From the NCBI RefSeq assembly GCF_026340095.1, contig NZ_JAPEPO010000001.1, positions 5,170,001 through 5,234,000 of the forward strand: a DNA stretch of 64,000 nucleotides, written 5' to 3'. This DNA comes from Streptomyces sp. NBC_01446 (GTDB lineage Bacteria > Actinomycetota > Actinomycetes > Streptomycetales > Streptomycetaceae). The translations under genes and the position numbers were made by a program. Of this stretch, positions 1-64,000 are shown piece after piece. The notes under the pieces were generated by a model. It was not told the origin of the DNA, ran no database searches, and saw only the letters and a program-made list of their open reading frames with translations. Every line of letters begins with the position of its first letter. Position 1 is the first letter of the stretch.

Positions 1-23
1 GCGTAGGAAAGAAGGCAATTCGC

Positions 24-995
24 ATGAGCAGCAACGAGACGCCCCGCGGTCCGGTCGACTCCTCCCGCGTCCCGCGGTACGCCGGTCCCGCCACCTTCGC
101 CCGGCTGCCCCGCCTCGACGAGGTGGGCACCGCGGACGTGGCCGTCGTGGGCGTGCCCTTCGACACGGGCGTCTCGTACCGGCCGGGCGCCCGCTTCGGC
201 GGCAACGCGATCCGCGAGGCGTCCCGGCTGCTGCGCCCCTACAACCCGGCGCAGGACGCCTCCCCGTTCGCCCTCGCGCAGGTCGCGGACGCCGGTGACA
301 TCGCGGCCAACCCGTTCAACATCAACGAGGCCGTCGAGACGATCGAGGCCGCGGCCGACGACCTCCTCGGCACCGGCGCCCGCATGATGACGCTCGGCGG
401 CGACCACACCATCGCGCTGCCGCTGCTGCGCTCGGTCGCCAAGAAGCACGGCCCGGTCGCGCTGCTCCACTTCGACGCGCACCTCGACACGTGGGACACG
501 TACTTCGGCGCCGAGTACACGCACGGCACCCCGTTCCGTCGCGCCGTCGAGGAGGGCATCCTCGACACCGAGGCCCTCTCCCACGTCGGCACGCGCGGCC
601 CGCTGTACGGCAAGCAGGACCTCACCGACGACGAGAAGATGGGCTTCGGCATCGTCACCTCGGCGGACATCTACCGCCGCGGCGCCGACGAGGTCGCCGA
701 CCAGCTGCGTCAGCGCATCGGCGACCGCCCGCTGTACATCTCCATCGACATCGACTGCCTCGACCCGGCCCACGCGCCCGGCACCGGCACCCCCGAGGCC
801 GGCGGCATGACCTCGCGCGAGCTCCTGGAGATCCTGCGCGGCCTGTCGTCCTGCAACCTCGTCTCCGCCGACGTCGTCGAGGTCGCCCCGGCCTACGACC
901 ACGCGGAGATCACCGCCGTCGCCGCCTCGCACACCGCGTACGAGCTGACGACGATCATGTCCCGCCAGATCGCGCAGAGCCGCGCGGCGAAGTAG
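24..995 (+). CDS. speB: Agmatinase-family ureohydrolase
   Basis: This 323-residue cytoplasmic enzyme would hydrolyse a guanidino compound, most likely agmatine to putrescine and urea. The arginase-family dinuclear manganese site is complete: GGDHT gives His128, the stretch FDAHLD gives Asp151, His153 and Asp155, and SIDIDCLDP gives Asp242 and Asp244. The segment [11 protein letters not shown] just after these ligands is also typical of the family, and the length is normal. The ATG at 24 has a purine-rich stretch (GAAAGAAGG) upstream. A TPP-dependent enzyme gene follows after about 100 bp on the same strand, so the two may act in one polyamine or guanidino-acid pathway. Guanidinobutyrase or guanidinopropionase cannot be separated from agmatinase by eye; the family call is firm, the substrate is not. 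Confidence 0.85.
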
Positions 996-1013
996 TCCCC
1001 GTCGGGTTGTGGG

Positions 1014-1041
1014 CACTCGTTCCGCGGGGGAGGAACGTGTG
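1014..1041 (+). terminator. Possible weak terminator hairpin
   Basis: An imperfect hairpin lies 18 bp after the agmatinase stop. CAC and CGTTCC pair with GGAACG and GTG around an 8-nt loop, with one T-T mismatch and no T-tract. It may only partly separate the two genes. Confidence 0.3.
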
Positions 1042-1098
1042 GGCACAACCCGGCCACCGGGCCGCACCCGACCGACCACGCCACGCCCCGAGGGACCC

Positions 1099-2772
1099 AT
1101 GACCCACGACCACGACCTGGAACTGCTGCCCACCGCCGCGCAGACGACGGCCGCGCTGAACCCGCCCGCCGGCCGCAACGGCGGCGACCTCGTCGTCGAG
1201 ACCCTGCACGGCCTCGGCGCGTCCACCGTCTTCGGCCTCCCCGGCCAGCACGCGCTCGGCATGTTCGACGCGCTGCGCCGCTCGGACCTGCGGTACGTGG
1301 GCCTGCGTGTGGAGAACAACGCGGGCTTCGCGGCCGACGCGTACGGGCGCGTGACCGGTGAGGTCGCGCCCCTCCTGCTCTCCACCGGACCCGGCGCGCT
1401 GATGTCGCTGGCCGCGCTCCAGGAGGCGGCGGCCGCGTCGGCGCCGGTCCTGGCCATCGGCAGCCAGATCCCGGTCGCCGGGCTCGGCGGCGGACGCCAC
1501 GGCTATCTGCACGAACTCCGCGACCAGCAGGCCTCGTTCCGGGACGTGGTCAAGTCCGTCCACACCGTGCGGACGCAGTCGCAGATCCCCTCCGCGATCG
1601 CCGCCGCCTGGGAGTCCGCCCTCACCGCGCCGCACGGGCCGGTCTGGGTGGAGATCCCGCAGGACGTACTCCTCGCGGCGACCACCCTTCCGGTCGTCAC
1701 GGCGATGGACGCGACCCCGCGCGACCTCGTGCCCCGCCCCGAACTGACCGCTGTGGCAGCCGACTTGCTGTCGCGCGCCGAGCGTCCCGTGATCATCGCG
1801 GGCGGCGGCGTCGTACGGTCGGACGCGAGCGGCAAGCTGGTCGCGCTCGCGGAGAAGGTCAACGCCCCGGTCGTGTGCACCTTCGGCGGCAAGGGCGCGT
1901 TCCCCTGGGAGCACCCGCTCTCGCTCCAGTCGTGGATGGAGGACCGCCACACGACGGACCTCCTGGAGGACGCGGACGTCCTGCTGGTCATCGGCTCGGG
2001 CCTGGGCGAACTCTCCTCGAACTACCACACGTTCGCGCCGCGCGGCCGGGTGATCCAGATCGAGGCGGACGCCGGAAAGCTGGAGTCCAACCACCCGGCG
2101 CTCGGCATCCACGCCGACGCGCGCCTGGCGCTCTCGGCGCTCCTGGAGACGGTCACCGAACGCCCGGACCCGTCGGTGTCCGAACGGGTCGCGACGCTCC
2201 TCGCGGCGGTCCGCGAACGCCTCGACGGCCAGGACCTGTCCTTCGAACGCGAGATCCTGGGTTCGGTGAGGGCGGCACTCCCGGCCTCCTCCCCCTCCTT
2301 CTGGGACATGACGATCCTGGCGTACTGGGCCTGGTCGGCATGGCCGGGCGCGCTGCACTCGGCGCAGGGCGCGGGCGGCCTCGGCTACGGCTTCCCGGCC
2401 GCGCTCGGCGCCGCCGCGGCCGACCCGTCGAAGCCGGTCCTCGCGGTCTCGGGCGACGGCGGCGCGATGTACTCGATCGCGGAACTGGCCACGGCGAAGC
2501 AGTACAACCTGCCGGTGACCTGGCTGATCGTGGACGACGGCGGCTACGGCATCCTGCGCGAGTACATGACGGACGCGTTCGGCGAGGCGACGGCGACGGA
2601 GCTCGCCCGCCCGGACTTCGTGGCACTGGCGGAGTCGTTCGGGGTCCCGGGCGTACGGACGTCCCCGGAGACGCTGCGCGCCGACCTGGAGAAGGCACTC
2701 GCGGAACCGGGCCCGTCGGTCGTGGTGCTCCCGGCACTGCTGAAGATGTTCGCGCCTACGCATCTGGGCTGA
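1099..2772 (+). CDS. TPP-dependent enzyme, acetolactate synthase-like
   Basis: This 557-residue member of the acetolactate synthase/benzoylformate decarboxylase superfamily has the usual order of pyrimidine-binding, central and pyrophosphate-binding domains. The cofactor-activating glutamate is visible as Glu72 in RVENNAGFAADAYGR. The TPP/magnesium motif begins with GDG at residues 452-454 and ends in VDDGGYG, where many relatives have NN, so the second half is slightly divergent. The ATG at 1099 follows GAGGGACCC; an upstream in-frame GTG at 1009 would add 30 arginine/proline-rich residues unlike the family. No separate regulatory subunit is next door, which argues against the biosynthetic acetolactate synthase. 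Its position behind agmatinase suggests work on a keto acid of polyamine or guanidino catabolism; this is inference, and the substrate is unknown. Confidence 0.8.
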   Translation: MTHDHDLELLPTAAQTTAALNPPAGRNGGDLVVETLHGLGASTVFGLPGQHALGMFDALRRSDLRYVGLRVENNAGFAADAYGRVTGEVAPLLLSTGPGALMSLAALQEAAAASAPVLAIGSQIPVAGLGGGRHGYLHELRDQQASFRDVVKSVHTVRTQSQIPSAIAAAWESALTAPHGPVWVEIPQDVLLAATTLPVVTAMDATPRDLVPRPELTAVAADLLSRAERPVIIAGGGVVRSDASGKLVALAEKVNAPVVCTFGGKGAFPWEHPLSLQSWMEDRHTTDLLEDADVLLVIGSGLGELSSNYHTFAPRGRVIQIEADAGKLESNHPALGIHADARLALSALLETVTERPDPSVSERVATLLAAVRERLDGQDLSFEREILGSVRAALPASSPSFWDMTILAYWAWSAWPGALHSAQGAGGLGYGFPAALGAAAADPSKPVLAVSGDGGAMYSIAELATAKQYNLPVTWLIVDDGGYGILREYMTDAFGEATATELARPDFVALAESFGVPGVRTSPETLRADLEKALAEPGPSVVVLPALLKMFAPTHLG

Positions 2773-2800
2773 GGCGACCAGCAGATCGGTCGATCACGCG

Positions 2801-2832
2801 ACGGCCCCCGGGAGATGTCTTCCGGGGGCCGT
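2801..2832 (+). terminator. Intrinsic-type terminator hairpin
   Basis: ACGGCCCCCGG pairs with CCGGGGGCCGT around a short loop, 28 bp after the TPP enzyme stop. The stem is very GC-rich and lacks a T-tract, which is common in Streptomyces terminators. Confidence 0.7.
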
Positions 2833-2998
2833 CGGCGTGTCCGGTCCCTGGTCCGCCAGGGGTTGCGTACGGGGTGCCGAGCAGCTCCATGACGCGCTCC
2901 CGGATCTGTCGGGGTTCGTACAACCCTTCGCCCCCATTCGAGAGTCATCTGAAACGAGTGCGCTGGAGGCGTGCTCGTTTCGATCTGGGGGGAACCGC

Positions 2999-3925
2999 AT
3001 GACTCGCCGAATATCCATACGTGCTGCCCGCGTGCTCCCGGCGGTCGTCGCCGCCGGGGTGCTCGTGCCCGTGGTCGCGGGTGCCGCGCCCGCGTCCGCC
3101 GCGACCACACCGCAGGTCACCTGTACCTCCGGCAAGGCCGGCCTCGCCGCGAAGATTCAGAAGGACATCACCGCCGCCCTCGCGACCCGTAAGGGCACCG
3201 TCGCCGTCGGGCTCTACGACCGGACCACGAACACCACGTGCTCGCTCCGGGCCACGTCCTCGTACGACTCCGCCAGTGTCGTGAAGGTGACCGTTCTCGC
3301 CACGCTGCTCTGGGATGCCAAGAAGACCAACCGGTATCTGACGACGCGCGAGGCGAACCTCGCCACCGCCATGATCACCAAGTCGGACAACGCGGCCACC
3401 ACATCGCTGTGGAAGCAGCTCGGCACGACGAAGGTGAAGGGCTTCCTGAAGGCCGCCGGGATGACGCGGACCGTGCCGGGGTCCGGCGGCTACTGGGGGC
3501 TGACCCAGATCAACGTCCAGGACGAGCAGAAGCTGCTGTCGCTGGTCACCGCCAAGAACTCCGTCCTCAGTGACAACTCCCGCGCCTACATCCTCAAGCT
3601 CATGGGGAAGGTCGTGTCGTCACAGCGGTGGGGCACCCCGGCCGGTGCGCCCTCGTCCGTCGCCGTGCACGTCAAGAACGGCTGGCTGGAGCGCTCCACG
3701 CACGGCTGGCGTGTGCACAGCATCGGCGCGTTCGACGGGGGCGGCCACGACTACACGATCTCCGTGCTCACCCACGGCAACAGCACGATGAGTTACGGCG
3801 TGAACACGATCCAGGGCGTGGCCAAGGCGATCCACAAGGACCTGATCCCTACCGCCCCGGCGGCGTCCCGCTACACGCCGACCACCACCCCCAAGGAGGC
3901 GTTCGTCGCCGTGCCCGAAAGCTGA
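2999..3925 (+). CDS. Secreted class A beta-lactamase-fold serine hydrolase
   Basis: This 308-residue exported protein has a signal peptide of about 38 residues (basic start, hydrophobic core, cleavage near ASA-AT). The serine beta-lactamase/penicillin-recognising motifs are all present: Ser93-Val-Val-Lys96 (SxxK), Ser129-Asp-Asn131 (SDN) and Lys226-Asn-Gly228 in place of KTG/KSG. The ATG at 2999 follows a strong GGGGGGAA site and begins the signal peptide; an earlier in-frame GTG at 2837 would bury it. No clear omega-loop ExxLN motif was recognised, so many such Streptomyces proteins may be low-activity or non-canonical hydrolases, and real beta-lactam hydrolysis cannot be claimed. The gene stands alone between a terminator and the ABC exporter. 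Confidence 0.8.
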   Translation: MTRRISIRAARVLPAVVAAGVLVPVVAGAAPASAATTPQVTCTSGKAGLAAKIQKDITAALATRKGTVAVGLYDRTTNTTCSLRATSSYDSASVVKVTVLATLLWDAKKTNRYLTTREANLATAMITKSDNAATTSLWKQLGTTKVKGFLKAAGMTRTVPGSGGYWGLTQINVQDEQKLLSLVTAKNSVLSDNSRAYILKLMGKVVSSQRWGTPAGAPSSVAVHVKNGWLERSTHGWRVHSIGAFDGGGHDYTISVLTHGNSTMSYGVNTIQGVAKAIHKDLIPTAPAASRYTPTTTPKEAFVAVPES

Positions 3926-4059
3926 CGGACCCGGGACCTGAGGACCAGGGCGGCTCGGACCTTGGTCCCGGTCTGCTCCCCGTTTTGTTGCGGCGGGATG
4001 AAATCCGCCGGTCTCCGCGTTGGGCCTCTCGGCAGGTCAGGACAACAGGAGGCGGACAC

Positions 4060-7000
4060 GTGGCGGAGCAACGGGGCTGGGGTCGGCGTCTCGCCGGGTA
4101 CGCGTGGCGGTACCCGAAGGACGTCGTGCTCGCGCTCGGCGCGTCTCTGGGCGGCATGGCCGTCATGGCGCTGGTGCCGCTGATCACCAAGGTGATCATC
4201 GATGACGTGGTCCAGGACCACACCCGCTCCATGGGCCCGTGGGCGGGCGCTCTGATCGGCGCCGCCCTCGTCGTCTACGTCTTCACCTACATCCGCCGCT
4301 ACTACGGTGGCCGCCTCGCGCTCGACGTCCAGCACGACCTGCGCAACGAGATGTACGGAACGATCACCCGGCTCGACGGCCGGCGCCAGGACGAGCTGTC
4401 CACCGGCCAGGTCGTCGGCCGGGCGACCAGCGACCTCCAGCTCATCCAGGGCCTGCTCTTCATGCTCCCGATGACCATCGGGAACGTCCTGCTCTTCCTG
4501 ATCTCCCTCGGGATCATGGCGTGGCTGTCCCTGCCGCTCACCCTCGTCGCGCTCGCCGTCGCCCCCGCCCTCTGGTTCATCGCCAAGCGCAGCCGCTCCC
4601 GCCTCCACCCCGCCACCTGGTACGCGCAGGCGCAGGCCGCCGCCGTCGCCGGGGTCGTGGACGGGGCCGTCTCCGGCGTACGCGTCGTGAAGGGCTTCGG
4701 GCAGGAGGACCAGGAGACCGGGAAGCTCAGGGAGGTCGGGCGGCGGCTGTTCGCCGGCCGCCTGCGCACCATCCGCCTGAACTCCAAGTTCACCCCCGCG
4801 CTCCAGGCCGTGCCGGCTCTCGGCCAGGTCGCGATGCTCGCGCTCGGCGGCTGGCTCGCGGTCCGCGGCCAGATCACGCTCGGCACGTTCGTCGCGTTCT
4901 CCAGCTACCTCGCCCAGCTCGTCGGCCCCGTCCGTATGCTCGCCATGGTCCTGACCGTCGGCCAGCAGGCCCGCGCCGGCGTCGAGCGCGTTCTCGAACT
5001 GATCGACACGGAGCCGTCCATCGAGGACGGCAAGAAGGAACTGCCCGCCGACGCCCCCGCGACCGTCGAGTTCGACGACGTGTCGTTCTCGTACGAGGGC
5101 GCCGACCGGACCGTCCTCGACGGACTGTCCTTCGAGATCCCGGCCGGCCAGACCCTCGCCGTCGTCGGCTCCTCCGGCTCCGGCAAGTCGACCGTCTCGC
5201 TGCTCCTGCCGCGCTTCTACGACGTCACGCACGGCGCCGTCCTCGTGGGCGGCCACGACGTGCGCGAACTGACCCTCGACTCGTTGCGGGCCGCGATCGG
5301 GCTCGTGCCCGAGGACTCCTTCCTCTTCTCCGACACCATCCGCGCGAACATCGCGTACGGCGCCCCCGACGCGAGCGACGAGCAGATCGAGACCGCGGCC
5401 CGCGCCGCCCAGGCCGACCGCTTCATCGCGGAGCTCCCCGACGGCTACGACACGACCGTCGGCGAGCACGGCCTCACGCTCTCCGGCGGCCAGCGCCAGC
5501 GCATCGCGCTCGCCCGCGCCATCCTCACCGACCCCCGCCTCCTCGTCCTCGACGACGCCACGTCCGCCGTCGACGCGCGCGTGGAACACGAGATCCACGA
5601 GGCGCTGCGCGGCGTCATGGCCGGCCGCACCACCCTCCTCATCGCCCACCGCCGCTCCACCCTCGGCCTCGCCGACCGCATCGCCGTCCTCGACGGCGGG
5701 CGCCTCGCCGCGATCGGCACCCACGAGGAGCTGGAAGCCGGATCGGCCCTCTACCGGCGCCTGCTCACCGACCCCGACGAGCTCGGCGGGGTCTCGCCGG
5801 GCCACATCGCGCCCGCGCTCCGGGACGAGGACACCTCCGTACGCGACGAGCTGGACGCCGAGTTCGACGCCGAGCGAGGCATCACCCCCACCCTGTGGAC
5901 GGGTGACCGGGAGCCGAAGGACACAGCGCTCTCCGGGATGCCCGCGACGCCGGAACTGCTCGCGCAGGTCGATGCCCTGCCGGCCGCGACCGACGCCCCG
6001 GACATCGACGAGGCGCGCGCGGTGACGGCCGAGGAGTCGTACGGGCTGCGCCGCCTGCTGCGCGGATTCGGCGCGCCCTTGCTGATCAGCCTCGTGCTCG
6101 TCGCCCTCGACGCCGGCATGGGCCTGCTGCTGCCCGTGCTGATCCGGCACGGCATCGACGAGGGCGTGTCGCAGCTCGCGATCGGCGCCGTGTGGGCGGC
6201 CGCCGGGCTCGGCCTGGTCACCGTCCTCGTCCAGTGGTGCGCGCAGATCGGCGAGACCCGCATGACGGGACGCACCGGCGAGCGGGTCCTCTACTCGCTG
6301 CGCCTGAAGATCTTCTCCCAGCTCCAGCGGCTCGGGCTCGACTACTACGAGCGGGAGCTGACCGGGCGCATCATGACCCGGATGACGACCGACGTGGACG
6401 CCCTGTCGACGTTCCTCCAGACCGGTCTCGTCACCGCGTTCGTCTCCGTCGTCACGTTCTTCGGCATCATGGGCGCGCTCCTCGTCATCGACGTCCAGCT
6501 CGCCCTGGTCGTCTTCGCGACGCTGCCGCCGCTGATCGTCGGCACGTTCTTCTTCCGCCGCTCCAGCGTCAAGGCGTACGAACTCGCCCGTGAGCGTGTC
6601 TCGGTGGTCAACGCCGACCTCCAGGAGTCCGTCGCCGGGCTGCGGATCGTGCAGGCGTTCCGGCGCGAGCGCTCGGGCGCCCAGCGGTTCGCCGAGCGCA
6701 GCGGCGCCTACCGCAGCGCCCGTATCCGCGGCCAGTGGCTGATCTCGGTGTACTTCCCGTTCGTGCAGTTCCTGTCGTCCGTCGCCGCGGCCGCGGTCCT
6801 GATGGTGGGCGCGGGCCGGGTCGAGGCGGGCACCCTGACGACCGGCGCGCTCGTCGCGTACCTCCTCTACATCGACCTGTTCTTCGCGCCCGTGCAGCAG
6901 CTCTCCCAGGTCTTCGACGGCTACCAGCAGGCCACCGTCTCGCTCGGCCGCATCCAGGAGCTGCTCCAGGAGCCGACGTCCACGAAGGACGCCGAGGAAC

Positions 7001-7791
7001 CCCTCGACGTCCTCTCCCTGCGCGGCGAGATCGCCTTCGAGGACGTGGACTTCGCGTACGGGGCCGCCGACGGCTCCGAGGCGGCGCTCAGCGACGTGGC
7101 CCTGCGCATCCCCGCCGGGCAGACCGTCGCCTTCGTCGGCGAGACCGGCGCGGGCAAGTCGACCCTCGTCAAGCTCGTCGCCCGCTTCTACGACCCGACG
7201 GCGGGCCGCGTCACCGTCGATGGCACCGACCTGCGCGCCCTCGACCTGACGAGCTACCGCCACCGCCTCGGCGTCGTGCCGCAGGAGGCGTACCTCTTCC
7301 AGGGCACCGTGCGCGACGCCATCGCCTACGGCCGTCCCGACGCGACCGACGCCCAGGTGGAGTCGGCGGCCCGCGCGGTCGGCGCGCACGAGATGATCGC
7401 CACCCTTGAGGGCGGCTACCTCCATGAGGTCGCGGAGCGCGGCCGCAACCTGTCGGCCGGGCAGCGGCAGTTGATCGCCCTGGCCCGCGCCGAGCTCGTC
7501 GACCCCGACATCCTGCTGCTCGACGAGGCGACCGCCGCGCTCGACCTTGCTACGGAGGCCCAGGTCAACCAGGCCACGGACCGGATTGCGGGCAAGCGCA
7601 CGACCCTCGTCGTCGCGCACCGCCTCACCACCGCGGCCCGCGCCGACCGGGTCGTGGTGATGGCCGACGGGCGCGTCGCGGAGGACGGCACGCACGCCGA
7701 GCTCCTCGCGCTCGGCGGGCGGTACGCCGAGCTGTGGCGGACCTTCGCCGGCGAGCCCGAGCCCGAGGCGGAGATCAGCTCTTCGCTCTGA
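4060..7791 (+). CDS. Fused two-half ABC exporter (TMD-NBD-TMD-NBD)
   Basis: This 1243-residue membrane protein joins two complete type IV ABC exporter halves. NBD1 has Walker A GSSGSGKST near residue 371, signature LSGGQRQ and Walker B ending VLDDATSAVD near 495. NBD2 has Walker A GETGAGKST near 1025, signature LSAGQRQ and Walker B LLLDEATAALD near 1150. Each NBD is preceded by about six membrane helices. The catalytic glutamate is Asp in NBD1 and the signature of NBD2 has Ala for Gly; these two changes meet in the same composite ATP site, the pattern of heterodimeric exporters with one degenerate site. The GTG at 4060 is chosen because CAGGAGG lies 7-8 bp upstream. It probably exports a hydrophobic compound or drug; the substrate is unknown. 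Confidence 0.88.
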   Translation: MAEQRGWGRRLAGYAWRYPKDVVLALGASLGGMAVMALVPLITKVIIDDVVQDHTRSMGPWAGALIGAALVVYVFTYIRRYYGGRLALDVQHDLRNEMYGTITRLDGRRQDELSTGQVVGRATSDLQLIQGLLFMLPMTIGNVLLFLISLGIMAWLSLPLTLVALAVAPALWFIAKRSRSRLHPATWYAQAQAAAVAGVVDGAVSGVRVVKGFGQEDQETGKLREVGRRLFAGRLRTIRLNSKFTPALQAVPALGQVAMLALGGWLAVRGQITLGTFVAFSSYLAQLVGPVRMLAMVLTVGQQARAGVERVLELIDTEPSIEDGKKELPADAPATVEFDDVSFSYEGADRTVLDGLSFEIPAGQTLAVVGSSGSGKSTVSLLLPRFYDVTHGAVLVGGHDVRELTLDSLRAAIGLVPEDSFLFSDTIRANIAYGAPDASDEQIETAARAAQADRFIAELPDGYDTTVGEHGLTLSGGQRQRIALARAILTDPRLLVLDDATSAVDARVEHEIHEALRGVMAGRTTLLIAHRRSTLGLADRIAVLDGGRLAAIGTHEELEAGSALYRRLLTDPDELGGVSPGHIAPALRDEDTSVRDELDAEFDAERGITPTLWTGDREPKDTALSGMPATPELLAQVDALPAATDAPDIDEARAVTAEESYGLRRLLRGFGAPLLISLVLVALDAGMGLLLPVLIRHGIDEGVSQLAIGAVWAAAGLGLVTVLVQWCAQIGETRMTGRTGERVLYSLRLKIFSQLQRLGLDYYERELTGRIMTRMTTDVDALSTFLQTGLVTAFVSVVTFFGIMGALLVIDVQLALVVFATLPPLIVGTFFFRRSSVKAYELARERVSVVNADLQESVAGLRIVQAFRRERSGAQRFAERSGAYRSARIRGQWLISVYFPFVQFLSSVAAAAVLMVGAGRVEAGTLTTGALVAYLLYIDLFFAPVQQLSQVFDGYQQATVSLGRIQELLQEPTSTKDAEEPLDVLSLRGEIAFEDVDFAYGAADGSEAALSDVALRIPAGQTVAFVGETGAGKSTLVKLVARFYDPTAGRVTVDGTDLRALDLTSYRHRLGVVPQEAYLFQGTVRDAIAYGRPDATDAQVESAARAVGAHEMIATLEGGYLHEVAERGRNLSAGQRQLIALARAELVDPDILLLDEATAALDLATEAQVNQATDRIAGKRTTLVVAHRLTTAARADRVVVMADGRVAEDGTHAELLALGGRYAELWRTFAGEPEPEAEISSSL

Positions 7792-7874
7792 CGGCGGGAC
7801 CGGTGCAACCACCGGGTGTGTGTGCGGCGTCCGTTCATCAGTACGCTGTGGCACACGTGACTGGAGGGGCGACG

Positions 7875-8279
7875 GTGGGTGGAGGCATGAGCGAGGGCGC
7901 CATACGCAGACGGCTGGCGGCCGCGGCAGCAGTACTGACCTCCTCGGCGCTGCTGGCCCTCGCGGGGCCGGCCGTGGGCACGGCCCAGGCAGCGGCGCTC
8001 TGTCCCGGCCACAAGGTGCGCACCCTGCCGTTCTCCACCGGCAGGACGGTCCTCTACCGCAGCGGCAACTACCTCTGCGCGGTCACCCTCCCCAAGCGCG
8101 AAGGCGTACGGCAGAAGATGTCGGTCAGCGTGCAGGCGCGCGGCAGCAGGCCCGTTCAGGACAGCGGGCGCTACACCCACCACGCGGGACCGGTGACCGT
8201 CCACACGGGCCACCGCTGCGTGTGGGTGAGGGGCGCGGTCGGAGGGGCGTCGGTGAGCTCGGGCTGGATCTTCTGCTGA
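7875..8279 (+). CDS. Small secreted protein with four cysteines
   Basis: This 134-residue protein of unknown function has a classical signal peptide (twin Arg start, Ala/Leu core, cleavage near AQA-AA) and a mature part of about 95 residues. The mature part carries four cysteines (in ALCPG, YLCAV, RCVWV and the final IFC), enough for two disulfides. The GTG at 7875 is chosen because GGAGGGG ends 5 bp upstream; an ATG at 7887 is possible but has its purine run too close. The mature protein is basic and rich in Ser, Gly and Val. It sits between the ABC exporter and a secreted peptidase without obvious coupling. A secreted inhibitor or cell-wall-binding peptide is conceivable, but nothing in the sequence decides this. 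Confidence 0.7.
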   Translation: MGGGMSEGAIRRRLAAAAAVLTSSALLALAGPAVGTAQAAALCPGHKVRTLPFSTGRTVLYRSGNYLCAVTLPKREGVRQKMSVSVQARGSRPVQDSGRYTHHAGPVTVHTGHRCVWVRGAVGGASVSSGWIFC

Positions 8280-8380
8280 ACGCGTGCCCCGTGCGCTCAC
8301 AGAACACCAAGAACCCCTGACAGAACGGATGTTCCTCCGCTAGGTTCCGGTGCGCATCTGTGTTCTACAGGGGAGTATGC

Positions 8381-9808
8381 ATGCGCAATGCGCTGAGATG
8401 GTTGCTGGCGCTCGTGGTGCTGATAGGCACCGCGAGTACGGCCACAGCGGCCACCGCCGCTCAGGCCCGGCCGGCGGCCGCCGACACCAGTACCGATATC
8501 AAGGACCGGCTCCTCGCCATACCCGGCATGAGCCTGGTGGAGGAGAAGCCCTACACCGGCTACCGCTACTTCGTCCTCAACTACACCCAGCCGGTCGACC
8601 ACCGGCACCCGTCCAAGGGCACGTTCCAGCAGCGCATCACCGTGCTGCACAAGGACGTCAGCCGCCCGACGGTCATGTTCACCAGCGGCTACAACGTGTC
8701 CACGACGCCCAGCCGCAGCGAGCCGACCCGCATCGTCGACGGCAACCAGATCTCCGTGGAGTACCGCTACTTCACCCCTTCCCGGCCCGCCCCGGCCGAC
8801 TGGTCCAAGCTCGACATCTGGCAGGCGGCCAGTGACCAGCACGGCATCTACGAGGCCCTCAAGCCGATCTACGGCAAGAACTGGCTGACCACCGGCGGCT
8901 CCAAGGGCGGCATGACGGCCACGTACTACGAGCGCTTCTACCCGCGCGACATGGACGGCGTCGTCGCGTACGTCGCCCCGAACGACGTCGTGAACAAGGA
9001 GGACTCGGCGTACGACGACTTCTTCAAGACGGTCGGCCCGAAGGACTGCCGCGTGGCGCTGCAGAACGTGCAGCGCGAGACGCTGGTGCGCCGCGACGCC
9101 CTGGAGAAGAAGTACGCGGAGTACCTGAAGGCCAACAACTACACGCTGGACACGGTCGGTTCGCTGGACAAGGCCTACGAGGCCACCGTCCTCGACCTGG
9201 TGTGGGGCTTCTGGCAGTACCAGCCGTCGCAGACGGCGTGCGCCGAGGTGCCCGACGCCGCGACGGTCACGGACCAGGCGCTCTTCGACTACGTCGACGC
9301 GGTCGGCGGCTGGTCCTCGTACGCGGACCAGAGCCTCGCCACGTACACGCCGTACTACTACCAGGCGGGTACGCAGCTCGGCTCGCCCGACATCAAGCAG
9401 CCCTGGCTGGGCAACCTGTCGCGCTACGGCTACCAGCCGCCGCGCAACTTCGTGCCGCGCTCCATCCCGATGAAGTTCCAGCCGTCGGCGATGCGCGACG
9501 TGGACTCCTGGGTGCGCCACCACGCGACGCGGATGCTGTACGTCTACGGCTCCAACGACCCGTGGGGCGCCGAGAGGTTCCGTCCCGGCAAGGGCTCGAC
9601 GGACTCGTACGTGCTCACCGCCCCCGGCGCCAACCACGGGGCGAACGTCGCCGGTCTGAACGCCGACGACAAGACGTTCGCCACGGAGCGGATCCTGAAG
9701 TGGGCCGGGGTCTCCGCCCCCGCCGCGCAGGCCGCCAAGCCGCTGGCCCCGTACGACGCCAGGCTCGACAAGCGTGACGTCCAGCGCGAGCTGACCCTGC
9801 GGCCGTAA
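8381..9808 (+). CDS. Secreted S28-type serine peptidase (prolyl tri/tetrapeptidyl aminopeptidase-like)
   Basis: This 475-residue exported hydrolase has a signal peptide of about 34 residues (hydrophobic core, AxA-like cleavage around AAQARPA). The nucleophile elbow is Gly172-Gly-Ser174-Lys-Gly-Gly, followed by MTATYYERFYP, a pattern of the S28 group of Streptomyces prolyl tri/tetrapeptidyl aminopeptidases. The C-terminal GSNDPWG and PGANHGANV supply likely Asp and His of the triad. These enzymes trim proline-containing oligopeptides outside the cell. The ATG at 8381 has GGGGAG upstream. It is monocistronic, with a convergent lipoprotein gene 9 bp after its end, and probably contributes to extracellular protein use during development. 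Confidence 0.85.
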   Translation: MRNALRWLLALVVLIGTASTATAATAAQARPAAADTSTDIKDRLLAIPGMSLVEEKPYTGYRYFVLNYTQPVDHRHPSKGTFQQRITVLHKDVSRPTVMFTSGYNVSTTPSRSEPTRIVDGNQISVEYRYFTPSRPAPADWSKLDIWQAASDQHGIYEALKPIYGKNWLTTGGSKGGMTATYYERFYPRDMDGVVAYVAPNDVVNKEDSAYDDFFKTVGPKDCRVALQNVQRETLVRRDALEKKYAEYLKANNYTLDTVGSLDKAYEATVLDLVWGFWQYQPSQTACAEVPDAATVTDQALFDYVDAVGGWSSYADQSLATYTPYYYQAGTQLGSPDIKQPWLGNLSRYGYQPPRNFVPRSIPMKFQPSAMRDVDSWVRHHATRMLYVYGSNDPWGAERFRPGKGSTDSYVLTAPGANHGANVAGLNADDKTFATERILKWAGVSAPAAQAAKPLAPYDARLDKRDVQRELTLRP

Positions 9809-9817
9809 CCGCCGGGG

Positions 9818-10450
9818 CTACACCCGGACCGCGCATCCCACCGGTTCGGACCCGCCCAGCATCACGTACAACGCCGTGAGCGCAGGGCACTCGGCGCGGT
9901 CGACCGCCGCGGCGGCCACCCGGTACCGGGGTTTCTCCCGGCCGGAGCCGTCGCAGGCGGTCTCGCGGACCTGGCCGCGGCCCGCCGCGTACACGCAGTC
10001 CCCGACGATCGTGCGGGGCCCGCCGCCGCCCCCCGGATCCCCGGGGTGCGGCGGCTCCAGGTTGCGCATGCAGGCGTAGCCCTGCGGGATCTCCCCGGCG
10101 GTGGTTCCGTCGCTCCCGACGAGCGAGGGCCGGTCTTCGCTGATGTGCAGGACGAAGTCGGTGCGGGCCGGGCACGTCGGCCCGTCCGCCACCTTTCCCT
10201 CGTAGCGCGCGGTGACCCGCGCCACCGCCCGCTCGCTCCTGCACGGCACCTCGGTGAACGTGTCGCGCCCCCGCGAGCTGCACTCGTCCACGGCGAGGAA
10301 CACCGCCCCGTACCCCGACGGGGACCGGCTGGCCCCCGGCGAAGGCCCGCCGGACCCCGGATTCGGCGACCCCTGACACGCCGCGAGCGTCATGGCGAGC
10401 AACGCCGCGCACACCGCCCCCACCCACCGCGCCCTGTTCCACGCAAGCAT
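9818..10450 (-). CDS. Putative lipoprotein, unknown function
   Basis: This 210-residue protein begins with a lipoprotein signal: basic MLAWNRARW, a hydrophobic stretch and the lipobox LAAC with Cys25. A proline/glycine/serine linker follows, then a domain with six further cysteines spread over about 150 residues (VDECSS, VPCRS, GPTCPA, YACMR, GDCVY and ETACDG among them), so disulfides are likely. A Gly-rich loop occurs near residue 135. The start at 10450 is chosen because the ATG has GGGGGGA upstream and gives a proper signal. Its 3' end lies 9 bp from the end of the S28 peptidase on the opposite strand. I do not recognise the family; an extracellular binding role is only a guess. Confidence 0.7.
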   Translation of the reverse strand: MLAWNRARWVGAVCAALLAMTLAACQGSPNPGSGGPSPGASRSPSGYGAVFLAVDECSSRGRDTFTEVPCRSERAVARVTARYEGKVADGPTCPARTDFVLHISEDRPSLVGSDGTTAGEIPQGYACMRNLEPPHPGDPGGGGGPRTIVGDCVYAAGRGQVRETACDGSGREKPRYRVAAAAVDRAECPALTALYVMLGGSEPVGCAVRV

Positions 10451-10561
10451 GGCAATCCCCCCGATACACACCTCAGCGTGACCCGCCGGGGCGGGCGCAC
10501 GCCAGGCGTACAGGGGGGTTTGGGCCAGTTGGGGGTGGTGCGCCGGGTGTGCGGCGTACGT

Positions 10562-12379
10562 CTAGTACGACAACCCGTAGCCGATCGGGTACAGCACCTG
10601 CGCCGGATCGTCGGCCCGCTGCACCGGCACGGGCAGCTTGCCCCGCGGCCTGGCCCGGCCGGCGATCACCCGGACCGCGGCCCGCAGTTCGACGTCGGTC
10701 CACGAGTACGAGGCGAGCGAGGCCCCGACGCCGGGCACCTGCGCGATGTCGTACGGGTTGCGGATCGCGACCGCGACGACCGGGACGCCGGTGGCGGCCA
10801 GGGCGTTCACGAGCCGCTGCTGAGCGCTGCCCGCCGTGACGTTGTACGTGCCGACCAGGACCGCGTCCTTGCCCTGGGCGGCGGCGACCGCCTCGTCGAT
10901 CTTCGCCTGGTTCGGTGCCGTCCCGGTCGACAACACCGTGGCGGTGAAGCCGAGTTCGGTCAGGGCCTGGCCGAGTGTCGTCGTCGGCGGGCCCGTCGTG
11001 CCGGAGGGCGAGGCCGGGTCGGCGCCGACCACGAGGACGTTCCTGTGGGTGCGGCGCGACAGCGGGAGCAGCCCGTTCTTGTTGAGCAGGAGCGTCGTGG
11101 TGGCCTCGGCGATGCGGTCGGCGGCAGCCAGGTGCTCCCGGGTGCCGACGGTCTTGTCGACGCCGCGGCCGGTGACGTACGGCTCGTCGAACAGGCCCAG
11201 CTTCTCCTTGAGGCGCAGGACGCGCAGGATCGACTCGTCGAGGCGCTCCTCCGTGAGCTCGCCGTTCTTCACGGCGTCGAGGACGGCGTTCCAGGACACC
11301 TCCAGGGAGGGCGGGTTGAGGAGCTGGTCCACGCCCGCCTTCAGGGCGAGCACCGGCACGCGGTCGTCGCCGTACTTGTCGCGTACGCCCTGCATGCCGA
11401 GGGAGTCGGTGACGATGAGGCCCTCGAAACCGAGTTCCTGGCGCAGGATGCCCGTCATGATCGGGTGCGAGAGCGTCGCCGGGTCGCCCGAGCCGTCGAG
11501 GTCGGGGACCATGATGTGCGCGGTCATGATCGAGTCGATGCCCGCGGCGATCGCGGCCTTGAACGGCGGCGCGTCGATCTTCTGCCACTGCTCGCGCGTG
11601 TGCGTGATGATCGGGAAGCCGAAGTGGCTGTCGGTGGCGGTGTCGCCGTGGCCGGGGAAGTGCTTGGCCGTGGAGGCGATGTCGGCGCTCTGGTAGCCCT
11701 TGACCTCGGAGGCGACCAAACCCGCGACGGCCTCGGGGTCGGCGCCGAAGGAGCGCACGCCGATGACCGGGTTGGCCGGGTTGATGTTCACGTCGGCGTC
11801 GGGCGCGTAGTTCTGGCGGATGCCGACCGCGCGCAGTTCGGCGCCGGCGATCCGGCCCAGGGTGCGGGCGTCGGAGCGGGAGCCGCCCGCACCGATGGCC
11901 ATGGCGCCCGGGAAGAGCGTCGCGGGCTCGCCGACGCGACAGACGATGCCGTGTTCCTGGTCGGTGGAGATGAGCAGCGGGATACGGCTCGGCTGGGCGA
12001 GGCCCGCGCGCTGGATGCCGTTCGACAGGTCGGCGATCTGGTGCGGGTCACGGGTGTTGTGCGCCCAGGTGAAGTAGATGATGCCGCCGAGCTTGTACTT
12101 GTCGATCAGTTCGGCCGCGGTGCGGACGCCGATCTCGGCGAGGTTGGCGTCGATGTCGGCCTGGTCGGGGTCGGTGGCGGAGTGGCCGTAGACCCGCATC
12201 ACGAAGAGCTGGCCGACCTTCTCCTCGAGGCTCATCCGGGAGATGAGCTGCTTGAGTCGCGCGTCCTTGCCCTTGCGTGACGTGTCGTCGGCCTGGGCCG
12301 GGGCGCCGGACAGGGTGACCGCGGCGGCGCCCGCGGTGGCGGCGGCGAGCAGGGTGCGTCTGGACAGGCTGTGGTGCAC
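10562..12379 (-). CDS. Secreted GH3 beta-N-acetylglucosaminidase (NagZ-like)
   Basis: This 605-residue glycoside hydrolase family 3 enzyme should release N-acetylglucosamine from chitin- or peptidoglycan-derived glycans. The signature KHFPGHGDTATDSH starts at Lys239 and contains the His/Asp dyad particular to NagZ-type enzymes. The likely nucleophile is Asp325 in IVTDSLGM. A C-terminal GH3 alpha/beta sandwich follows. The N-terminus HSLSRRTLLAAATAG is a twin-arginine signal, so export is probably by Tat. The GTG at 12379 is chosen because AAGGAG lies 7 bp upstream; an ATG at 12442 adds residues before the Tat motif. An imperfect inverted repeat lies just upstream and may be its control site. 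A purely cytoplasmic recycling role is less likely given the signal. Confidence 0.87.
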   Translation of the reverse strand: MHHSLSRRTLLAAATAGAAAVTLSGAPAQADDTSRKGKDARLKQLISRMSLEEKVGQLFVMRVYGHSATDPDQADIDANLAEIGVRTAAELIDKYKLGGIIYFTWAHNTRDPHQIADLSNGIQRAGLAQPSRIPLLISTDQEHGIVCRVGEPATLFPGAMAIGAGGSRSDARTLGRIAGAELRAVGIRQNYAPDADVNINPANPVIGVRSFGADPEAVAGLVASEVKGYQSADIASTAKHFPGHGDTATDSHFGFPIITHTREQWQKIDAPPFKAAIAAGIDSIMTAHIMVPDLDGSGDPATLSHPIMTGILRQELGFEGLIVTDSLGMQGVRDKYGDDRVPVLALKAGVDQLLNPPSLEVSWNAVLDAVKNGELTEERLDESILRVLRLKEKLGLFDEPYVTGRGVDKTVGTREHLAAADRIAEATTTLLLNKNGLLPLSRRTHRNVLVVGADPASPSGTTGPPTTTLGQALTELGFTATVLSTGTAPNQAKIDEAVAAAQGKDAVLVGTYNVTAGSAQQRLVNALAATGVPVVAVAIRNPYDIAQVPGVGASLASYSWTDVELRAAVRVIAGRARPRGKLPVPVQRADDPAQVLYPIGYGLSY

Positions 12380-12424
12380 GTGCGCACTCCTTCCGGAGGA
12401 GAACTGGTGATCCATACCCTGAAA

Positions 12425-12460
12425 GAAACTTCCGAGGGTCACGATTATCCGGAAAGTTTC
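12425..12460. promoter_or_regulatory. Imperfect inverted repeat upstream of the GH3 gene
   Basis: GAAACTTCCG at 12425-12434 is mirrored by CGGAAAGTTTC at 12450-12460, with one base inserted in the right arm. It lies 45-80 bp upstream of the GH3 start, in operator position. It does not match the DasR consensus that I know for aminosugar genes. Confidence 0.4.
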
Positions 12461-12510
12461 TGCCAGTCAAGGGTGCGCGCAGTCGGGGCGGCAGAAGGGT
12501 GGGGGGAGGG

Positions 12511-12551
12511 GCCGTCACCGGCGCGAAGGAAGGGGGTGCGCCGGTGACGGC
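12511..12551 (-). terminator. Perfect 14-bp hairpin, likely terminator of the LysR gene
   Basis: GCCGTCACCGGCGC at 12511-12524 pairs perfectly with GCGCCGGTGACGGC at 12538-12551 around a 13-nt loop. It lies about 200 bp downstream of the LysR stop on the minus strand and upstream of the GH3 promoter region. No T-tract is present. Confidence 0.55.
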
Positions 12552-12748
12552 GTGCTGCCGGCCGCAGGCGGCGGAGAGGGTGGTCAGCATTCGCAGCCAG
12601 CAGCGAGGCCGACACCGCTCTGCGGAGACTCTCCGGCAGCATGCCGTTCTGACGGAGCGGCACGCGGGCGGGTTCCCCGCTTCCCGAGGATTGCCGGAAA
12701 GTGGTGCGCCGGTGAAACCAGGGGGGCGGCACCGCTCCTGAGTACCGG

Positions 12749-13735
12749 TCAGCGGGTCTGAGCCGTCTGATCCGTCTGATCCGTCTGATGTGTCTGATCC
12801 GTCCGATCGGTCCGATCCATCTGTTCCGGCTCCCGGGTGGCCTCGGCCCACCGCTCCCGCAGTGTCCGTACCGCCTCCGCGATGGCCGGCCTGCGTGACG
12901 CCCCTGTCCGCCACAGCGCGTACAAGTGCCGTACGGGCATGGGGTCGAGCGGCACGGCGACGACGCCGTCCGGCAGCGGACCGCGGCCGAGCCGGGGGAT
13001 CAGTGCGACGCCGAGCCCGGCCGCGACGAGCGCGGTCAGCGTCGGGTTCTCCTCGGCCTGGTGCCTGATGTCGGGCTCGAAGCCCGCCGCCCGCAGCGTC
13101 CGCACCAGCCAGTCGTGGCACACGCGCCCCGGTGGCTGCGACACCCACCGCTCGCCGCCGAGCTCCTCGCGGCGCACCGCGTCACGTCCCGCGAGCGGAT
13201 GGCCGGCCGGCACGAGCAGGTCGCACAGGTCGTCCCCGATGGTGGCCTGCTCCACGCCGGCGGGGGCCGGCAGCGGCGCGATGTCCCAGTCGTGCGCGAC
13301 GGCCAGGTCGACGGCCCCCTTGGCGACCAGATCGACCGACAGATGCGGGTCGACCTCCGTGAGCCGGGCGTCCAGCGCGGGATGCCGTACGGCGAGATCC
13401 GCGAGGACGGACGGCAGCAGACCGCGTGCCGCCGAGGCGAACGCGGCGATCGTCAGCCGCCCGGCCGGGAGCCCGCGCCGCTCCTCCAGATCGGTCTCGG
13501 CGCGCTCGACGATCACCATCAAGTCCTGTGCCGTACGGGCGAGTTCGAGGGCCTCGTCGGTGAGGCGGACGCCCCGCCCGTGCCGTTCGAGGAGTACGGT
13601 CCTCGTCTCCCGCTCCAGTTTGGAGATCTGCTGCGAGACCGCGGAGGGCGTGTAGCCGAGCGCCGCCGCGGCGGCTCCGACCGTGCCGTGCACGGAGACG
13701 GCGTGCAGCGCGCGCAGCCGCTGGAGATCGAGCAT
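12749..13735 (-). CDS. LysR-family transcriptional regulator
   Basis: This 328-residue regulator has a winged helix-turn-helix at residues 1-60 (AAAALGYTPSAVSQQISKLE is the HTH) and a periplasmic-binding-like effector domain over about 90-290. The last 23 residues are a low-complexity Thr-Asp-Gln tail encoded by degenerate repeats of CTGATCCGT. It is divergent from an EamA exporter gene with 103 bp between starts, the classical arrangement in which a LysR protein controls the neighbouring transporter and itself. An 18-bp inverted repeat lies in that interval. The ligand is unknown; control of the exporter and the overlapping EPSP synthase gene is inferred from position. Confidence 0.87.
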   Translation of the reverse strand: MLDLQRLRALHAVSVHGTVGAAAAALGYTPSAVSQQISKLERETRTVLLERHGRGVRLTDEALELARTAQDLMVIVERAETDLEERRGLPAGRLTIAAFASAARGLLPSVLADLAVRHPALDARLTEVDPHLSVDLVAKGAVDLAVAHDWDIAPLPAPAGVEQATIGDDLCDLLVPAGHPLAGRDAVRREELGGERWVSQPPGRVCHDWLVRTLRAAGFEPDIRHQAEENPTLTALVAAGLGVALIPRLGRGPLPDGVVAVPLDPMPVRHLYALWRTGASRRPAIAEAVRTLRERWAEATREPEQMDRTDRTDQTHQTDQTDQTAQTR

Positions 13736-13761
13736 GCCGGCCTCCCGGTGGGCCTGGGGTA

Positions 13762-13779
13762 TTCATTAGCGTTACTGAA
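13762..13779. promoter_or_regulatory. Putative LysR operator
   Basis: TTCATTAGCGTTACTGAA is an inverted repeat with 7 of 9 positions matching per half (TTCAnTAnC). It lies 27 bp upstream of the LysR start and 59 bp upstream of the EamA start, in a relatively AT-rich patch, as expected for a shared LysR operator. Confidence 0.55.
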
Positions 13780-13838
13780 TTCAACCATGCAGACATTCGC
13801 GCTGGTGCTACACAGTCGTGCCCGGTGATCCTCGACGC

Positions 13839-14792
13839 ATGGTTCCTACGCTCCCCATGCGCCCGTCCCACATCGCGCTCGCCGTCCTCGTCACCGCCAT
13901 CTGGGGCGTCAACTTCGTCGTCATCGAGGTCGGCCTCGACCACTTCCCGCCGTTGCTCTTCTCGGCCCTGCGCTTCCTCGTCGCGGCACTGCCCGCCGTG
14001 TTCTTCGTGGGGCGGCCCACGGTGGCGTGGAAGTGGGTGGTCGGTGTCGGACTGGCCCTCGGCGTCATGAAGTTCGGCCTCCTCTTCGTCGGCATGAACC
14101 AGGGGATGCCCGCCGGGCTCTCCTCCCTCGTCCTGCAGATCCAGGCCGTGTTCACCGCCCTGTTCGCCTTCGTCGCGCTCGGCGAACGGCCCGGCCGGAT
14201 CCGCCTGGCCGGCATGGTCGTCGCGCTCGCCGGGATCGGGGTCGCCGCCGCCGACGAGGGCGCGAGCGGCCCCCTGCTCGGCTTCACGCTCGTCGTCGTG
14301 GCCGCCGTCGGCTGGGGCGTCTCGAACGTCCTCACCCGTAAGGCGGCGCCGTCCGCCCCGTTCACCTTCATGGTGTGGACGTCGGCCGTCCCCGTCCTGC
14401 CGCTGCTCGCGCTCTCCCTCACCTTCGAGGGCTGGGACCGCGACACACAGGCGCTCGCGTCGCTCGACTGGACCGGCGCGGGCATCATCGCGTTCGTCGC
14501 CTGGGTCACCACGCTCTTCGGCTTCGGCGCCTGGAGCTTCCTGCTGCGCAGCCACCCCGCCTCGTCGGTCGCCCCGTTCACGCTGCTCGTCCCGGTGTTC
14601 GGGATGTCGTCCGCCGTGCTCTTCCTCGGCGAGAGCGTCAGCCCCCTGCGCTGGTGCGCCGCCGCGCTGCTCGTCGGCGGTGTCGCCCTCGCGTCGCTCG
14701 CGCCCCCTCCCCAGAACCGGGCCGTCCAGCGTGTGGACACTCCGGCGCCCGCGCTGCCCGTCGAGGACCATGAAGCGCATGCCAGTCGTTGA
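13839..14792 (+). CDS. EamA/DMT-family metabolite exporter
   Basis: This 317-residue integral membrane protein has two EamA repeats of about five helices each, so about ten membrane segments. Typical features are TAIWGVNFVVI in helix 1 and the repeat-ending segments FVALGERPGRIRLAGMVVA and LFLGESVSPLRWCAAALLVG, both with the G-E pair of the family. Members export amino acids, purines or other small metabolites. The ATG at 13839 is used; ATG 13857 is also possible and neither has a strong ribosome site. The gene is divergent from a LysR regulator, and its last 23 bp overlap the start of the EPSP synthase gene, so the two are probably co-transcribed. The C-terminal 30 residues are a hydrophilic tail. 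Confidence 0.85.
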   Translation: MVPTLPMRPSHIALAVLVTAIWGVNFVVIEVGLDHFPPLLFSALRFLVAALPAVFFVGRPTVAWKWVVGVGLALGVMKFGLLFVGMNQGMPAGLSSLVLQIQAVFTALFAFVALGERPGRIRLAGMVVALAGIGVAAADEGASGPLLGFTLVVVAAVGWGVSNVLTRKAAPSAPFTFMVWTSAVPVLPLLALSLTFEGWDRDTQALASLDWTGAGIIAFVAWVTTLFGFGAWSFLLRSHPASSVAPFTLLVPVFGMSSAVLFLGESVSPLRWCAAALLVGGVALASLAPPPQNRAVQRVDTPAPALPVEDHEAHASR

Positions 14793-16029
14793 GATCCCCG
14801 GTTCCAAGTCCGTGACGGCGAGGGCCCTGTTCCTCGCCGCGGCCGCGCGGGGCACCACCACCCTCGTGCGCCCCCTCAGCTCCGACGACACCGAGGGCTT
14901 CGCCGAAGGACTGCTCCGGCTCGGCTACGGCGTGGAACGCGGCCCGGACGCCTGGCGCATCGAGGGCCGCCCGACGGGCCCCGCCGCCACGGACGCCGAC
15001 GTGTACTGCCGGGACGGCGCGACCACCTCCCGCTTCCTGCCCACGCTCACGGCGGCCGCTGCGCACGGCACGTACCGCTTCGACGCCTCGCCCCAGATGC
15101 GCCGCCGCCCCCTCGCGCCGCTCACCAGGGCCCTGCGCGACCTGGGTGTGGACCTCCGTCACGAGGAGACCGAGGGGCATCATCCGCTCACGGTCACGGC
15201 GCGCGGGGTCCGGGGCGGCGACGTCACCCTCGACGCGGGCCAGTCCTCCCAGTACCTCACCGCGCTCCTGCTGCTCGGCCCGCTGACCAGGACCGGTCTG
15301 CGCATCACGGTCACCGACCTGGTCTCGGCGCCGTACATCGGGATCGCCCTCGCGATGATGCGCAGCTTCGGGGCCGAAGTCCGCCGCGACGGCAGTGTGT
15401 TCACGGTCGAGCCCGGCGGCTACCGCGCCACCACCTACGCGATCGAACCCGACGCCTCGACCGCGAGCTACTTCTTCGCGGCGGCGGCCGTCACCGGCGC
15501 CGAGGTCACCGTCGAAGGGCTCGGGAAGGACGCGCTCCAGGGCGACCTGGGGTTCGTCGACGTACTGCGGCGCATGGGCGCCGGGGTGGCGACGACGGCG
15601 GACCGCACCACGGTCACCGCCCCCGCAGGCCTGTCCGGCATCACCGTCAACATGCGGGACATCTCCGACACGATGCCGACCCTCGCCGCGATCGCGCCGT
15701 ACGCGAGCGGCCCGGTCCGCATCGAGGACGTCCACAACACCCGCGTCAAGGAGTGCGACCGCCTGGACGCCTGCGCGCAGAACCTGCGCGCGCTCGGGGT
15801 GACGGTGGCGACGGGACCCGACTGGATCGAGATCCAGCCGGGCACCCCGGCTCCGGCGGAGATCACCACGTACGGGGATCACCGCATCGCGATGTCCTTC
15901 GCGGTGACGGGCCTGCGGATCCCGGGCGGCGTCACGTTCGACGACCCGGGGTGCGTGCGGAAGACGTTCCCCGACTTCCACGAGGCCTTCGCGAAGGTGT
16001 TCGGACAGCCGTCTACGCCGACTCGTTGA
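14770..16029 (+). CDS. aroA: 3-phosphoshikimate 1-carboxyvinyltransferase (EPSP synthase), atypical class
   Basis: This 419-residue enzyme would transfer enolpyruvyl from PEP to shikimate-3-phosphate. Conserved elements are PGSKS at residues 10-14, SSQYLTALLLL, the second family signature RVKECDRL, DHRIAMSFAV and the terminal RKTFPDF. The first signature is unusual: it reads CRDGATTSRF at 80-89, where E. coli has GNAGTAMRP. Counting from the conserved Arg88 (Arg100 in E. coli), Ala84 replaces Gly96, the position that governs glyphosate binding, and Phe replaces Pro101. ATG 14770 is used; ATG 14779 is an alternative. The gene overlaps the EamA exporter upstream by 23 bp and the convergent gene downstream by 17 bp. 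It may be a second, specialised paralogue rather than the only aroA. Confidence 0.83.
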   Translation: MKRMPVVEIPGSKSVTARALFLAAAARGTTTLVRPLSSDDTEGFAEGLLRLGYGVERGPDAWRIEGRPTGPAATDADVYCRDGATTSRFLPTLTAAAAHGTYRFDASPQMRRRPLAPLTRALRDLGVDLRHEETEGHHPLTVTARGVRGGDVTLDAGQSSQYLTALLLLGPLTRTGLRITVTDLVSAPYIGIALAMMRSFGAEVRRDGSVFTVEPGGYRATTYAIEPDASTASYFFAAAAVTGAEVTVEGLGKDALQGDLGFVDVLRRMGAGVATTADRTTVTAPAGLSGITVNMRDISDTMPTLAAIAPYASGPVRIEDVHNTRVKECDRLDACAQNLRALGVTVATGPDWIEIQPGTPAPAEITTYGDHRIAMSFAVTGLRIPGGVTFDDPGCVRKTFPDFHEAFAKVFGQPSTPTR

Positions 16030-16813
16030 GCAGCTGGGCGAGATGCTCGCGCCCGGCCGTCAGAAGCCCGGGCAGCGGGGCGGCGTCCGGGTACCAGCGC
16101 TTCTCGTACTCCCAGCACAGCCACCCGTCCCAGCCCTCGCGGCACAGCACGTCCACGACCTCGGTGAGCGGCAGCACGCCCGCGCCCAGCGCGAGCGGCG
16201 TTCTGTCGTCGGCGCCCGCGATGTCCTTCACCTGTACGTAGCCCAGGTGCGGGGACAGCGCCGCGTACGACTGAACGGGCTGCTCGCCGCCGAGCCATGT
16301 GTGCATGACGTCCCACAGGGCGCCGACCTGCCGGTGCCCGACCGGGCCGAGCACGCGGGTCGCGTCGGCTCCGGTGCGGTGCGAGTCGTGCGTCTCCAGG
16401 AGGATGCGCACGCCGAGGTCCGCGGCGTACTCGGCGGCGGTGCCCAGGCGCCGGGCGGCCGTGGCGTCGGCCTCGGCGCGGCTCTGCTCCGTTCCGCCGC
16501 CCGGGAAGACGCGTACGTAGGGCGCTCCGACGTCGCGGGCGAGTTCGAGGAGTGACCTGATCTCCGCGATCACGGGTTCGTCCTCGCCGGGAGCCGCCAC
16601 CCGCGCGTACCCGGCGAGCCCGAGGATCTCGACCCCGGTGGCCTTGAACTCTGCGGCGGCGCGGGCCCGTTCGGTGAGCCCGAGCCCCGGGTGTACGGGT
16701 TCCTCGGGATGGGCGCGCAGCTCGACACCGTGATACCCGTGATCGTCGGCGAGCCGGACGACGTCGGCGAGGGGAAGCCCGGGAACCCCGAGCGTGGAGA
16801 AGGCCAGTTTCAT
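16013..16813 (-). CDS. Sugar phosphate isomerase/epimerase-type TIM barrel
   Basis: This 266-residue AP-endonuclease-2-like TIM-barrel protein belongs to the xylose isomerase-like group that includes sugar isomerases, epimerases and inosose dehydratases. Likely metal ligands are the Glu in ILLETHDSHR, the Asp in GALWDVMHTW, the His of the LGYVQVKDI segment region and the Glu in WLCWEYEKRW near the C-terminus. The ATG at 16813 starts MKLAFSTLGVPG, the usual first strand; the longer upstream reading is unlike the family. Its last 17 bp overlap the 3' end of aroA on the opposite strand. Substrate and pathway cannot be deduced; a sugar catabolic role fits the nearby DUF993 operon but they are not in one transcript. 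Confidence 0.78.
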   Translation of the reverse strand: MKLAFSTLGVPGLPLADVVRLADDHGYHGVELRAHPEEPVHPGLGLTERARAAAEFKATGVEILGLAGYARVAAPGEDEPVIAEIRSLLELARDVGAPYVRVFPGGGTEQSRAEADATAARRLGTAAEYAADLGVRILLETHDSHRTGADATRVLGPVGHRQVGALWDVMHTWLGGEQPVQSYAALSPHLGYVQVKDIAGADDRTPLALGAGVLPLTEVVDVLCREGWDGWLCWEYEKRWYPDAAPLPGLLTAGREHLAQLLNESA

Positions 16814-17191
16814 GGCGGGGACGCTACCGGGCCCCGGGCAGGGGTCAAGGGCGCGCCGGGCGCGCGTGCGGCGGCCGGGTGAAGGAGCCGCGCGACGTGC
16901 TCCGATGACGGGACGACACCTGACGGCGCCGGGCGCAATCCGCTCCACGGCCCAAGCTTCGGCAACGCGCCCGCCAAGCGGGTCACGGCTGCGCCAAGCC
17001 GATTCCGTGCGTTGGCCACGTATTCACCGCCCGCTCCAGGCGGGTCGCCTAGGCCCTGGTCGGCGGCTCACCGGAACGCACGTGCCCCCGCACACCCATG
17101 GGCGGCCGGAACCCCAGCTGTCCCATCGGTGCGCGGGAGGTCATGGCGTCCGTCGCATGAAGGGATCCCCGAGCCGAGGGCGGCGCCTGGC
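16814..17191. other. 378-bp intergenic region without a recognised gene
   Basis: This stretch lies between the start of the isomerase and the stop of the LacI gene, both on the minus strand, so it must hold the isomerase promoter and the end of the LacI transcript. I see only short GC-rich dyads such as CCGCC/GGCGG near 17028-17046, and no RNA gene. Confidence 0.5.
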
Positions 17192-18250
17192 TCAACCGCC
17201 GGAGCCCTTGGACGGCACCCCGGTCGACCCCCGCACCATCAACTCCCCCTGCACCACTGCCATCCCTCCGGCGGGAGCCGCCTCGCGGCCCATGGCGATG
17301 CGGCCCGCGCGGGCCCCCGCCTCCGCCAGCGGCAGCCGGACCGTCGTGAGAGCCGGTACCGCGTCCACGCTGAACGGCAGGTCGTCGAAGCCGGCCACCG
17401 ACACGTCGCCCGGAATGCTCAGGCCCGCCTCCCGCAGCGCGGCGCACGCGCCGAGCGCCACCGTGTCGTTCGCGGCGACCACGGCCGTCAACGACGGTTC
17501 GCGGCGCAGGAGTTCGACCGTCGCCTCATAGCCGGACCGCCGGTCGTACGGGCCGTGTACGGTCCACCCGGCGTCGTCGGGCACGCCCCGCGCCGCCAGC
17601 GCCGCGCGGTGCCCTTCGAGGCGGTGGCGGGTCGTCGTCCGTTCCTCGGGGCCCGCGATGTAGCCGATCCTGCGGTGGCCGAGGTCGAGCAGGTGGTCCG
17701 TGAGGGCCTTGCCGCCGCCGCGGTTGTCGAAGGCGAGCGCCACCGCGTCCGCGTCCGGCACGGGCGGCCGGCCGCACAGGACGACCCGGGTCCCGGCGTC
17801 CGCGAGGCGCCGCAGTTTCCCGGAGATCGCCTTGGCGTGCTCGGTGTCCTCGACGGCGCCGCCCGTGAGGACGACGGCCGCCGCCCGCTGGCGCTGGAGG
17901 AGCGTCAGATAGGTCAGCTCGCGCTCGGGCGACCCGCCGGTGTTGCACACGACCGCGAGCCGCTCGCCGCCCGCGCGGCCGCCGGGCCCCACGATCTCGG
18001 ACTGCACGGCCCCGGCCATGATCCCGAAGAACGGGTCGGCGATGTCGTTCACGAGGATGCCGACCAGGTCGGAGGTGGCGGCGGCCAGGGCGCTGGCCGG
18101 CCCGTTCAGCACGTAGTCGAGGTCGTCCACCGCGCGCAGCACCCGCTCGCGCGTGGCCGTGGCCACGGGGTAGTTGCCGTTCAGTACGCGGGACACGGTG
18201 GCGGGGGAGACCTGGGCGCGGGCCGCCACGTCCGCCAGGGTCACGGTCAT
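17192..18250 (-). CDS. LacI-family regulator of the divergent DUF993 operon
   Basis: This 352-residue repressor has the LacI HTH at residues 3-25 (TLADVAARAQVSPATVSRVLNG with hinge-helix segment after it) and a periplasmic-binding-like sugar domain from about 60 to 345. The effector-domain segments VGILVNDIADPFFG, HRRIGYIAGPE and VVAANDTVALGACAALREAG are standard. It is divergent from the Gfo/Idh dehydrogenase gene with 165 bp between the starts, and a near-perfect LacI-type palindrome sits 42 bp upstream of that dehydrogenase. It most likely represses the three-gene operon at 18416-21551 until a sugar effector binds; the effector is unknown. Confidence 0.87.
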   Translation of the reverse strand: MTVTLADVAARAQVSPATVSRVLNGNYPVATATRERVLRAVDDLDYVLNGPASALAAATSDLVGILVNDIADPFFGIMAGAVQSEIVGPGGRAGGERLAVVCNTGGSPERELTYLTLLQRQRAAAVVLTGGAVEDTEHAKAISGKLRRLADAGTRVVLCGRPPVPDADAVALAFDNRGGGKALTDHLLDLGHRRIGYIAGPEERTTTRHRLEGHRAALAARGVPDDAGWTVHGPYDRRSGYEATVELLRREPSLTAVVAANDTVALGACAALREAGLSIPGDVSVAGFDDLPFSVDAVPALTTVRLPLAEAGARAGRIAMGREAAPAGGMAVVQGELMVRGSTGVPSKGSGG

Positions 18251-18357
18251 CGCATCATCCTCCGGTCGCCGTCCGGTCCCCCGTCCGGCCTCGCATCCCG
18301 TTTCATCAGCCCCCGGTCTTGTCCGACCGGCTGTGCAGAGGCTAGCTTCTTCACGTG

Positions 18358-18373
18358 TAGAAAGCGCTTGCTA
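18358..18373. promoter_or_regulatory. LacI-type operator
   Basis: TAGAAAGCGCTTGCTA is a 16-bp palindrome with one mismatched pair and the LacI/PurR-type core AAGCGCTT. It lies between the divergent LacI and dehydrogenase genes, close to where the promoter of the latter would be. Confidence 0.75.
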
Positions 18374-18415
18374 CGCGAGCGTGTTCTTCATCGGCGTCTG
18401 TACGAAGGGACTCTC

Positions 18416-19573
18416 GTGACACGCAAGACGGTGCGCATCGCCATGAACGGGGTGACGGGGCGCATGGGCTACCGCCAGCACCTCGTCCGCTCTCTCCTCG
18501 CCCTGCGCGAACAGGGCGGCCTCGACCTGGGCGACGGCACGGTGCTGTGGCCGGAACCGGTGCTCGTCGGCCGCCGCGAGCACGCGCTGCTGGCGCTCGC
18601 CGAGCAGCACGGCCTCGACCCGGCGAACGTCTCCACCGACCTCGACGCCGTCCTCGCCGACGACACGATCGACATCTACTTCGACGCGCAGGTCACGTCC
18701 GCCCGCGAGGAGGCGCTCAAGAAGGCCATCGCCGCCGGAAAGCACCTCTACACGGAGAAGCCCTCGGCGACGAGCCTCGACGGCGCGCTCGAACTGGCCC
18801 GGCTGGCGAAGGCGAAGGGCATCAAGCACGGCGTCGTCCAGGACAAGCTGTTCCTGCCGGGCCTGCTCAAGCTCAAGCGCCTCATCGACGGCGGCTTCTT
18901 CGGGCGGATCCTTTCCGTGCGCGGCGAGTTCGGCTACTGGGTCTTCGAGGGTGACTGGCAGGAGGCGCAGCGGCCGAGCTGGAACTACCGGTCGGAGGAC
19001 GGCGGTGGCATCGTCGTCGACATGTTCCCGCACTGGGAGTACGTGCTCCACGAGCTGTTCGGCCGCGTGACGAGCGTCCAGGCGCTGGCCTCGACGCACA
19101 TCCCGCAGCGCTGGGACGAGGGCGGCAAGCCCTACGACGCGACGGCCGACGACTCGGCGTACGGCATCTTCGAGCTCGACGGCGGCGCGGTCGCGCAGAT
19201 CAACTCCTCCTGGTCGGTGCGGGTCAACCGGGACGAACTCGTCGAGTTCCAGGTGGACGGCACCGAGGGCTCCGCCGTCGCCGGACTGCGCAACTGCCGT
19301 GTCCAGCACCGCGCTTCGACCCCGAAGCCCGTATGGAATCCGGACCTGCCGGCCACGTACTCCTTCCGTGACCAGTGGCAGGAGGTCCCCGACAACCAGG
19401 AGTTCGACAACGGCTTCAAGGCGCAGTGGGAGCTGTTCCTCAAGCACGTGTACGCCGACGCGCCCTACCGCTGGGACCTGTTCGCCGGCGCCCGCGGTGT
19501 CCAGCTCGCCGAGCTCGGCCTGAAGTCGTCGGCCGAGGGCCGCCGCCTGGACGTCCCGGAGATCTCGCTGTGA
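18416..19573 (+). CDS. Gfo/Idh/MocA-family oxidoreductase
   Basis: This 385-residue NAD(P)-dependent dehydrogenase acts on a sugar, inositol or related polyol. The N-terminal Rossmann part starts VRIAMNGVTGRMGYRQHLVR, and the family motif EKP occurs in LYTEKPSATSLDGALELA with the catalytic-type Lys. The C-terminal alpha/beta domain contains GGGIVVDMFPHWEYVLHELFG, matching the usual G-x-D-x-x-x-H active-site helix. GTG 18416 is chosen for its GAAGGGA site 6 bp upstream; the upstream open frame runs through the LacI gene and is not coding. Its stop overlaps the next start as GTGA, so it is translationally coupled to the DUF993 gene. It is the first gene of an operon under the LacI operator. Confidence 0.85.
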   Translation: MTRKTVRIAMNGVTGRMGYRQHLVRSLLALREQGGLDLGDGTVLWPEPVLVGRREHALLALAEQHGLDPANVSTDLDAVLADDTIDIYFDAQVTSAREEALKKAIAAGKHLYTEKPSATSLDGALELARLAKAKGIKHGVVQDKLFLPGLLKLKRLIDGGFFGRILSVRGEFGYWVFEGDWQEAQRPSWNYRSEDGGGIVVDMFPHWEYVLHELFGRVTSVQALASTHIPQRWDEGGKPYDATADDSAYGIFELDGGAVAQINSSWSVRVNRDELVEFQVDGTEGSAVAGLRNCRVQHRASTPKPVWNPDLPATYSFRDQWQEVPDNQEFDNGFKAQWELFLKHVYADAPYRWDLFAGARGVQLAELGLKSSAEGRRLDVPEISL

Positions 19574-20721
19574 CGATCCGACTCCCCGGCCCCGGCGGTT
19601 CGCTGCGCGACTACACCCCGCGCGCCGAGCCGGCCTCCTTCACCACGGGCGCGCCGCTCGTCTCGCGGACCGTCTTCTCGGCGGCGCACGTCGTCGCCGA
19701 CCCGCTCGCCGACGCCGGCCCCGACGTGGCCGCCGTCGACTGGGACGCGACGCTCGCCTTCCGCCGTCATCTGTGGGCGCACGGCCTGGGCGTCGCCGAG
19801 GCCATGGACACCGCCCAGCGCGGCATGGGCCTCGACTGGGCGGGCGCGGCCGAGCTGATCCGGCGCTCGACCGCCGAGGCAAGGTCGGCCGGAGGCGCCA
19901 TCGCGTGCGGGGTGGGCACCGACCAATTGACCGGGACCGCCACGCTCGCCGAGGTCCGCGCGGCCTACGAGGAACAGCTCGCGCTCGTGGAGGGGACGGG
20001 CGCGCAGGCGATCCTCATGGCCTCGCGGGCCCTGGCGGCCGCGGCGTCCGGACCCGAGGACTACCTCGACGTCTACGGGCATCTGCTGCGCCAGGCCGCC
20101 GAGCCCGTCATCCTGCACTGGCTCGGCCCGATGTTCGACCCCGCCCTGGACGGCTACTGGGGTTCGCCGGACCTCGACGCCGCCACCGAGACCTTCCTCG
20201 ACGTCATCGCCGCGCACCCCGACAAGGTCGACGGCATCAAGGTCTCGCTCCTGGACGCCCGGCGCGAGGTCGAGCTGCGCCGCCGCCTCCCGCAGGGCGT
20301 GCGCTGCTACACGGGGGACGACTACAACTACCCCGAGCTGATCGCGGGCGACGAGCAGGGCTTCAGCCACGCGCTCCTCGGCATCTTCGACCCGCTGGGC
20401 CCGCTCGCGGCCGAGGCGGTGCGTGTCCTCGACACGGGGGACACCGCCAAGTTCCGTGAACTGCTCGACCCGACGGTCGAGTTGTCGCGGCACCTCTTCG
20501 AGAAGCCGACCCGCTTCTACAAGACGGGCGTCGTCCTGCTCGCCTGGCTCGCGGGCCGCCAGTCCCACTTCACGATGGTCGGCGGCCTCCAGTCGGCCCG
20601 CCCGCTCCCGCACCTCGCGCGCGCCTACGAACTCGCCGACGGCCTCGGCCTGTTCCCGGACCCCGCCCTTGCCGAGACCCGGATGAAGTCCCTGCTCAGT
20701 CTGTACGGAGTCGACCAGTGA
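19570..20721 (+). CDS. DUF993 protein, dihydrodipicolinate synthase-like aldolase
   Basis: This 383-residue TIM-barrel protein resembles the DHDPS/N-acetylneuraminate lyase superfamily, in the branch known as DUF993. The segment DKVDGIKVSLLDARRE places a lysine where class I aldolases form a Schiff base, and GVRCYTGDDYNYPELIAGDEQGFSHALLG resembles the family stretch that follows it. No member with a proven reaction is known to me. The GTG at 19570 overlaps the preceding stop by 4 bases and the next gene starts in the same manner, so all three proteins are probably made together. The context suggests cleavage of a keto-sugar acid produced by the dehydrogenase; this is inference. Confidence 0.8.
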   Translation: MTIRLPGPGGSLRDYTPRAEPASFTTGAPLVSRTVFSAAHVVADPLADAGPDVAAVDWDATLAFRRHLWAHGLGVAEAMDTAQRGMGLDWAGAAELIRRSTAEARSAGGAIACGVGTDQLTGTATLAEVRAAYEEQLALVEGTGAQAILMASRALAAAASGPEDYLDVYGHLLRQAAEPVILHWLGPMFDPALDGYWGSPDLDAATETFLDVIAAHPDKVDGIKVSLLDARREVELRRRLPQGVRCYTGDDYNYPELIAGDEQGFSHALLGIFDPLGPLAAEAVRVLDTGDTAKFRELLDPTVELSRHLFEKPTRFYKTGVVLLAWLAGRQSHFTMVGGLQSARPLPHLARAYELADGLGLFPDPALAETRMKSLLSLYGVDQ

Positions 20722-21551
20722 GCCACGCCCTCGACCGCTTCTCCATCAACCAGATGACCGTCAAGCAGCTCGGCCTCGAAGAACTGGTCGCGGTCTGCGC
20801 CGAGTTGGAGGTGCCGGGCGTCGGCCTGTGGCGCGAGCCCGTGCAGACGTACGGGGTCGAGGCCGCGGCGAAGCTCGTGCGGGAGGCCGGGCTCGCCGTC
20901 ACCACGCTGTGCCGGGGCGGCTTCCTCACCGCGATCGACGTGCACGCGCGCGTGCGGGCCCTCGACGACAACCGCGCGGCCGTCGACGAGGCGGCCGCCC
21001 TCGGCACGGACACCCTCGTCCTGGTCTCCGGCGGCCTCCCCGAAGGCAGCAAGGACCTGCACGGCGCGCGGGAGCGGATCGCCGACGCGCTCGCGGAGCT
21101 CGGCCCGTACGCCGCCGAGCGTGGGGTCCGGCTCGCCATCGAGCCGCTGCACCCGATGTACGCCTCCGACCGCTGCGTCGTGTCGACGCTGGCGCAGGCG
21201 CTCGACCTGGCCGAGCGCTTCCCCGCCGAGCAGGTCGGCGTGTGCGTGGACACGTACCACGTCTGGTGGGACGACCGAGCGCCCGCGCAGATCGCGCGTG
21301 CCGGGGCGGGTGGGCGGCTGCACGCCTTCCAACTGGCCGACTGGACCACGCCGCTGCCCGAGGGCGTCCTCAACGGGCGGGGGCAGATCGGCGACGGCGC
21401 GATCGACATGCGCGCGTGGCGTGGCCTCGTCGAGGACGCCGGATACGCGGGGCCCATCGAGGTGGAACTGTTCAACGACGGGCTGTGGGCACGCGACGGG
21501 CGCGAGGTCCTCGCGGAGACGGCGGACCGCTTCGTGCGGCACGCCGGCTGA
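20718..21551 (+). CDS. Sugar phosphate isomerase/epimerase-type TIM barrel
   Basis: This 277-residue xylose-isomerase-like TIM barrel is the third gene of the DUF993 operon. Expected metal-ligand positions are visible: the Glu of LAIEPLHPMYA, the Asp in VGVCVDTYHVWWD with its His, the His of LHAFQLADW and the Glu of GPIEVELFND. Its GTG start overlaps the DUF993 stop by 4 bases (GTGA). It starts SHALDRFSINQMTVKQ. It would isomerise or epimerise the sugar handled by this pathway, possibly before the aldolase-like step. No transporter or kinase gene accompanies the operon, so uptake must be supplied elsewhere. Confidence 0.83.
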   Translation: MSHALDRFSINQMTVKQLGLEELVAVCAELEVPGVGLWREPVQTYGVEAAAKLVREAGLAVTTLCRGGFLTAIDVHARVRALDDNRAAVDEAAALGTDTLVLVSGGLPEGSKDLHGARERIADALAELGPYAAERGVRLAIEPLHPMYASDRCVVSTLAQALDLAERFPAEQVGVCVDTYHVWWDDRAPAQIARAGAGGRLHAFQLADWTTPLPEGVLNGRGQIGDGAIDMRAWRGLVEDAGYAGPIEVELFNDGLWARDGREVLAETADRFVRHAG

Positions 21552-21596
21552 GGCCTCCCGGCAGCGGCCGGCTTCGGGGCAGCGGCGGAGGGGCGG

Positions 21597-22061
21597 CTAC
21601 CTGGGGCCGCCGCCCGCCTTCCTGCCCGCGGCCCGCTTGGTGAAGACCGTCAGCAGCACCGGGATCAGGAGTTCGACGACCCGGGACACCGTCGCGGGCG
21701 GCAGGCCCGTCTTCTTCGCCACGGCGTTCGCGACCGGCCTGCTCATCTTCGTCAGGAGCCGGGACATCAGCCCGCCGGCCGCCAGACCGCCGAGCCCGCC
21801 GAGGGTGGCCACGCCCCGCAACGGCTGCTGCTCCTGTGTCTCGGCGAGCGCCTGCCGGACCTCCTCGGCCTGCGCGGGATCGGCCGTCGCCTTCTCCCTG
21901 AGCCCTCCGGAGAGCTCGGAGACGGTGCTGCCCACGACGTCCTGCGCACCCGCCGCGTCCGTACCGAGCAGGTCGGCGATCTCGACGAGCCGGTCGTCGC
22001 CGAGCTCGTCGAGTACGTCCTCCTTCAGGGAGGGTTCGGCAGATCCGGTGTTTTCGCTCAT
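21597..22061 (-). CDS. DUF937-type conserved protein
   Basis: This 154-residue protein is rich in Asp, Glu and Ala in its first half, with a short hydrophobic segment (TLGGLGGLAAGGLMS) near the middle and a basic C-terminus (TKRAAGRKAGGGPR). The first part, LLDELGDDRLVEIADLLGTD-like, resembles DUF937/YidB-type small proteins that stack helices. No catalytic motif is seen. The ATG at 22061 has only a weak ribosome site. It is on the minus strand between the DUF993 operon and the ribose operon, both of which are separated from it by hairpins or opposite orientation. Function is unknown. Confidence 0.6.
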   Translation of the reverse strand: MSENTGSAEPSLKEDVLDELGDDRLVEIADLLGTDAAGAQDVVGSTVSELSGGLREKATADPAQAEEVRQALAETQEQQPLRGVATLGGLGGLAAGGLMSRLLTKMSRPVANAVAKKTGLPPATVSRVVELLIPVLLTVFTKRAAGRKAGGGPR

Positions 22062-22221
22062 GCCGGAAACGCTACGTCTGCCCCACTGCGTCGGCACCCC
22101 GAAAAGTTTCCGGGCGGACGGTGCAACCCTTTCCGCGGTTTGCGGGTCGTATGTGGCATCAGGACTTCTGGAGGGGGATCCGGGGGGATCGCGGGGGTTC
22201 TGATGGGGAGGGGAAGCGTCA

Positions 22222-22253
22222 GGGGGTCCGGTCCGCCGACCGGGCCCCCTTTT
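22222..22253 (+). terminator. Strong intrinsic terminator with T-tract on the plus strand
   Basis: GGGGGTCCGGTC pairs with GACCGGGCCCCC (one G-U pair on the plus strand) around a CGCC loop, directly followed by TTTT. The T-tract faces the plus strand, although both flanking genes are on the minus strand; the hairpin may still end the ribose transcript 30 bp after rbsD. Confidence 0.65.
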
Positions 22254-22282
22254 GCATGCCCACAAGCAGGACCTGCCTGGAA

Positions 22283-22672
22283 CTAGAAGAAGACCCCGCA
22301 GCGCAGCAGCACGTTCGCGTACGGACGCGCCTCTCCCGTACGGACGACGAGCCGCGCGTCCCGCGAGAGCTCCTTCAGTTCCTCGTGCGGGACGAAGGCG
22401 AGCGCGGGAAGGCGCTCCGCGAGCAGCCCCGCGGCCTCGGGGTTCGCGGCCCGGATCTCCGCGGCGGCCGTCCCGCCTTCCACCACCAGCTCGTCCAGGA
22501 GCCCGTCGACGACCTCGGCGAACGACGGGACGCCGGCCCGGAACGCCAGATCCACGACCCGCGGCCCCGCCGGGATCGGCATGCCCGCGTCGCACACGAG
22601 CACGCCGTCGCCATGGCCCAGCTCGGCGAGCGCGCCGGCCAGGTGGCGGTGGAGTATTCCGGCCTTCTTCAC
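22283..22672 (-). CDS. rbsD: D-ribose pyranase
   Basis: This 129-residue enzyme interconverts the pyranose and furanose forms of ribose, feeding ribokinase. Family landmarks are VKKAGILHRHLAGALAELGHGD at the start with the catalytic-type His20 region, LVCDAGMPIP, VVDLAFRAGVPSF and the C-terminal RTGEARPYANVLLRCGVFF. The GTG at 22672 overlaps the end of rbsK by 4 bases, so it is translationally coupled as the last gene of the ribose operon. Length is normal for the family (about 130-140 residues). Confidence 0.92.
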   Translation of the reverse strand: MKKAGILHRHLAGALAELGHGDGVLVCDAGMPIPAGPRVVDLAFRAGVPSFAEVVDGLLDELVVEGGTAAAEIRAANPEAAGLLAERLPALAFVPHEELKELSRDARLVVRTGEARPYANVLLRCGVFF

Positions 22673-23568
22673 AGCGCCGCGACCTCGGCGGTCGTCGGGT
22701 AGGACGCCTGGGCGCCCTCCTTCGTGACTGCCGCCGCGCCGACGCGGGCCGCGAAGGCCGCCGCGTCGGCGAGGCTCTCGCCCGCGCCGAGCCGCCACGC
22801 CAGGGCCGCCGTGAAGGCGTCCCCCGCACCGGTCGTGTCCACGGCCGTGACCTTGACGGACGGCACGCGGCGCGTCCCCGTGCCGTCGGCCACCAGCGCG
22901 CCCTCGGCGCCCAGCGTGATCACGACGGAGCGCGGCCCGAGGGCGAGCAGCGCCCGCGCCCAGTCCTCGGGCTCCCCGGTGACGTCCGCGCCGAGCACGA
23001 CCCGCGCCTCGTGCTCGTTGACGATGAGCGGGTCGCAGGCCGCGAGGACCTCGGCGGGAAGGGGAGCGGGCGGGGACGGGTTGAGGACGAACCGGCTGCC
23101 CGGTGCCAGCGCCCGTACGACCTCGGCGACCGTGTCGAGCGGGATCTCCAGCTGCGCCGAGACCACCTGCGACGCCTGGAAGAGGCTGCCCGCGGCCTTG
23201 ACGTCCTGCGGGGTGAGCCGGGCGTTGGCACCCGGTGCCACGACGATGCTGTTGTCCCCGGACGGGTCCACCGTGATCAGGGCGACCCCGGTGGGCGCCC
23301 CGCCGACGAGGACACCGACCGGGTCGACTCCCGCCTGCTCCATCGAGTCGAGCAGCAGCCGTCCGTGCCCGTCGTCACCGACCCGCGCGAGCAGCGCCGT
23401 ACGGGCCCCGAGGCGCGCGGCGGCGACGGCCTGGTTGGCGCCCTTGCCGCCCGGGTGGACGGCCAGGTCCGAGCCGAGGACGGTCTCCCCGGCGCCCGGG
23501 CGGCGCTCGACGACGGTCACCAGGTCGGCGTTGGCCGACCCCACCACCAACAGGTCGTAGTCGTGCAT
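22669..23568 (-). CDS. rbsK: Ribokinase
   Basis: This 299-residue PfkB-family kinase phosphorylates ribose at O5. The N-terminal motif VVGSANADLV and the glycine pair in HPGGKGANQAVAAARLG contact ribose; the C-terminal signature VDTTGAGDAFTAALAWRLG carries the catalytic Asp. ATG 23568 is chosen because it gives the usual MxDYDLLVVGSANADL start; a GTG at 23577 is an alternative with its purine run only 3 bp away. It overlaps rbsD by 4 bases and follows the fused permease gene after 84 bp. Together with rbsD it forms the intracellular part of the ribose operon. Confidence 0.93.
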   Translation of the reverse strand: MHDYDLLVVGSANADLVTVVERRPGAGETVLGSDLAVHPGGKGANQAVAAARLGARTALLARVGDDGHGRLLLDSMEQAGVDPVGVLVGGAPTGVALITVDPSGDNSIVVAPGANARLTPQDVKAAGSLFQASQVVSAQLEIPLDTVAEVVRALAPGSRFVLNPSPPAPLPAEVLAACDPLIVNEHEARVVLGADVTGEPEDWARALLALGPRSVVITLGAEGALVADGTGTRRVPSVKVTAVDTTGAGDAFTAALAWRLGAGESLADAAAFAARVGAAAVTKEGAQASYPTTAEVAAL

Positions 23569-23652
23569 CGCTGTCACTTTCTCCGTGTTCTGGTTGGGCG
23601 TTCTCGATGGGCCGGTCGGGCGCCCCGGCCGGTGACCCGGAACTCGCGACGG

Positions 23653-25599
23653 CTACTTGAAGCTCGCGACGTTCTTCGAGGTGACCACCTTCACCGGCAC
23701 CTTCACCATCTCCGCGACCTTCTTGTCCTTCGCCGCCCTGACCGCGTTCTGTACGGCGATCCGGCCGAGCTCCTTCGGCTGCTGCGCGACGGACGCGTAC
23801 AGCGTGCCCGCCTCGACGGCCTTCAGGCCGTCCGGCGTGCCGTCGAAGCCGACGACGGCGACGGACTTGCCGGCCTTGGAGCCGAGCGCCTTGATCGCGC
23901 CGAGGGCCATCTCGTCGTTCTCGGCGAAGACGCCGTCGACGCCCGCGTTGGCCTGGAGCATGTTCGTCATGACGTCGAGGCCCTTGGTGCGGTCGAAGTC
24001 CGCGGGCTGCTTGGCGACGACCTTGATGCCGGGGTACGCCTTGATGCCCTCGGCGAAGCCCTGCCCGCGCTCCCGGCTGGCGGAGGTGCCGGCCGTGCCC
24101 TGGAGGATCACGATCTTGCCGGTGCCGCCGAGCTTGTCGGCGAGTGTCTTCGCCGCCTGCCGGCCGCCCGCGACGTTGTCGGAGGCGACGAGCGTGGCCG
24201 TCTTCGCCTTGTTGACGCCGCGGTCGGCGGCGACGACGGGGATGTCCGCCTTGTTGGCGCCGCGCACGGCCGGGCCGACCGCGTCGGAGTCGACGGGGTT
24301 CACGATGACCGAGCTCATGCCCTCACTGGTGAAGTTCTGGAGCTGGTTGGCCTGCTGGGACGCGTCGTTCTGGGCGTCCGTGACCGTGAGCTTGACGCCC
24401 TCCTTCTTCGCCTCGGCCTGCGCGCCCGCCTTCATCTGCACGAAGAAGGGGTTGTTCAGCGTCGAGACGGACAGGCCGAGCTTGGTCGACTTACCCGAAG
24501 AGCCGTTGTTCCAGAGGGAGATGCCGCCGATGATCGCCGCGGCGACGACGGCCGCGATCACGTACTGGGCGGCCTGTCTGCCCTTGGAGCCGCCCGGCCC
24601 GGACGTGGCGCCGGCGGCCGTCGGGGTCGCGCCCGCCTTGCGGCGCACGGTGTCGAGGAGCACGGCGAGCGCGATGACGACGCCGATGACGACCTGCTGC
24701 CAGAACGCCGACACGGAAAGGAGGTTGAGACCGTTCCTGAGCACCGCGAGGATCAGCGCGCCGATGAACGTGCCCGAAGCCTTGCCGACGCCGCCGGACA
24801 GCGAGGCGCCGCCGATGACGACCGCGGCGATGGCGTCCAGTTCGTAGCCCTGCGCGGCCTGCGGCTGCGCGGAGGTCAGACGCGAGGCGAGGACGATGCC
24901 CGCGACGGCGGCGAACAGGCCCGACAGGGCGTAGATGACGACCTTCTGCCGCTTGACGCGCAGCCCGGACAGGCGCGCCGCCTCCTCGTTGCCGCCGATC
25001 GCGAACATGGACCGGCCGATGAACGTACGGCCCAGGATCAGCGCCGTGATCAGCCCCATGACGACCATCACGAGCACCGGCACCGGCAGCCAGCCGCCGA
25101 GCGTGTCACCGATGCGCGAGACGGACTGCGGGAACGGGATCGGGCTGCCCTGCGAGATGACGAGCGACAGACCACGCCCCACCGACAGCATCGCGAGCGT
25201 CGCGATGAACGGCGGGAGCTTGCCGTACGAGATCAGCGCGCCGTTGACGAATCCGCAGGCGATACCGGTGACGACGGCGAGGATCACGGCGATCCACACC
25301 GGGACGCCCTCGCTGGTCGCGGCCCACGCGAGGACCGTCGCCGACAGGGCGGCCACGGAGCCGACCGACAGGTCGATGCCCGCCGAGACGATGACGAAGG
25401 TGACGCCGAACGCGAGGATCGCGGTCACGGCGGCCTGCACGCCGACGTTGAGCAGGTTCTGCGTGGTCAGGAAGTCGCCGGACAGCAGCGACATGGCTAT
25501 CACCAGGACGACCAGGGCGCTCAGCGCGCCGTTGTCGAGCAGGACGCGGCGCAGGCCACCCGCGCCGGCCGTGCTGCTCTTGAGCGTGTCAGTGGCCAC
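23653..25599 (-). CDS. rbsC: Fused ribose ABC permease and substrate-binding protein
   Basis: This 648-residue protein fuses an RbsC-type permease to an RbsB-type binding protein. Residues 1-330 hold about 8-10 membrane helices with family segments GIDLSVGSVAALSATVLAW and AVVIGGASLSGGVGKASGT. After a Gly/Ala linker a further helix (QYVIAAVVAAAIIGGISLW) returns to the outside, and residues 380-648 form the sugar-binding domain with KLGLSVSTLNNPFFVQMKAGA, VVAADRGVN and VVGFDGTPDG. The receptor is therefore tethered, with no separate signal peptide. GTG 25599 is chosen for GTGGAGGG 5 bp upstream; it overlaps rbsA by 11 bp. ATG 25617 is less likely. Confidence 0.9.
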   Translation of the reverse strand: MATDTLKSSTAGAGGLRRVLLDNGALSALVVLVIAMSLLSGDFLTTQNLLNVGVQAAVTAILAFGVTFVIVSAGIDLSVGSVAALSATVLAWAATSEGVPVWIAVILAVVTGIACGFVNGALISYGKLPPFIATLAMLSVGRGLSLVISQGSPIPFPQSVSRIGDTLGGWLPVPVLVMVVMGLITALILGRTFIGRSMFAIGGNEEAARLSGLRVKRQKVVIYALSGLFAAVAGIVLASRLTSAQPQAAQGYELDAIAAVVIGGASLSGGVGKASGTFIGALILAVLRNGLNLLSVSAFWQQVVIGVVIALAVLLDTVRRKAGATPTAAGATSGPGGSKGRQAAQYVIAAVVAAAIIGGISLWNNGSSGKSTKLGLSVSTLNNPFFVQMKAGAQAEAKKEGVKLTVTDAQNDASQQANQLQNFTSEGMSSVIVNPVDSDAVGPAVRGANKADIPVVAADRGVNKAKTATLVASDNVAGGRQAAKTLADKLGGTGKIVILQGTAGTSASRERGQGFAEGIKAYPGIKVVAKQPADFDRTKGLDVMTNMLQANAGVDGVFAENDEMALGAIKALGSKAGKSVAVVGFDGTPDGLKAVEAGTLYASVAQQPKELGRIAVQNAVRAAKDKKVAEMVKVPVKVVTSKNVASFK

Positions 25600-27178
25600 G
25601 GGAGCCCTCCACTTCATTGTGTACGGGGGTGGTTGCCGGGGATGCCGCGGTGCTGACGGCGAGCGCCATCACGGAGTCCTGGGTCGCTTCGCCGGCCGCG
25701 AGCTCGCCCGCGATCCGGCCCTGCGCCATGACGAGGACCCGGTCGCTCATCCCGAGGACCTCCGGCAGATCGCTGGAGATCATCAGGACGGCGTGCCCGG
25801 CCGCGGTGAGTTCGTTGACGAGCTGGTAGATCTCGACCTTCGCGCCGACGTCGATGCCGCGTGTCGGCTCGTCGAGGATGAGGACCTTGATGTCGGCGAG
25901 CAGCCACTTGCCGATGACGACCTTCTGCTGGTTGCCGCCGGACAGGGTCCGCACATGCTGGCCGAGCCCGGCCATGCGCACGCCGAGCTGCTCGGCCATG
26001 CGCGCGGCCGCGACGCGCTGCGACCTGCGGTCCACCAGGCCCGCGCGGGTCGCCGAGCGCAGGGTGACCAGGCCCAGGTTCTCCTCGACGGAGGCGTCCA
26101 GGAGGAGGCCCTGCCCCTTGCGGTCCTCGGGCACGAGCCCGACGCCGGCGGCCATCGCCGCGTTCACGTCGTGTCGCGGCAGCCGTGCGCCCGCGACCTC
26201 GACGGTGCCCTTGTCGTACGGGTCGGCGCCGAAGACGGCACGGACGACCTCGGTGCGGCCCGCACCTACGAGGCCCGCGATGCCGACGACCTCGCCGGCC
26301 CGCACCTCGAAGTGCACGTCGTGGAAGACCCCGTCGCGGGTCAGGCCCTCGACCCGCAGCAACGGAGCGTCCGTGGTGTTGAGTTCGGGCCGCTCGCGCG
26401 GGTACTGCTGTTCGATGCTGCGGCCGACCATGAGCCGTACGAGCTCGGCCTCGGGGGTCGACGCGGGGACCTGGCCGACGCTCTTGCCGTCGCGGATGAC
26501 CGTGACGCGGTCGCCGAGCGCGGCGATCTCCTCAAGGTGGTGGGTGATGAAGACGACGCCGACACCGTCCTCGCGCAGCGCGCGCACGATCCCGAAGAGC
26601 TTGTCCACCTCCTCCGAGGTGAGCACGGCCGTCGGCTCGTCCATGATGAGGACGCGCGCGTCCAGGCTCAGGGCCTTCGCGATCTCGACCATCTGGAGCC
26701 GGGCGATGCCCAGTTCGCGCACCCGGGTCCGGGGCGACACCGTCAGGCCGACGCGCCGCAGCAGCTCCTCGGCGTCGGCCTCCATCCTCTTCCGGTCGAT
26801 CATCCCGAGGCGTCGCGGCTGGCGGCCCAGGAAGATGTTCTCGGCGACCGTCAGATCGGGGACGAGGTTGAACTCCTGGTAGATGGTGGCGATCCCGAGG
26901 CGCTCGGCGTCCTGGGCCCCGTGGATACGGGTCTCCCGGCCGTCGACGACGATCCGTCCCGCGTCGGGCCGGTAGGCGCCGGAGAGCATCTTGATGAGGG
27001 TGCTCTTGCCCGCGCCGTTCTCGCCGAGCAGCACGTGCACCTCGCCGCGGCGCAGATCGAAGTCGACGCTGTCGAGGGCGACGACGCCGGGGAACGTCTT
27101 GCGTATCCCCTCGATGCGCAGCAGCTCCTCGGGCGGCCCGGCCGACTCCTGGGCCTGCCGCTCTTCCGGGTTGCTCAC
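25589..27178 (-). CDS. rbsA: Ribose ABC transporter ATPase (duplicated NBD)
   Basis: This 529-residue cytoplasmic subunit powers ribose import. The first NBD has Walker A GENGAGKST, then YQEFNLVPDLTVAENIFLGR and Walker B VLIMDEPTAVL; its signature is the degenerate ELGIARLQMVEIAKAL usual in this family. The second NBD has GLVGAGRTEV in place of a full Walker A, signature LSGGNQQKVVIGKWL and Walker B VLILDEPTRGIDVGAK. This asymmetry is standard for RbsA/MglA proteins. The GTG at 27178 overlaps the stop of rbsR by 4 bases and has GAGGAGGAA upstream. It is followed by the fused permease/binding protein. Confidence 0.93.
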   Translation of the reverse strand: MSNPEERQAQESAGPPEELLRIEGIRKTFPGVVALDSVDFDLRRGEVHVLLGENGAGKSTLIKMLSGAYRPDAGRIVVDGRETRIHGAQDAERLGIATIYQEFNLVPDLTVAENIFLGRQPRRLGMIDRKRMEADAEELLRRVGLTVSPRTRVRELGIARLQMVEIAKALSLDARVLIMDEPTAVLTSEEVDKLFGIVRALREDGVGVVFITHHLEEIAALGDRVTVIRDGKSVGQVPASTPEAELVRLMVGRSIEQQYPRERPELNTTDAPLLRVEGLTRDGVFHDVHFEVRAGEVVGIAGLVGAGRTEVVRAVFGADPYDKGTVEVAGARLPRHDVNAAMAAGVGLVPEDRKGQGLLLDASVEENLGLVTLRSATRAGLVDRRSQRVAAARMAEQLGVRMAGLGQHVRTLSGGNQQKVVIGKWLLADIKVLILDEPTRGIDVGAKVEIYQLVNELTAAGHAVLMISSDLPEVLGMSDRVLVMAQGRIAGELAAGEATQDSVMALAVSTAASPATTPVHNEVEGSRGH

Positions 27179-28230
27179 GGGTTCCTCCTCGTTGAGGTCG
27201 TGGCGGTGGGGGTGTCTGCGGGAGCCGGAGCCGGGCTCTTTGTCTCGCCGCAGGACCGCCGGACGACCAGGCGCGCCGGCAGTGTCACCGACTGCGGGGG
27301 CCTGCCCTCGATGCGGTCGATCAGGGCCCGTACGGCGGCCCGGCCGAGCTCCTTGGTCGGCTGGGCGATCGCCGTGACCGGCGGGTCGGTGTGCACGAAC
27401 CAGGGGATGTCGTCGAAGGCCGCGAGCCCGATGTCGTGCGGGACGCGCAGCCCGGCGGCCCTGATCGCGTCGAGCGCGCCGAGCGCCATCAGGTTGTCGG
27501 CGGCGAACACGACCTCGGGCGGCTCGGACAGGGCCAGGAAGCGCTCCGTCGCGCGCCGGCCGCTGTCCGCCTGGAAGTCGCCCTGCCCGATGTAGGCGTC
27601 CGGCAGGGATATCCCGTACGCGGCGAGCGCCTCGCGGAACGCCTCGACGCGCTCGCTGCCGGTCGTGGTGGCGGCGGGCCCCGCGATGATGGCGAGGCGG
27701 CGGTGGCCGAGGGCGTGCAGATGGGCCACGAGGTCGCGCACCGCGGCGCGCCCGTCGGAGCGGACCACGGGCACGTCCACGCCCGGGATCCAGCGGTCGA
27801 CGAAGACCATCGGCGTACCGGCGCGCGCGGCTTCCAGCATCAGCGGCGAGCCGCCGTCGGTGGGGGAGACCAGGAGGCCGTCGATGCGCCGGTCGACGAG
27901 GGTGCGTACGTGGTGGTCCTGGATGTCGGGCTGCTCGTCCGCGTTCCCGATGATGACGCTGTAGCCCAGCGCGCGGGCCTCCTCCTCGACGGAGCGGGCC
28001 AGCTCGGTGAAGTACGGGTTGAGTACGTCGCTGATGACCAGGCCGAGCGTGCGGGTCTGGGCGGTGCGCAGGGAGCGGGCCACGGCGTTCGGGCGGTAGC
28101 CGAGCGAGTCGACCGCGCCGAGCACGCGGGCGCGCGCGTCCGGGCTCACGGACGGGTGGCTGTTCAGCACCCGCGAGACCGTGGCGACGGAGACACCCGC
28201 CGCCGCGGCGACGTCCTTGATGCTCGCCAT
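27175..28230 (-). CDS. rbsR: LacI-family repressor of the ribose operon
   Basis: This 351-residue repressor opens with the HTH MASIKDVAAAAGVSVATVSRVLN and the hinge segment NAVARSLRTAQTRTLGLVISDVLNPYF. The sugar domain has segments HRRLAIIAGPAATTTGSERVEAF and FAADNLMALGALDAIRAAGLRVP. ATG 28230 has the strong site AAGGAGGTGG upstream; a GTG at 28296 is not needed. It is the first gene of the ribose operon, its stop overlaps rbsA by 4 bases, and two identical 18-bp operator-like copies lie 66-105 bp upstream. It should repress its own operon until ribose or a phosphate of it binds. Confidence 0.9.
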   Translation of the reverse strand: MASIKDVAAAAGVSVATVSRVLNSHPSVSPDARARVLGAVDSLGYRPNAVARSLRTAQTRTLGLVISDVLNPYFTELARSVEEEARALGYSVIIGNADEQPDIQDHHVRTLVDRRIDGLLVSPTDGGSPLMLEAARAGTPMVFVDRWIPGVDVPVVRSDGRAAVRDLVAHLHALGHRRLAIIAGPAATTTGSERVEAFREALAAYGISLPDAYIGQGDFQADSGRRATERFLALSEPPEVVFAADNLMALGALDAIRAAGLRVPHDIGLAAFDDIPWFVHTDPPVTAIAQPTKELGRAAVRALIDRIEGRPPQSVTLPARLVVRRSCGETKSPAPAPADTPTATTSTRRNP

Positions 28231-28295
28231 CGCAGGACCACCTCCTTGTGGCTGCTTGGTCCGGAACGGATCCGAAACCTGGTTCGACACCGTCA

Positions 28296-28335
28296 TGGAA
28301 TCGATTACACGGAGAATTGGAATCGATTACACGGA
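28296..28335. promoter_or_regulatory. Twin LacI-type operators of the ribose operon
   Basis: The 18-bp sequence TGGAATCGATTACACGGA occurs twice without mismatch, at 28296-28313 and 28318-28335. Each copy is centred on the palindrome AATCGATT. The 22-bp centre-to-centre spacing is about two helical turns, so two repressor dimers could bind the same face upstream of rbsR. Confidence 0.75.
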
Positions 28336-28477
28336 CTGTTGGCAACCCCCGTTCCGCTTATCGAGACCGGATCGTGATGTACGCCGCCCTCGCGGCCGGT
28401 GTCGGACGGCCGTGTCAGTGGTGCGTGAGACGCTGGCGGAGTCAGCCACGGAACCCGCACGGAAGGGGCACACGCCC

Positions 28478-29065
28478 GTGAACCACGCACAGCTCACCGC
28501 GCTCGGCCGGGCCCTGCGCCTCCTCGGCGAGCACGGCGAGGGCCTCAGCACCGACACCCCCGACAGCAAGCTGCACGAGATGCGCGCGGACGTGAAGCGC
28601 GCGCTCGACCTCATCGAGGACTCCGTCACCGGCGACCCGCCCACCACGCGCTGCCCGGAGCACCCCACGGGCCCGGTCGACGAGAACGCGCAGGACCTGT
28701 GCCTGCTCTGCGAGACCCGTCGCCGCGTCGCCCGCCGCTCCGAGATCAATGGCACATATCCCACGAGACCCCGGCAGGGGGAGAGCGCGGACGCCCCGGC
28801 GATGTCGCGGTACGGCGTCCGGGAGGACCGCCCGCAGCCCCAGCAGCGCTGGCTCCCCGAGAAGTGGAACGGGCAGGTGTGGCAGCTGTGCGGCACCCCG
28901 CGGCACGACCGCAGGGAGGCCGAGCACTATCTCGCGGCCCAGCGCAGGGAGCCCCGCGCGGCCTCGGCGTACCGCCTGGTCCACGCGTTCACGGACTACG
29001 AGGTGGTGCGGGTCTGGGGCACGCCCGTCAAGGTGGACATCGAACCCATGGGCGGCGGCCTGTAG
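28478..29065 (+). CDS. Conserved hypothetical protein with possible zinc-binding cysteines
   Basis: This 195-residue soluble protein starts at a GTG with GGAAGGGG 9 bp upstream. The first 60 residues are predicted helical (ALGRALRLLGEHGEG, ADVKRALDLIEDSV). Next comes CPEH...CLLC (residues about 67-88), a spacing that could hold zinc. The C-terminal half has tryptophan-rich segments QRWLPEKWNGQVWQLCG and ends with a beta-like stretch. I do not recognise the family. It is on the plus strand, divergent from the ribose operon and 55 bp upstream of recD2; a joint transcript with recD2 is possible but not shown. Confidence 0.65.
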   Translation: MNHAQLTALGRALRLLGEHGEGLSTDTPDSKLHEMRADVKRALDLIEDSVTGDPPTTRCPEHPTGPVDENAQDLCLLCETRRRVARRSEINGTYPTRPRQGESADAPAMSRYGVREDRPQPQQRWLPEKWNGQVWQLCGTPRHDRREAEHYLAAQRREPRAASAYRLVHAFTDYEVVRVWGTPVKVDIEPMGGGL

Positions 29066-29120
29066 TCCGTAACCCGGGTACCGCTCCCCGGGTGTCCGAC
29101 CCCACGGGTACGGTCGCCTC

Positions 29121-31424
29121 ATGTCGAACCCGGGGATGGCGGTGCTCGAGGGGGTCCTCGAGCGGATCACGTACGCCAACGAGGAGAGCGGGTACACGGT
29201 CGCCCGCGTCGACACCGGCCGCGGCGGCGGTGATCTGCTCACCGTCGTCGGCGCGCTGCTTGGCGCGCAGGCCGGCGAGTCGCTGCGCATGGAGGGCCGC
29301 TGGGGCTCCCACCCGCAGTACGGCAAGCAGTTCACCGTGGAGAACTACACGACGGTCCTGCCCGCCACCATCCAGGGCATCCGCCGCTATCTCGGATCCG
29401 GCCTGGTCAAGGGCATCGGCCCGGTCTTCGCCGACCGGATCACCCGTCACTTCGGCCTGGACACCCTGGACATCATCGAGCAGGAGCCGAAGCGCCTGAT
29501 CGAGGTGCCGGGCCTCGGCCCCAAGCGCACCAAGAAGATCGCCGACGCCTGGGAGGAGCAGAAGGCCATCAAGGAAGTGATGGTCTTCCTCCAGAGCGTG
29601 GAGGTGTCCACGTCGATCGCGGTGCGCATCTACAAGAAGTACGGCGACGCGTCGATCTCCGTGGTCAAGAACCAGCCCTACCGGCTCGCGTCCGACGTCT
29701 GGGGCATCGGCTTCCTCACCGCCGACCGCATCGCGCAGTCCGTCGGCATCCCGCACGACAGCCCCGAGCGCGTCAAGGCGGGCCTGCAGTACGCGCTTTC
29801 GCAGTCCACCGACCAGGGCCACTGCTTCCTGCCGGAGGAACAGCTGATCTCCGACGCGGTCAAACTCCTCCAGGTCGACACGGGCCTGGTCATCGAGTGC
29901 CTGGACGAGCTGGCGGGCGAGGAGGAGGGCGTCGTACGGGAGCGGGTGCCGGGCCCGGACGGCGGGGAAGAGCTGGTGACCGCGGTCTATCTCGTCCCCT
30001 TCCACCGCGCCGAACTCTCCTTGTCCGCCCAGCTGTTGCGCCTCCTGCGCACGGACGAGGACCGGATGCCGGGGTTCCGGGACGTCGCGTGGGACAAGGC
30101 TTTGACCTGGCTCGCGGGGCGCACGGGGGCCGAGCTCGCGCCCGAGCAGGAGGAGGCGGTGAAGCTCGCCCTGACGAAGAAGGTCGCCGTCCTCACCGGA
30201 GGTCCCGGCTGCGGCAAGTCCTTCACGGTCCGCTCGATCGTCGAACTGGCGCGCGCCAAGCGGGCGAAGGTCGTCCTCGCCGCCCCCACGGGCCGCGCCG
30301 CCAAGCGCCTGGCCGAGCTGACCGGCGCCGAGGCGTCCACGGTCCACCGCCTGCTCGAACTCAAGCCGGGCGGTGACGCGGCCTACGACCGGGACCGGCC
30401 GCTCGACGCCGACCTCGTCGTGGTCGACGAGGCGTCGATGCTCGACCTCCTGCTGGCCAACAAGCTGGCCAAGGCCGTGCCGCCGGGCGCCCATCTGCTG
30501 TTCGTGGGCGACGTCGACCAGCTGCCGAGCGTCGGCGCGGGCGAGGTGCTGCGGGACCTGCTCGGCGAGGGCGGCCCGGTCCCCGCGGTCCGCCTCACCC
30601 GCATCTTCCGCCAGGCCCAGGAGTCCGGCGTCGTCACGAACGCGCACCGCATCAATGGGGGTCAGCATCCGCTCACCCAGGGCCTCAAGGACTTCTTCCT
30701 GTTCGTGGAGGAGGACACGGAGGAGGCGGGCCGGCTCACCGTCGATGTCGCCGCCCGCCGCATCCCCGCCAAGTTCGGCCTCGACCCGCGGCGCGACATC
30801 CAGGTTCTCGCCCCGATGCACCGCGGCCCGGCCGGCGCCGGCACCCTCAACGGCCTGCTCCAGCAGGCCGTCACGCCCGCCCGCCCCGACCTCCCCGAGA
30901 AGCGCTTCGGCGGCCGGGTCTTCCGCGTGGGCGACAAAGTCACCCAGATCAGGAACAACTACGAGAAGGGGGAGAACGGCGTGTTCAACGGCACCGTCGG
31001 CGTCGTCACCTCCCTCGACGCGGACGAGCAGCGGCTGACCGTGCTCACCGACGAGGACGAGGAAGTTGTATACGAATTCGATGAGCTGGACGAGCTGGCT
31101 CACGCGTATGCCGTGACGATCCACCGCTCCCAGGGAAGTGAGTATCCGTGCGTCGTGATCCCGGTGACGACCGGCGCCTGGATGATGCTGCAGAGGAACC
31201 TCCTCTACACGGCGGTCACGCGGGCCAAGAAGCTGGTGGTGCTCGTCGGTTCACGCAAGGCGCTCGGCCAGGCGGTGCGCACGGTCTCCGCGGGAAGGCG
31301 TTGTACGGCGCTCCGTTTCCGGCTCTCCGGGGGCACATCCTTCGGTTTGGTAACTTTCGATCGATCAAATGAGTCGGAAACGTCACACGGGCTTTCCGGA
31401 AGCGGGGCGAAGGGGGCAGGATGA
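29121..31424 (+). CDS. recD2: RecD2-type 5'-3' DNA helicase
   Basis: This 767-residue superfamily 1B helicase resembles the RecD2 proteins of bacteria without RecBCD. The N-terminal OB/helix-hairpin-helix part (residues 1-230) carries LVKGIGPVFADRITRHFG and LIEVPGLGPKRTKKIADAW. Walker A is GGPGCGKS at 360-367 with Lys366, motif II is Asp436-Glu-Ala-Ser, motif III GDVDQLPSVGAG, and motif VI VTIHRSQGSEYPCVVIP plus LLYTAVTRAKKLVVLVG. It would unwind DNA during repair. The last 35 residues after RRCTALRFRL look unlike the family and run toward the gltA promoter region, so the natural stop may have been lost or shifted. Start ATG 29121 gives the expected N-terminus. Confidence 0.9.
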   Translation: MSNPGMAVLEGVLERITYANEESGYTVARVDTGRGGGDLLTVVGALLGAQAGESLRMEGRWGSHPQYGKQFTVENYTTVLPATIQGIRRYLGSGLVKGIGPVFADRITRHFGLDTLDIIEQEPKRLIEVPGLGPKRTKKIADAWEEQKAIKEVMVFLQSVEVSTSIAVRIYKKYGDASISVVKNQPYRLASDVWGIGFLTADRIAQSVGIPHDSPERVKAGLQYALSQSTDQGHCFLPEEQLISDAVKLLQVDTGLVIECLDELAGEEEGVVRERVPGPDGGEELVTAVYLVPFHRAELSLSAQLLRLLRTDEDRMPGFRDVAWDKALTWLAGRTGAELAPEQEEAVKLALTKKVAVLTGGPGCGKSFTVRSIVELARAKRAKVVLAAPTGRAAKRLAELTGAEASTVHRLLELKPGGDAAYDRDRPLDADLVVVDEASMLDLLLANKLAKAVPPGAHLLFVGDVDQLPSVGAGEVLRDLLGEGGPVPAVRLTRIFRQAQESGVVTNAHRINGGQHPLTQGLKDFFLFVEEDTEEAGRLTVDVAARRIPAKFGLDPRRDIQVLAPMHRGPAGAGTLNGLLQQAVTPARPDLPEKRFGGRVFRVGDKVTQIRNNYEKGENGVFNGTVGVVTSLDADEQRLTVLTDEDEEVVYEFDELDELAHAYAVTIHRSQGSEYPCVVIPVTTGAWMMLQRNLLYTAVTRAKKLVVLVGSRKALGQAVRTVSAGRRCTALRFRLSGGTSFGLVTFDRSNESETSHGLSGSGAKGAG

Positions 31425-31558
31425 GCAGGTTGGCGGCACTCAGTGCCGCGAATAGGCCCAATGGTCGACCCCGAGTGCACTCTGCTGGGCCAAGTGGGGG
31501 ATGGTAGAGAACAGTCAGGGCACCTCGAAGAAGAGGCACTACGTCGGTGAGGGATGAC

Positions 31559-32848
31559 GTGAGCGACAACTCTGTAGTACTGCGGTACGGCGATGGCGAG
31601 TACACCTACCCGGTGATCGACAGCACCGTCGGTGACAAGGGCTTCGACATCGGGAAGCTCCGGGCCCAGACCGGTCTGGTGACCCTCGACAGCGGATACG
31701 GCAACACCGCCGCCTATAAATCCGCGATCACCTATCTCGACGGTGAGCAGGGCATCCTCCGGTACCGCGGCTACCCGATCGAGCAGCTGGCCGAGCGTTC
31801 CACCTTCACCGAGGTGGCCTACCTGCTGATCAACGGCGAGCTTCCGACCGTCGACGAGCTCTCCACTTTCAAGAACGAGATCACCGGGCACACGCTGCTC
31901 CACGAGGACGTCAAGCGCTTCTTCGACGGCTTCCCGCGTGACGCCCACCCGATGGCGATGCTGTCCTCCGTGGTCAGCGCGCTGTCGACGTTCTACCAGG
32001 ACAGTCACAACCCGTTCGATGAGCAGCAGCGCCACCTGTCGACGATCCGGCTGCTCGCCAAGCTGCCGACCATCGCGGCGTACGCGTACAAGAAGTCGAT
32101 CGGTCACCCGTTCGTCTACCCGCGCAACGACCTCGGCTACGTCGAGAACTTCCTGCGCATGACGTTCTCCGTGCCGGCGCAGGAGTACGACCTCGACCCG
32201 GTCGTCGTCGCCGCGCTCGAGAAGCTGCTCATCCTGCACGCGGACCACGAGCAGAACTGTTCGACGTCCACCGTGCGTCTGGTCGGCTCCTCGCAGGCGA
32301 ACATGTTCGCCTCGATCTCCGCCGGTATCTCCGCCCTGTGGGGCCCGCTGCACGGCGGCGCCAACCAGTCGGTCCTGGAGATGCTCGAGGGCATCCAGGC
32401 CAACGGCGGCGATGTCGACTCCTTCATCCGCAAGGTGAAGAACAAGGAGGACGGCGTCCGCCTGATGGGCTTCGGCCACCGGGTGTACAAGTCCTTCGAC
32501 CCGCGCGCCAAGATCATCAAGGCCGCGGCGCACGATGTCCTCTCGGCCCTCGGCAAGTCCGACGAGCTGCTCGACATCGCGCTCAAGCTGGAGGAGCACG
32601 CGCTCTCCGACGAGTACTTCGTCTCGCGCAACCTCTACCCGAACGTCGACTTCTACACGGGCCTCATCTACCGGGCCATGGGCTTCCCGACCGAGATGTT
32701 CACGGTCCTGTTCGCCCTCGGCCGGCTGCCGGGCTGGATCGCCCAGTGGCACGAGATGATCAAGGAGCCGGGATCGCGCATCGGCCGCCCGCGCCAGATC
32801 TACACCGGCGAGGTCCTGCGTGACTTCGTGCCCGTCGAGGCTCGCTGA
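31559..32848 (+). CDS. gltA: Citrate synthase
   Basis: This 429-residue type II citrate synthase condenses oxaloacetate with acetyl-CoA at the entry of the TCA cycle. Catalytic residues are visible as His265 in GPLHGGANQ, His307 in GFGHRVYK and Asp364 in NVDFYTG; the binding segment HADHEQNCSTSTVR is at 227-240. GTG 31559 is chosen because GAGGG lies 5 bp upstream and the protein then has the length usual for Streptomyces; GTG 31547 would add four residues. A direct copy of the last 45 bp of the gene lies 44 bp after its stop, followed by a strong terminator. Acetyl-CoA from inositol and fatty-acid breakdown in this window would feed here. Confidence 0.95.
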   Translation: MSDNSVVLRYGDGEYTYPVIDSTVGDKGFDIGKLRAQTGLVTLDSGYGNTAAYKSAITYLDGEQGILRYRGYPIEQLAERSTFTEVAYLLINGELPTVDELSTFKNEITGHTLLHEDVKRFFDGFPRDAHPMAMLSSVVSALSTFYQDSHNPFDEQQRHLSTIRLLAKLPTIAAYAYKKSIGHPFVYPRNDLGYVENFLRMTFSVPAQEYDLDPVVVAALEKLLILHADHEQNCSTSTVRLVGSSQANMFASISAGISALWGPLHGGANQSVLEMLEGIQANGGDVDSFIRKVKNKEDGVRLMGFGHRVYKSFDPRAKIIKAAAHDVLSALGKSDELLDIALKLEEHALSDEYFVSRNLYPNVDFYTGLIYRAMGFPTEMFTVLFALGRLPGWIAQWHEMIKEPGSRIGRPRQIYTGEVLRDFVPVEAR

Positions 32849-32937
32849 TCCTCGGCCGGGGGTCCGGGGGTCGTTCCCCGGGCCGGCACAGTACCGGCGA
32901 GGTCCTGCGTGACTTCGTGCCCGTCGAGGCCCGCTGA
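32804..32937 (+). repeat. Direct duplication of the gltA 3' end
   Basis: The last 45 bp of gltA including the TGA (32804-32848) recur at 32893-32937 with one synonymous difference (GCT to GCC). The copies are offset by 89 bp, so the second is out of frame with the first and is not translated from it. Confidence 0.9.
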
Positions 32938-33025
32938 GGCCTCGCGCCGTGCACCGCGCGCTGCGTGACCGCACACCATGCAGCGCGCCCCCCGCGTCGA
33001 GCGGGAGCAGAAGTGAAGAGAAAGC

Positions 33026-33082
33026 GGAAAGCGCCCCGCTGCCAGTCCCCCCACGGGCCGGCAGTCGGGGCGCTTTCCTTTT
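33026..33082 (+). terminator. Strong intrinsic terminator of gltA
   Basis: GGAAAGCGCCCCG at 33026-33038 pairs perfectly with CGGGGCGCTTTCC at 33066-33078. An inner CTGCC/GGCAG stem continues the hairpin with a one-base bulge, and a TTTT tract follows. It is the best intrinsic terminator in the window. Confidence 0.9.
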
Positions 33083-33481
33083 CCCGGTGCGGATTCCCCC
33101 CACGGGATCCGTCCGGGCGTCTACGGTGCGGTCTGCCGGGACGCGTACACGGGAGGGCCGCTCAAGCTCTCCGTGGCACGTGTCCCGGCCAACGCGGTCG
33201 GGTCCGTCCCCCAAGACGGCCCCGGTCAACACAGAAACGCCCCCCAAGACGTTTCTGCATCGCCTCCTTAGACTCGCGAGAACCTCAAATGGTTACGTTC
33301 AGATCACTGTGATCTGCGTCTCCTGCATATGTCCTGATCGTGCGCAAGAGACCCCATATGTAGATCGAGGTTCGGACGTGAGAATGCTGCGGTTGTGATG
33401 TGAGGCGAATGTGAAGACCCCTTGATGATGGGCCAGACCACGGGCGATGGGAAGTCCTTCCAGAAAAAGGGCCGCTCACCT
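33083..33481. other. 399-bp gap between convergent genes, partly AT-rich
   Basis: No convincing protein gene is present. The stretch 33240-33430 is clearly more AT-rich than its surroundings and contains the perfect palindrome CAGATCACTGTGATCTG at 33300-33316 and two CATATG sites. As the flanking genes converge here, neither needs a promoter in it, so an unannotated RNA or small gene is possible. Confidence 0.4.
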
Positions 33482-35827
33482 TCAGGAAAACGTCCTCAGC
33501 CGGAGGCTGTTCGTCACCACGAACACGGACGAGAACGCCATCGCGGCGCCCGCGATCATCGGGTTCAGGAACCCGGCGGCGGCCAGCGGCAGCGCGGCCA
33601 CGTTGTAGCCGAAGGCCCAGAAGAGGTTCCCCTTGATGGTGGCGAGGGTGCGGCGGGAGAGCCGGATCGCGTCGGCGGCCACGCGCAGGTCCGCCCGCAC
33701 CAGCGTCAGGTCACTCGCCTCGATCGCGGCGTCCGTGCCGGTCCCCATCGCGAGCCCCAGATCGGCGGTGGCGAGCGCCGCCGCGTCGTTCACGCCGTCG
33801 CCGACCATGGCGACGGTGCGCCCCTCGGCCTTCAGGCGCCGGACGACGTCGACCTTCTCCTGCGGCAGGACCTCCGCGTACACGGCGTCCTCGGCGATCC
33901 CCACGGCCCGCGCCACGGACTCGGCGACGATCCGGTTGTCGCCGGTCAGGAGCACCGGCGTGAGGCCCAGCGCGCGCAGCTCGGCGACGGCCTGGGCGCT
34001 CGTCGGGCGGACCGCGTCGGCGACCGTGATGACACCCCGTGCCTCCCCGTCCCAGGCGACGGCGACGGCGGTGCGGCCCGCGGCCTCGGCGGCTGTCTTG
34101 GCGGCGGCCAGCGCGGGCGGCAGGGCGATGCCGTGCTCGGCGAGGAGGCGCTCCCGGCCGACCAGGACGTCGTGCCGGTCCACCACGCCGCGGACGCCCA
34201 GCCCGGCGAGCGCGGTGAAGCGGGTGACGGCGGGCAGTGTGCCGGCCCGGTCGGCGGCGCCCTCCGCGACGGCCCGGGCGACGGGGTGCTCGGAGGCGTG
34301 CTCCGCGGCCCCGGCCAGCCGCAGCAGGGTCTTCTCCTCGACGCCCTCGGCGGCGTACGCGTCCTGGAGCGTCATCCGGCCGGTCGTCACCGTGCCGGTC
34401 TTGTCGAGGACGACGGTGTCGACGCGGCGCGTGTTCTCCAGGACCCCGGGGCCCTTGATGAGGATGCCGAGCTGGGCGCCGCGGCCGGTGCCGACCATGA
34501 GCGCGGTGGGCGTCGCGAGGCCGAGCGAGCAGGGGCAGGCGATGATCAGAACGGCGACGGCCGAGGTGAACGCGGCGGTCACCTCGCCGGTGGCGAGCAG
34601 CCAGCCGGCGAACGTGCCGAGCGCGATGACGAACACCACCGGCACGAACACGCCGGCGATCCGGTCGGCGAGGCGCTGCACCTCGGCCTTGCCGGTCTGC
34701 GCGTCCTCGACGAGGCGCGCCATGCGGGCGAGTTGGGTGTCGGCGCCGACGCGGGTCGCCTCGACGACGAGCCGGCCGCCGGCGTTCACGGTCGCGCCGG
34801 TCACGGCGTCGCCGACGGTCACGTCCACGGGCGCGGACTCGCCGGTGAGCAGGGCGGCGTCGACGGCTGAGGCACCCTCGACGACGATGCCGTCGGTCGC
34901 GATCTTCTCGCCGGGCCGCACGACGAACCGGTCGCCCGGCCTCAGCCGCCCGACCGGCAGGCGCACTTCCGCGCCCGAGGCGTCCAGCACGGCGACGTCC
35001 TTGGCGCCGAGTTCGAGCAGGGCGCGCAGGGCGGTGCCGGCCCGGCGCTTGGAGCGGGCCTCCAGATAGCGGCCGAGCAGGATCAGGGTGACGACGCCCG
35101 CGGCGACTTCGAGGTAGATGGTGGAGGTGGCGTCGGTGCGGTCGACGGCGAACGTGAATCCGTGCCGCATCCCGATCGTCCCGGCGTCGCCCAGGAACAG
35201 GGCCCACAGCGACCAGCCGAACGCGGCGAGCGTCCCGACGGAGACGAGCGTGTCCATGGTGGCGGCGCCGTGCCGCGCGTTGGTCCAGGCGGCCCGGTGG
35301 AAGGGGAGCCCGCCCCAGACGGCGACGGGGGCGGCGAGCGTGAGGGAGAGCCACTGCCAGTTGTCGAACTGGAGGGCGGGCACCATCGCCAGCAGGACGA
35401 CGGGCAGGGAGAGCAGCACGCAGACGGCGAGCCGCCGGCGCACAGGGGTGGTGGGGTCGGGCTCGGCGCCGGTCCCGGAACCGCTCCCGGCTTCCGTGCG
35501 GACCTCGTCCCGGTGTTCGTCGCCGGCCCCGTCCGGACCGTCCGCGGAGGCTTCGACCGGCTCCTCCCGGACGACCGGCTCCTCCCGGACGACCGGCTCC
35601 GCCGTGTATCCGAGCTTCTGCACCGTGGCGACCAGTTCGGCGACCTCGACCCCGGGCGCGTACGCGACCTTCGCCTTCTCGGTCGCGAGATTGACCGTCG
35701 CCGTCACGCCGTCGAGGCGGTTGAGCTTCTTCTCGATACGGGCCGAGCAGGAGGCGCAGGTCATCCCGCCGACGGCGAGCTCCACTTCGGAGAGCGGCCC
35801 GGCCGTGGTGTCCGTGGGCGTGGTCAT
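33482..35827 (-). CDS. copA: Copper-exporting P-type ATPase
   Basis: This 781-residue P1B-type ATPase pumps Cu(I) out across the membrane. An N-terminal HMA domain carries GGMTCASC with Cys24 and Cys27. The membrane metal site is Cys431-Pro-Cys433 in [11 protein letters not shown], with Tyr-Asn in [10 protein letters not shown] and Met/Ser in [10 protein letters not shown] of the last helices, the P1B-1 copper pattern. The phosphorylated Asp is Asp475 in DKTGT; TGE is in [13 protein letters not shown] in [12 protein letters not shown] and the hinge is GDGVND. The linker after the HMA domain contains a short tandem repeat (VVREEP twice). The gene follows copZ on the minus strand after 91 bp and is probably controlled by the CsoR box upstream of copZ. 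Confidence 0.94.
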
Positions 35828-35918
35828 CGCGGTTCTTTCCAGGGGCGTACGGGACTACCGCCGAGCGTACGACCACGGGTGCCGGGCCGTGATGGGCGGC
35901 CCGGCGCTCCCTGAGGTC

Positions 35919-36236
35919 TCAGGCGCTGCCGGCCAGCTCGTAGCCCGCCTCGTCGACGGCGGCCCGGACTTCCTCCTCGTCGAGGGGCGCCGCGGAGACG
36001 ACGGTCACCTGTCCCGTGGAGGCCACGGCCTTCACCGACATGACGCCGGCCAGCCCCGAGATCTCGTCCGACACCGCGCCCTCGCAGTGGCCGCAGGTCA
36101 TGCCGGTCACCTGGTACACGGTGGTGACGGCTCCCTCGGCGCTCCCGGCGGCGTCCGAGTGGCACGAACCGCTGGGCGAGCAGCAGGAACCGGTCGACTC
36201 GGTGCCGATCTGGGGGAGCTCGGTCTGGGCGCTCAT
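35919..36236 (-). CDS. copZ: Copper chaperone with HMA domain
   Basis: This 105-residue cytoplasmic protein has an HMA domain over residues 40-105, with the Cu(I)-binding MTCGHC and the usual ending EEEVRAAVDEAGYEL. The N-terminal 40 residues are an extra segment containing three more cysteines and a histidine in CCSPSGSCH, which standard CopZ (about 68 residues) lacks and which may give a second metal site. ATG 36236 has AAGGAGAA upstream. It would pass copper to the adjacent CopA. A CsoR-type operator lies about 110 bp upstream. Confidence 0.88.
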   Translation of the reverse strand: MSAQTELPQIGTESTGSCCSPSGSCHSDAAGSAEGAVTTVYQVTGMTCGHCEGAVSDEISGLAGVMSVKAVASTGQVTVVSAAPLDEEEVRAAVDEAGYELAGSA

Positions 36237-36346
36237 GTCGTTCTCCTTGTCGAAGGCCGCGTGCGTCCCGGTCTGCGCAGGCGTGCGGCGTACCGTGCGA
36301 GTGAGGCGCCGGGCCATCCCCGGGACCTCCTGACCCTCACGACTGT

Positions 36347-36363
36347 ATACCCCTAGGGGGTAT
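36347..36363. promoter_or_regulatory. CsoR-type copper operator
   Basis: ATACCCCTAGGGGGTAT is a near-perfect palindrome matching the actinobacterial CsoR box (ATACCCC core). It lies upstream of copZ-copA and overlaps the stop codon of the prsW-like gene. Copper should release the repressor and induce the chaperone and pump. Confidence 0.85.
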
Positions 36364-37303
36364 TTCTCCAAGAGGGGTCGCTGCGGGCGAGCGAACGTAC
36401 CCAGGCGATTCCCGCGAGCGAGATGATCACGAGACCGCCCACCGAGAAGAGCGTGAAGAGGTGCTTCTGGGTGTCGGTCGGCTGCGGGATGAAGCCCTCG
36501 GCGAAGAGCGAGAGGGGCAGGTCCGTGGCGGTGAGCCGGGCGACGATCCAGATCGCGATGCCGTGCATGGAGTCCCACAGAGCGTGCAGGAAGGAGACGC
36601 CCAGACAGGTGAGCACCACCGGCGCCGCGAAGCGATAGCGCCCGTTCGGCCTGCGGAAGGCCAGCAGGACGGCGCCGGAGATCGCCGTCCACAGCCCGTG
36701 CCCGAACGGTGCGAGCAGCCCGCGCAGCACCTCCGTCTCCAGGAGCGAGCGCAGGTCGATGCCCTGCGCGCCGACGGCCGCGTTGAACGCGTGGCCCGCG
36801 CTCTCGAAGGCTGCGAAGCCGAAGCCGACGGACGCGCCGAGGACGAGTCCCGCCCGCAGCCCGCGCACCCGCGGCTGCCTGCGCAGCATGTACATCAGGG
36901 CGGCGAGCTTGACCGCTTCCTCGATCAGGCCGACCCCGACGAACATCCACAGCGAGGGGTGCAGCAGGTAGTACTCCATGACCGAGGCGCCGAGCACCCC
37001 GAGGATGCCGCCGACGACGAAGCAGCCGAGCATCAGGCTCACGCCCAGGTCGCGCGCGTGACGCTCGTACGCCCACAGCACGAAGGTGCCCGGGACGAGG
37101 AAGCTGCCGAGCAGGATCAGCGTCGGCAGGAGCGTGGTGTCCCTGGTCGCGTAGGTGACGACGGCGGTCAGCGTCCACAGGGCGAGTCCGCCCCACAGCC
37201 AGTGCTTCCACAGTCCCGCCCGGATCCGCGGCACGGACGACGGGGGCCGCTTGGGGCCGGGGATGCGGGCTCGGGGCGCGCCGGGCGGCGGTGCTTGGGT
37301 CAC
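36353..37303 (-). CDS. PrsW-family intramembrane metalloprotease
   Basis: This 316-residue membrane protein has about eight to nine hydrophobic helices after a 30-residue Pro/Arg-rich cytoplasmic start. The PrsW motifs are in order: EExxK in GLIEEAVKLAALM (about residues 125-137), FxxxE in FGFAAFESAGHAF and HxxxD in FLHALWDSMHG. In Bacillus, PrsW cuts an anti-sigma factor; the target here is unknown. The GTG at 37303 has GAGGG about 8 bp upstream. Its 3' end coincides with the CsoR box of the downstream copper genes, so read-through into copZ is possible when CsoR is absent. Confidence 0.85.
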   Translation of the reverse strand: MTQAPPPGAPRARIPGPKRPPSSVPRIRAGLWKHWLWGGLALWTLTAVVTYATRDTTLLPTLILLGSFLVPGTFVLWAYERHARDLGVSLMLGCFVVGGILGVLGASVMEYYLLHPSLWMFVGVGLIEEAVKLAALMYMLRRQPRVRGLRAGLVLGASVGFGFAAFESAGHAFNAAVGAQGIDLRSLLETEVLRGLLAPFGHGLWTAISGAVLLAFRRPNGRYRFAAPVVLTCLGVSFLHALWDSMHGIAIWIVARLTATDLPLSLFAEGFIPQPTDTQKHLFTLFSVGGLVIISLAGIAWVRSLARSDPSWRNTP

Positions 37304-37475
37304 GGCAATTCCCTCTGAGTGGGGAAGATTTGTGACGCAGTTTACGTAGATACGTGTTTTGTCGCACCGTGAGTTGGTGCGGGGGCAGGGTCCCGGTGTC
37401 CGGGCCGGGGGCTACGTTCGTCCGGTCGGGTGACCGTCAGGGTCTTTCGTTCGGTGGAAGTGAGGCGCGAGGGCG

Positions 37476-38510
37476 ATGCGGGCTGTGGTGTTCGAGAAGT
37501 TCGGGGAGCGGGCCGAGGTGCGGGAGGTGCCCGATCCGGCGCCGGCGCCGCACGGCGTGGTCGTACGGGTCGAGGCGACGGGCCTGTGCCGCAGCGACTG
37601 GCACGGCTGGATGGGCCACGACCCGGACATCCGCCTGCCGCACGTACCCGGGCATGAACTCGCCGGAGTGGTAGAGGCGGTGGGCGCCGATGTCCAGGAC
37701 CGGCGGCCGGGCGACCGGGTCACGGTCCCGTTCGTGTGCGCCTGCGGCACCTGCGCGTCCTGCGCGGCCGGTGACCACCAGGTGTGCGAGCGCCAGACGC
37801 AGCCCGGCTTCACGCACTGGGGCTCCTTCGCCGAGTACGTCGCCCTCGACCACGCCGCCGTGAACCTGGTGGACGTGCCGGACGAGCTGTCGTTCGCGAC
37901 GGCGGCGGGTCTCGGCTGCCGTTTCGCGACCGCGTTCCGCGCCGTGGTCGCGCAGGGCCGGGTCGCCGCCGGGGAGTGGGTCGCCGTGCACGGGTGCGGC
38001 GGCGTCGGCCTGTCCGCCGTGATGATCGCGGCGGCGAGTGGCGCGCGGGTCGTCGCGGTCGATGTCTCGCCCGCCGCGCTGGACCTTGCCCGCACCTTCG
38101 GCGCCGCCCACTGTCTGAACGCCTCCGAGGTGCCCGATGTGGCCGCTGCCGTAAGGGAGTTGACCGGCGGCGGGGCACACCTGTCGCTCGACGCGCTCGG
38201 CTCACCGGTCACCTGTGCCGCCTCGGTGGGCGGGCTGCGGCGACGGGGCCGCCATGTGCAGGTCGGCCTGCTGCCGCAGGACCCGGTCGTGCCCATGGGC
38301 CGGGTGATCGGCCTCGAACTCGAACTCCTCGGCAGCCACGGGATGGCCGCGCACGCTTATCCCCGGATGCTGGAGACGGTCCGCGCCGGGGTCCTGCGGC
38401 CGGACCTCCTGGTCACCTCCACGATCACGCTGGACGCGGCACCCGCAGCGCTTGACGCGATGGGTGCGGCGCCCGGCGCGGGCGTGACGATCATCGAGCC
38501 GTGGGCGTGA
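37476..38510 (+). CDS. Zinc-dependent alcohol dehydrogenase
   Basis: This 344-residue medium-chain dehydrogenase has catalytic zinc ligands Cys38 region ([10 protein letters not shown]), the GHE motif in [14 protein letters not shown], and a structural zinc loop [17 protein letters not shown] with four cysteines. The Rossmann motif is [13 protein letters not shown], and Asp follows in VVAVDVS, favouring NAD. ATG 37476 has a purine-rich GAGGCGCGAGGG upstream. The substrate may be an alcohol or a sugar alcohol; the sequence does not decide. It is monocistronic and convergent with the GNAT gene 16 bp downstream. Confidence 0.87.
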
Positions 38511-38526
38511 GATTCCTGAGCCTCGG

Positions 38527-39108
38527 TCAGGGCCGCCCCTGATGCTCCGCCCACTCCGGGGCGAGGACCGACATCAGCGTCGAGTCGTACCACTGGCCGT
38601 CGCGCAGTACCGACTGCCGGGCCACGCCTTCCTCGACGAAGCCCACCTTCTCGTAGACGCGGCGGGCCCGGTGGTTGTGGCTGAACAGGTCCAGGGCGAT
38701 GCGGTGCAGGCCCAGGCGCTCGAAGCCGTGGCCGACGATGAGGCGGACCGCCTCCGTGCCGAGGCCCCGGCCGCGGCCCTCGGGGCCGACGAGCGTGCGG
38801 AACGTGCAGCTGCGGTGCTCCGGGTCCCAGTCGTACAGGACGACCTCACCGACGAGTCGGCCGGTGGCGCGGTCGGTCACCGCGAGGTCGAGGCGGTCGT
38901 CCTGGGCACTGCGTGAGCCGTACCAGGAGCGCAGGAAGTCCACGGTGAGCTCGTTCGACGGGTCGCCGGTGAAGTGGCGGACCTCCGGGTCGTCGATGAT
39001 CTCGGCCATCGTGTCCGCGTCGGCGGCGGTGAACGGCCGCAGGACGGTCTTCTCGCCGGTCAGTACCGGCTTGGCGGAGAAGCCGGCCGCCAGGGGGTCT
39101 TGGGTCAT
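38527..39108 (-). CDS. GNAT N-acetyltransferase (RimJ/RimL type)
   Basis: This 193-residue acetyltransferase belongs to the RimJ/RimL-like GNAT group. Motif A, the acetyl-CoA loop, is RTLVGPEGRGRGLGTEAVRL with the Q/RxxGxG/A pattern, and the C-terminal HRIALDLFSHNHRARRVYEKVGF is the standard motif B. The ATG at 39108 gives the usual start (RPFTAADADTMAEII after a short lead). Substrates include ribosomal protein N-termini, amino acids and antibiotics; which one cannot be told. It stands alone on the minus strand. Confidence 0.82.
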   Translation of the reverse strand: MTQDPLAAGFSAKPVLTGEKTVLRPFTAADADTMAEIIDDPEVRHFTGDPSNELTVDFLRSWYGSRSAQDDRLDLAVTDRATGRLVGEVVLYDWDPEHRSCTFRTLVGPEGRGRGLGTEAVRLIVGHGFERLGLHRIALDLFSHNHRARRVYEKVGFVEEGVARQSVLRDGQWYDSTLMSVLAPEWAEHQGRP

Positions 39109-39213
39109 GCGGGGATTGTCCGGAGGGGCGGGCGCGCGGGGCAATCGAATAACGGGGGCGCCGGCCCGCACGGTGGCATGCGTGCGCGGCGGCGTCCGTG
39201 CGACGGAGGGTGG

Positions 39214-39411
39214 TCACTGCTTGAGGCCGCGGTTGCGGGGGCGGGAGGCGACCCAGGCGCGGACGGTGTCCGCGTACCAGTACGGCTTTCCCGACTCCAC
39301 GTGGTCGGGCGGGGGCAGGAGGCCGTGCTTGCGGTACGAGCGCACGGTGTCCGGCCGGACCCGGATGTGCGCGGCGATGTCCTGGTACGACCAGAGCCTT
39401 CGGTCGGTCAT
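39214..39411 (-). CDS. Small helix-turn-helix DNA-binding protein
   Basis: This 65-residue protein is one MerR/excisionase-like winged HTH: WSYQDIAAHIRVRPDTVRSYRKHGLLPPPD is the recognition part, followed by a wing (GKPYWYADTVRAWVAS) and a basic tail. ATG 39411 has AAGGAG 8 bp upstream. Proteins of this size and shape include excisionases and BldC-like regulators; no integrase or prophage gene is close. Four TGTGAC-type repeats lie 140-210 bp upstream and may be its sites. Confidence 0.72.
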   Translation of the reverse strand: MTDRRLWSYQDIAAHIRVRPDTVRSYRKHGLLPPPDHVESGKPYWYADTVRAWVASRPRNRGLKQ

Positions 39412-39550
39412 CTGTGGCTCCTTGCTGCGGGTGCCGCAGCGGCGGCTCGGGGTGGCCGTCGGGGGAGCTGCGGCGCGAACGCTGGCGATCAGTCAGCCTG
39501 TGCCCGGACAACGACGCGCCCGGAGCGGAGGCGAGGGGCTGTCGACGGGA

Positions 39551-39618
39551 TGTGACGCAAGACCCGCGTATACGAGACATGTGTGACAGGAAAGGGGTGT
39601 TTGTGACGCGAGTGACGC
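39551..39618. repeat. Four TGTGACGC-like repeats upstream of the HTH gene
   Basis: TGTGACGC occurs at 39551 and 39602, TGTGACAG at 39582 and AGTGACGC at 39611, all in the same orientation within 68 bp. The gap 39412-39679 contains no gene. The cluster is placed where it could serve the HTH gene or the downstream end of the IolE-like gene. Confidence 0.45.
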
Positions 39619-39679
39619 ATTGGCGGCGCACGGAAGGCGCGTACGCGGGCGTGACCGTTCGTCCGGTGGCGCCGTTCTC

Positions 39680-40582
39680 CTACACCCCGCACGACCTCAG
39701 ATAGCCCCTGGTGCGGCGGGCGATGGGCAGCGGACGGTCCGGCTCGCACGGGTACATGTCCTGCTCGACGATCGCGAAGAGATCAACGTCGAGGCGCTGT
39801 GCGGCCGCGATGACGGGCTCCAACGCGGGCTCCCCGGCCGGGGGTTCACACATCACGCCGCGCGCCACGGCAGGCCCGAACGGGACCCCGCCCGCGCGGA
39901 CCCCGGCGAGCACGGCCGGGTCGACCTGCTTGAGGTGGAGGTAGCCGATGCGCTCGCCGTACGTCTCGATGAGCTTGACGCTGTCGCCGCCGCAGTACGC
40001 GTAGTGGCCCGTGTCGAGGCAGAGGGAGACGAGGTCCTGGTCCGTGGAGTCGAGGAAGCGGGCGACGTTCTCCTCGGAGTCGATGTGCGTGTCGGCGTGC
40101 GGGTGCACGACGGTCCGCAGGCCGTACCGCTCGCGGACCTCGTGGGCGAGCCGCTCGGTCTGGGTGGTCAGGTCGCGCCACTGCGCCGCTGTGAGGGACG
40201 AGTCCTCGATGACCTCGCCCGTCTTGTCGTCGCGCCAGAAAGCGGGGATGACGACGAGATGCCCGGCGCCGGTCGCGCGCGTGAGTTCGGCGATGGCCGA
40301 GACGTGCTCCCACGTCGCGTCCCAGACGCCGGAGCCGCGGTGCAGGCCCGTGAAGACCGTGCCGGCGGAGACCTTCAGGCCGCGCCGTCCGGTCTCCTCC
40401 GCGAGCACGTCCGGGTCCGTGGGCAGGTAGCCGTACGGGCCGAGCTCGATCCACTCGTAGCCCGCTTCGGCGACCTCGTCGAGAAAGCGCCGCCAGGGGA
40501 CCTGGCGGGGGTCGTCGGGGAACCACACGCCCCAGGAGTCGGGTGCCGAGCCGATGCGGATGCGGGGTGACATCGTCGTCAT
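39680..40582 (-). CDS. IolE-like sugar isomerase, putative inosose dehydratase
   Basis: This 300-residue TIM-barrel protein belongs to the xylose-isomerase-like family and resembles IolE, which dehydrates scyllo-inosose. Its start IGSAPDSWGVWFPDDP and the segments WIELGPYGYLPTDP, VVHPHADTHIDSEENVARFLDST, LCLDTGHYAYCGGD, IGYLHLKQVDP and FAIVEQDMYPC supply the expected acidic and His metal ligands. ATG 40582 is chosen as it gives this standard N-terminus. The gene is divergent from iolC with 142 bp between starts, so both probably share one regulatory region. Assignment as inosose dehydratase rests on this context. Confidence 0.75.
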   Translation of the reverse strand: MTTMSPRIRIGSAPDSWGVWFPDDPRQVPWRRFLDEVAEAGYEWIELGPYGYLPTDPDVLAEETGRRGLKVSAGTVFTGLHRGSGVWDATWEHVSAIAELTRATGAGHLVVIPAFWRDDKTGEVIEDSSLTAAQWRDLTTQTERLAHEVRERYGLRTVVHPHADTHIDSEENVARFLDSTDQDLVSLCLDTGHYAYCGGDSVKLIETYGERIGYLHLKQVDPAVLAGVRAGGVPFGPAVARGVMCEPPAGEPALEPVIAAAQRLDVDLFAIVEQDMYPCEPDRPLPIARRTRGYLRSCGV

Positions 40583-40631
40583 GGAACCAGCCTTCAGGGC
40601 GTCGGAGACGGGTGTCAAGACGTGGTCCGAA

Positions 40632-40641
40632 TGTCCGGACA
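40632..40641. promoter_or_regulatory. Palindrome in the iol divergent region, possible operator
   Basis: TGTCCGGACA is a perfect 10-bp palindrome, followed after AAA by the related TGTTGACA. It sits 6 bp upstream of the -35 box of the presumed iolC promoter. The TGT-ACA frame is compatible with a GntR-type regulator, but no regulator gene is in the cluster. Confidence 0.5.
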
Positions 40642-40646
40642 AAATG

Positions 40647-40675
40647 TTGACAGGGTCTTGGGGCAGGGCTAGACC
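40647..40675 (+). promoter_or_regulatory. Vegetative sigma-type promoter of the iol operon
   Basis: TTGACA at 40647-40652 is followed after exactly 17 bp by TAGACC at 40670-40675, close to the HrdB-type consensus. The iolC start lies 49 bp downstream. Confidence 0.6.
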
Positions 40676-40724
40676 TGAGCCTGAGACCGCCGAAGGGGCG
40701 CGCGCCCCGCCGAAGGGAATCCGT

Positions 40725-41693
40725 ATGCAGCCCAGTCCCGGCGAGCCGTACGACCTGATCACCATGGGCCGGATCGGCGTGGACCTCTATCCGTTGCAGG
40801 CGGGCGTGCCACTGGCGGAAGTGGACACGTTCGGCAAGTTCCTGGGCGGATCGTCGTCGAACGTCGCGGTGGCGGCGGCCCGGCTCGGGCGCCGCACGGC
40901 GACGGTCACCCGCACCGGGGCGGACCCCTTCGGGGAGTATCTGCACCGCCAACTGCGGGAGTTCGGCGTCGACGACCGCTGGGTCACCCCCGTGCCGGGC
41001 CTGCCGACGCCCGTCACGTTCTGCGAGGTCTTCCCGCCGGACGACTTCCCCCTCTACTTCTACCGCCGGCCCAAGGCGCCCGACCTGGAGATCCACACCG
41101 CCGAACTCGACCTGGACGCCATCAGGGAGGCCCGGGTCTTCTGGATGACGGGGACCGGGCTGAGCGAGGAGCCGAGCCGCTCGGCGACCCTGGCCGCGCT
41201 GGCGCACCGGGCGAAGGTGGGGATCACCGTCTTCGACCTCGACTGGCGGCCGATGTTCTGGGAGGACCCGGAACAGGCCAGGCCCCACTACGCCGAGGCC
41301 CTGCGCCACACGACCGTCGCCGTCGGCAACGTCGACGAGGTCGAGATCGCCACCGGTGAGCGCGAACCGGCAGCGGCGGCACGGGCGTTGCTCGCCGCCG
41401 GGGTGCGCCTCGCCGTCGTCAAACAGGGCCCCAAGGGCGTACTCGCCATGGCCGCGGACGGCAGTTGCGCGGAGGTGCCGCCGCTGCCCGTCGACGTCCT
41501 GAACGGGCTCGGCGCGGGCGACGCGTTCGGCGGCGCCCTGTGCCACGGACTGCTCGCCGACCGGGAACTGGAGGACGTCATGCGGTTCGCGAACGCGGCG
41601 GGCGCGATCGTCGCGTCCCGCCTGGAGTGCTCGTCGGCGATGCCGACCCGCGACGAGGTAGAGGCCGCACTCACGGCGGGAGAGGTCCGATGA
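40725..41693 (+). CDS. iolC: 5-dehydro-2-deoxygluconokinase
   Basis: This 322-residue PfkB-family kinase phosphorylates 5-dehydro-2-deoxy-gluconate in myo-inositol breakdown. It begins with DLITMGRIGVDLYPLQAGVPL, followed by FGKFLGGSSSNVAVAAARLG, both typical of IolC; the catalytic Asp266 is in GLGAGDAFGGALCHGL. ATG 40725 has GAAGGGAA about 8 bp upstream. The next gene starts within its stop codon (ATGA). It is the first gene of the run iolC, Cgl0159-type barrel, iolB, iolD, mmsA. Confidence 0.92.
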   Translation: MQPSPGEPYDLITMGRIGVDLYPLQAGVPLAEVDTFGKFLGGSSSNVAVAAARLGRRTATVTRTGADPFGEYLHRQLREFGVDDRWVTPVPGLPTPVTFCEVFPPDDFPLYFYRRPKAPDLEIHTAELDLDAIREARVFWMTGTGLSEEPSRSATLAALAHRAKVGITVFDLDWRPMFWEDPEQARPHYAEALRHTTVAVGNVDEVEIATGEREPAAAARALLAAGVRLAVVKQGPKGVLAMAADGSCAEVPPLPVDVLNGLGAGDAFGGALCHGLLADRELEDVMRFANAAGAIVASRLECSSAMPTRDEVEAALTAGEVR

Positions 41694-42649
41694 GCCGGGC
41701 GGGCCGGGTCGGCGGGAGCAGCCCGGGACACGTTCCCGCGCGGGGCGGCCGGGACATGAGCGTCGATCCCCTGAGGCTGGTGCGGCTGCGGGCCCACCAC
41801 CCCGAGGCCGTCGCCGAGGCGGCGGCGCGGCGGCCGCGCAGGCCGCTGATCGCGCACGAGGCCGGGCGCCTCCTGATCGTCGCCGCCGACCACCCCGCGC
41901 GCGGCGCCCTCGCCGTGGGGGAGCGCCCCTTCGCCATGGCCGACCGCGCCGACCTCCTCGGACGGCTCTGCCTCGCCCTGTCGCGGCCCGGCGTCGACGG
42001 GGTCCTCGCCACCGCCGACATCCTCGACGACCTGCTTCTGCTCGGCGCGCTCGACGGCAAGGTCGTCCTCGGCTCGATGAACCGCGGCGGGCTCGCCGGG
42101 GCCTCCTTCGAACTCGACGACCGGTTCACCGGACACCGGCCCGCGGACCTGCACCGGCTGCGGTTCGACGCCGGCAAGCTGCTCCTTCGTATCGACTACG
42201 ACGACCCGGGATCGCTGCGCACCATGGAGTCCGCGGCCCGCGCCGTCGACGAGATGGCCGAGCTGCGACTGCCCGTGTTCGTCGAGCCGTTCCTGTGCCA
42301 CCGCGATCCGGCGAGCGGGGCCCTGCGCAGCGACCTGGGCGCCGAGGCCGTCACCACGTCCATCGCCATCGCCTCCGGCCTCGGCGGCAGCTCCGCGTAC
42401 ACCTGGCTCAAGGTGCCCGTCACCGATAACCCCGACGACATGGTGCGCGTCATGGAGACGTCGACGCTGCCCGCGGTGCTGCTCGGCGGTGATGTCGGAT
42501 CCGCTGACGACCAGGACGCGGCATACGAGAAATGGCGGCACGCGCTCCGACTGCCCACCGTGCAGGGCCTGGTGGTGGGGCGCTCGCTGCTCTACCCGGC
42601 CGACGGCGACGTGGCGGGCGCGGTCGACAGCGCAGCGTCGCTGCTGTAG
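41690..42649 (+). CDS. Cgl0159-type TIM-barrel aldolase-like protein
   Basis: This 319-residue protein resembles the beta/alpha barrel of class I aldolases known as Cgl0159-like in actinobacterial inositol clusters. Landmarks are RLLIVAADHPARGALAVG, VDGVLATADILDDLLLL, VFVEPFLCHRD, TWLKVPVTDNPDDMVRVME with a candidate Schiff-base lysine, and AVLLGGDVGS. ATG 41690 overlaps iolC by 4 bases; ATG 41756 (MSVDPLRLVRLR) is an alternative without the low-complexity first 22 residues. No iolJ gene is present in the cluster, so this protein may cleave the phosphorylated keto-deoxygluconate made by IolC; this is inference. Confidence 0.75.
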   Translation: MSRAGRVGGSSPGHVPARGGRDMSVDPLRLVRLRAHHPEAVAEAAARRPRRPLIAHEAGRLLIVAADHPARGALAVGERPFAMADRADLLGRLCLALSRPGVDGVLATADILDDLLLLGALDGKVVLGSMNRGGLAGASFELDDRFTGHRPADLHRLRFDAGKLLLRIDYDDPGSLRTMESAARAVDEMAELRLPVFVEPFLCHRDPASGALRSDLGAEAVTTSIAIASGLGGSSAYTWLKVPVTDNPDDMVRVMETSTLPAVLLGGDVGSADDQDAAYEKWRHALRLPTVQGLVVGRSLLYPADGDVAGAVDSAASLL

Positions 42650-42658
42650 GAGGGGACG

Positions 42659-43489
42659 GTGACGAACGACAGGGACCTCATGAACCTGTACCTGCCCCGG
42701 GGGAGCGCCGCCGACGGGCCCTACGCCCTGGCCGTCGGCCCGGAGCGGGCCGGCTGGTCCCGCGCGGGGCTGCGAGTGATCGAACTGAGGCCCGGACAAA
42801 CCCACGATCTGGACACCGGTGCGAGTGAATGGATCGTGCTGCCCCTGACGGGTGGTTGCACGGTGCGCACGGGAAGCCGGATCATCGAACTGCTGGGCCG
42901 GGAGAGCGTGTTCGGCGGGGTCAGCGACTTCGCCTACGTGCCCCGCGACGCCCATGCGCAGATCGCCTCCGGCGCGGGAGGCCGCTTCGCCCTGGCAGGA
43001 GCGAAGTGCGAGCGTAAGCTCCCCGCCCGCTACGGCCCCGCGCCGGAGGTTCCCGTCGAGCACCGCGGCTCCGGCACCAGCGCCCGCCAGGTGCGCAACT
43101 TCGCGTCCGCCGACGCCTTCGAGTGCGATCAGCTCATCGCCGTCGAAGTGATCACGCCCGGCGGGAACTGGTCCTCGTACCCGCCCCACAAGCACGACGA
43201 GCACCGGCCGGGCGTCGAGACCGAGCTGGAGGAGATCTACTACTTCGAGATCGAGGGGCCCCGCGGGTACGGGTACCAGCGCGTCTCGCCGTCCAGGCCC
43301 GGCGGCACCGACCTGCTCGCCGAGGTTCGTACGGGCGACGCGGTCCTCGTCCCCGACGGGTGGCACGGCCCGTCGATCGCGCAGCCGGGACACACGATGT
43401 ACTACCTGAACGTGATGGCGGGACCGGGCGAGGAGCGGGAGTGGCGGATCTGCTTCCACTCCGATCACCTGACGGAGGGATACCGATGA
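42659..43489 (+). CDS. iolB: 5-deoxy-glucuronate isomerase
   Basis: This 276-residue bicupin converts 5-deoxy-glucuronate to 5-dehydro-2-deoxy-gluconate. The metal-binding C-terminal cupin is marked by WSSYPPHKHDEHRPGVETELEEIYYFEIEG, with His and Glu ligands, and VLVPDGWHGPSIAQPGHTMYYLNVMAG. GTG 42659 has AGGAGGGGA upstream. It is 9 bp after the previous gene, and its stop overlaps the iolD start by 4 bases, so the order fits coupled translation in the iol operon. Confidence 0.94.
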   Translation: MTNDRDLMNLYLPRGSAADGPYALAVGPERAGWSRAGLRVIELRPGQTHDLDTGASEWIVLPLTGGCTVRTGSRIIELLGRESVFGGVSDFAYVPRDAHAQIASGAGGRFALAGAKCERKLPARYGPAPEVPVEHRGSGTSARQVRNFASADAFECDQLIAVEVITPGGNWSSYPPHKHDEHRPGVETELEEIYYFEIEGPRGYGYQRVSPSRPGGTDLLAEVRTGDAVLVPDGWHGPSIAQPGHTMYYLNVMAGPGEEREWRICFHSDHLTEGYR

Positions 43490-45354
43490 CGCGGCTCACC
43501 ACAGCACAGGCCCTCGTGCGGTTCCTGTCCCGGCAGTACACCGAGCGCGACGGCGAGCGGCGCCGCCTGATCGACGCGACCTGGGGCATCTTCGGGCACG
43601 GGAACGTCGCCGGGATCGGCCAGGCACTCCTGGAGTACGCCCACGACATGCCCTACCACCAGGGCCGCAACGAACAGGCCATGGTGCACGCGGCCGTCGG
43701 CTTCGCCCGGCAGAGCGGCCGGCTCGCCGCGCAGGCCGTGACCACGTCCATCGGGCCCGGCGCCACCAACCTCGTCACCGGCGCCGCCCTCGCCACCGTC
43801 AACCACCTGCCCGTCCTGCTGCTGCCAGGCGACACCTTCGCGACCCGGCCCGCCGACCCCGTGCTCCAGCAGCTCGAAGTCCCCTACGCGGGCGACGTGT
43901 CGGTCAACGACTGCCTGCGCCCCGTCTCCAGGTACTTCGACCGGATCACCCGGCCCGAGGCCCTGATCCCCGCGGCCCTCGCGGCGATGCGCGTCCTCGC
44001 CGACCCGGTCGACACGGGCGCGGTCACCCTCGCGCTGCCGCAGGACGTGCAGGCCGAGGCGTACGACTGGCCCGACGCCTTCTTCGACGAGCGGGTGTGG
44101 GGCGTGCGCCGGCCCGCGCCCGACCCACGTGAGCTGGACGAGGCCGTCCGCGCGGTGCGCGCCGCGCGCAGGCCGCTGCTCGTCGCGGGCGGCGGCGTGC
44201 ACCACAGCCGGGCCGAGGAGGCGCTGAAGGAGTTCGCGGACGCGACCGGGATCCCCGTCGCGTCCACCCAGGCCGGCAAGGGCTCCCTGCGCTGGGACCA
44301 CCCCTCGGACGTCGGCGGCATCGGCCACACCGGCACCGCGACCGCGAACGAACTCGCCCGCACCGCCGACCTCGTCATCGGCGTCGGCACCCGCTACACC
44401 GACTTCACGACCGCGTCCGGCACCCTCTTCGGCTCCGGCAGCGTGCGCTTCCTCAACCTCAACATCGCGGCCTTCGACAGCCACAAGATGGCGGCCCTGC
44501 CGCTGGTCGCGGACGCTCGCACCGGCCTGGAACAGCTCACGGCCGGGCTGCGCGGCCACCGTGCGGAGCCCTCGTACGTCATGGAGTACACCGACGACAA
44601 GGAGCGCTGGGAGTACCGCGTCGACGCCTGCTTCACGGCCGACGACGACCTGGTGCACCCCACCCAGCCCCAGGTGCTCGGCGTCCTCGACGAACTCGTC
44701 ACCGAGGACGACATCCTGATCAACGCGGCCGGTTCGCTCCCCGGTGATCTGCACAAACTGTGGCGGGCCCGGTCCCGCGACCAGTACCACGTCGAGTACG
44801 GCTACTCCTGCATGGGCTACGAGATCCCGGCCGCGATCGGGGTCGCGCTCGCCGCGCCGGGCCGGCCCGTGTGGGCGCTCGTCGGCGACGGCACGTATCT
44901 GATGATGCCCACCGAGATCGTCACCGCCGTCCAGGAGAACATCCCGGTCAAAGTGGTCCTCCTCCAGAACCACGGGTACGCGTCCATCGGCGGGCTCTCG
45001 GCCTCCGTGGGCGGCGAGGGGTTCGGTACGGGCTACCGCTTCCCGGCCGCCGACGGCACGTACACGGGCGCCCCGCTGCCCGTCGACCTCGCGGCGAACG
45101 CGGCCAGCCTCGGCATGACGGTGCTGCGCGCGAAAACCGTCCGTGATCTGCGGGAAGCCCTCGCGGCGGCGCGTGCGGCGGACGGTCCCACATGTGTCTA
45201 CGTGGAGACCGAAACGGCAGACACAGTGTCGGGCGCGCCCCCCGCGCAGGCGTGGTGGGATGTGCCCGTGGCCGAGACAGCGACCCGACCGTCGGCGGTC
45301 AAGGCCCGCGAGGAGTACGACCGGCACGTCACCGCTCGGCGCCGCCGGCTGTGA
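43486..45354 (+). CDS. iolD: 3D-(3,5/4)-trihydroxycyclohexane-1,2-dione hydrolase
   Basis: This 622-residue TPP-dependent enzyme opens the ring of the diketo intermediate to 5-deoxy-glucuronate. It begins with TTAQALVRFLSRQYTERDGER, and has the cofactor-activating Glu in GRNEQAMVHAAVGFARQ. The TPP/Mg motif runs from GDGTYLMMP to QNHGYASIGG. The WGIFGHGNVAGIGQAL segment is typical of IolD. ATG 43486 overlaps iolB by 4 bases. The C-terminal DVPVAETATRPSAVKAREEYDRHVTARRRRL is a characteristic end of the family. It lies 52 bp upstream of mmsA. Confidence 0.94.
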   Translation: MTRLTTAQALVRFLSRQYTERDGERRRLIDATWGIFGHGNVAGIGQALLEYAHDMPYHQGRNEQAMVHAAVGFARQSGRLAAQAVTTSIGPGATNLVTGAALATVNHLPVLLLPGDTFATRPADPVLQQLEVPYAGDVSVNDCLRPVSRYFDRITRPEALIPAALAAMRVLADPVDTGAVTLALPQDVQAEAYDWPDAFFDERVWGVRRPAPDPRELDEAVRAVRAARRPLLVAGGGVHHSRAEEALKEFADATGIPVASTQAGKGSLRWDHPSDVGGIGHTGTATANELARTADLVIGVGTRYTDFTTASGTLFGSGSVRFLNLNIAAFDSHKMAALPLVADARTGLEQLTAGLRGHRAEPSYVMEYTDDKERWEYRVDACFTADDDLVHPTQPQVLGVLDELVTEDDILINAAGSLPGDLHKLWRARSRDQYHVEYGYSCMGYEIPAAIGVALAAPGRPVWALVGDGTYLMMPTEIVTAVQENIPVKVVLLQNHGYASIGGLSASVGGEGFGTGYRFPAADGTYTGAPLPVDLAANAASLGMTVLRAKTVRDLREALAAARAADGPTCVYVETETADTVSGAPPAQAWWDVPVAETATRPSAVKAREEYDRHVTARRRRL

Positions 45355-45406
45355 AAGAACGCGAAACACCCGAAACACCCGTAGGACCCCAAAGGAGATT
45401 GCCCTC

Positions 45407-46918
<1,512 letters not shown>

Positions 46919-46933
46919 GGTCCAGGCAGCACC

Positions 46934-46971
46934 AGGTGCCCCGGCCGCCGCACAGCGCGTCCGGGGCACCT
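46934..46971 (+). terminator. Terminator of the iol operon
   Basis: AGGTGCCCCGG at 46934-46944 pairs perfectly with CCGGGGCACCT at 46961-46971, beginning 16 bp after the mmsA stop. No T-tract follows. Confidence 0.75.
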
Positions 46972-47365
46972 CTGTGTGTGCCCGGGGCGCCGGGGAAGTG
47001 TCCGGAGTGCGGACGAATTTCGACGGACTTCGGAGCGGGGGCTGCGGTTCCCGTACGTAGGGGATGTATCGGGTGTCCCAGACAACATGGCCTGTCTGCC
47101 TGGGAAAGCAAGGTCATTAATCCGAGATGCCTGATGGAATGTACTTGCTGCGGCGAACCGTCTTGGAAGTGACCGCAGTTGGATCAAGTGTCCGGTGCGG
47201 AATCCGCAGCTAAACGGCCGTTGACGTTCCGGATTTCGCACGGTGCAATGACGCGCCGGGAGCGGATGAACAACCCCCCATCGCGACAGCCCTTCGGAGG
47301 CGATAGCGCTCCCGGCCCGAGTATCAGAAACATCTGCCGCACGAGTCGATCGGAACCGCTCCCCC
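46972..47365. other. 394-bp leader region of the APC permease gene
   Basis: No gene is recognised. The part 47090-47290 is relatively AT-rich and should contain the promoter of the permease. The start codon of the permease lacks a good ribosome site, and no tRNA or known riboswitch was seen. Confidence 0.45.
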
Positions 47366-48784
47366 ATGTCCGACACGCTTCGCACAAGCCCCGCGACCGT
47401 CACCGAGGAGCCCCTCGCGCCCCTCGGCAACACGGCCAGTCCCCAGAAGCTCAAGCGTTCCATCGGCGTCGTCGGCGGCACCCTGCTCACGCTCTCGTGC
47501 GTGACGCCCGCCTCCACGCTCTTCGTGGTCGTCCCCGACCTGTTCTCCTCGCTCGGCACCGCCACCGCGCTCACCATCGCGATCGGCTCGCTGCTCTGCA
47601 TAGCCGTCGCGTTCTGCTACTCGGAGCTGGGCACCCTCATCCCCAGCGCGGGCGGCGAGTACGCCATGGTGTCGACGCTCGCGGGCCGCCTCGCCGGCTG
47701 GCTCGTCTTCGTGCTCTCGCTGCTCGTCGTCATGATCGTGCCGCCCGTCATTTCGATGGGCACCGCGGACTACCTCGCCCCGCTCGTGCACCTGCCCGCC
47801 GCCGGTGCCGGAGCGGGCGTCATGCTCCTCGCCACCCTCGCGGGCCTGCTCGACCTGCGCGCCAACGCCTGGATCACCGGCATCTTCCTCGTCCTCGAGG
47901 TCATCGCCGCCGGAGTCGTCGCCGTCCTCGGCTTCGCCCACTCCGAGCGCGGCGCCGGCTCCCTCGTCGACCTGCACGTCTCCGGGGCCGGCGGCCACAC
48001 CGACACCGTCACCGCGATGCTGATCATCTCCGGGCTCGCCATCGCCCTCTTCATCACGCAGGGCTTCTCGACCGCGGTCTACCTCTCCGAGGAGCTGGAG
48101 AACCCGCGCCGCAACGTGGCCCGCACGGTGCTCGCGACCCTCGCCATCTCCACCGTGGTCATCCTGGTACCGGTCGTCGCCATCACCATGGGCGCCCCCG
48201 ACCTCGCCGCCCTCACCAGCGGCGACATCAGCGGCATGGTCGAGGCCTGGTCCAACTCCGCCGTCGGCACGTTCGTCAGCCTCTGCGTCGCCCTCGCGAT
48301 CATCAACGCGGGCATCGTCATGGTCATCCAGAACTCCCGCGTCCTGTTCGCCTCCGCCCGCGACAAGTCCTGGCCCGAGCCGGTCAACAACGCGCTCTCC
48401 AAGCTCGGCCGCTTCGGCTCCCCGTGGGTCGCGACCCTCGTCGTGGGCGTGCCCGGCGCGGCCCTCTGCTTCGTCAACCTCGACACCCTGTACGGCGTGA
48501 CCGGCGTCTCCGTCACCGGCATGTACCTCCTGGTCGCCGTGGCCGCGCTGCTCGCCCGCCGCGGCTCCCACCGCGACCAGCCGGCCTGGCGCATGCCGCT
48601 GTGGCCCGCGGTGCCGGTGGTCCTGATCGCCGTACTCGCCTACATCCTCAGCCAGCAGGAGGTCTCCTACCTGCTGTGGACCGGCGGCATCACCGCCGTG
48701 GCCACCGTCTACTGGGTGCTCTACCTGCGGCCGCGCAAGGACACCCGCTGGCTGGTGTCGATCCCCGAGGACGAGCAGGCCTGA
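47366..48784 (+). CDS. APC-family amino acid/amine permease
   Basis: This 472-residue membrane protein has about twelve membrane helices and belongs to the amino acid-polyamine-organocation family. Helix 1 has KLKRSIGVVGGTLLTLSCVTPASTLFVVVP with the unwound Gly-rich segment that binds substrate; LGTLIPSAGGEYAMVSTLAGRLAG is the highly conserved loop; and GFSTAVYLSEELENPRRNVARTVLAT marks helix 6 and the following loop. The ATG at 47366 has no clear ribosome site. Solute specificity cannot be told. It is monocistronic, between the iol operon and a convergent GNAT gene. Confidence 0.87.
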   Translation: MSDTLRTSPATVTEEPLAPLGNTASPQKLKRSIGVVGGTLLTLSCVTPASTLFVVVPDLFSSLGTATALTIAIGSLLCIAVAFCYSELGTLIPSAGGEYAMVSTLAGRLAGWLVFVLSLLVVMIVPPVISMGTADYLAPLVHLPAAGAGAGVMLLATLAGLLDLRANAWITGIFLVLEVIAAGVVAVLGFAHSERGAGSLVDLHVSGAGGHTDTVTAMLIISGLAIALFITQGFSTAVYLSEELENPRRNVARTVLATLAISTVVILVPVVAITMGAPDLAALTSGDISGMVEAWSNSAVGTFVSLCVALAIINAGIVMVIQNSRVLFASARDKSWPEPVNNALSKLGRFGSPWVATLVVGVPGAALCFVNLDTLYGVTGVSVTGMYLLVAVAALLARRGSHRDQPAWRMPLWPAVPVVLIAVLAYILSQQEVSYLLWTGGITAVATVYWVLYLRPRKDTRWLVSIPEDEQA

Positions 48785-48809
48785 GCGTCGGCCCCGCCCC
48801 GGGCGGCGC

Positions 48810-49229
48810 TCAGACGAACGACCACTCGATGACGGCGCACCCACCGCCGTCCCGGCCGCCCGCGCCGCGATACGTCGCGAGCGCGGGCGCGTTGTCCGTG
48901 TCCACGCCGACCCACATCCCGTAACAGCCCCGCTCCCTGGCCAGCTCCGCCAGCGCCTCGACCAGGGAGCGGCCGATGCCGCGGCGCCGGTACGGCCCGG
49001 CCACCGACAGCTCGTACAGGAACATCTCCACTCCCTTGTCCGGGTGGATCGTCTCCACCCCGCTGACGAAGCCCACGGGCTCGTCGTCCTCGTAGGCCAG
49101 GAAGAGATGGTGGCCAGGGGTCCGTAGGAAGCGGGCGGACCAGTCAGGAAGGGCGGGCCCGTCGAACAGGGGCCCGGCGGCAGTCAGTTCGTCGACGGTG
49201 CGGGCACGGCGGATGCCGGATTTGTGCAT
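48810..49229 (-). CDS. GNAT acetyltransferase, AAC(3)-I-like
   Basis: This 139-residue acetyltransferase has the acetyl-CoA loop LSVAGPYRRRGIGRSLVEAL and the C-terminal GMWVGVDTDNAPALATYRGAG. The order and segments FLYELSVAGPYRRRGIG resemble aminoglycoside 3-N-acetyltransferases of the AAC(3)-I group, although many members act on other amines. ATG 49229 begins MHKSGIRRARTVDEL. It is convergent with the permease gene (25 bp between ends) and divergent from the hydrolase/ABC fusion gene. Aminoglycoside resistance should not be assumed. Confidence 0.75.
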   Translation of the reverse strand: MHKSGIRRARTVDELTAAGPLFDGPALPDWSARFLRTPGHHLFLAYEDDEPVGFVSGVETIHPDKGVEMFLYELSVAGPYRRRGIGRSLVEALAELARERGCYGMWVGVDTDNAPALATYRGAGGRDGGGCAVIEWSFV

Positions 49230-49344
49230 GACGCTTCGTACCACGAGCGGTGTACGCGGGGGCGGGACCCTACTCCCCAGGGAGGTCCCCCGGTTCACAC
49301 CGGGGGCTGCTCCCGTTGTCGGCGGTCGCCCGTACCGTTGACGC

Positions 49345-52131
49345 ATGGATCTACGACTGACCGGACCGCGGGCCAGGCCGCGGCGGTGGGCGGCGGCCGC
49401 CGCGGCCGTCGTGGTGCTCGCGGGCGCAGGCACGTGGACGGCCGCGGCCGCCTCGGACGACGCGCCCCCCGTGCAGCGCCGCGACACGGTGATGGACACG
49501 GGCGGAGCCAGGATCGACACGTCGTACTTCACGACGCCCGGATCCGAGCGCCGCCCCGCCGTCCTGCTCGCCCACGGCTTCGGCGCCAGCAAGGACGAGC
49601 TGCGCGCCCAGGCCGAGGGCCTCGCCCGCGACGGATACGCCGTGCTGACCTGGTCGGCGCGCGGCTTCGGCCACTCCACGGGCAAGATCGGGCTCAACGA
49701 CCCGAAGGGCGAGGTCGCCGACGCGTCCCGGCTCATCGACTGGCTGGCGAAGCGGCCCGAGGTGCAGCTCGACAAGAAGGGCGACCCGCGCGTCGGCGTC
49801 ACCGGCGCCTCGTACGGCGGAGCGGTCTCGCTGCTCGCCGCCGGGTACGACGACCGGGTCGACGCCATCGCCCCGCAGATCACGTACTGGAACCTCGCCG
49901 ACGCGCTGTTCCCCCAGGGCGTCTACAAGAAGCTCTGGGCCGGGCTCTTCATCAACACCGGCGGCGGCTGCGACCGGTTCGAGCCGCAGCTGTGCCGCAT
50001 GTACGAGCGCGTCGCCGAGGCCGGGAAGCCGGACGCCGCGGCCCGCGCACTCCTCGAGGAGCGCTCGCCGATCGCCGTCGGCAAGCACATCAAGGTGCCC
50101 ACGCTCCTGATGCAGGGCCAGACCGACTCCCTGTTCCCCCTCGGTCAGGCCGACGCGGCCGCCAAGGCGATCCGGGCCAACGGCGCGCCCGTCGACGTCG
50201 ACTGGATCGCGGGCGGTCACGACGGCGGCGACCGCGAGACGGGGCGCGTCGAAGCCCGCGTCGACTCCTGGTTCGACCGCTATCTGAAGGACGACAAGGC
50301 CGCCGACACCGGCCCCGCCTTCCGCGTCACCCGCACCGGAGGCATCGACTCCACCGACGGCGCCGCCCAGCTGCGCGGCGCGAGCAGTGACACGTACCCG
50401 GGCCTCGCGAACGACCCGCGGCGCGTGCCGCTGACCGGGCGCGAGCAGCGCGTCGACAACCCCGCGGGAGCCAGCCCGCCCGCCATCTCGAACCTGCCGG
50501 GGCTCGGAGGCGGCGGCGGTGGCGGACTCGGCCAGCTCTCCTCCCTGGGCGTCGGCCTCTCCCTCGACTTCCCCGGCCAGTTCGCCCACTTCGAGTCGGC
50601 GCCCCTGCGCGACGACCTGCACGTCACGGGGTCCCCGACGGTGACGGTGCACGTCACGTCCGACAGCGACGACGCCGTCCTGTTCGGCAAGGTGTACGAC
50701 GTCGCGCCCGGCGGCGGGTCCCAGCCGGTGCTGCCCTCTCAACTCGCCTCGCCCGTAAGGGTGGTGGGCTCCGGAGCCGCCGGTGGCAAGGACGTCACGC
50801 TCACGCTCCCCGCCATCGACCACGAAGTGCAGAAGGGCCACCGGCTGCGCCTCGTCCTGTCCTCCACGGACCTCGGCTACGCGTCCCCGACCCACCCCGC
50901 CACGTACACCGTCTCCCTCAAGAGCGACCTGTCCGTGCCCACCGCACCCGCCGTGCGCACGGCGGCCGCGCCGCTGCCCGCCTGGGTGTGGTGGCTGCCC
51001 CTCGCCGGGGTCCTGGCGGCGCTCGCCCTGCTGCTCACCGGGCGCCGCCGCGCGAGCGCGGGAGCCCCCGACCCGGACCTCGCCGAAGTCCCGCTCCAGA
51101 TCACCGGCCTGAGCAAGAAGTACGCGAAGTCCGCCGACCGGTACGCGGTCCGTGACCTGTCCTTCCGCGTGGAGAAGGGCCAGGTCCTCGGCCTCCTCGG
51201 GCCGAACGGCGCGGGCAAGACCACGACCCTGCGCATGCTGATGGGCCTCATCAGGCCCGACGGCGGCGAGATCCGCGTCTTCGGGCACGCCATCAGGCCG
51301 GGCGCGCCCGTCCTGTCGCGGGTCGGCGCGTTCGTCGAGGGCGCGGGCTTCCTGCCGCACCTGTCCGGCCGGGAGAACCTGGAGCTGTACTGGGCGGCCA
51401 CCGGCCGCCCCGCCGAGGACGCGCACCTGGAAGAGGCCCTGGAGATCGCCGGGCTCGGCGACGCCCTGGCCCGCGCCGTGCGCACCTACTCGCAGGGCAT
51501 GCGCCAGCGGCTCGCCATCGCGCAGGCCATGCTGGGCCTGCCCGACCTCCTCATCCTCGATGAGCCGACGAACGGCCTCGACCCGCCCCAGATCCGCGAG
51601 ATGCGCGAGGTGATGATCCGGTACGCCGCCGCGGGCCGCACGGTCATCGTCTCCAGCCATCTCCTCGCCGAGGTCGAGCAGACCTGCACGCACCTGGTGG
51701 TCATGGACCGCGGCCGCCTGGTGCAGGCGGGACCGGTCGCCGACATCATCGGCTCCGGCGACACCCTCCTGGCCGGGCTCGCGGCGGACATCTCCGACGC
51801 GCTGGTGGAGAAGGTGGAGGCGCTGCCCGGCGTGGAGTCGGCGGCCCGCGCGGACGGCGGACTCCTGGTCCGTCTCGCCGCTCCCGCGCACGCGGGTGTC
51901 CCGGCGACGGCTGTGGCGGTTCCCGCCGAGTTCGCCACGGAGAGCGCCCCGGCGACACCCGAGGACCCGGCCCGGTCCGCGGTCCTCATGCCTCCCGCCG
52001 GCGACCGGGAGACGGCCGCCGCCAGGCTCCTCGCCGAGCTGGTCCGGCTCGACGTGCCGGTCGCATCGCTCGGCCCGCACCGCCGTCTCGAAGACGCGTT
52101 CCTGACCCTGATCGGAGGCGAAGCCGGATGA
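49345..52131 (+). CDS. Secreted alpha/beta-hydrolase fused to an ABC transporter ATPase
   Basis: This 928-residue fusion has two catalytic parts on opposite sides of the membrane. After a signal-anchor (residues about 14-36) comes a CocE/X-Pro-dipeptidyl-peptidase-like alpha/beta hydrolase with Ser156 in GASYGG, Asp261 in QGQTDSLF and His292 in GGHDGG, followed by a beta-sandwich of the X-Pro type (about 370-540). A second helix, AWVWWLPLAGVLAALALLLTG (about 547-567), leads inside to an NBD with Walker A GPNGAGKT at 619-626, signature YSQGMRQRL and Walker B LLILDEPTNGLD. The permease gene overlaps its end by 4 bases. The ATPase should drive that permease; the outer hydrolase would process its solute or peptide substrates. 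Both halves look intact. Confidence 0.88.
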   Translation: MDLRLTGPRARPRRWAAAAAAVVVLAGAGTWTAAAASDDAPPVQRRDTVMDTGGARIDTSYFTTPGSERRPAVLLAHGFGASKDELRAQAEGLARDGYAVLTWSARGFGHSTGKIGLNDPKGEVADASRLIDWLAKRPEVQLDKKGDPRVGVTGASYGGAVSLLAAGYDDRVDAIAPQITYWNLADALFPQGVYKKLWAGLFINTGGGCDRFEPQLCRMYERVAEAGKPDAAARALLEERSPIAVGKHIKVPTLLMQGQTDSLFPLGQADAAAKAIRANGAPVDVDWIAGGHDGGDRETGRVEARVDSWFDRYLKDDKAADTGPAFRVTRTGGIDSTDGAAQLRGASSDTYPGLANDPRRVPLTGREQRVDNPAGASPPAISNLPGLGGGGGGGLGQLSSLGVGLSLDFPGQFAHFESAPLRDDLHVTGSPTVTVHVTSDSDDAVLFGKVYDVAPGGGSQPVLPSQLASPVRVVGSGAAGGKDVTLTLPAIDHEVQKGHRLRLVLSSTDLGYASPTHPATYTVSLKSDLSVPTAPAVRTAAAPLPAWVWWLPLAGVLAALALLLTGRRRASAGAPDPDLAEVPLQITGLSKKYAKSADRYAVRDLSFRVEKGQVLGLLGPNGAGKTTTLRMLMGLIRPDGGEIRVFGHAIRPGAPVLSRVGAFVEGAGFLPHLSGRENLELYWAATGRPAEDAHLEEALEIAGLGDALARAVRTYSQGMRQRLAIAQAMLGLPDLLILDEPTNGLDPPQIREMREVMIRYAAAGRTVIVSSHLLAEVEQTCTHLVVMDRGRLVQAGPVADIIGSGDTLLAGLAADISDALVEKVEALPGVESAARADGGLLVRLAAPAHAGVPATAVAVPAEFATESAPATPEDPARSAVLMPPAGDRETAAARLLAELVRLDVPVASLGPHRRLEDAFLTLIGGEAG

Positions 52132-52991
52132 CCGCGCTCGTCGAGTCCACCGAGGTGGCGCCCGGATACCGCGCGCGCCGCACCCTGCCCCTGCGGGTCG
52201 AGGCCGTACGCCAGCTGAAGCGGCGGCGCACGCTCGTCATGGGAGCCGTCCTCGCCCTGCTGCCGTTCGTTCTGGTCGTCGCGTTCGCCATCGGCGGCGA
52301 CCCGGGGGCGCGCAACGGCCGGGTGACGCTGATGGACACGGCCACCGCGTCCGGCGCCAACTTCGCCGCGACGTGCCTGTTCGTCTCGGCCGGGTTCCTG
52401 CTCGTGATCCCCGTGGCCCTGTTCTGCGGGGACACGGTCGCCTCCGAGGCCGGCTGGTCCAGCCTGCGCTACCTCCTCGCGGCGCCCGTGCCCCGCGCCC
52501 GCCTCCTGTGGAGCAAGCTCACCGTCGCGCTCACCCTCAGCCTCGCCGCGATGGTCCTGCTGCCTGTCGTCGCCCTCGCGGTCGGCACGGCCACCTACGG
52601 CTGGGGCCCGCTGGAGATCCCGACCGGCGGCGCGCTCCCCGCGGGCACGGCGGCGCAGCGGCTGCTCGTCGTGATCGCGTACATCTTCGTGTCCCAACTG
52701 GTCACCGCGGGGCTCGCGTTCTGGCTGTCGACGAAGACGGACGCGCCGCTCGGCGCGGTCGGCGGCGCGGTCGGGCTCACCATCGTGGGCAATGTGCTCG
52801 ACGCGGTGACGGCACTCGGCGACTGGCGCGACTTCCTGCCCGCGCACTGGCAGTTCGCATGGGCGGACGCCATCCAGCCGCGCCTGGAGTGGGGCGGCAT
52901 GATCCAGGGGACGGCCGTCTCGGTAACGTACGCCGTCATCCTGTTCGCCCTGGCCTTCCGGGGATTTCGCCGCAAGGACATCGTCTCGTAG
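52128..52991 (+). CDS. ABC-2-type permease partner of the hydrolase/ATPase fusion
   Basis: This 287-residue membrane protein has about six helices and is of the ABC-2 type, with a first helix after RVEAVRQLKRRRTLVMGAVLALLPFVLVVAFAIGG, a conserved loop with SEAGWSSLRYLLAAPVPRARLLWSKL, and the last helix followed by FRGFRRKDIVS. It begins inside the stop of the fusion gene (ATGA), so the two are made in a fixed ratio. The complex probably exports something; which compound is unknown. No third gene of the unit was found; the downstream VWA lipoprotein is 150 bp away with its own start. Confidence 0.86.
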   Translation: MTALVESTEVAPGYRARRTLPLRVEAVRQLKRRRTLVMGAVLALLPFVLVVAFAIGGDPGARNGRVTLMDTATASGANFAATCLFVSAGFLLVIPVALFCGDTVASEAGWSSLRYLLAAPVPRARLLWSKLTVALTLSLAAMVLLPVVALAVGTATYGWGPLEIPTGGALPAGTAAQRLLVVIAYIFVSQLVTAGLAFWLSTKTDAPLGAVGGAVGLTIVGNVLDAVTALGDWRDFLPAHWQFAWADAIQPRLEWGGMIQGTAVSVTYAVILFALAFRGFRRKDIVS

Positions 52992-53141
52992 GTCTCCGGA
53001 GGATCACCCTCCGGCCTCGGCGGGCCCCCTCCGTAGCCGCATCGAGATCCATCCGCAACGCCACCGACTGCTCGTTCCGGCCGTCTCGGACGTCACATTC
53101 ACAAGTGCTGACGCAGCGATCGGCGAACCGAGGGGGCACGG

Positions 53142-54767
53142 ATGAGGCCTGACAGCGAGCACCGCGCAGGGGACCGCGACCGTACGCGGGCATCGGCGCG
53201 GGCGCGAAGGCGGCCACGCGCACGGACACGGGTACGGGCGGTCGGCCTGCTCGCGGCGGCGCTCGTGGGCGGTCTCCTCGTCACCGGGTGCGGCGGCGGG
53301 AGCGACGGCTCCTCGGCGGACGGCGGCAAGGCGCGGCGCGCGGTCCCGCTGCCCGCCCCCGCCCCGGCCCGCCCGTCCGCACCCTCGACGCCCGCGCCGG
53401 GCACCGAGGCCGACGGCGAGCAGCGCGACATCGCGCCGACCGGCACCCCGTCGCCGACGCCCGCGGACTACCTCTCCACGTTCGCCCTCGACGTCGACAC
53501 CGCGTCCTACGGCTACGCCCGCCGCACCCTCGCGGACGGGCGCCTGCCCGACCCGAAGACCGTGCGGCCCGAGGAGTTCATCAACAGCTTCCGCCAGGAC
53601 TACCCGCGCCCCGAGGGCAACGGCTTCTCCGTGACGGCGGACGGGGCCCGCGCCGGCGAAGAGGGCTGGTCCTTCCTCCGGGTCGGCCTCGCCACCGGCC
53701 CGGCGGCCCCGGCGTCCGAGCGGCCGCCCGCCGCGCTCACCTTCGTCATCGACGTCTCCGGCTCCATGTCCGAAACCGGCAGGCTCGACCTGGTCAAGCA
53801 GTCCCTCGGCGTCATGACCGACCAACTGCGCCCCGACGACTCACTCGCACTCGTCACCTTCAGCGACACGGCCGAGACGGTGCTGCCGATGACCCGCGTC
53901 GGCGGCGGCCGGGGACGGGTCCATGACGCGATCGACAGCCTGGAGCCCCTGTCCTCCACGAACCTCGACGCGGGTGTCCGCACCGGCTACGACACCGCGG
54001 TCGAGGGAGCGCGCCCCGGCGCCACCAACCGCGTCGTCCTCCTCTCCGACGCCCTCGCCAACACCGGTGAGACCGACGCCGACGCGATCCTCGACCGGAT
54101 CTCCGACGCCCGTCGCGAGCACGGCATCACGCTGTTCGGTGTAGGAGTCGGCAGTGAGTACGGCGACGCCCTGATGGAGCGCCTCGCCGACAAGGGCGAC
54201 GGCCACACGACGTACGTCTCCACTCCCGAGGAGGCCCGGAAGGTCTTCTGCGACGAGCTGCCGCAGAACATCGAACTGCGTGCCCGTGAGGCCAAGGCGC
54301 AGGTCGCCTTCGACCCGCAGACCGTGCAGCGGTTCCGGCTCATCGGCTACGACGACCGGCGGGTCGCCGACGACGACTACCGCGACGACCGCGTGGACGG
54401 CGGCGAGGTCGGCCCCGGCCACACCGTGACCGCGCTGTACGCGATACGGCTGCGCCCGGGCGCGAGCGGCCACGTCGCGACGGCGGGCGTGCGCTGGCTG
54501 GACCCCGACACGCGGGCCCCGCACGAGGAGACGACCCAGATCGAGGCGTCCGCGCTGGACACGGACGTATGGCGCTCGAACCACGGCCTCCAACTGACGG
54601 CCACGGCCGCCTACTTCGCGGACGCCCTGAGGCAGGGCGCGCTGCCGGGAGCGCCCACGCTTCCCCAACTGGCGTCACGGGCGGACAAGTTGGCCCGCGC
54701 GACGGAGGACAAGGACGTGCGGCAGCTCGCGGAAGCGATACGCAGGGCCGACGAACTACGGATCTGA
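53142..54767 (+). CDS. Von Willebrand factor A domain lipoprotein (YfbK type)
   Basis: This 541-residue surface protein starts with an Arg-rich 30-residue stretch, then a hydrophobic segment and lipobox LVTGC with Cys50. A Pro/Ala linker precedes a YfbK-type N-terminal region (residues 110-180: DYLSTFALDVDTASYGYARRTLADGRLP). The VWA domain spans about 195-380, with the MIDAS motif DVSGSMS beginning at Asp204, and Thr in SSTNLDAGV as its third ligand. A C-terminal DUF3520-like region follows. It should bind a divalent metal and a partner protein outside the cell; partner and role are unknown. ATG 53142 has GAGGGG upstream. Confidence 0.88.
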   Translation: MRPDSEHRAGDRDRTRASARARRRPRARTRVRAVGLLAAALVGGLLVTGCGGGSDGSSADGGKARRAVPLPAPAPARPSAPSTPAPGTEADGEQRDIAPTGTPSPTPADYLSTFALDVDTASYGYARRTLADGRLPDPKTVRPEEFINSFRQDYPRPEGNGFSVTADGARAGEEGWSFLRVGLATGPAAPASERPPAALTFVIDVSGSMSETGRLDLVKQSLGVMTDQLRPDDSLALVTFSDTAETVLPMTRVGGGRGRVHDAIDSLEPLSSTNLDAGVRTGYDTAVEGARPGATNRVVLLSDALANTGETDADAILDRISDARREHGITLFGVGVGSEYGDALMERLADKGDGHTTYVSTPEEARKVFCDELPQNIELRAREAKAQVAFDPQTVQRFRLIGYDDRRVADDDYRDDRVDGGEVGPGHTVTALYAIRLRPGASGHVATAGVRWLDPDTRAPHEETTQIEASALDTDVWRSNHGLQLTATAAYFADALRQGALPGAPTLPQLASRADKLARATEDKDVRQLAEAIRRADELRI

Positions 54768-54777
54768 GGGCAGTCGC

Positions 54778-54793
54778 ACCTGCTCCCGCAGGT
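54778..54793 (+). terminator. Short hairpin after the VWA gene
   Basis: ACCTGC pairs with GCAGGT around TCCC, 11 bp after the stop. The 6-bp stem without T-tract makes it only a possible terminator. Confidence 0.3.
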
Positions 54794-54831
54794 TGGAGAA
54801 GCTGTCATTTCGCCCTGTAAGTTCTGGGTGA

Positions 54832-55110
54832 ATTGGGCGCCCGCACCGCGCAATGGTGGTGTCCGGCGTGGTCGGCACGGTTTCCGCGTTGTTCTCCACC
54901 GTCTTCTACATGGCCGCCGCCCTCTGGCTTCGCTGGGACCTGGCCCTCGTCACCTTTCTGCTCGCCCCGCTCTTCCTCGTCGCCGCCCGCCGCTTCGCCG
55001 GCCGCATCAAGTCCGCGGCCCGTGACGAGCGCACCGCGGACGGCGCCATCACCTCGGTCGTCGAGGAGTCCCTCGGCAATGTCGTCCTCACCCAGGCCTA
55101 CAACCCTTAG
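54832..55110 (+). pseudogene. Remnant of an ABC exporter transmembrane domain
   Basis: An open frame of about 90 codons encodes an internal piece of a type IV ABC exporter: VVSGVVGTVSALFSTVFYMAAALWLRWDLA is a membrane hairpin, and FAGRIKSAARDERTADGAITSVVEESLGNVVLTQAYN is the coupling-loop segment that is normally followed by more helices and an NBD. The frame closes at AYNP-stop, and the residues before the first ATG (54853) are not homologous, so both ends are lost. It lies directly before an insertion sequence. The left end is joined to unrelated DNA, so loss involved more than the IS insertion. Confidence 0.75.
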
Positions 55111-55138
55111 CCCAGGGGACCCGTCTTCACGACAGGCC

Positions 55139-55142
55139 CTAG
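55139..55142. repeat. CTAG target copy, left of the first IS
   Basis: CTAG directly precedes the left terminal repeat of the IS701-type element and matches the CTAG after its right end. Confidence 0.75.
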
Positions 55143-56568
55143 TAGGACTCCGTTAGGTCGCTCTGGTTCTTGGGTTCTGGCTGGTGGTGGGTGTTCTGGG
55201 TAGGGGGCGGTGGCAGGTGGTGCAGGTCCCGGTCCAGCAGTTCAGCAGGTCTTGGATGACGTCCAGGATCTGGTAGAGGGTGAGTCCGCTGTATCGGCTT
55301 TTGGGGCCAGGCGCTGTTCGGTGAGGAACGCGTGGGCGGCGGTGACCAGGGTGACGTGGTGGTGCCAGCCCATCCAGGAGCGTCCCTCGAAGTGGTCCAG
55401 GCCGAGGCCGTGTTTGAGTTCCCGGTAGTCATGCTCGATGCGCCAGCGGATCTTGGCGAGGCGGACCAGTTCGGCCAGCGGGGTATCGGCGGGCAGGTTG
55501 GACAGCCAGTAGCCGGTGGGTGCTTCGGCTCCAGCGGGCCATTCGACCAGCAGCGTCACCTCGGGCAGGACACCGTCCCAGCTGTCTGGGTCTGCGGCGG
55601 CGGCCTGGGCGAGGCGGCGAGATTTGGTCCCGGCTGGCCGCACTCGCAGGGACAGGAAATGCGAGTGCATCGGTCCACGGGAGCCTGCCCGCCAGGTCAC
55701 CTCGGTGAAGGCCTGCCGACCGTGGCCGGCCGCGAGCGCGGCCACCGAGGACGGCTTGTCGCGGTAGCGGGGTTGGGGCTTGCGGCCGTTGCCCGACCAG
55801 GGCGGGGCAGTGGGCACCGCATCATGCGGATGGACGGTCACATCCGAGCGGACCGCCACCACGTAGCCGATGCTCCGACGCTCCAGCCCGTCGCGGAAGT
55901 CGGCGTTCTGCCCGTACCCGGCGTCGGCCACCAGCACCGGCGGAACGAGGCCCCATCCGGCCAGCTCATCGAGGGTGTCCAACGCCAGGCGCCACTTCTC
56001 CCGGTGCCCGATCTCCTCAGGGACCCCCGTCTTGCGCCGACGGACGGCATCGTCCGCCCACTCCTGGGGCACGAACAACCGCCACTGCAACGGACAGGAC
56101 GCGGTGTCGGAGACCGCATGCACACTCACCGCGACTTGGCAGTTGGCCTGCTTGCCCAACGCCCCGCAGTACTGAGGCGCGACGGCCACCGACATCTTCC
56201 CGTCCTTGGGGAACGACACGTCATCGACCGCCCAGGCGTCCGGGCCGATCTGCGGCACCATCCGCTCCGCAATGCGCCGCCGCACCAGCACCGGATCCCA
56301 GGTCGACTGGTTCACAAACTGCTGCAGGTTCTGCTCGTTGCCGTCCGGCAGCCGCTCCGCCATAGCCTGGATCGACTTGCGGCGCCCGTCCAGCATCAGA
56401 CCTCGCAGATAACAGTCGCCCTTGGCCCGCTGGTCCTTGCGCGGCACCGACGCGAACACGTCAGCCACGAATAACGCCAACTTGGCCCGAGCACGGTTCA
56501 CTTCATGTGCGTCCACCCCTCCAACATGCTCCCGAACACGACCGAGAGGAAGACGTAACGGAGTCCTA
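55143..56568 (-). mobile_element. IS701-family insertion sequence, 1426 bp
   Basis: The ends are inverted repeats: TAGGACTCCGTTAGGTC on the left and, read inward from the right, TAGGACTCCGTTACGTC, with one mismatch in 17. Both sides are flanked by CTAG (55139-55142 and 56569-56572), the type of 4-bp target reported for the IS701 family. One transposase gene fills most of it. The element looks complete. Confidence 0.88.
55242..56516 (-). CDS. IS701-family DDE transposase
   Basis: This 424-residue transposase carries the acidic residues of the DDE site in WAVDDVSFPKDGKMSVAV, VLVADAGYGQNADFRDGLE and the C-terminal RWRIEHDYRELKHGLGLDHFEGRSW, which provides the Glu. A stretch typical of IS701 enzymes, RRKSIQAMAERLPDGNEQNLQQFVNQSTWDP, lies near the N-terminus. 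Start ATG 56516 is used. The last 20 residues are Ser/Thr-rich and may be frame-altered, but all catalytic segments are present, so activity is plausible. Confidence 0.9.
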   Translation of the reverse strand: MDAHEVNRARAKLALFVADVFASVPRKDQRAKGDCYLRGLMLDGRRKSIQAMAERLPDGNEQNLQQFVNQSTWDPVLVRRRIAERMVPQIGPDAWAVDDVSFPKDGKMSVAVAPQYCGALGKQANCQVAVSVHAVSDTASCPLQWRLFVPQEWADDAVRRRKTGVPEEIGHREKWRLALDTLDELAGWGLVPPVLVADAGYGQNADFRDGLERRSIGYVVAVRSDVTVHPHDAVPTAPPWSGNGRKPQPRYRDKPSSVAALAAGHGRQAFTEVTWRAGSRGPMHSHFLSLRVRPAGTKSRRLAQAAAADPDSWDGVLPEVTLLVEWPAGAEAPTGYWLSNLPADTPLAELVRLAKIRWRIEHDYRELKHGLGLDHFEGRSWMGWHHHVTLVTAAHAFLTEQRLAPKADTADSPSTRSWTSSKTC

Positions 56569-56572
56569 CTAG
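56569..56572. repeat. CTAG shared between the two insertion sequences
   Basis: This single CTAG is both the right flank of the IS701-type element and the left flank of the IS1182-type element; no other base separates them. Confidence 0.75.
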
Positions 56573-56594
56573 AAGGCTCATGAAGATCTTGGGT

Positions 56595-56626
56595 TCTGGC
56601 CCTGCCGCGTCAGCGGCAGGGCCAGA
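56595..56626 (+). repeat. Left subterminal hairpin of the IS1182-type element
   Basis: TCTGGCCCTGCCGC and its exact complement surround the loop GTCA. It begins 22 bp inside the element and ends just before the transposase start, where it could block outside transcripts from being translated. Confidence 0.8.
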
Positions 56627-56634
56627 CTCGTCTT

Positions 56635-58221
56635 GTGGCGATGGGTGAGTGGGTCGGCGAGATGGTCGGGCCGGACGTGTGGGAGACCTGCCGGGAACTG
56701 ATCCCGGCCGGGAGTGTGTTCGCGTTCCTGGCCGAGCACCGGGGCGAGCTGTTCCCGGCGGCGATGTTCGCAGACATGTACCCGTCGGCGAACGGACGGC
56801 CGAGCATGCCGCCGCAGGTCCTGGCCGCCGCGATCACCTTGCAGGCCCTGCACGGGCTGTCGGACTTCGAGACAGTCCAGGAACTGCGGTGCGACCTGCG
56901 GTGGAAGGCCGGATGCGGGCTGGGCCTTCACGACACGGCCTTCGACCCGTCACTGCTGGCCTACTTCCGCCGCCGGCTGGCCCGTTCCGCGCGCCCGAAC
57001 CGTATTTTCGACGCCGTGCGCGAAGTCGTGAAGGCCACCGGCGTACTCAAGGGGAAGCACCGCAGGGCGCTGGACTCCACCGTGCTGGACGACGCGGTGG
57101 CCACCCAGGACACCGTCACCCAGATCATCGCCGCCGTCCGCGCGGTGATCCGCGAGGTCCCCGGCGCCGACACGGTCGCCGCCACGCAGTGCACCGCGCA
57201 CGACTACACCGACCCGGGCAAACCCCGCATCGCCTGGAACGACGAGCAGGCCCGCGCCAGGCTGGTCGACGCGCTGGTCACGGATGCCCTGCGGCTGCTG
57301 GGCCACCTGCCCGAACAGCAACTCGGCGAAAGGGCAGCCAACGCGGTGGGCATTTTGGCCCTGGTCGCCGGCCAGGACGTCGAGCCCGCCGAGGACTCCG
57401 ACGGCCGCGACGGCCGCTGGCGCATCACCCGGGGCACCGCCCCCGGACGGGTGGTCTCCACCGTTGATCCCGAAGCCCGGCACGTCCACAAGACCCGCAG
57501 CCACCAGCAGGACGGCTTCAAGGCCCACCTGGCCATCGAGCCCGAGACCGGCTTATACACCGCTGTCGCCCTGCGGCCCGGCTCGGGAGCCGAACACCAC
57601 GAGGCCGCCGTCGGCCTGGACCTGCTCGCCGACGAGGACAACCCGCTGGACGTCTTCGGCGACACCGCCTACTCCACCGGCGACGCCCGCCAGACCCTCC
57701 ACGAGGCCGGGCACCGGCTGTTCCTCAAACCCGCCCCGCTGAGGCCCGCCGTCCCCGGCGGCTTCACCCTCGACGACTTCGCCATCAACACCAAAACCGC
57801 CATCGTGACCTGCCCGGCCGGACACACCGTGGCCCTGTCCGACCCCGGCGGGCAGCACCACCAACGCAAAGCCTCTTTCGGGAACTTATGCACCGGATGC
57901 CACCTACGCGAGCGGTGCACCAAAGCCAGGGCCGGACGCATCCTGACCATCCGGCCTCACCACGACCACCAGACCGCCGCGCGCCGCCAGGCCGCCACCG
58001 ACCCCGGCTGGCAGGCCGACTACCGCCGCTGGCGGCCACCAGTCGAACGCGCCGTCGCCTGGCTCGTCCACCACGGCAACAGGCGCCTGCGCTACCGCGG
58101 CACCATCAACAACAACACCTGGCTCCACACCCGAGCCGCCGCCCTCAACCTCCGCCGGCTGATCAACCTCGGACTCACCCACACCAGTGGGATCTGGCAC
58201 CTCGCACCGGCCGGTACATGA
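56635..58221 (+). CDS. IS1182-family DDE transposase
   Basis: This 528-residue transposase has an N-terminal DUF772-like helical part (MFADMYPSANGRPSMPPQVLAAAITLQALHGLSDFE) and a DDE catalytic domain with Asp in RALDSTVLDDAVATQD, Asp in DVFGDTAYSTGDARQTL, and Glu near VERAVAWLVHHGNRRLRYRG. A zinc-like CTGCHLRERC segment (around residue 422-431) is common in the family. GTG 56635 is the first start; ATG 56641 is two codons later. The open frame is full length without interruptions. Confidence 0.9.
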   Translation: MAMGEWVGEMVGPDVWETCRELIPAGSVFAFLAEHRGELFPAAMFADMYPSANGRPSMPPQVLAAAITLQALHGLSDFETVQELRCDLRWKAGCGLGLHDTAFDPSLLAYFRRRLARSARPNRIFDAVREVVKATGVLKGKHRRALDSTVLDDAVATQDTVTQIIAAVRAVIREVPGADTVAATQCTAHDYTDPGKPRIAWNDEQARARLVDALVTDALRLLGHLPEQQLGERAANAVGILALVAGQDVEPAEDSDGRDGRWRITRGTAPGRVVSTVDPEARHVHKTRSHQQDGFKAHLAIEPETGLYTAVALRPGSGAEHHEAAVGLDLLADEDNPLDVFGDTAYSTGDARQTLHEAGHRLFLKPAPLRPAVPGGFTLDDFAINTKTAIVTCPAGHTVALSDPGGQHHQRKASFGNLCTGCHLRERCTKARAGRILTIRPHHDHQTAARRQAATDPGWQADYRRWRPPVERAVAWLVHHGNRRLRYRGTINNNTWLHTRAAALNLRRLINLGLTHTSGIWHLAPAGT

Positions 58222-58226
58222 CCGCA

Positions 58227-58258
58227 GGGGCTGTCCGGCCTGACGGCCGGACAGCCCC
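58227..58258 (+). repeat. Right subterminal hairpin of the IS1182-type element
   Basis: GGGGCTGTCCGGCC and its exact complement surround the loop TGAC. It ends 23 bp inside the right end, mirrors the left hairpin in geometry but not in sequence, and follows the transposase stop by 5 bp, so it may be its terminator. Confidence 0.8.
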
Positions 58259-58281
58259 TCACCAAGATCTTCATCGGCCTT

Positions 58282-59262
58282 CTAGGGGAGCGCCGCCCCC
58301 CGAGCCGTCACCCACAGCTCGTACCACTCCTCGTGGGTGAGTTCGGGGTCGCGGCGGGCGGCGTCGCGGCAGGCTCGGATGCGGGTGGGGTTCGCCGTGC
58401 CGATGACCGGGGCGATGCGGGCCGGGTGGCGCTGGAGCCACCACAGGATGATCGTCTCCGGGGTGGTGTGCTTCTTCTCGGCCAGGGCCGTGACCAGCTG
58501 GGCCGTGGCGTATTCCGCGGGGGTCGCCTCGCGGCCCGTGTAGCTGCCCTGGGCGAGCGGGCCCCACGCCTGGAGGCGGATCCCGTGGGTGGCGCAGTGT
58601 TCCAGGGTGCCGAGCGGGAAGCCGTTCGTGGCGGCCTCGGGCGTGTTCACCAGGACCCCGGCCTCCACCCAGTCCCGGCTCTTCAGGCTCATCTCCAGCT
58701 GGTTGGCGACGAGCGGGAAGTCCAGGTGGGACTGGAGGTGGGCGATCTGGTGGGCGCTCATGTTGGAGACGCCGAAGCTCCTGACGAGGCCCTGCTCCTG
58801 GAGCGAGGTGAGGGCCTTGGCCACTTCGCTCGGGTCAGCCAGCGGGTCGGGGCGGTGCAGGAGCAGGACGTCGACGTGGTCGGTCTGCAGCCGGGTCAGG
58901 CTCTCCTCGACGCACCGCGCGATGCGGGCACCGCTCAGGTCGTACACCCCGGGGCGGTCGCCGTCGGCGAGGCGGATCCCGCACTTGGTCTGTACGGTGA
59001 TGCGCTCGCGCAGCCCGGGCGTCCGGGCGAGCACCTCGCCGAACACGGCCTCGGCCTTGCCGTCGCGGTAGATGTCGGCGTGGTCGAACGCGGTGATGCC
59101 GCTGTCGAGGGCCGCCTGCACGGCGGCCTCGGCGGCGTCGATGTCGGCGGCCTTGTAGGGCGCGGAGTCCCAACTCCCGCCCAGCCCCATGCATCCGTAG
59201 ATCAGCCGGTCCTGGTCGGTGTGCGCGTGCGGGCGCGCGTGCGCGTGCGGTGTCGTGGTCAC
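58282..59262 (-). CDS. Aldo/keto reductase
   Basis: This 326-residue NADPH-dependent oxidoreductase has the AKR tetrad: Asp and Tyr in FDHADIYRDGKAE, Lys in VQTKCGI and His in VLLLHRPDPL. The segment GVSNMSAHQIAHLQ and the phosphate-binding VIGTANPTRIRACRDA are standard. It resembles the YdhF-type group. GTG 59262 is used; ribosome-site support is weak. Its stop codon TAG lies within the CTAG that flanks the IS1182-type element, so the insertion ends exactly at the last codon and the gene is intact. Substrate is unknown. Confidence 0.85.
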   Translation of the reverse strand: MTTTPHAHARPHAHTDQDRLIYGCMGLGGSWDSAPYKAADIDAAEAAVQAALDSGITAFDHADIYRDGKAEAVFGEVLARTPGLRERITVQTKCGIRLADGDRPGVYDLSGARIARCVEESLTRLQTDHVDVLLLHRPDPLADPSEVAKALTSLQEQGLVRSFGVSNMSAHQIAHLQSHLDFPLVANQLEMSLKSRDWVEAGVLVNTPEAATNGFPLGTLEHCATHGIRLQAWGPLAQGSYTGREATPAEYATAQLVTALAEKKHTTPETIILWWLQRHPARIAPVIGTANPTRIRACRDAARRDPELTHEEWYELWVTARGAALP

Positions 59263-59284
59263 CTCGGCAGCGTAGGCCCCGCCG

Positions 59285-59764
59285 TCACGGCTTGGGGATG
59301 TCGAAGTAGCGGTTGAGGCCCGCGGCGAGCGCGACATCGCCGGTGATCTTGACCTTGCGCATCATGAACATCGTGACGGGGCTCTGACTGCCCGAGACCA
59401 GCTTCAGGAAGTCCGCGTCGCCCAAGGCGAGCGTGACGCGCGGCGTGGCGTCCGAGCGGCCCTCGGTGACCGTGCACGTCCCGTCCGCGATCGCCGCCTC
59501 GTACACGGCCTCCGCCTGGTCCCCGGCGCTCGTGACCTTCCAGCGGATGACCGCCTGGAGCGAGCCGGCGGCGTCCGGCTTGAACTGCCGCTCCATGCGC
59601 GCGAAGACCTCTTCGAGGATGCGGGCCCGCAGCTCGCCGTCCTGCGCGATCCGGTCGATCTCCTTGGCGGACAGGCCCTTCACGATCTTCGCGAACTGCT
59701 CGGGCGTGACCGCCGAGAAATCGAGTCCGGCAATCCCGTCGCGCGTGCTTGCGCCCTCGCCCAT
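59285..59764 (-). CDS. SCP2 sterol-transfer-domain protein
   Basis: This 159-residue protein has the SCP2 lipid-binding fold over residues 45-155: GSLQAVIRWKVTS, ADGTCTVTEGRSDATPRVTLALGDADFLKLVSG and KVKITGDVALAAGLNRYFDI are the family segments. An extra 40-residue helical N-terminus precedes it. ATG 59764 has GGAGGG upstream. It would carry acyl chains or sterol-like lipids. It is divergent from a TetR regulator gene with 86 bp between starts and two TTAC/GTAA dyads there, so it is probably repressed by that regulator. Confidence 0.85.
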   Translation of the reverse strand: MGEGASTRDGIAGLDFSAVTPEQFAKIVKGLSAKEIDRIAQDGELRARILEEVFARMERQFKPDAAGSLQAVIRWKVTSAGDQAEAVYEAAIADGTCTVTEGRSDATPRVTLALGDADFLKLVSGSQSPVTMFMMRKVKITGDVALAAGLNRYFDIPKP

Positions 59765-59788
59765 GGAACCCTCCGTGTGCCGAAGCTG

Positions 59789-59820
59789 CTTACCATTCAG
59801 TAAACTTACCAATCGGTAAG
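59789..59820. promoter_or_regulatory. Paired TetR-type operators
   Basis: CTTACCAATCGGTAAG (59805-59820) is a perfect palindrome with a 4-base centre, and the adjoining TTAC-CATTCA-GTAA (59790-59803) is a second dyad. They lie between the SCP2 and TetR genes and probably control both. Confidence 0.75.
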
Positions 59821-59850
59821 GTTACGGCCGGGGCAGATGGGCTGACAAGC

Positions 59851-60576
59851 GTGACGGGTATAACGGGCGATCCGGCAGAAGGCCACGGGGGGATCGGGGA
59901 GCCTTCCGGGGCGCGGGGTGGCGGACCGGGTGCCCCCGCCGGCCGGCGGCGCCGTGTCCCGCGCCGCGAGCGCGAGCAGCAGATGATCGACGTCGCCGTG
60001 CGGGTCTTCGCCAAGCGCGGGTACCACGCTGCGTCCGTCGACGAGATCGCCGAACTCGCGGGCGTTTCCAAGCCGATGGTCTATCTCTACCTCGACTCCA
60101 AGGAAGGGCTGTTCCTGGCGTGCTTGCGCCGGGAGTCAAACCGGCTCGTCGCCGCGTTCCAGGGGGCGGCGCGGGCGGGCGGCGAGCCCGAGGAGCGGCT
60201 CTACGCAGGCCTCGCCGCGTTCTTCGCGTTCGTCGCCGGACACCGTGACTCCTGGGTCGTCCTGCACCGTCAGGCCTCCGAGCTCAGCGCCGCCATCGCC
60301 ACCGCGGTTGCCGAGGCGCGCCGGGCCGTCATGGCCGAGGTCGCGGGCCTGGTAGGGGACGGCATCGCGGACAGCGGACGGGGGACCCTGCTCGACGCCG
60401 ATGACGCCGACTTCGTGGCCCACGCGCTCGTCGGCGCCGCGGACGCGCTCACCGACTGGATGGAGCGCCACCCGGGCCAGGCGCCGGACGGGATCGCGCT
60501 GCGGCTGATGAACATGGTGTGGGTGGGGATGCGGCACGTCCTCGACGGTGAGATCTGGACCCCGCGCGCCGCCTGA
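59851..60576 (+). CDS. TetR-family regulator of a lipid locus
   Basis: This 241-residue regulator has an unusually long 45-residue Gly/Arg-rich N-terminus before the TetR HTH (MIDVAVRVFAKRGYHAASVDEIAELAGVSKPMVYLYLDSKEGLF). The remaining 150 residues form the effector-binding helices. GTG 59851 is used because the frame before it lacks start codons of better quality; a later start near ERE-QQMIDVAV would trim the leader. The dyads at 59789-59820 and 60637-60650 fit binding at its own promoter and at that of the acyl-CoA synthetase, so the inducer may be a fatty acid or acyl-CoA. Confidence 0.85.
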   Translation: MTGITGDPAEGHGGIGEPSGARGGGPGAPAGRRRRVPRREREQQMIDVAVRVFAKRGYHAASVDEIAELAGVSKPMVYLYLDSKEGLFLACLRRESNRLVAAFQGAARAGGEPEERLYAGLAAFFAFVAGHRDSWVVLHRQASELSAAIATAVAEARRAVMAEVAGLVGDGIADSGRGTLLDADDADFVAHALVGAADALTDWMERHPGQAPDGIALRLMNMVWVGMRHVLDGEIWTPRAA

Positions 60577-60636
60577 CCGTGCGGGATCCCTCGCCCGCCC
60601 GCGCCGTTCGGTCGCGTCGGCACCATTGAATTTCCG

Positions 60637-60650
60637 TTACGCGTGAGTAA
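60637..60650. promoter_or_regulatory. TTAC-N6-GTAA dyad upstream of the acyl-CoA synthetase
   Basis: TTACGCGTGAGTAA has the same half-sites and spacing as one dyad between the SCP2 and TetR genes. It lies 80 bp upstream of the synthetase start. Confidence 0.55.
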
Positions 60651-60730
60651 GTTGACGGCCGAGTAAGTCTGTAAGTCTGCGTGGGACGAGCGAGACGCAG
60701 GGATCACGTCAGCCGCGACCTGGAGCCGTC

Positions 60731-62674
60731 ATGGGCGTACGCAAGGATCTTCAACGGGCACAGAAGCGCAGCGACTTGACGGGCCGGGTCACCGTCGAGA
60801 CCGTCAAGGACGAGCACGGAACCGTGCGCGAGGTGCGCACGGCCGGCCTCGCCGCGGACCCCGGCGGGAACACGCCCGCCGACATCCCCTTCACGAACGC
60901 CGCCGAGGCGCCCGACGCCGTGGTCCTGCGGCGCAAGGAGGGCGAGCACTGGCGTCCCGTCACGGCGGCGGCCTTCGCGCGTGAGGTGACCGCGGCGGCC
61001 AGGGGACTGATCGCGGGAGGCCTCGAACCCGGCGGGCGCGTCGCCCTCATGTCCCGTACGCGCTACGAGTGGACCGTCCTCGACTTCGCCATCTGGGCGG
61101 CCGGCGGGCAGACCGTACCCGTCTACGCCACCTCGTCGGCCGAACAGATCGAGTGGATCGTCCGGGACTCCGGCGCGCGCCATCTGATCACCGAGACACC
61201 CGAGAACACGGCGACCGCGCGGGCCGCGCTCGCCGCGCTGCCCGAGGAGGAGCGGCCGCGCTGCTGGGAGCTGGACGCGGGCGCCGTACTCGAACTCGCC
61301 ACCCTGGGGCGGGAGGTGGACGACGACGAGGTGACCAAGCGGCGCACCGCCCTCACCCCCGACACCGTCGCGACCGTCTGCTACACCTCCGGGACCACCG
61401 GGAAGCCGAAGGGCTGCGTCCTCACCCACGCCAATCTGCACACCGAGGCCGCGAACACGGCGGAGCTGCTGCACCCCGTCTTCAAGGAGGTGACCGGACA
61501 GGTCGCCTCGACGCTGCTGTTCCTTCCCCTGGCGCACATCCTCGGACGCACCATCCAGATCTCCTGCATGCTCGCCCGTATCGAACTGGGCCACTGCCCC
61601 GGCATCAAGCCCGACGAGCTGCGGCCCCAACTGCGCTCGTTCCGCCCGACGTTCGTCGTCGGGGTGCCGTACCTCTTCGAGAAGATCCACGACACGGGCC
61701 GGGCCACCGCGGAGAAACTCGGCCGCGGTGCGTCGTTCGACCGGGCCGATCGGATCGCGGTGAACTACGGCGAGGCACACCTGGCCCGCTTCCTCGGCCG
61801 CGGCAGGGATCCCCGTGGCGGCAAGGGCCCGTCCCTCGGTCTCAGGACCGCTCGCGGCCTCTACGACCTGCTGGTGTTCCGCCGCGTGCGCAAGGAGCTC
61901 GGCGGGCGGCTGCGCTACGCGATCAGCGGCGGCTCCCCCCTCGACCGGCGCCTCAGCCTCTTCTTCTACGCCGCCGGGATCCTCATCTACGAGGGGTACG
62001 GCCTGACCGAGACCAGCGCCGCCGCCACGATCACACCGCCGCTCGCCCCGCGTCCCGGGACGGTCGGCCTCCCCGTGCCGGGCACGGCCGTCCGGATCGC
62101 CGACGACGGGGAGGTGCTCGTCAAGGGCGGCATCGTGTTCGGCGGATACCGGAACAACCCCGAGGCGACGGCGGAGGTGCTCGACGGCGGCTGGTTCGCC
62201 ACCGGTGACCTGGGGGCCCTCGACGAGGACGGCTATCTCACCATCACCGGCCGCAAGAAGGACATCATCGTCACCTCCGGAGGCAAGAACGTCTCGCCGG
62301 CCGTCCTGGAGGACCGGCTGCGCAGCCGCCCGCCGGTCGGCCAGTGCATCGTCGTGGGCGACAACCGTTCCTACATCGGCGCGCTGATCACGCTGGAGCC
62401 GGAGGCGGTCGCGCACTGGCTGTCCGTACGGAAGATGCCCGCCGACACCCCGATGGCCGACGTCGTCCGTGACCCGCGGATGATCGCGGCGGTGCAGCAG
62501 GCCGTCGACTATGCGAACGAGGCGGTCTCGCGGGCTGAGTCCATACGTAGATTCGCCCTGGTGGAAGGCGAGTTCACCGAGGACAACGGGCTGCTCACCC
62601 CCTCGTTGAAGGTCAAGCGGCATGCGGTCGCGGCCGCGTACGAGCGGGAGATCGAGGACCTCTACCGGGGCTGA
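60731..62674 (+). CDS. fadD: Long-chain fatty-acid-CoA ligase (FadD type)
   Basis: This 647-residue AMP-forming enzyme activates fatty acids to acyl-CoA. The adenylate motifs are CYTSGTTGKPKGCVLTHANL, YEGYGLTETSAAATITPP, the hinge-region FATGDLGALDEDGYLTITGRKKDIIVTSGGKNVSP, and the final catalytic Lys in LTPSLKVKRHAVAAAYE. The start ATG 60731 has TGGAGCC upstream, and the N-terminus is hydrophilic. A TTAC-N6-GTAA dyad precedes it, shared with the TetR/SCP2 promoter region. The 3' end overlaps the end of the inferred ancestral frame of a TetR gene on the opposite strand. Confidence 0.92.
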   Translation: MGVRKDLQRAQKRSDLTGRVTVETVKDEHGTVREVRTAGLAADPGGNTPADIPFTNAAEAPDAVVLRRKEGEHWRPVTAAAFAREVTAAARGLIAGGLEPGGRVALMSRTRYEWTVLDFAIWAAGGQTVPVYATSSAEQIEWIVRDSGARHLITETPENTATARAALAALPEEERPRCWELDAGAVLELATLGREVDDDEVTKRRTALTPDTVATVCYTSGTTGKPKGCVLTHANLHTEAANTAELLHPVFKEVTGQVASTLLFLPLAHILGRTIQISCMLARIELGHCPGIKPDELRPQLRSFRPTFVVGVPYLFEKIHDTGRATAEKLGRGASFDRADRIAVNYGEAHLARFLGRGRDPRGGKGPSLGLRTARGLYDLLVFRRVRKELGGRLRYAISGGSPLDRRLSLFFYAAGILIYEGYGLTETSAAATITPPLAPRPGTVGLPVPGTAVRIADDGEVLVKGGIVFGGYRNNPEATAEVLDGGWFATGDLGALDEDGYLTITGRKKDIIVTSGGKNVSPAVLEDRLRSRPPVGQCIVVGDNRSYIGALITLEPEAVAHWLSVRKMPADTPMADVVRDPRMIAAVQQAVDYANEAVSRAESIRRFALVEGEFTEDNGLLTPSLKVKRHAVAAAYEREIEDLYRG

Positions 62675-63268
62675 CCGCCCGCCGCCGGAACCGGCATCGA
62701 CGCCGGGGCCGCGATCGGGGTCCGGTGCGGGGCTGCTGCGGGCGGCTGCGGGCGGCAGGCCGTGGGCGAAGAGCGCGGCGAGTTCGGCGGGCGTGGCGCC
62801 CAAGCGCTCGCCGGCCAGGTCCCACAGGTCCAGCCAGCCGCGCCGGACCCGCGCGGCGAACGCGTCCTGGCCCGGCGACGCGGCCGTGGCGGCGGCCTGG
62901 AGCAGCATGAGGGTGACGTCCCGGTCGACGCGCAGCTCCGCGTGCGCCCGGACCCTTCCCTCCAGGGTCGCGGGCGCCTCGCCCAGGGCCTGTTCGAGAC
63001 GCTGGAAGCAGCGGTCGGTGGCCGCCTCGAACAGGGCGTGCTTGGTCGGGAAGAACCGGAACAGGTACGGCTGCGACACCCCGGCCCGCCGTGCGATCGC
63101 CTCCGTCGACGTGCCGTGGTACCCGCGCCCGGCGAACTCGACGAACGCGGCCAGCACGACGGCCTCCCGCCGCTCGCCGGCGCTCAGCCGCATCGCGTGC
63201 TGGTGGAGTGCATCCGGGGTCTCCTCGTGGGTCGGTTCAGCGCTGGACGGCGTCTCCCTTGGACACAT
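62662..63268 (-). pseudogene. Frameshifted TetR-family regulator
   Basis: The frame beginning at ATG 63268 (or ATG 63193) encodes a TetR HTH (AVVLAAFVEFAGRGYHGTSTEAIARRAGVSQPYLFRFFPTKHALFE) and most of the helical effector domain up to FAHGL at 62756. It then has no stop and runs 650 more codons antisense to fadD. Just after FAHGL the 10-bp unit CTGCGGGCGG (plus-strand reading) stands twice in tandem at about 62735-62754. Removing one copy restores a frame that ends in TAG at 62662, for a protein of about 198 residues, normal for TetR. This points to a slippage mutation, though assembly error is possible. Confidence 0.7.
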
Positions 63269-64000
63269 CCAGCGGGTCCCAGCCCTCGCCTCGTTCCGGG
63301 AGCAGGGACGGGTCCGAAAGGACGGATCCGGTGTGCACCTCGTGCATCAGGCGGCGGTCCAGGATCCGGCCCGCGCAGGCGATGCCGCTGACCGCCGAGC
63401 CCGTGATGCCGTTGCCGTAGCGGGTGTCCGCGCCGGCGATGTAGAGGCCCTCGACGAAGGTCGCCGAGTCCGGGCGGGCCCCGGCCGCGCCCCAGTGCGC
63501 CATGCCGAAGGGCGTACCGCCGCTGGAGAGCGTGTAGCGCTCGTGGGTGAGGGGAGTCGCGGTCTCCAGGTGCGTGATGTGACCGCGCAGCGGGCCGAGC
63601 AGCTCCTCCGCCGCGTCCAGGACCGCGTCCGTGAGGCGGGCCTTCTCCTTCTGGTACGCGGGGTTGCGGCGGTACTTCTCGCCGTCCGCGGGGCCCGCAC
63701 GCACGCCCCACTGCTCGAAGCCGGGCGGGCACAGCGTCATCAGCTGGAAGTTGGAGTGGCCCGGAGGGCAGATGCGGGGGGTGACGTCGTCCTTGCCGGA
63801 GGCGAACGAAGCGAAGAGGAAGTCCGAGCCGCCCTCCACGGTGCCGGCGCGCAGCCCCGCGTAGAACCGCTCGATGTCGTCGCCGCGGTACCACCACAGG
63901 TTGGTGTGCTGTTCGATGTCCCGGTCGAGGGCCACGTAGACCGCCGCCCAGGGGAGCGCCATCCGCGCGTCGCGCGTCTTGGCGGCGAGGCGGCGCGGCA
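63237..64000 (-). CDS. FAD-dependent oxidoreductase, C-terminal part (runs off the window)
   Basis: The window holds about 254 C-terminal codons of a phytoene desaturase/carotenoid isomerase-like flavoprotein; its start is beyond base 64000. The C-terminal FAD-binding segment is GLYIAGADTRYGNGITGSAVSGIACAGRIL. Other visible segments are EQHTNLWWYRGDDIERFYAGL and PPGHSNFQLMTLCPPG. The end overlaps the TetR frame by 32 bp, so the two were probably an operon with the regulator following. Substrate is unknown; a polyene or carotenoid-like lipid is only a family-based possibility. Confidence 0.82.
   Translation of the reverse strand, partial: PRRLAAKTRDARMALPWAAVYVALDRDIEQHTNLWWYRGDDIERFYAGLRAGTVEGGSDFLFASFASGKDDVTPRICPPGHSNFQLMTLCPPGFEQWGVRAGPADGEKYRRNPAYQKEKARLTDAVLDAAEELLGPLRGHITHLETATPLTHERYTLSSGGTPFGMAHWGAAGARPDSATFVEGLYIAGADTRYGNGITGSAVSGIACAGRILDRRLMHEVHTGSVLSDPSLLPERGEGWDPLDVSKGDAVQR

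Follow-up and report, generated by a model that had tools for sequence, protein, structure and literature searches.

EPSP synthases (EPSPSs) are sorted into four classes in a scheme described in PMC9145961 and PMC9040730 in connection with use of the EPSPSClass server, and PMC9145961 takes Streptomyces davawensis as its class IV reference. Class IV is described in the literature as a distinct clade, nearest to class I. A review of assessments by EFSA places DGT-28 in Class IV, and PMC8983318 cites by title a paper by Griffin et al. 2021 (doi 10.1021/acs.jafc.1c00439) on an enzyme that is glyphosate-tolerant and belongs to "a distinct class". The PDB entry with the title "DGT-28 EPSPS" (7m0o) is identified in PMC8983318 as the S. 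sviceus EPSPS in an open, unliganded form. Two sets of substitutions are informative about the residue at E. coli position 96. The G96A change in the E. coli enzyme is reported to increase the Km for PEP by a factor of 23 and the Ki for glyphosate by a factor of over 1000 (PMC3411725), while the A100G change in the class II enzyme CP4 is reported to restore glyphosate sensitivity (PMC8983318). Class IV itself, a solved structure and crop use are all already in print, and the enzyme discussed here is a further ortholog.

The window, by which we mean the whole 64,000-nt stretch of Streptomyces sp. NBC_01446 DNA that was analysed, carries an open reading frame of 419 codons with no internal stop [Table 1]. 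The initial annotation had given this frame, its coordinates and the motif CRDGATTSRF correctly; the motif stands in the context YCRDGATTSRF, and the translation reads Ala at residue 84. The protein scores 394 bits against the NCBIfam aroA model TIGR01356 (cut-off 287) and 345 bits against Pfam PF00275 (cut-off 22.8). An alternative start, the ATG at 14779 (codon 4), gives an N-terminus that more closely resembles that of a relative (MTLVDIPGSK, locus L169). Judged from this likeness, the true start may be codon 4, in which case Ala84 would become residue 81. The numbering used here probably agrees with the residue numbers in 7m0o, as suggested by the aligned ranges together with the gap-free alignment.

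Table 1. Positions of the genes and codons discussed (window coordinates unless a locus is named).
Feature	Position	Strand	Basis or remark
Divergent LysR-type regulator	12749..13735	-	Pfam PF03466/PF00126
EamA-family exporter ORF	13818..14792	+	Pfam PF00892; overlaps the EPSPS 5′ end, which (14770) lies inside this ORF
Class IV EPSP synthase gene (3-phosphoshikimate 1-carboxyvinyltransferase)	14770..16029	+	Translation, profiles, 7m0o identity, AF2 model
CRDGATTSRF codons, residues 80-89	15007..15036	+	Sequence; alignment without indel at the motif
Ala84 codon	15019-15021	+	E. coli Gly96 position; Gly83 just before
Ordinary EPSPS	L001:1453-2769 (own genome C3, about 2872300)		Best solved match 2o0b, M. 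tuberculosis

The best match among solved structures is 7m0o (699 bits), with which the window protein shares 322 of 401 aligned residues (80%) and the entire RDGATT core. In a tree that covers classes I, II and IV, both fall in a single clade (SH-aLRT 99), with the E. coli, Arabidopsis and CP4 enzymes outside. By this clade with DGT-28, the window protein is assigned to class IV. To this extent, the suggestion in the initial annotation of a divergent class, possibly tolerant of PEP-analogue inhibitors, has held: the class exists and is published, and tolerance is likely for the window enzyme by homology to DGT-28 and by the Ala that the two have in common. The likeness to class II drawn in the same place stands with respect to the Ala, which is also present in CP4 (Ala100), but membership in class II is ruled out by an identity to CP4 of 26% and by its distant branch.

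The predicted fold leads to the same family. An AlphaFold (AF2) model built from 13 sequences has a mean pLDDT of 91.8, and the solved structures nearest to it are EPSPSs, with 3nvs giving Z 53.7 and an rmsd of 1.5 over 406 residues and 1g6s giving Z 52.4; liganded class I EPSPSs lie at Z 52-54, and MurA entries score below the EPSPSs (Z at most 39.7). Against 7m0o, the model gives Z 50.9 and an rmsd of 4.4 over 399 residues, a high value that fits the open, unliganded state of that structure.

In a MAFFT alignment, Ala84 falls on E. coli Gly96 and Phe89 on Pro101. Over the motif region (E. coli 85-106) both proteins have 22 residues; the one extra residue relative to E. coli is placed between Arg100 and Arg124. 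The window sequence D-G-A-T-T thus stands against N-A-G-T-A in E. coli, such that Gly and Ala have swapped places. Since Ala is present in 104/104 non-redundant rows at least 65% identical to the window protein (window included), it is not a sequencing slip. The placement of Ala84 on Gly96 in the initial annotation is borne out by the register without an indel. As for the replacement of Pro101 by Phe, which had been noted alongside it, the alignment itself is confirmed; Phe101 as a second class mark is ruled out, because Phe occupies this position in 156/157 non-redundant actinobacterial rows, the ordinary paralogue included. In the AlphaFold model a helix begins at residue 84, and the corresponding E. 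coli helix is reported to span residues 97-105 (PMC3411725); the comparison is coarse and fits the plain Ala84/Gly96 register.

We tabulated 25 positions that we take to represent the S3P/PEP site. The window protein keeps the E. coli residue at 19 of them (K22, S23, R27, T97, R100, R124, S169, S170, Q171, S197, Y200, D313, N336, K340, E341, R344, H385, R386 and K411) and differs at 94, 95, 96, 98, 99 and 101. Tyr200, Asp313, Asn336 and Lys340 are present in all 104 class IV rows, and the sole exception at the other tabulated catalytic positions in these rows is Asn at 411 in locus L136. With this E. coli-like catalytic set and the predicted fold, the enzyme would be expected to convert shikimate-3-phosphate and PEP to 5-enolpyruvylshikimate-3-phosphate. 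Ala in place of Gly96 would introduce a methyl group into the PEP/glyphosate pocket; by comparison with G96A, CP4 and DGT-28, PEP would still bind and glyphosate would be hampered. Given that the G96A change raised the Km for PEP, Ala alone need not make a good enzyme, and class IV would need compensation elsewhere, perhaps at Gly95 or Thr98. The Gly at position 95, beside the Ala, may leave room for a small loop shift. With 80% identity to DGT-28 and the same Ala, the window enzyme is likely, by analogy, to tolerate glyphosate.

PF00275 finds four matches in the genome. A second aroA, a possibility already raised at the outset, is among them: L001 lies above the aroA cut-off (375 bits) and is of the ordinary type, with Gly at position 96, Glu at E. 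coli position 313 and His at both 336 and 340; the gene that follows it is, we presume, rsgA-like. In its catalytic residues the window copy is therefore nearer to the E. coli enzyme than L001 is. The same residues mark the ordinary type at large, with Glu at Asp313 in 26/26 non-redundant rows and His at Lys340 in 25/26. As to the remaining two matches, scanned over the matched stretch, L003 passes the murA model TIGR01072, and L004 lies below the murA cut-off and passes just the UDP-GlcNAc carboxyvinyltransferase subfamily model NF006873.

Every one of the 151 genomes of the genus (the window's own included) has an EPSPS match, and 54 of them have one at least 76% identical to the window protein, in 53 as a single piece and in G078 as two overlapping pieces. 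A partial piece in G017 (79% identical) was counted apart from the 54, and a full class IV copy was not found in the 97 non-carriers, G017 among them. Each of the 54 carriers has at least one further EPSPS match, which, from the identity bands, would be of the ordinary type, and among these carriers none was seen with class IV as its only EPSPS, a case that would have argued strongly for its function. Of 393 genomes from the class, 17 match at 76% or more, every one of them within this genus; a genome from another family matches at 60%. Members with Ala96 were also found in three genomes from another family of the order (L086, L094 and L098), and the best 80 of 341 loci belong to Streptomyces or "[Kitasatospora] papulosa", on which ground the genus of the 151 genomes is taken to be Streptomyces. 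Across these 151 genomes, class IV is an accessory copy.

The dN/dS values for the EPSPS gene against nine relatives (0.24-0.32) indicate purifying selection and therefore a working gene. Because the host also retains the usual actinobacterial EPSPS, the class IV copy can be read as a back-up isozyme, through which chorismate synthesis would continue if the main enzyme were limiting or inhibited; it is from their co-occurrence that this role is taken as the most likely one. Collectively, these data leave us with little doubt that the window gene encodes an accessory class IV EPSPS orthologous to DGT-28, with a predicted activity on S3P and PEP, an Ala that would hamper glyphosate, and a probable function as a back-up isozyme. 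That the gene is instead a relic, i.e., a dispensable duplicate on its way to loss, is hardly credible: its lack in full form in 97 genomes, the rearranged G078 copy and the G017 fragment would suit such a reading, but the dN/dS values and the intact Tyr200, Asp313, Asn336 and Lys340 throughout the class IV rows, with Asn411 in L136 as the single departure, speak against it. The G078 copy (G078:C141:514103-515630, in L171) consists of two pieces that each cover query residues 117-258, and looks as after an internal duplication.

The surroundings of the gene were also considered. The EamA ORF and the EPSPS gene are presumed to be co-transcribed, and the divergent LysR-type regulator presumably acts on the EamA gene. 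Nothing promoter-like turned up in a promoter/terminator scan around the EPSPS gene; the two terminator-like sites that it gave lie within or ahead of the EamA ORF. The convergent genes downstream encode a xylose-isomerase-like TIM-barrel protein and a LacI protein. Past the divergent LacI gene, GFO/IDH/MocA, DUF993 and xylose-isomerase-like (TIM-barrel) genes stand in a row (18500-21551, +), which by their domains would form a sugar-type catabolic operon. Elsewhere in the window, positions 33057-33119 (-) match the Rfam Streptomyces small RNA Scr2736 (71.2 bits). The eight neighbouring proteins that were scanned show no sign of a special EPSPS pathway or a biosynthetic cluster.

We compared the neighbours in 80 loci of relatives, the best of 341 by whole-protein similarity. 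An EamA relative is present in 8/80 and a LysR match in 11/80 (one locus, L016, is without its upstream stretch), and a role in handling an exported product or inhibitor, as the EamA and LysR neighbours might suggest, was dropped on these counts. The commonest neighbours instead define at least two unrelated settings. One has genes that we take to be those for an acyl-CoA dehydrogenase (44/80), an aldehyde dehydrogenase (35), dxr (36), rip (40) and an ispG-like protein (24), and the other has a GH3 gene, in 27/80 loci by ORF cluster and 31/80 by tblastn. These ORF counts are lower bounds, in that the EPSPS gene itself was called in 74/80 loci and contig ends shorten some of them.

The more serious alternative is that the class IV enzyme is a special form of back-up, a self-protection or defence isozyme against PEP-analogue or phosphonate natural products from the host itself or from its neighbours. 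An inhibitor-proof enzyme would be expected to have Ala96, which is fixed in the clade (104/104), and one genome (G014) has a PEP-mutase homologue some 7 kb away from its class IV gene. In this locus (L169, G014:C285:5500-24000) the homologue scores 297 bits, against a curated cut-off of 320, and is accompanied by CDP-alcohol transferase, asparagine-synthase-like and nucleotidyltransferase genes. Over the 151 genomes, however, class IV is present in 7/14 of those with a PEP mutase and in 47/137 of the others (Fisher p 0.26), where the PEP-mutase set comprises TIGR02320 matches above 230 bits, three genomes passing the curated cut-off. On this result a general link to phosphonate synthesis was dropped, and one narrow literature search found nothing connecting class IV EPSPS with phosphonates. 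The two or more unrelated chromosomal settings also argue against a defence function, which we regard as unlikely.

A second alternative is that the protein is a paralogue that has moved off shikimate-3-phosphate and acts on another acceptor, as an enolpyruvyl transferase of secondary metabolism. Side-branch enolpyruvyl transferases exist, and an accessory copy in 54 of 151 genomes next to a universal EPSPS would suit this reading. Against it stand the conserved S3P-site residues among the tabulated positions, the lack of a biosynthetic cluster in the eight neighbouring proteins scanned, and the many neighbours in relatives that we take to be housekeeping-like genes. Moreover, DGT-28, 80% identical, is described as having a class I mode of action. 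Another acceptor is thus very improbable, and an accessory class IV EPSPS serving as a back-up remains the preferred reading.

As discussed above, class IV carries Gly95-Ala96, in all 104 rows. The 53 other actinobacterial rows all have Ala95-Gly96 (14 at 45-65% identity to the window protein, 13 below 45% and 26 of the ordinary type). From the 104 class IV rows the tree took 24, some picked and others drawn at random, together with the window protein and 7m0o; it also holds each of the 27 other Gly rows and 12 of the 26 ordinary ones, L001 having been added by name. L171, shorter than 380 residues, was left out of the alignment. The tree comes from a short search, and long branches meet in it, which leaves the deep branching uncertain. 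All sampled Ala rows group together (SH-aLRT 99), and Gly96 is found in the closest relatives of this clade, L141 and the rows at 50-55% identity. The tree requires two changes to Ala, the second of them in CP4, which sits alone on a very long branch. The pattern fits a single gain of Ala96 in class IV, most simply one independent of the class II Ala. A bolder and unlikely proposal is that class IV arose from one actinobacterial swap of Ala95-Gly96 to Gly95-Ala96, on a Gly96 background, and was retained as a permanent second EPSPS against natural inhibitors in soil, PEP analogues that act on the ordinary enzyme; if true, resistance to glyphosate would go back to an ancient response to some naturally occurring antibiotic.

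The origin of the Ala can be tested through the sister groups with Gly96, which are 50-60% identical to the window protein. Of these, L149-L158 (50-55% identical) comprise ten loci in eight genomes of the window's genus, L141 is 60% identical, and both have aroA-like active sites; these are possibly further accessory EPSPSs that lack a class name. A third accessory EPSPS group (L159-L168, 38-42% identical) has the motifs AGTPLRF or AGTPIRL, and L159 passes the aroA cut-off. As a glyphosate-tolerance enzyme, the window protein adds little, and its value is that of one more ortholog. The question it frames is why about one-third of the sampled Streptomyces (54/151) retain a second EPSPS whose catalytic residues differ from those in the ordinary one.

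Set beside the known systems, the window enzyme is closest to DGT-28, with which it shares the Gly95-Ala96 motif, the clade and 24 of the 25 tabulated positions; the two differ at 79 of 401 residues, and of the tabulated ones just at E. coli 99, where the window protein has Ser87 and 7m0o has Ala. The class II enzyme CP4 has Ala at the Gly96 position as well but is otherwise unlike it, with 26% identity, the motif GNAATGCRL and a very long branch outside the class IV clade. The class I enzymes of E. coli and Arabidopsis (39-40% identical) agree with it in the catalytic residues, except for Ser at 336 in Arabidopsis, and differ from it in having Gly96 and Pro101 where the window has Ala and Phe. 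The ordinary actinobacterial EPSPS (L001; M. tuberculosis 2o0b) shares with it the family and Phe101, whereas L001, at 36% identity, has Gly96 and carries Glu, His and His for Asp313, Asn336 and Lys340.
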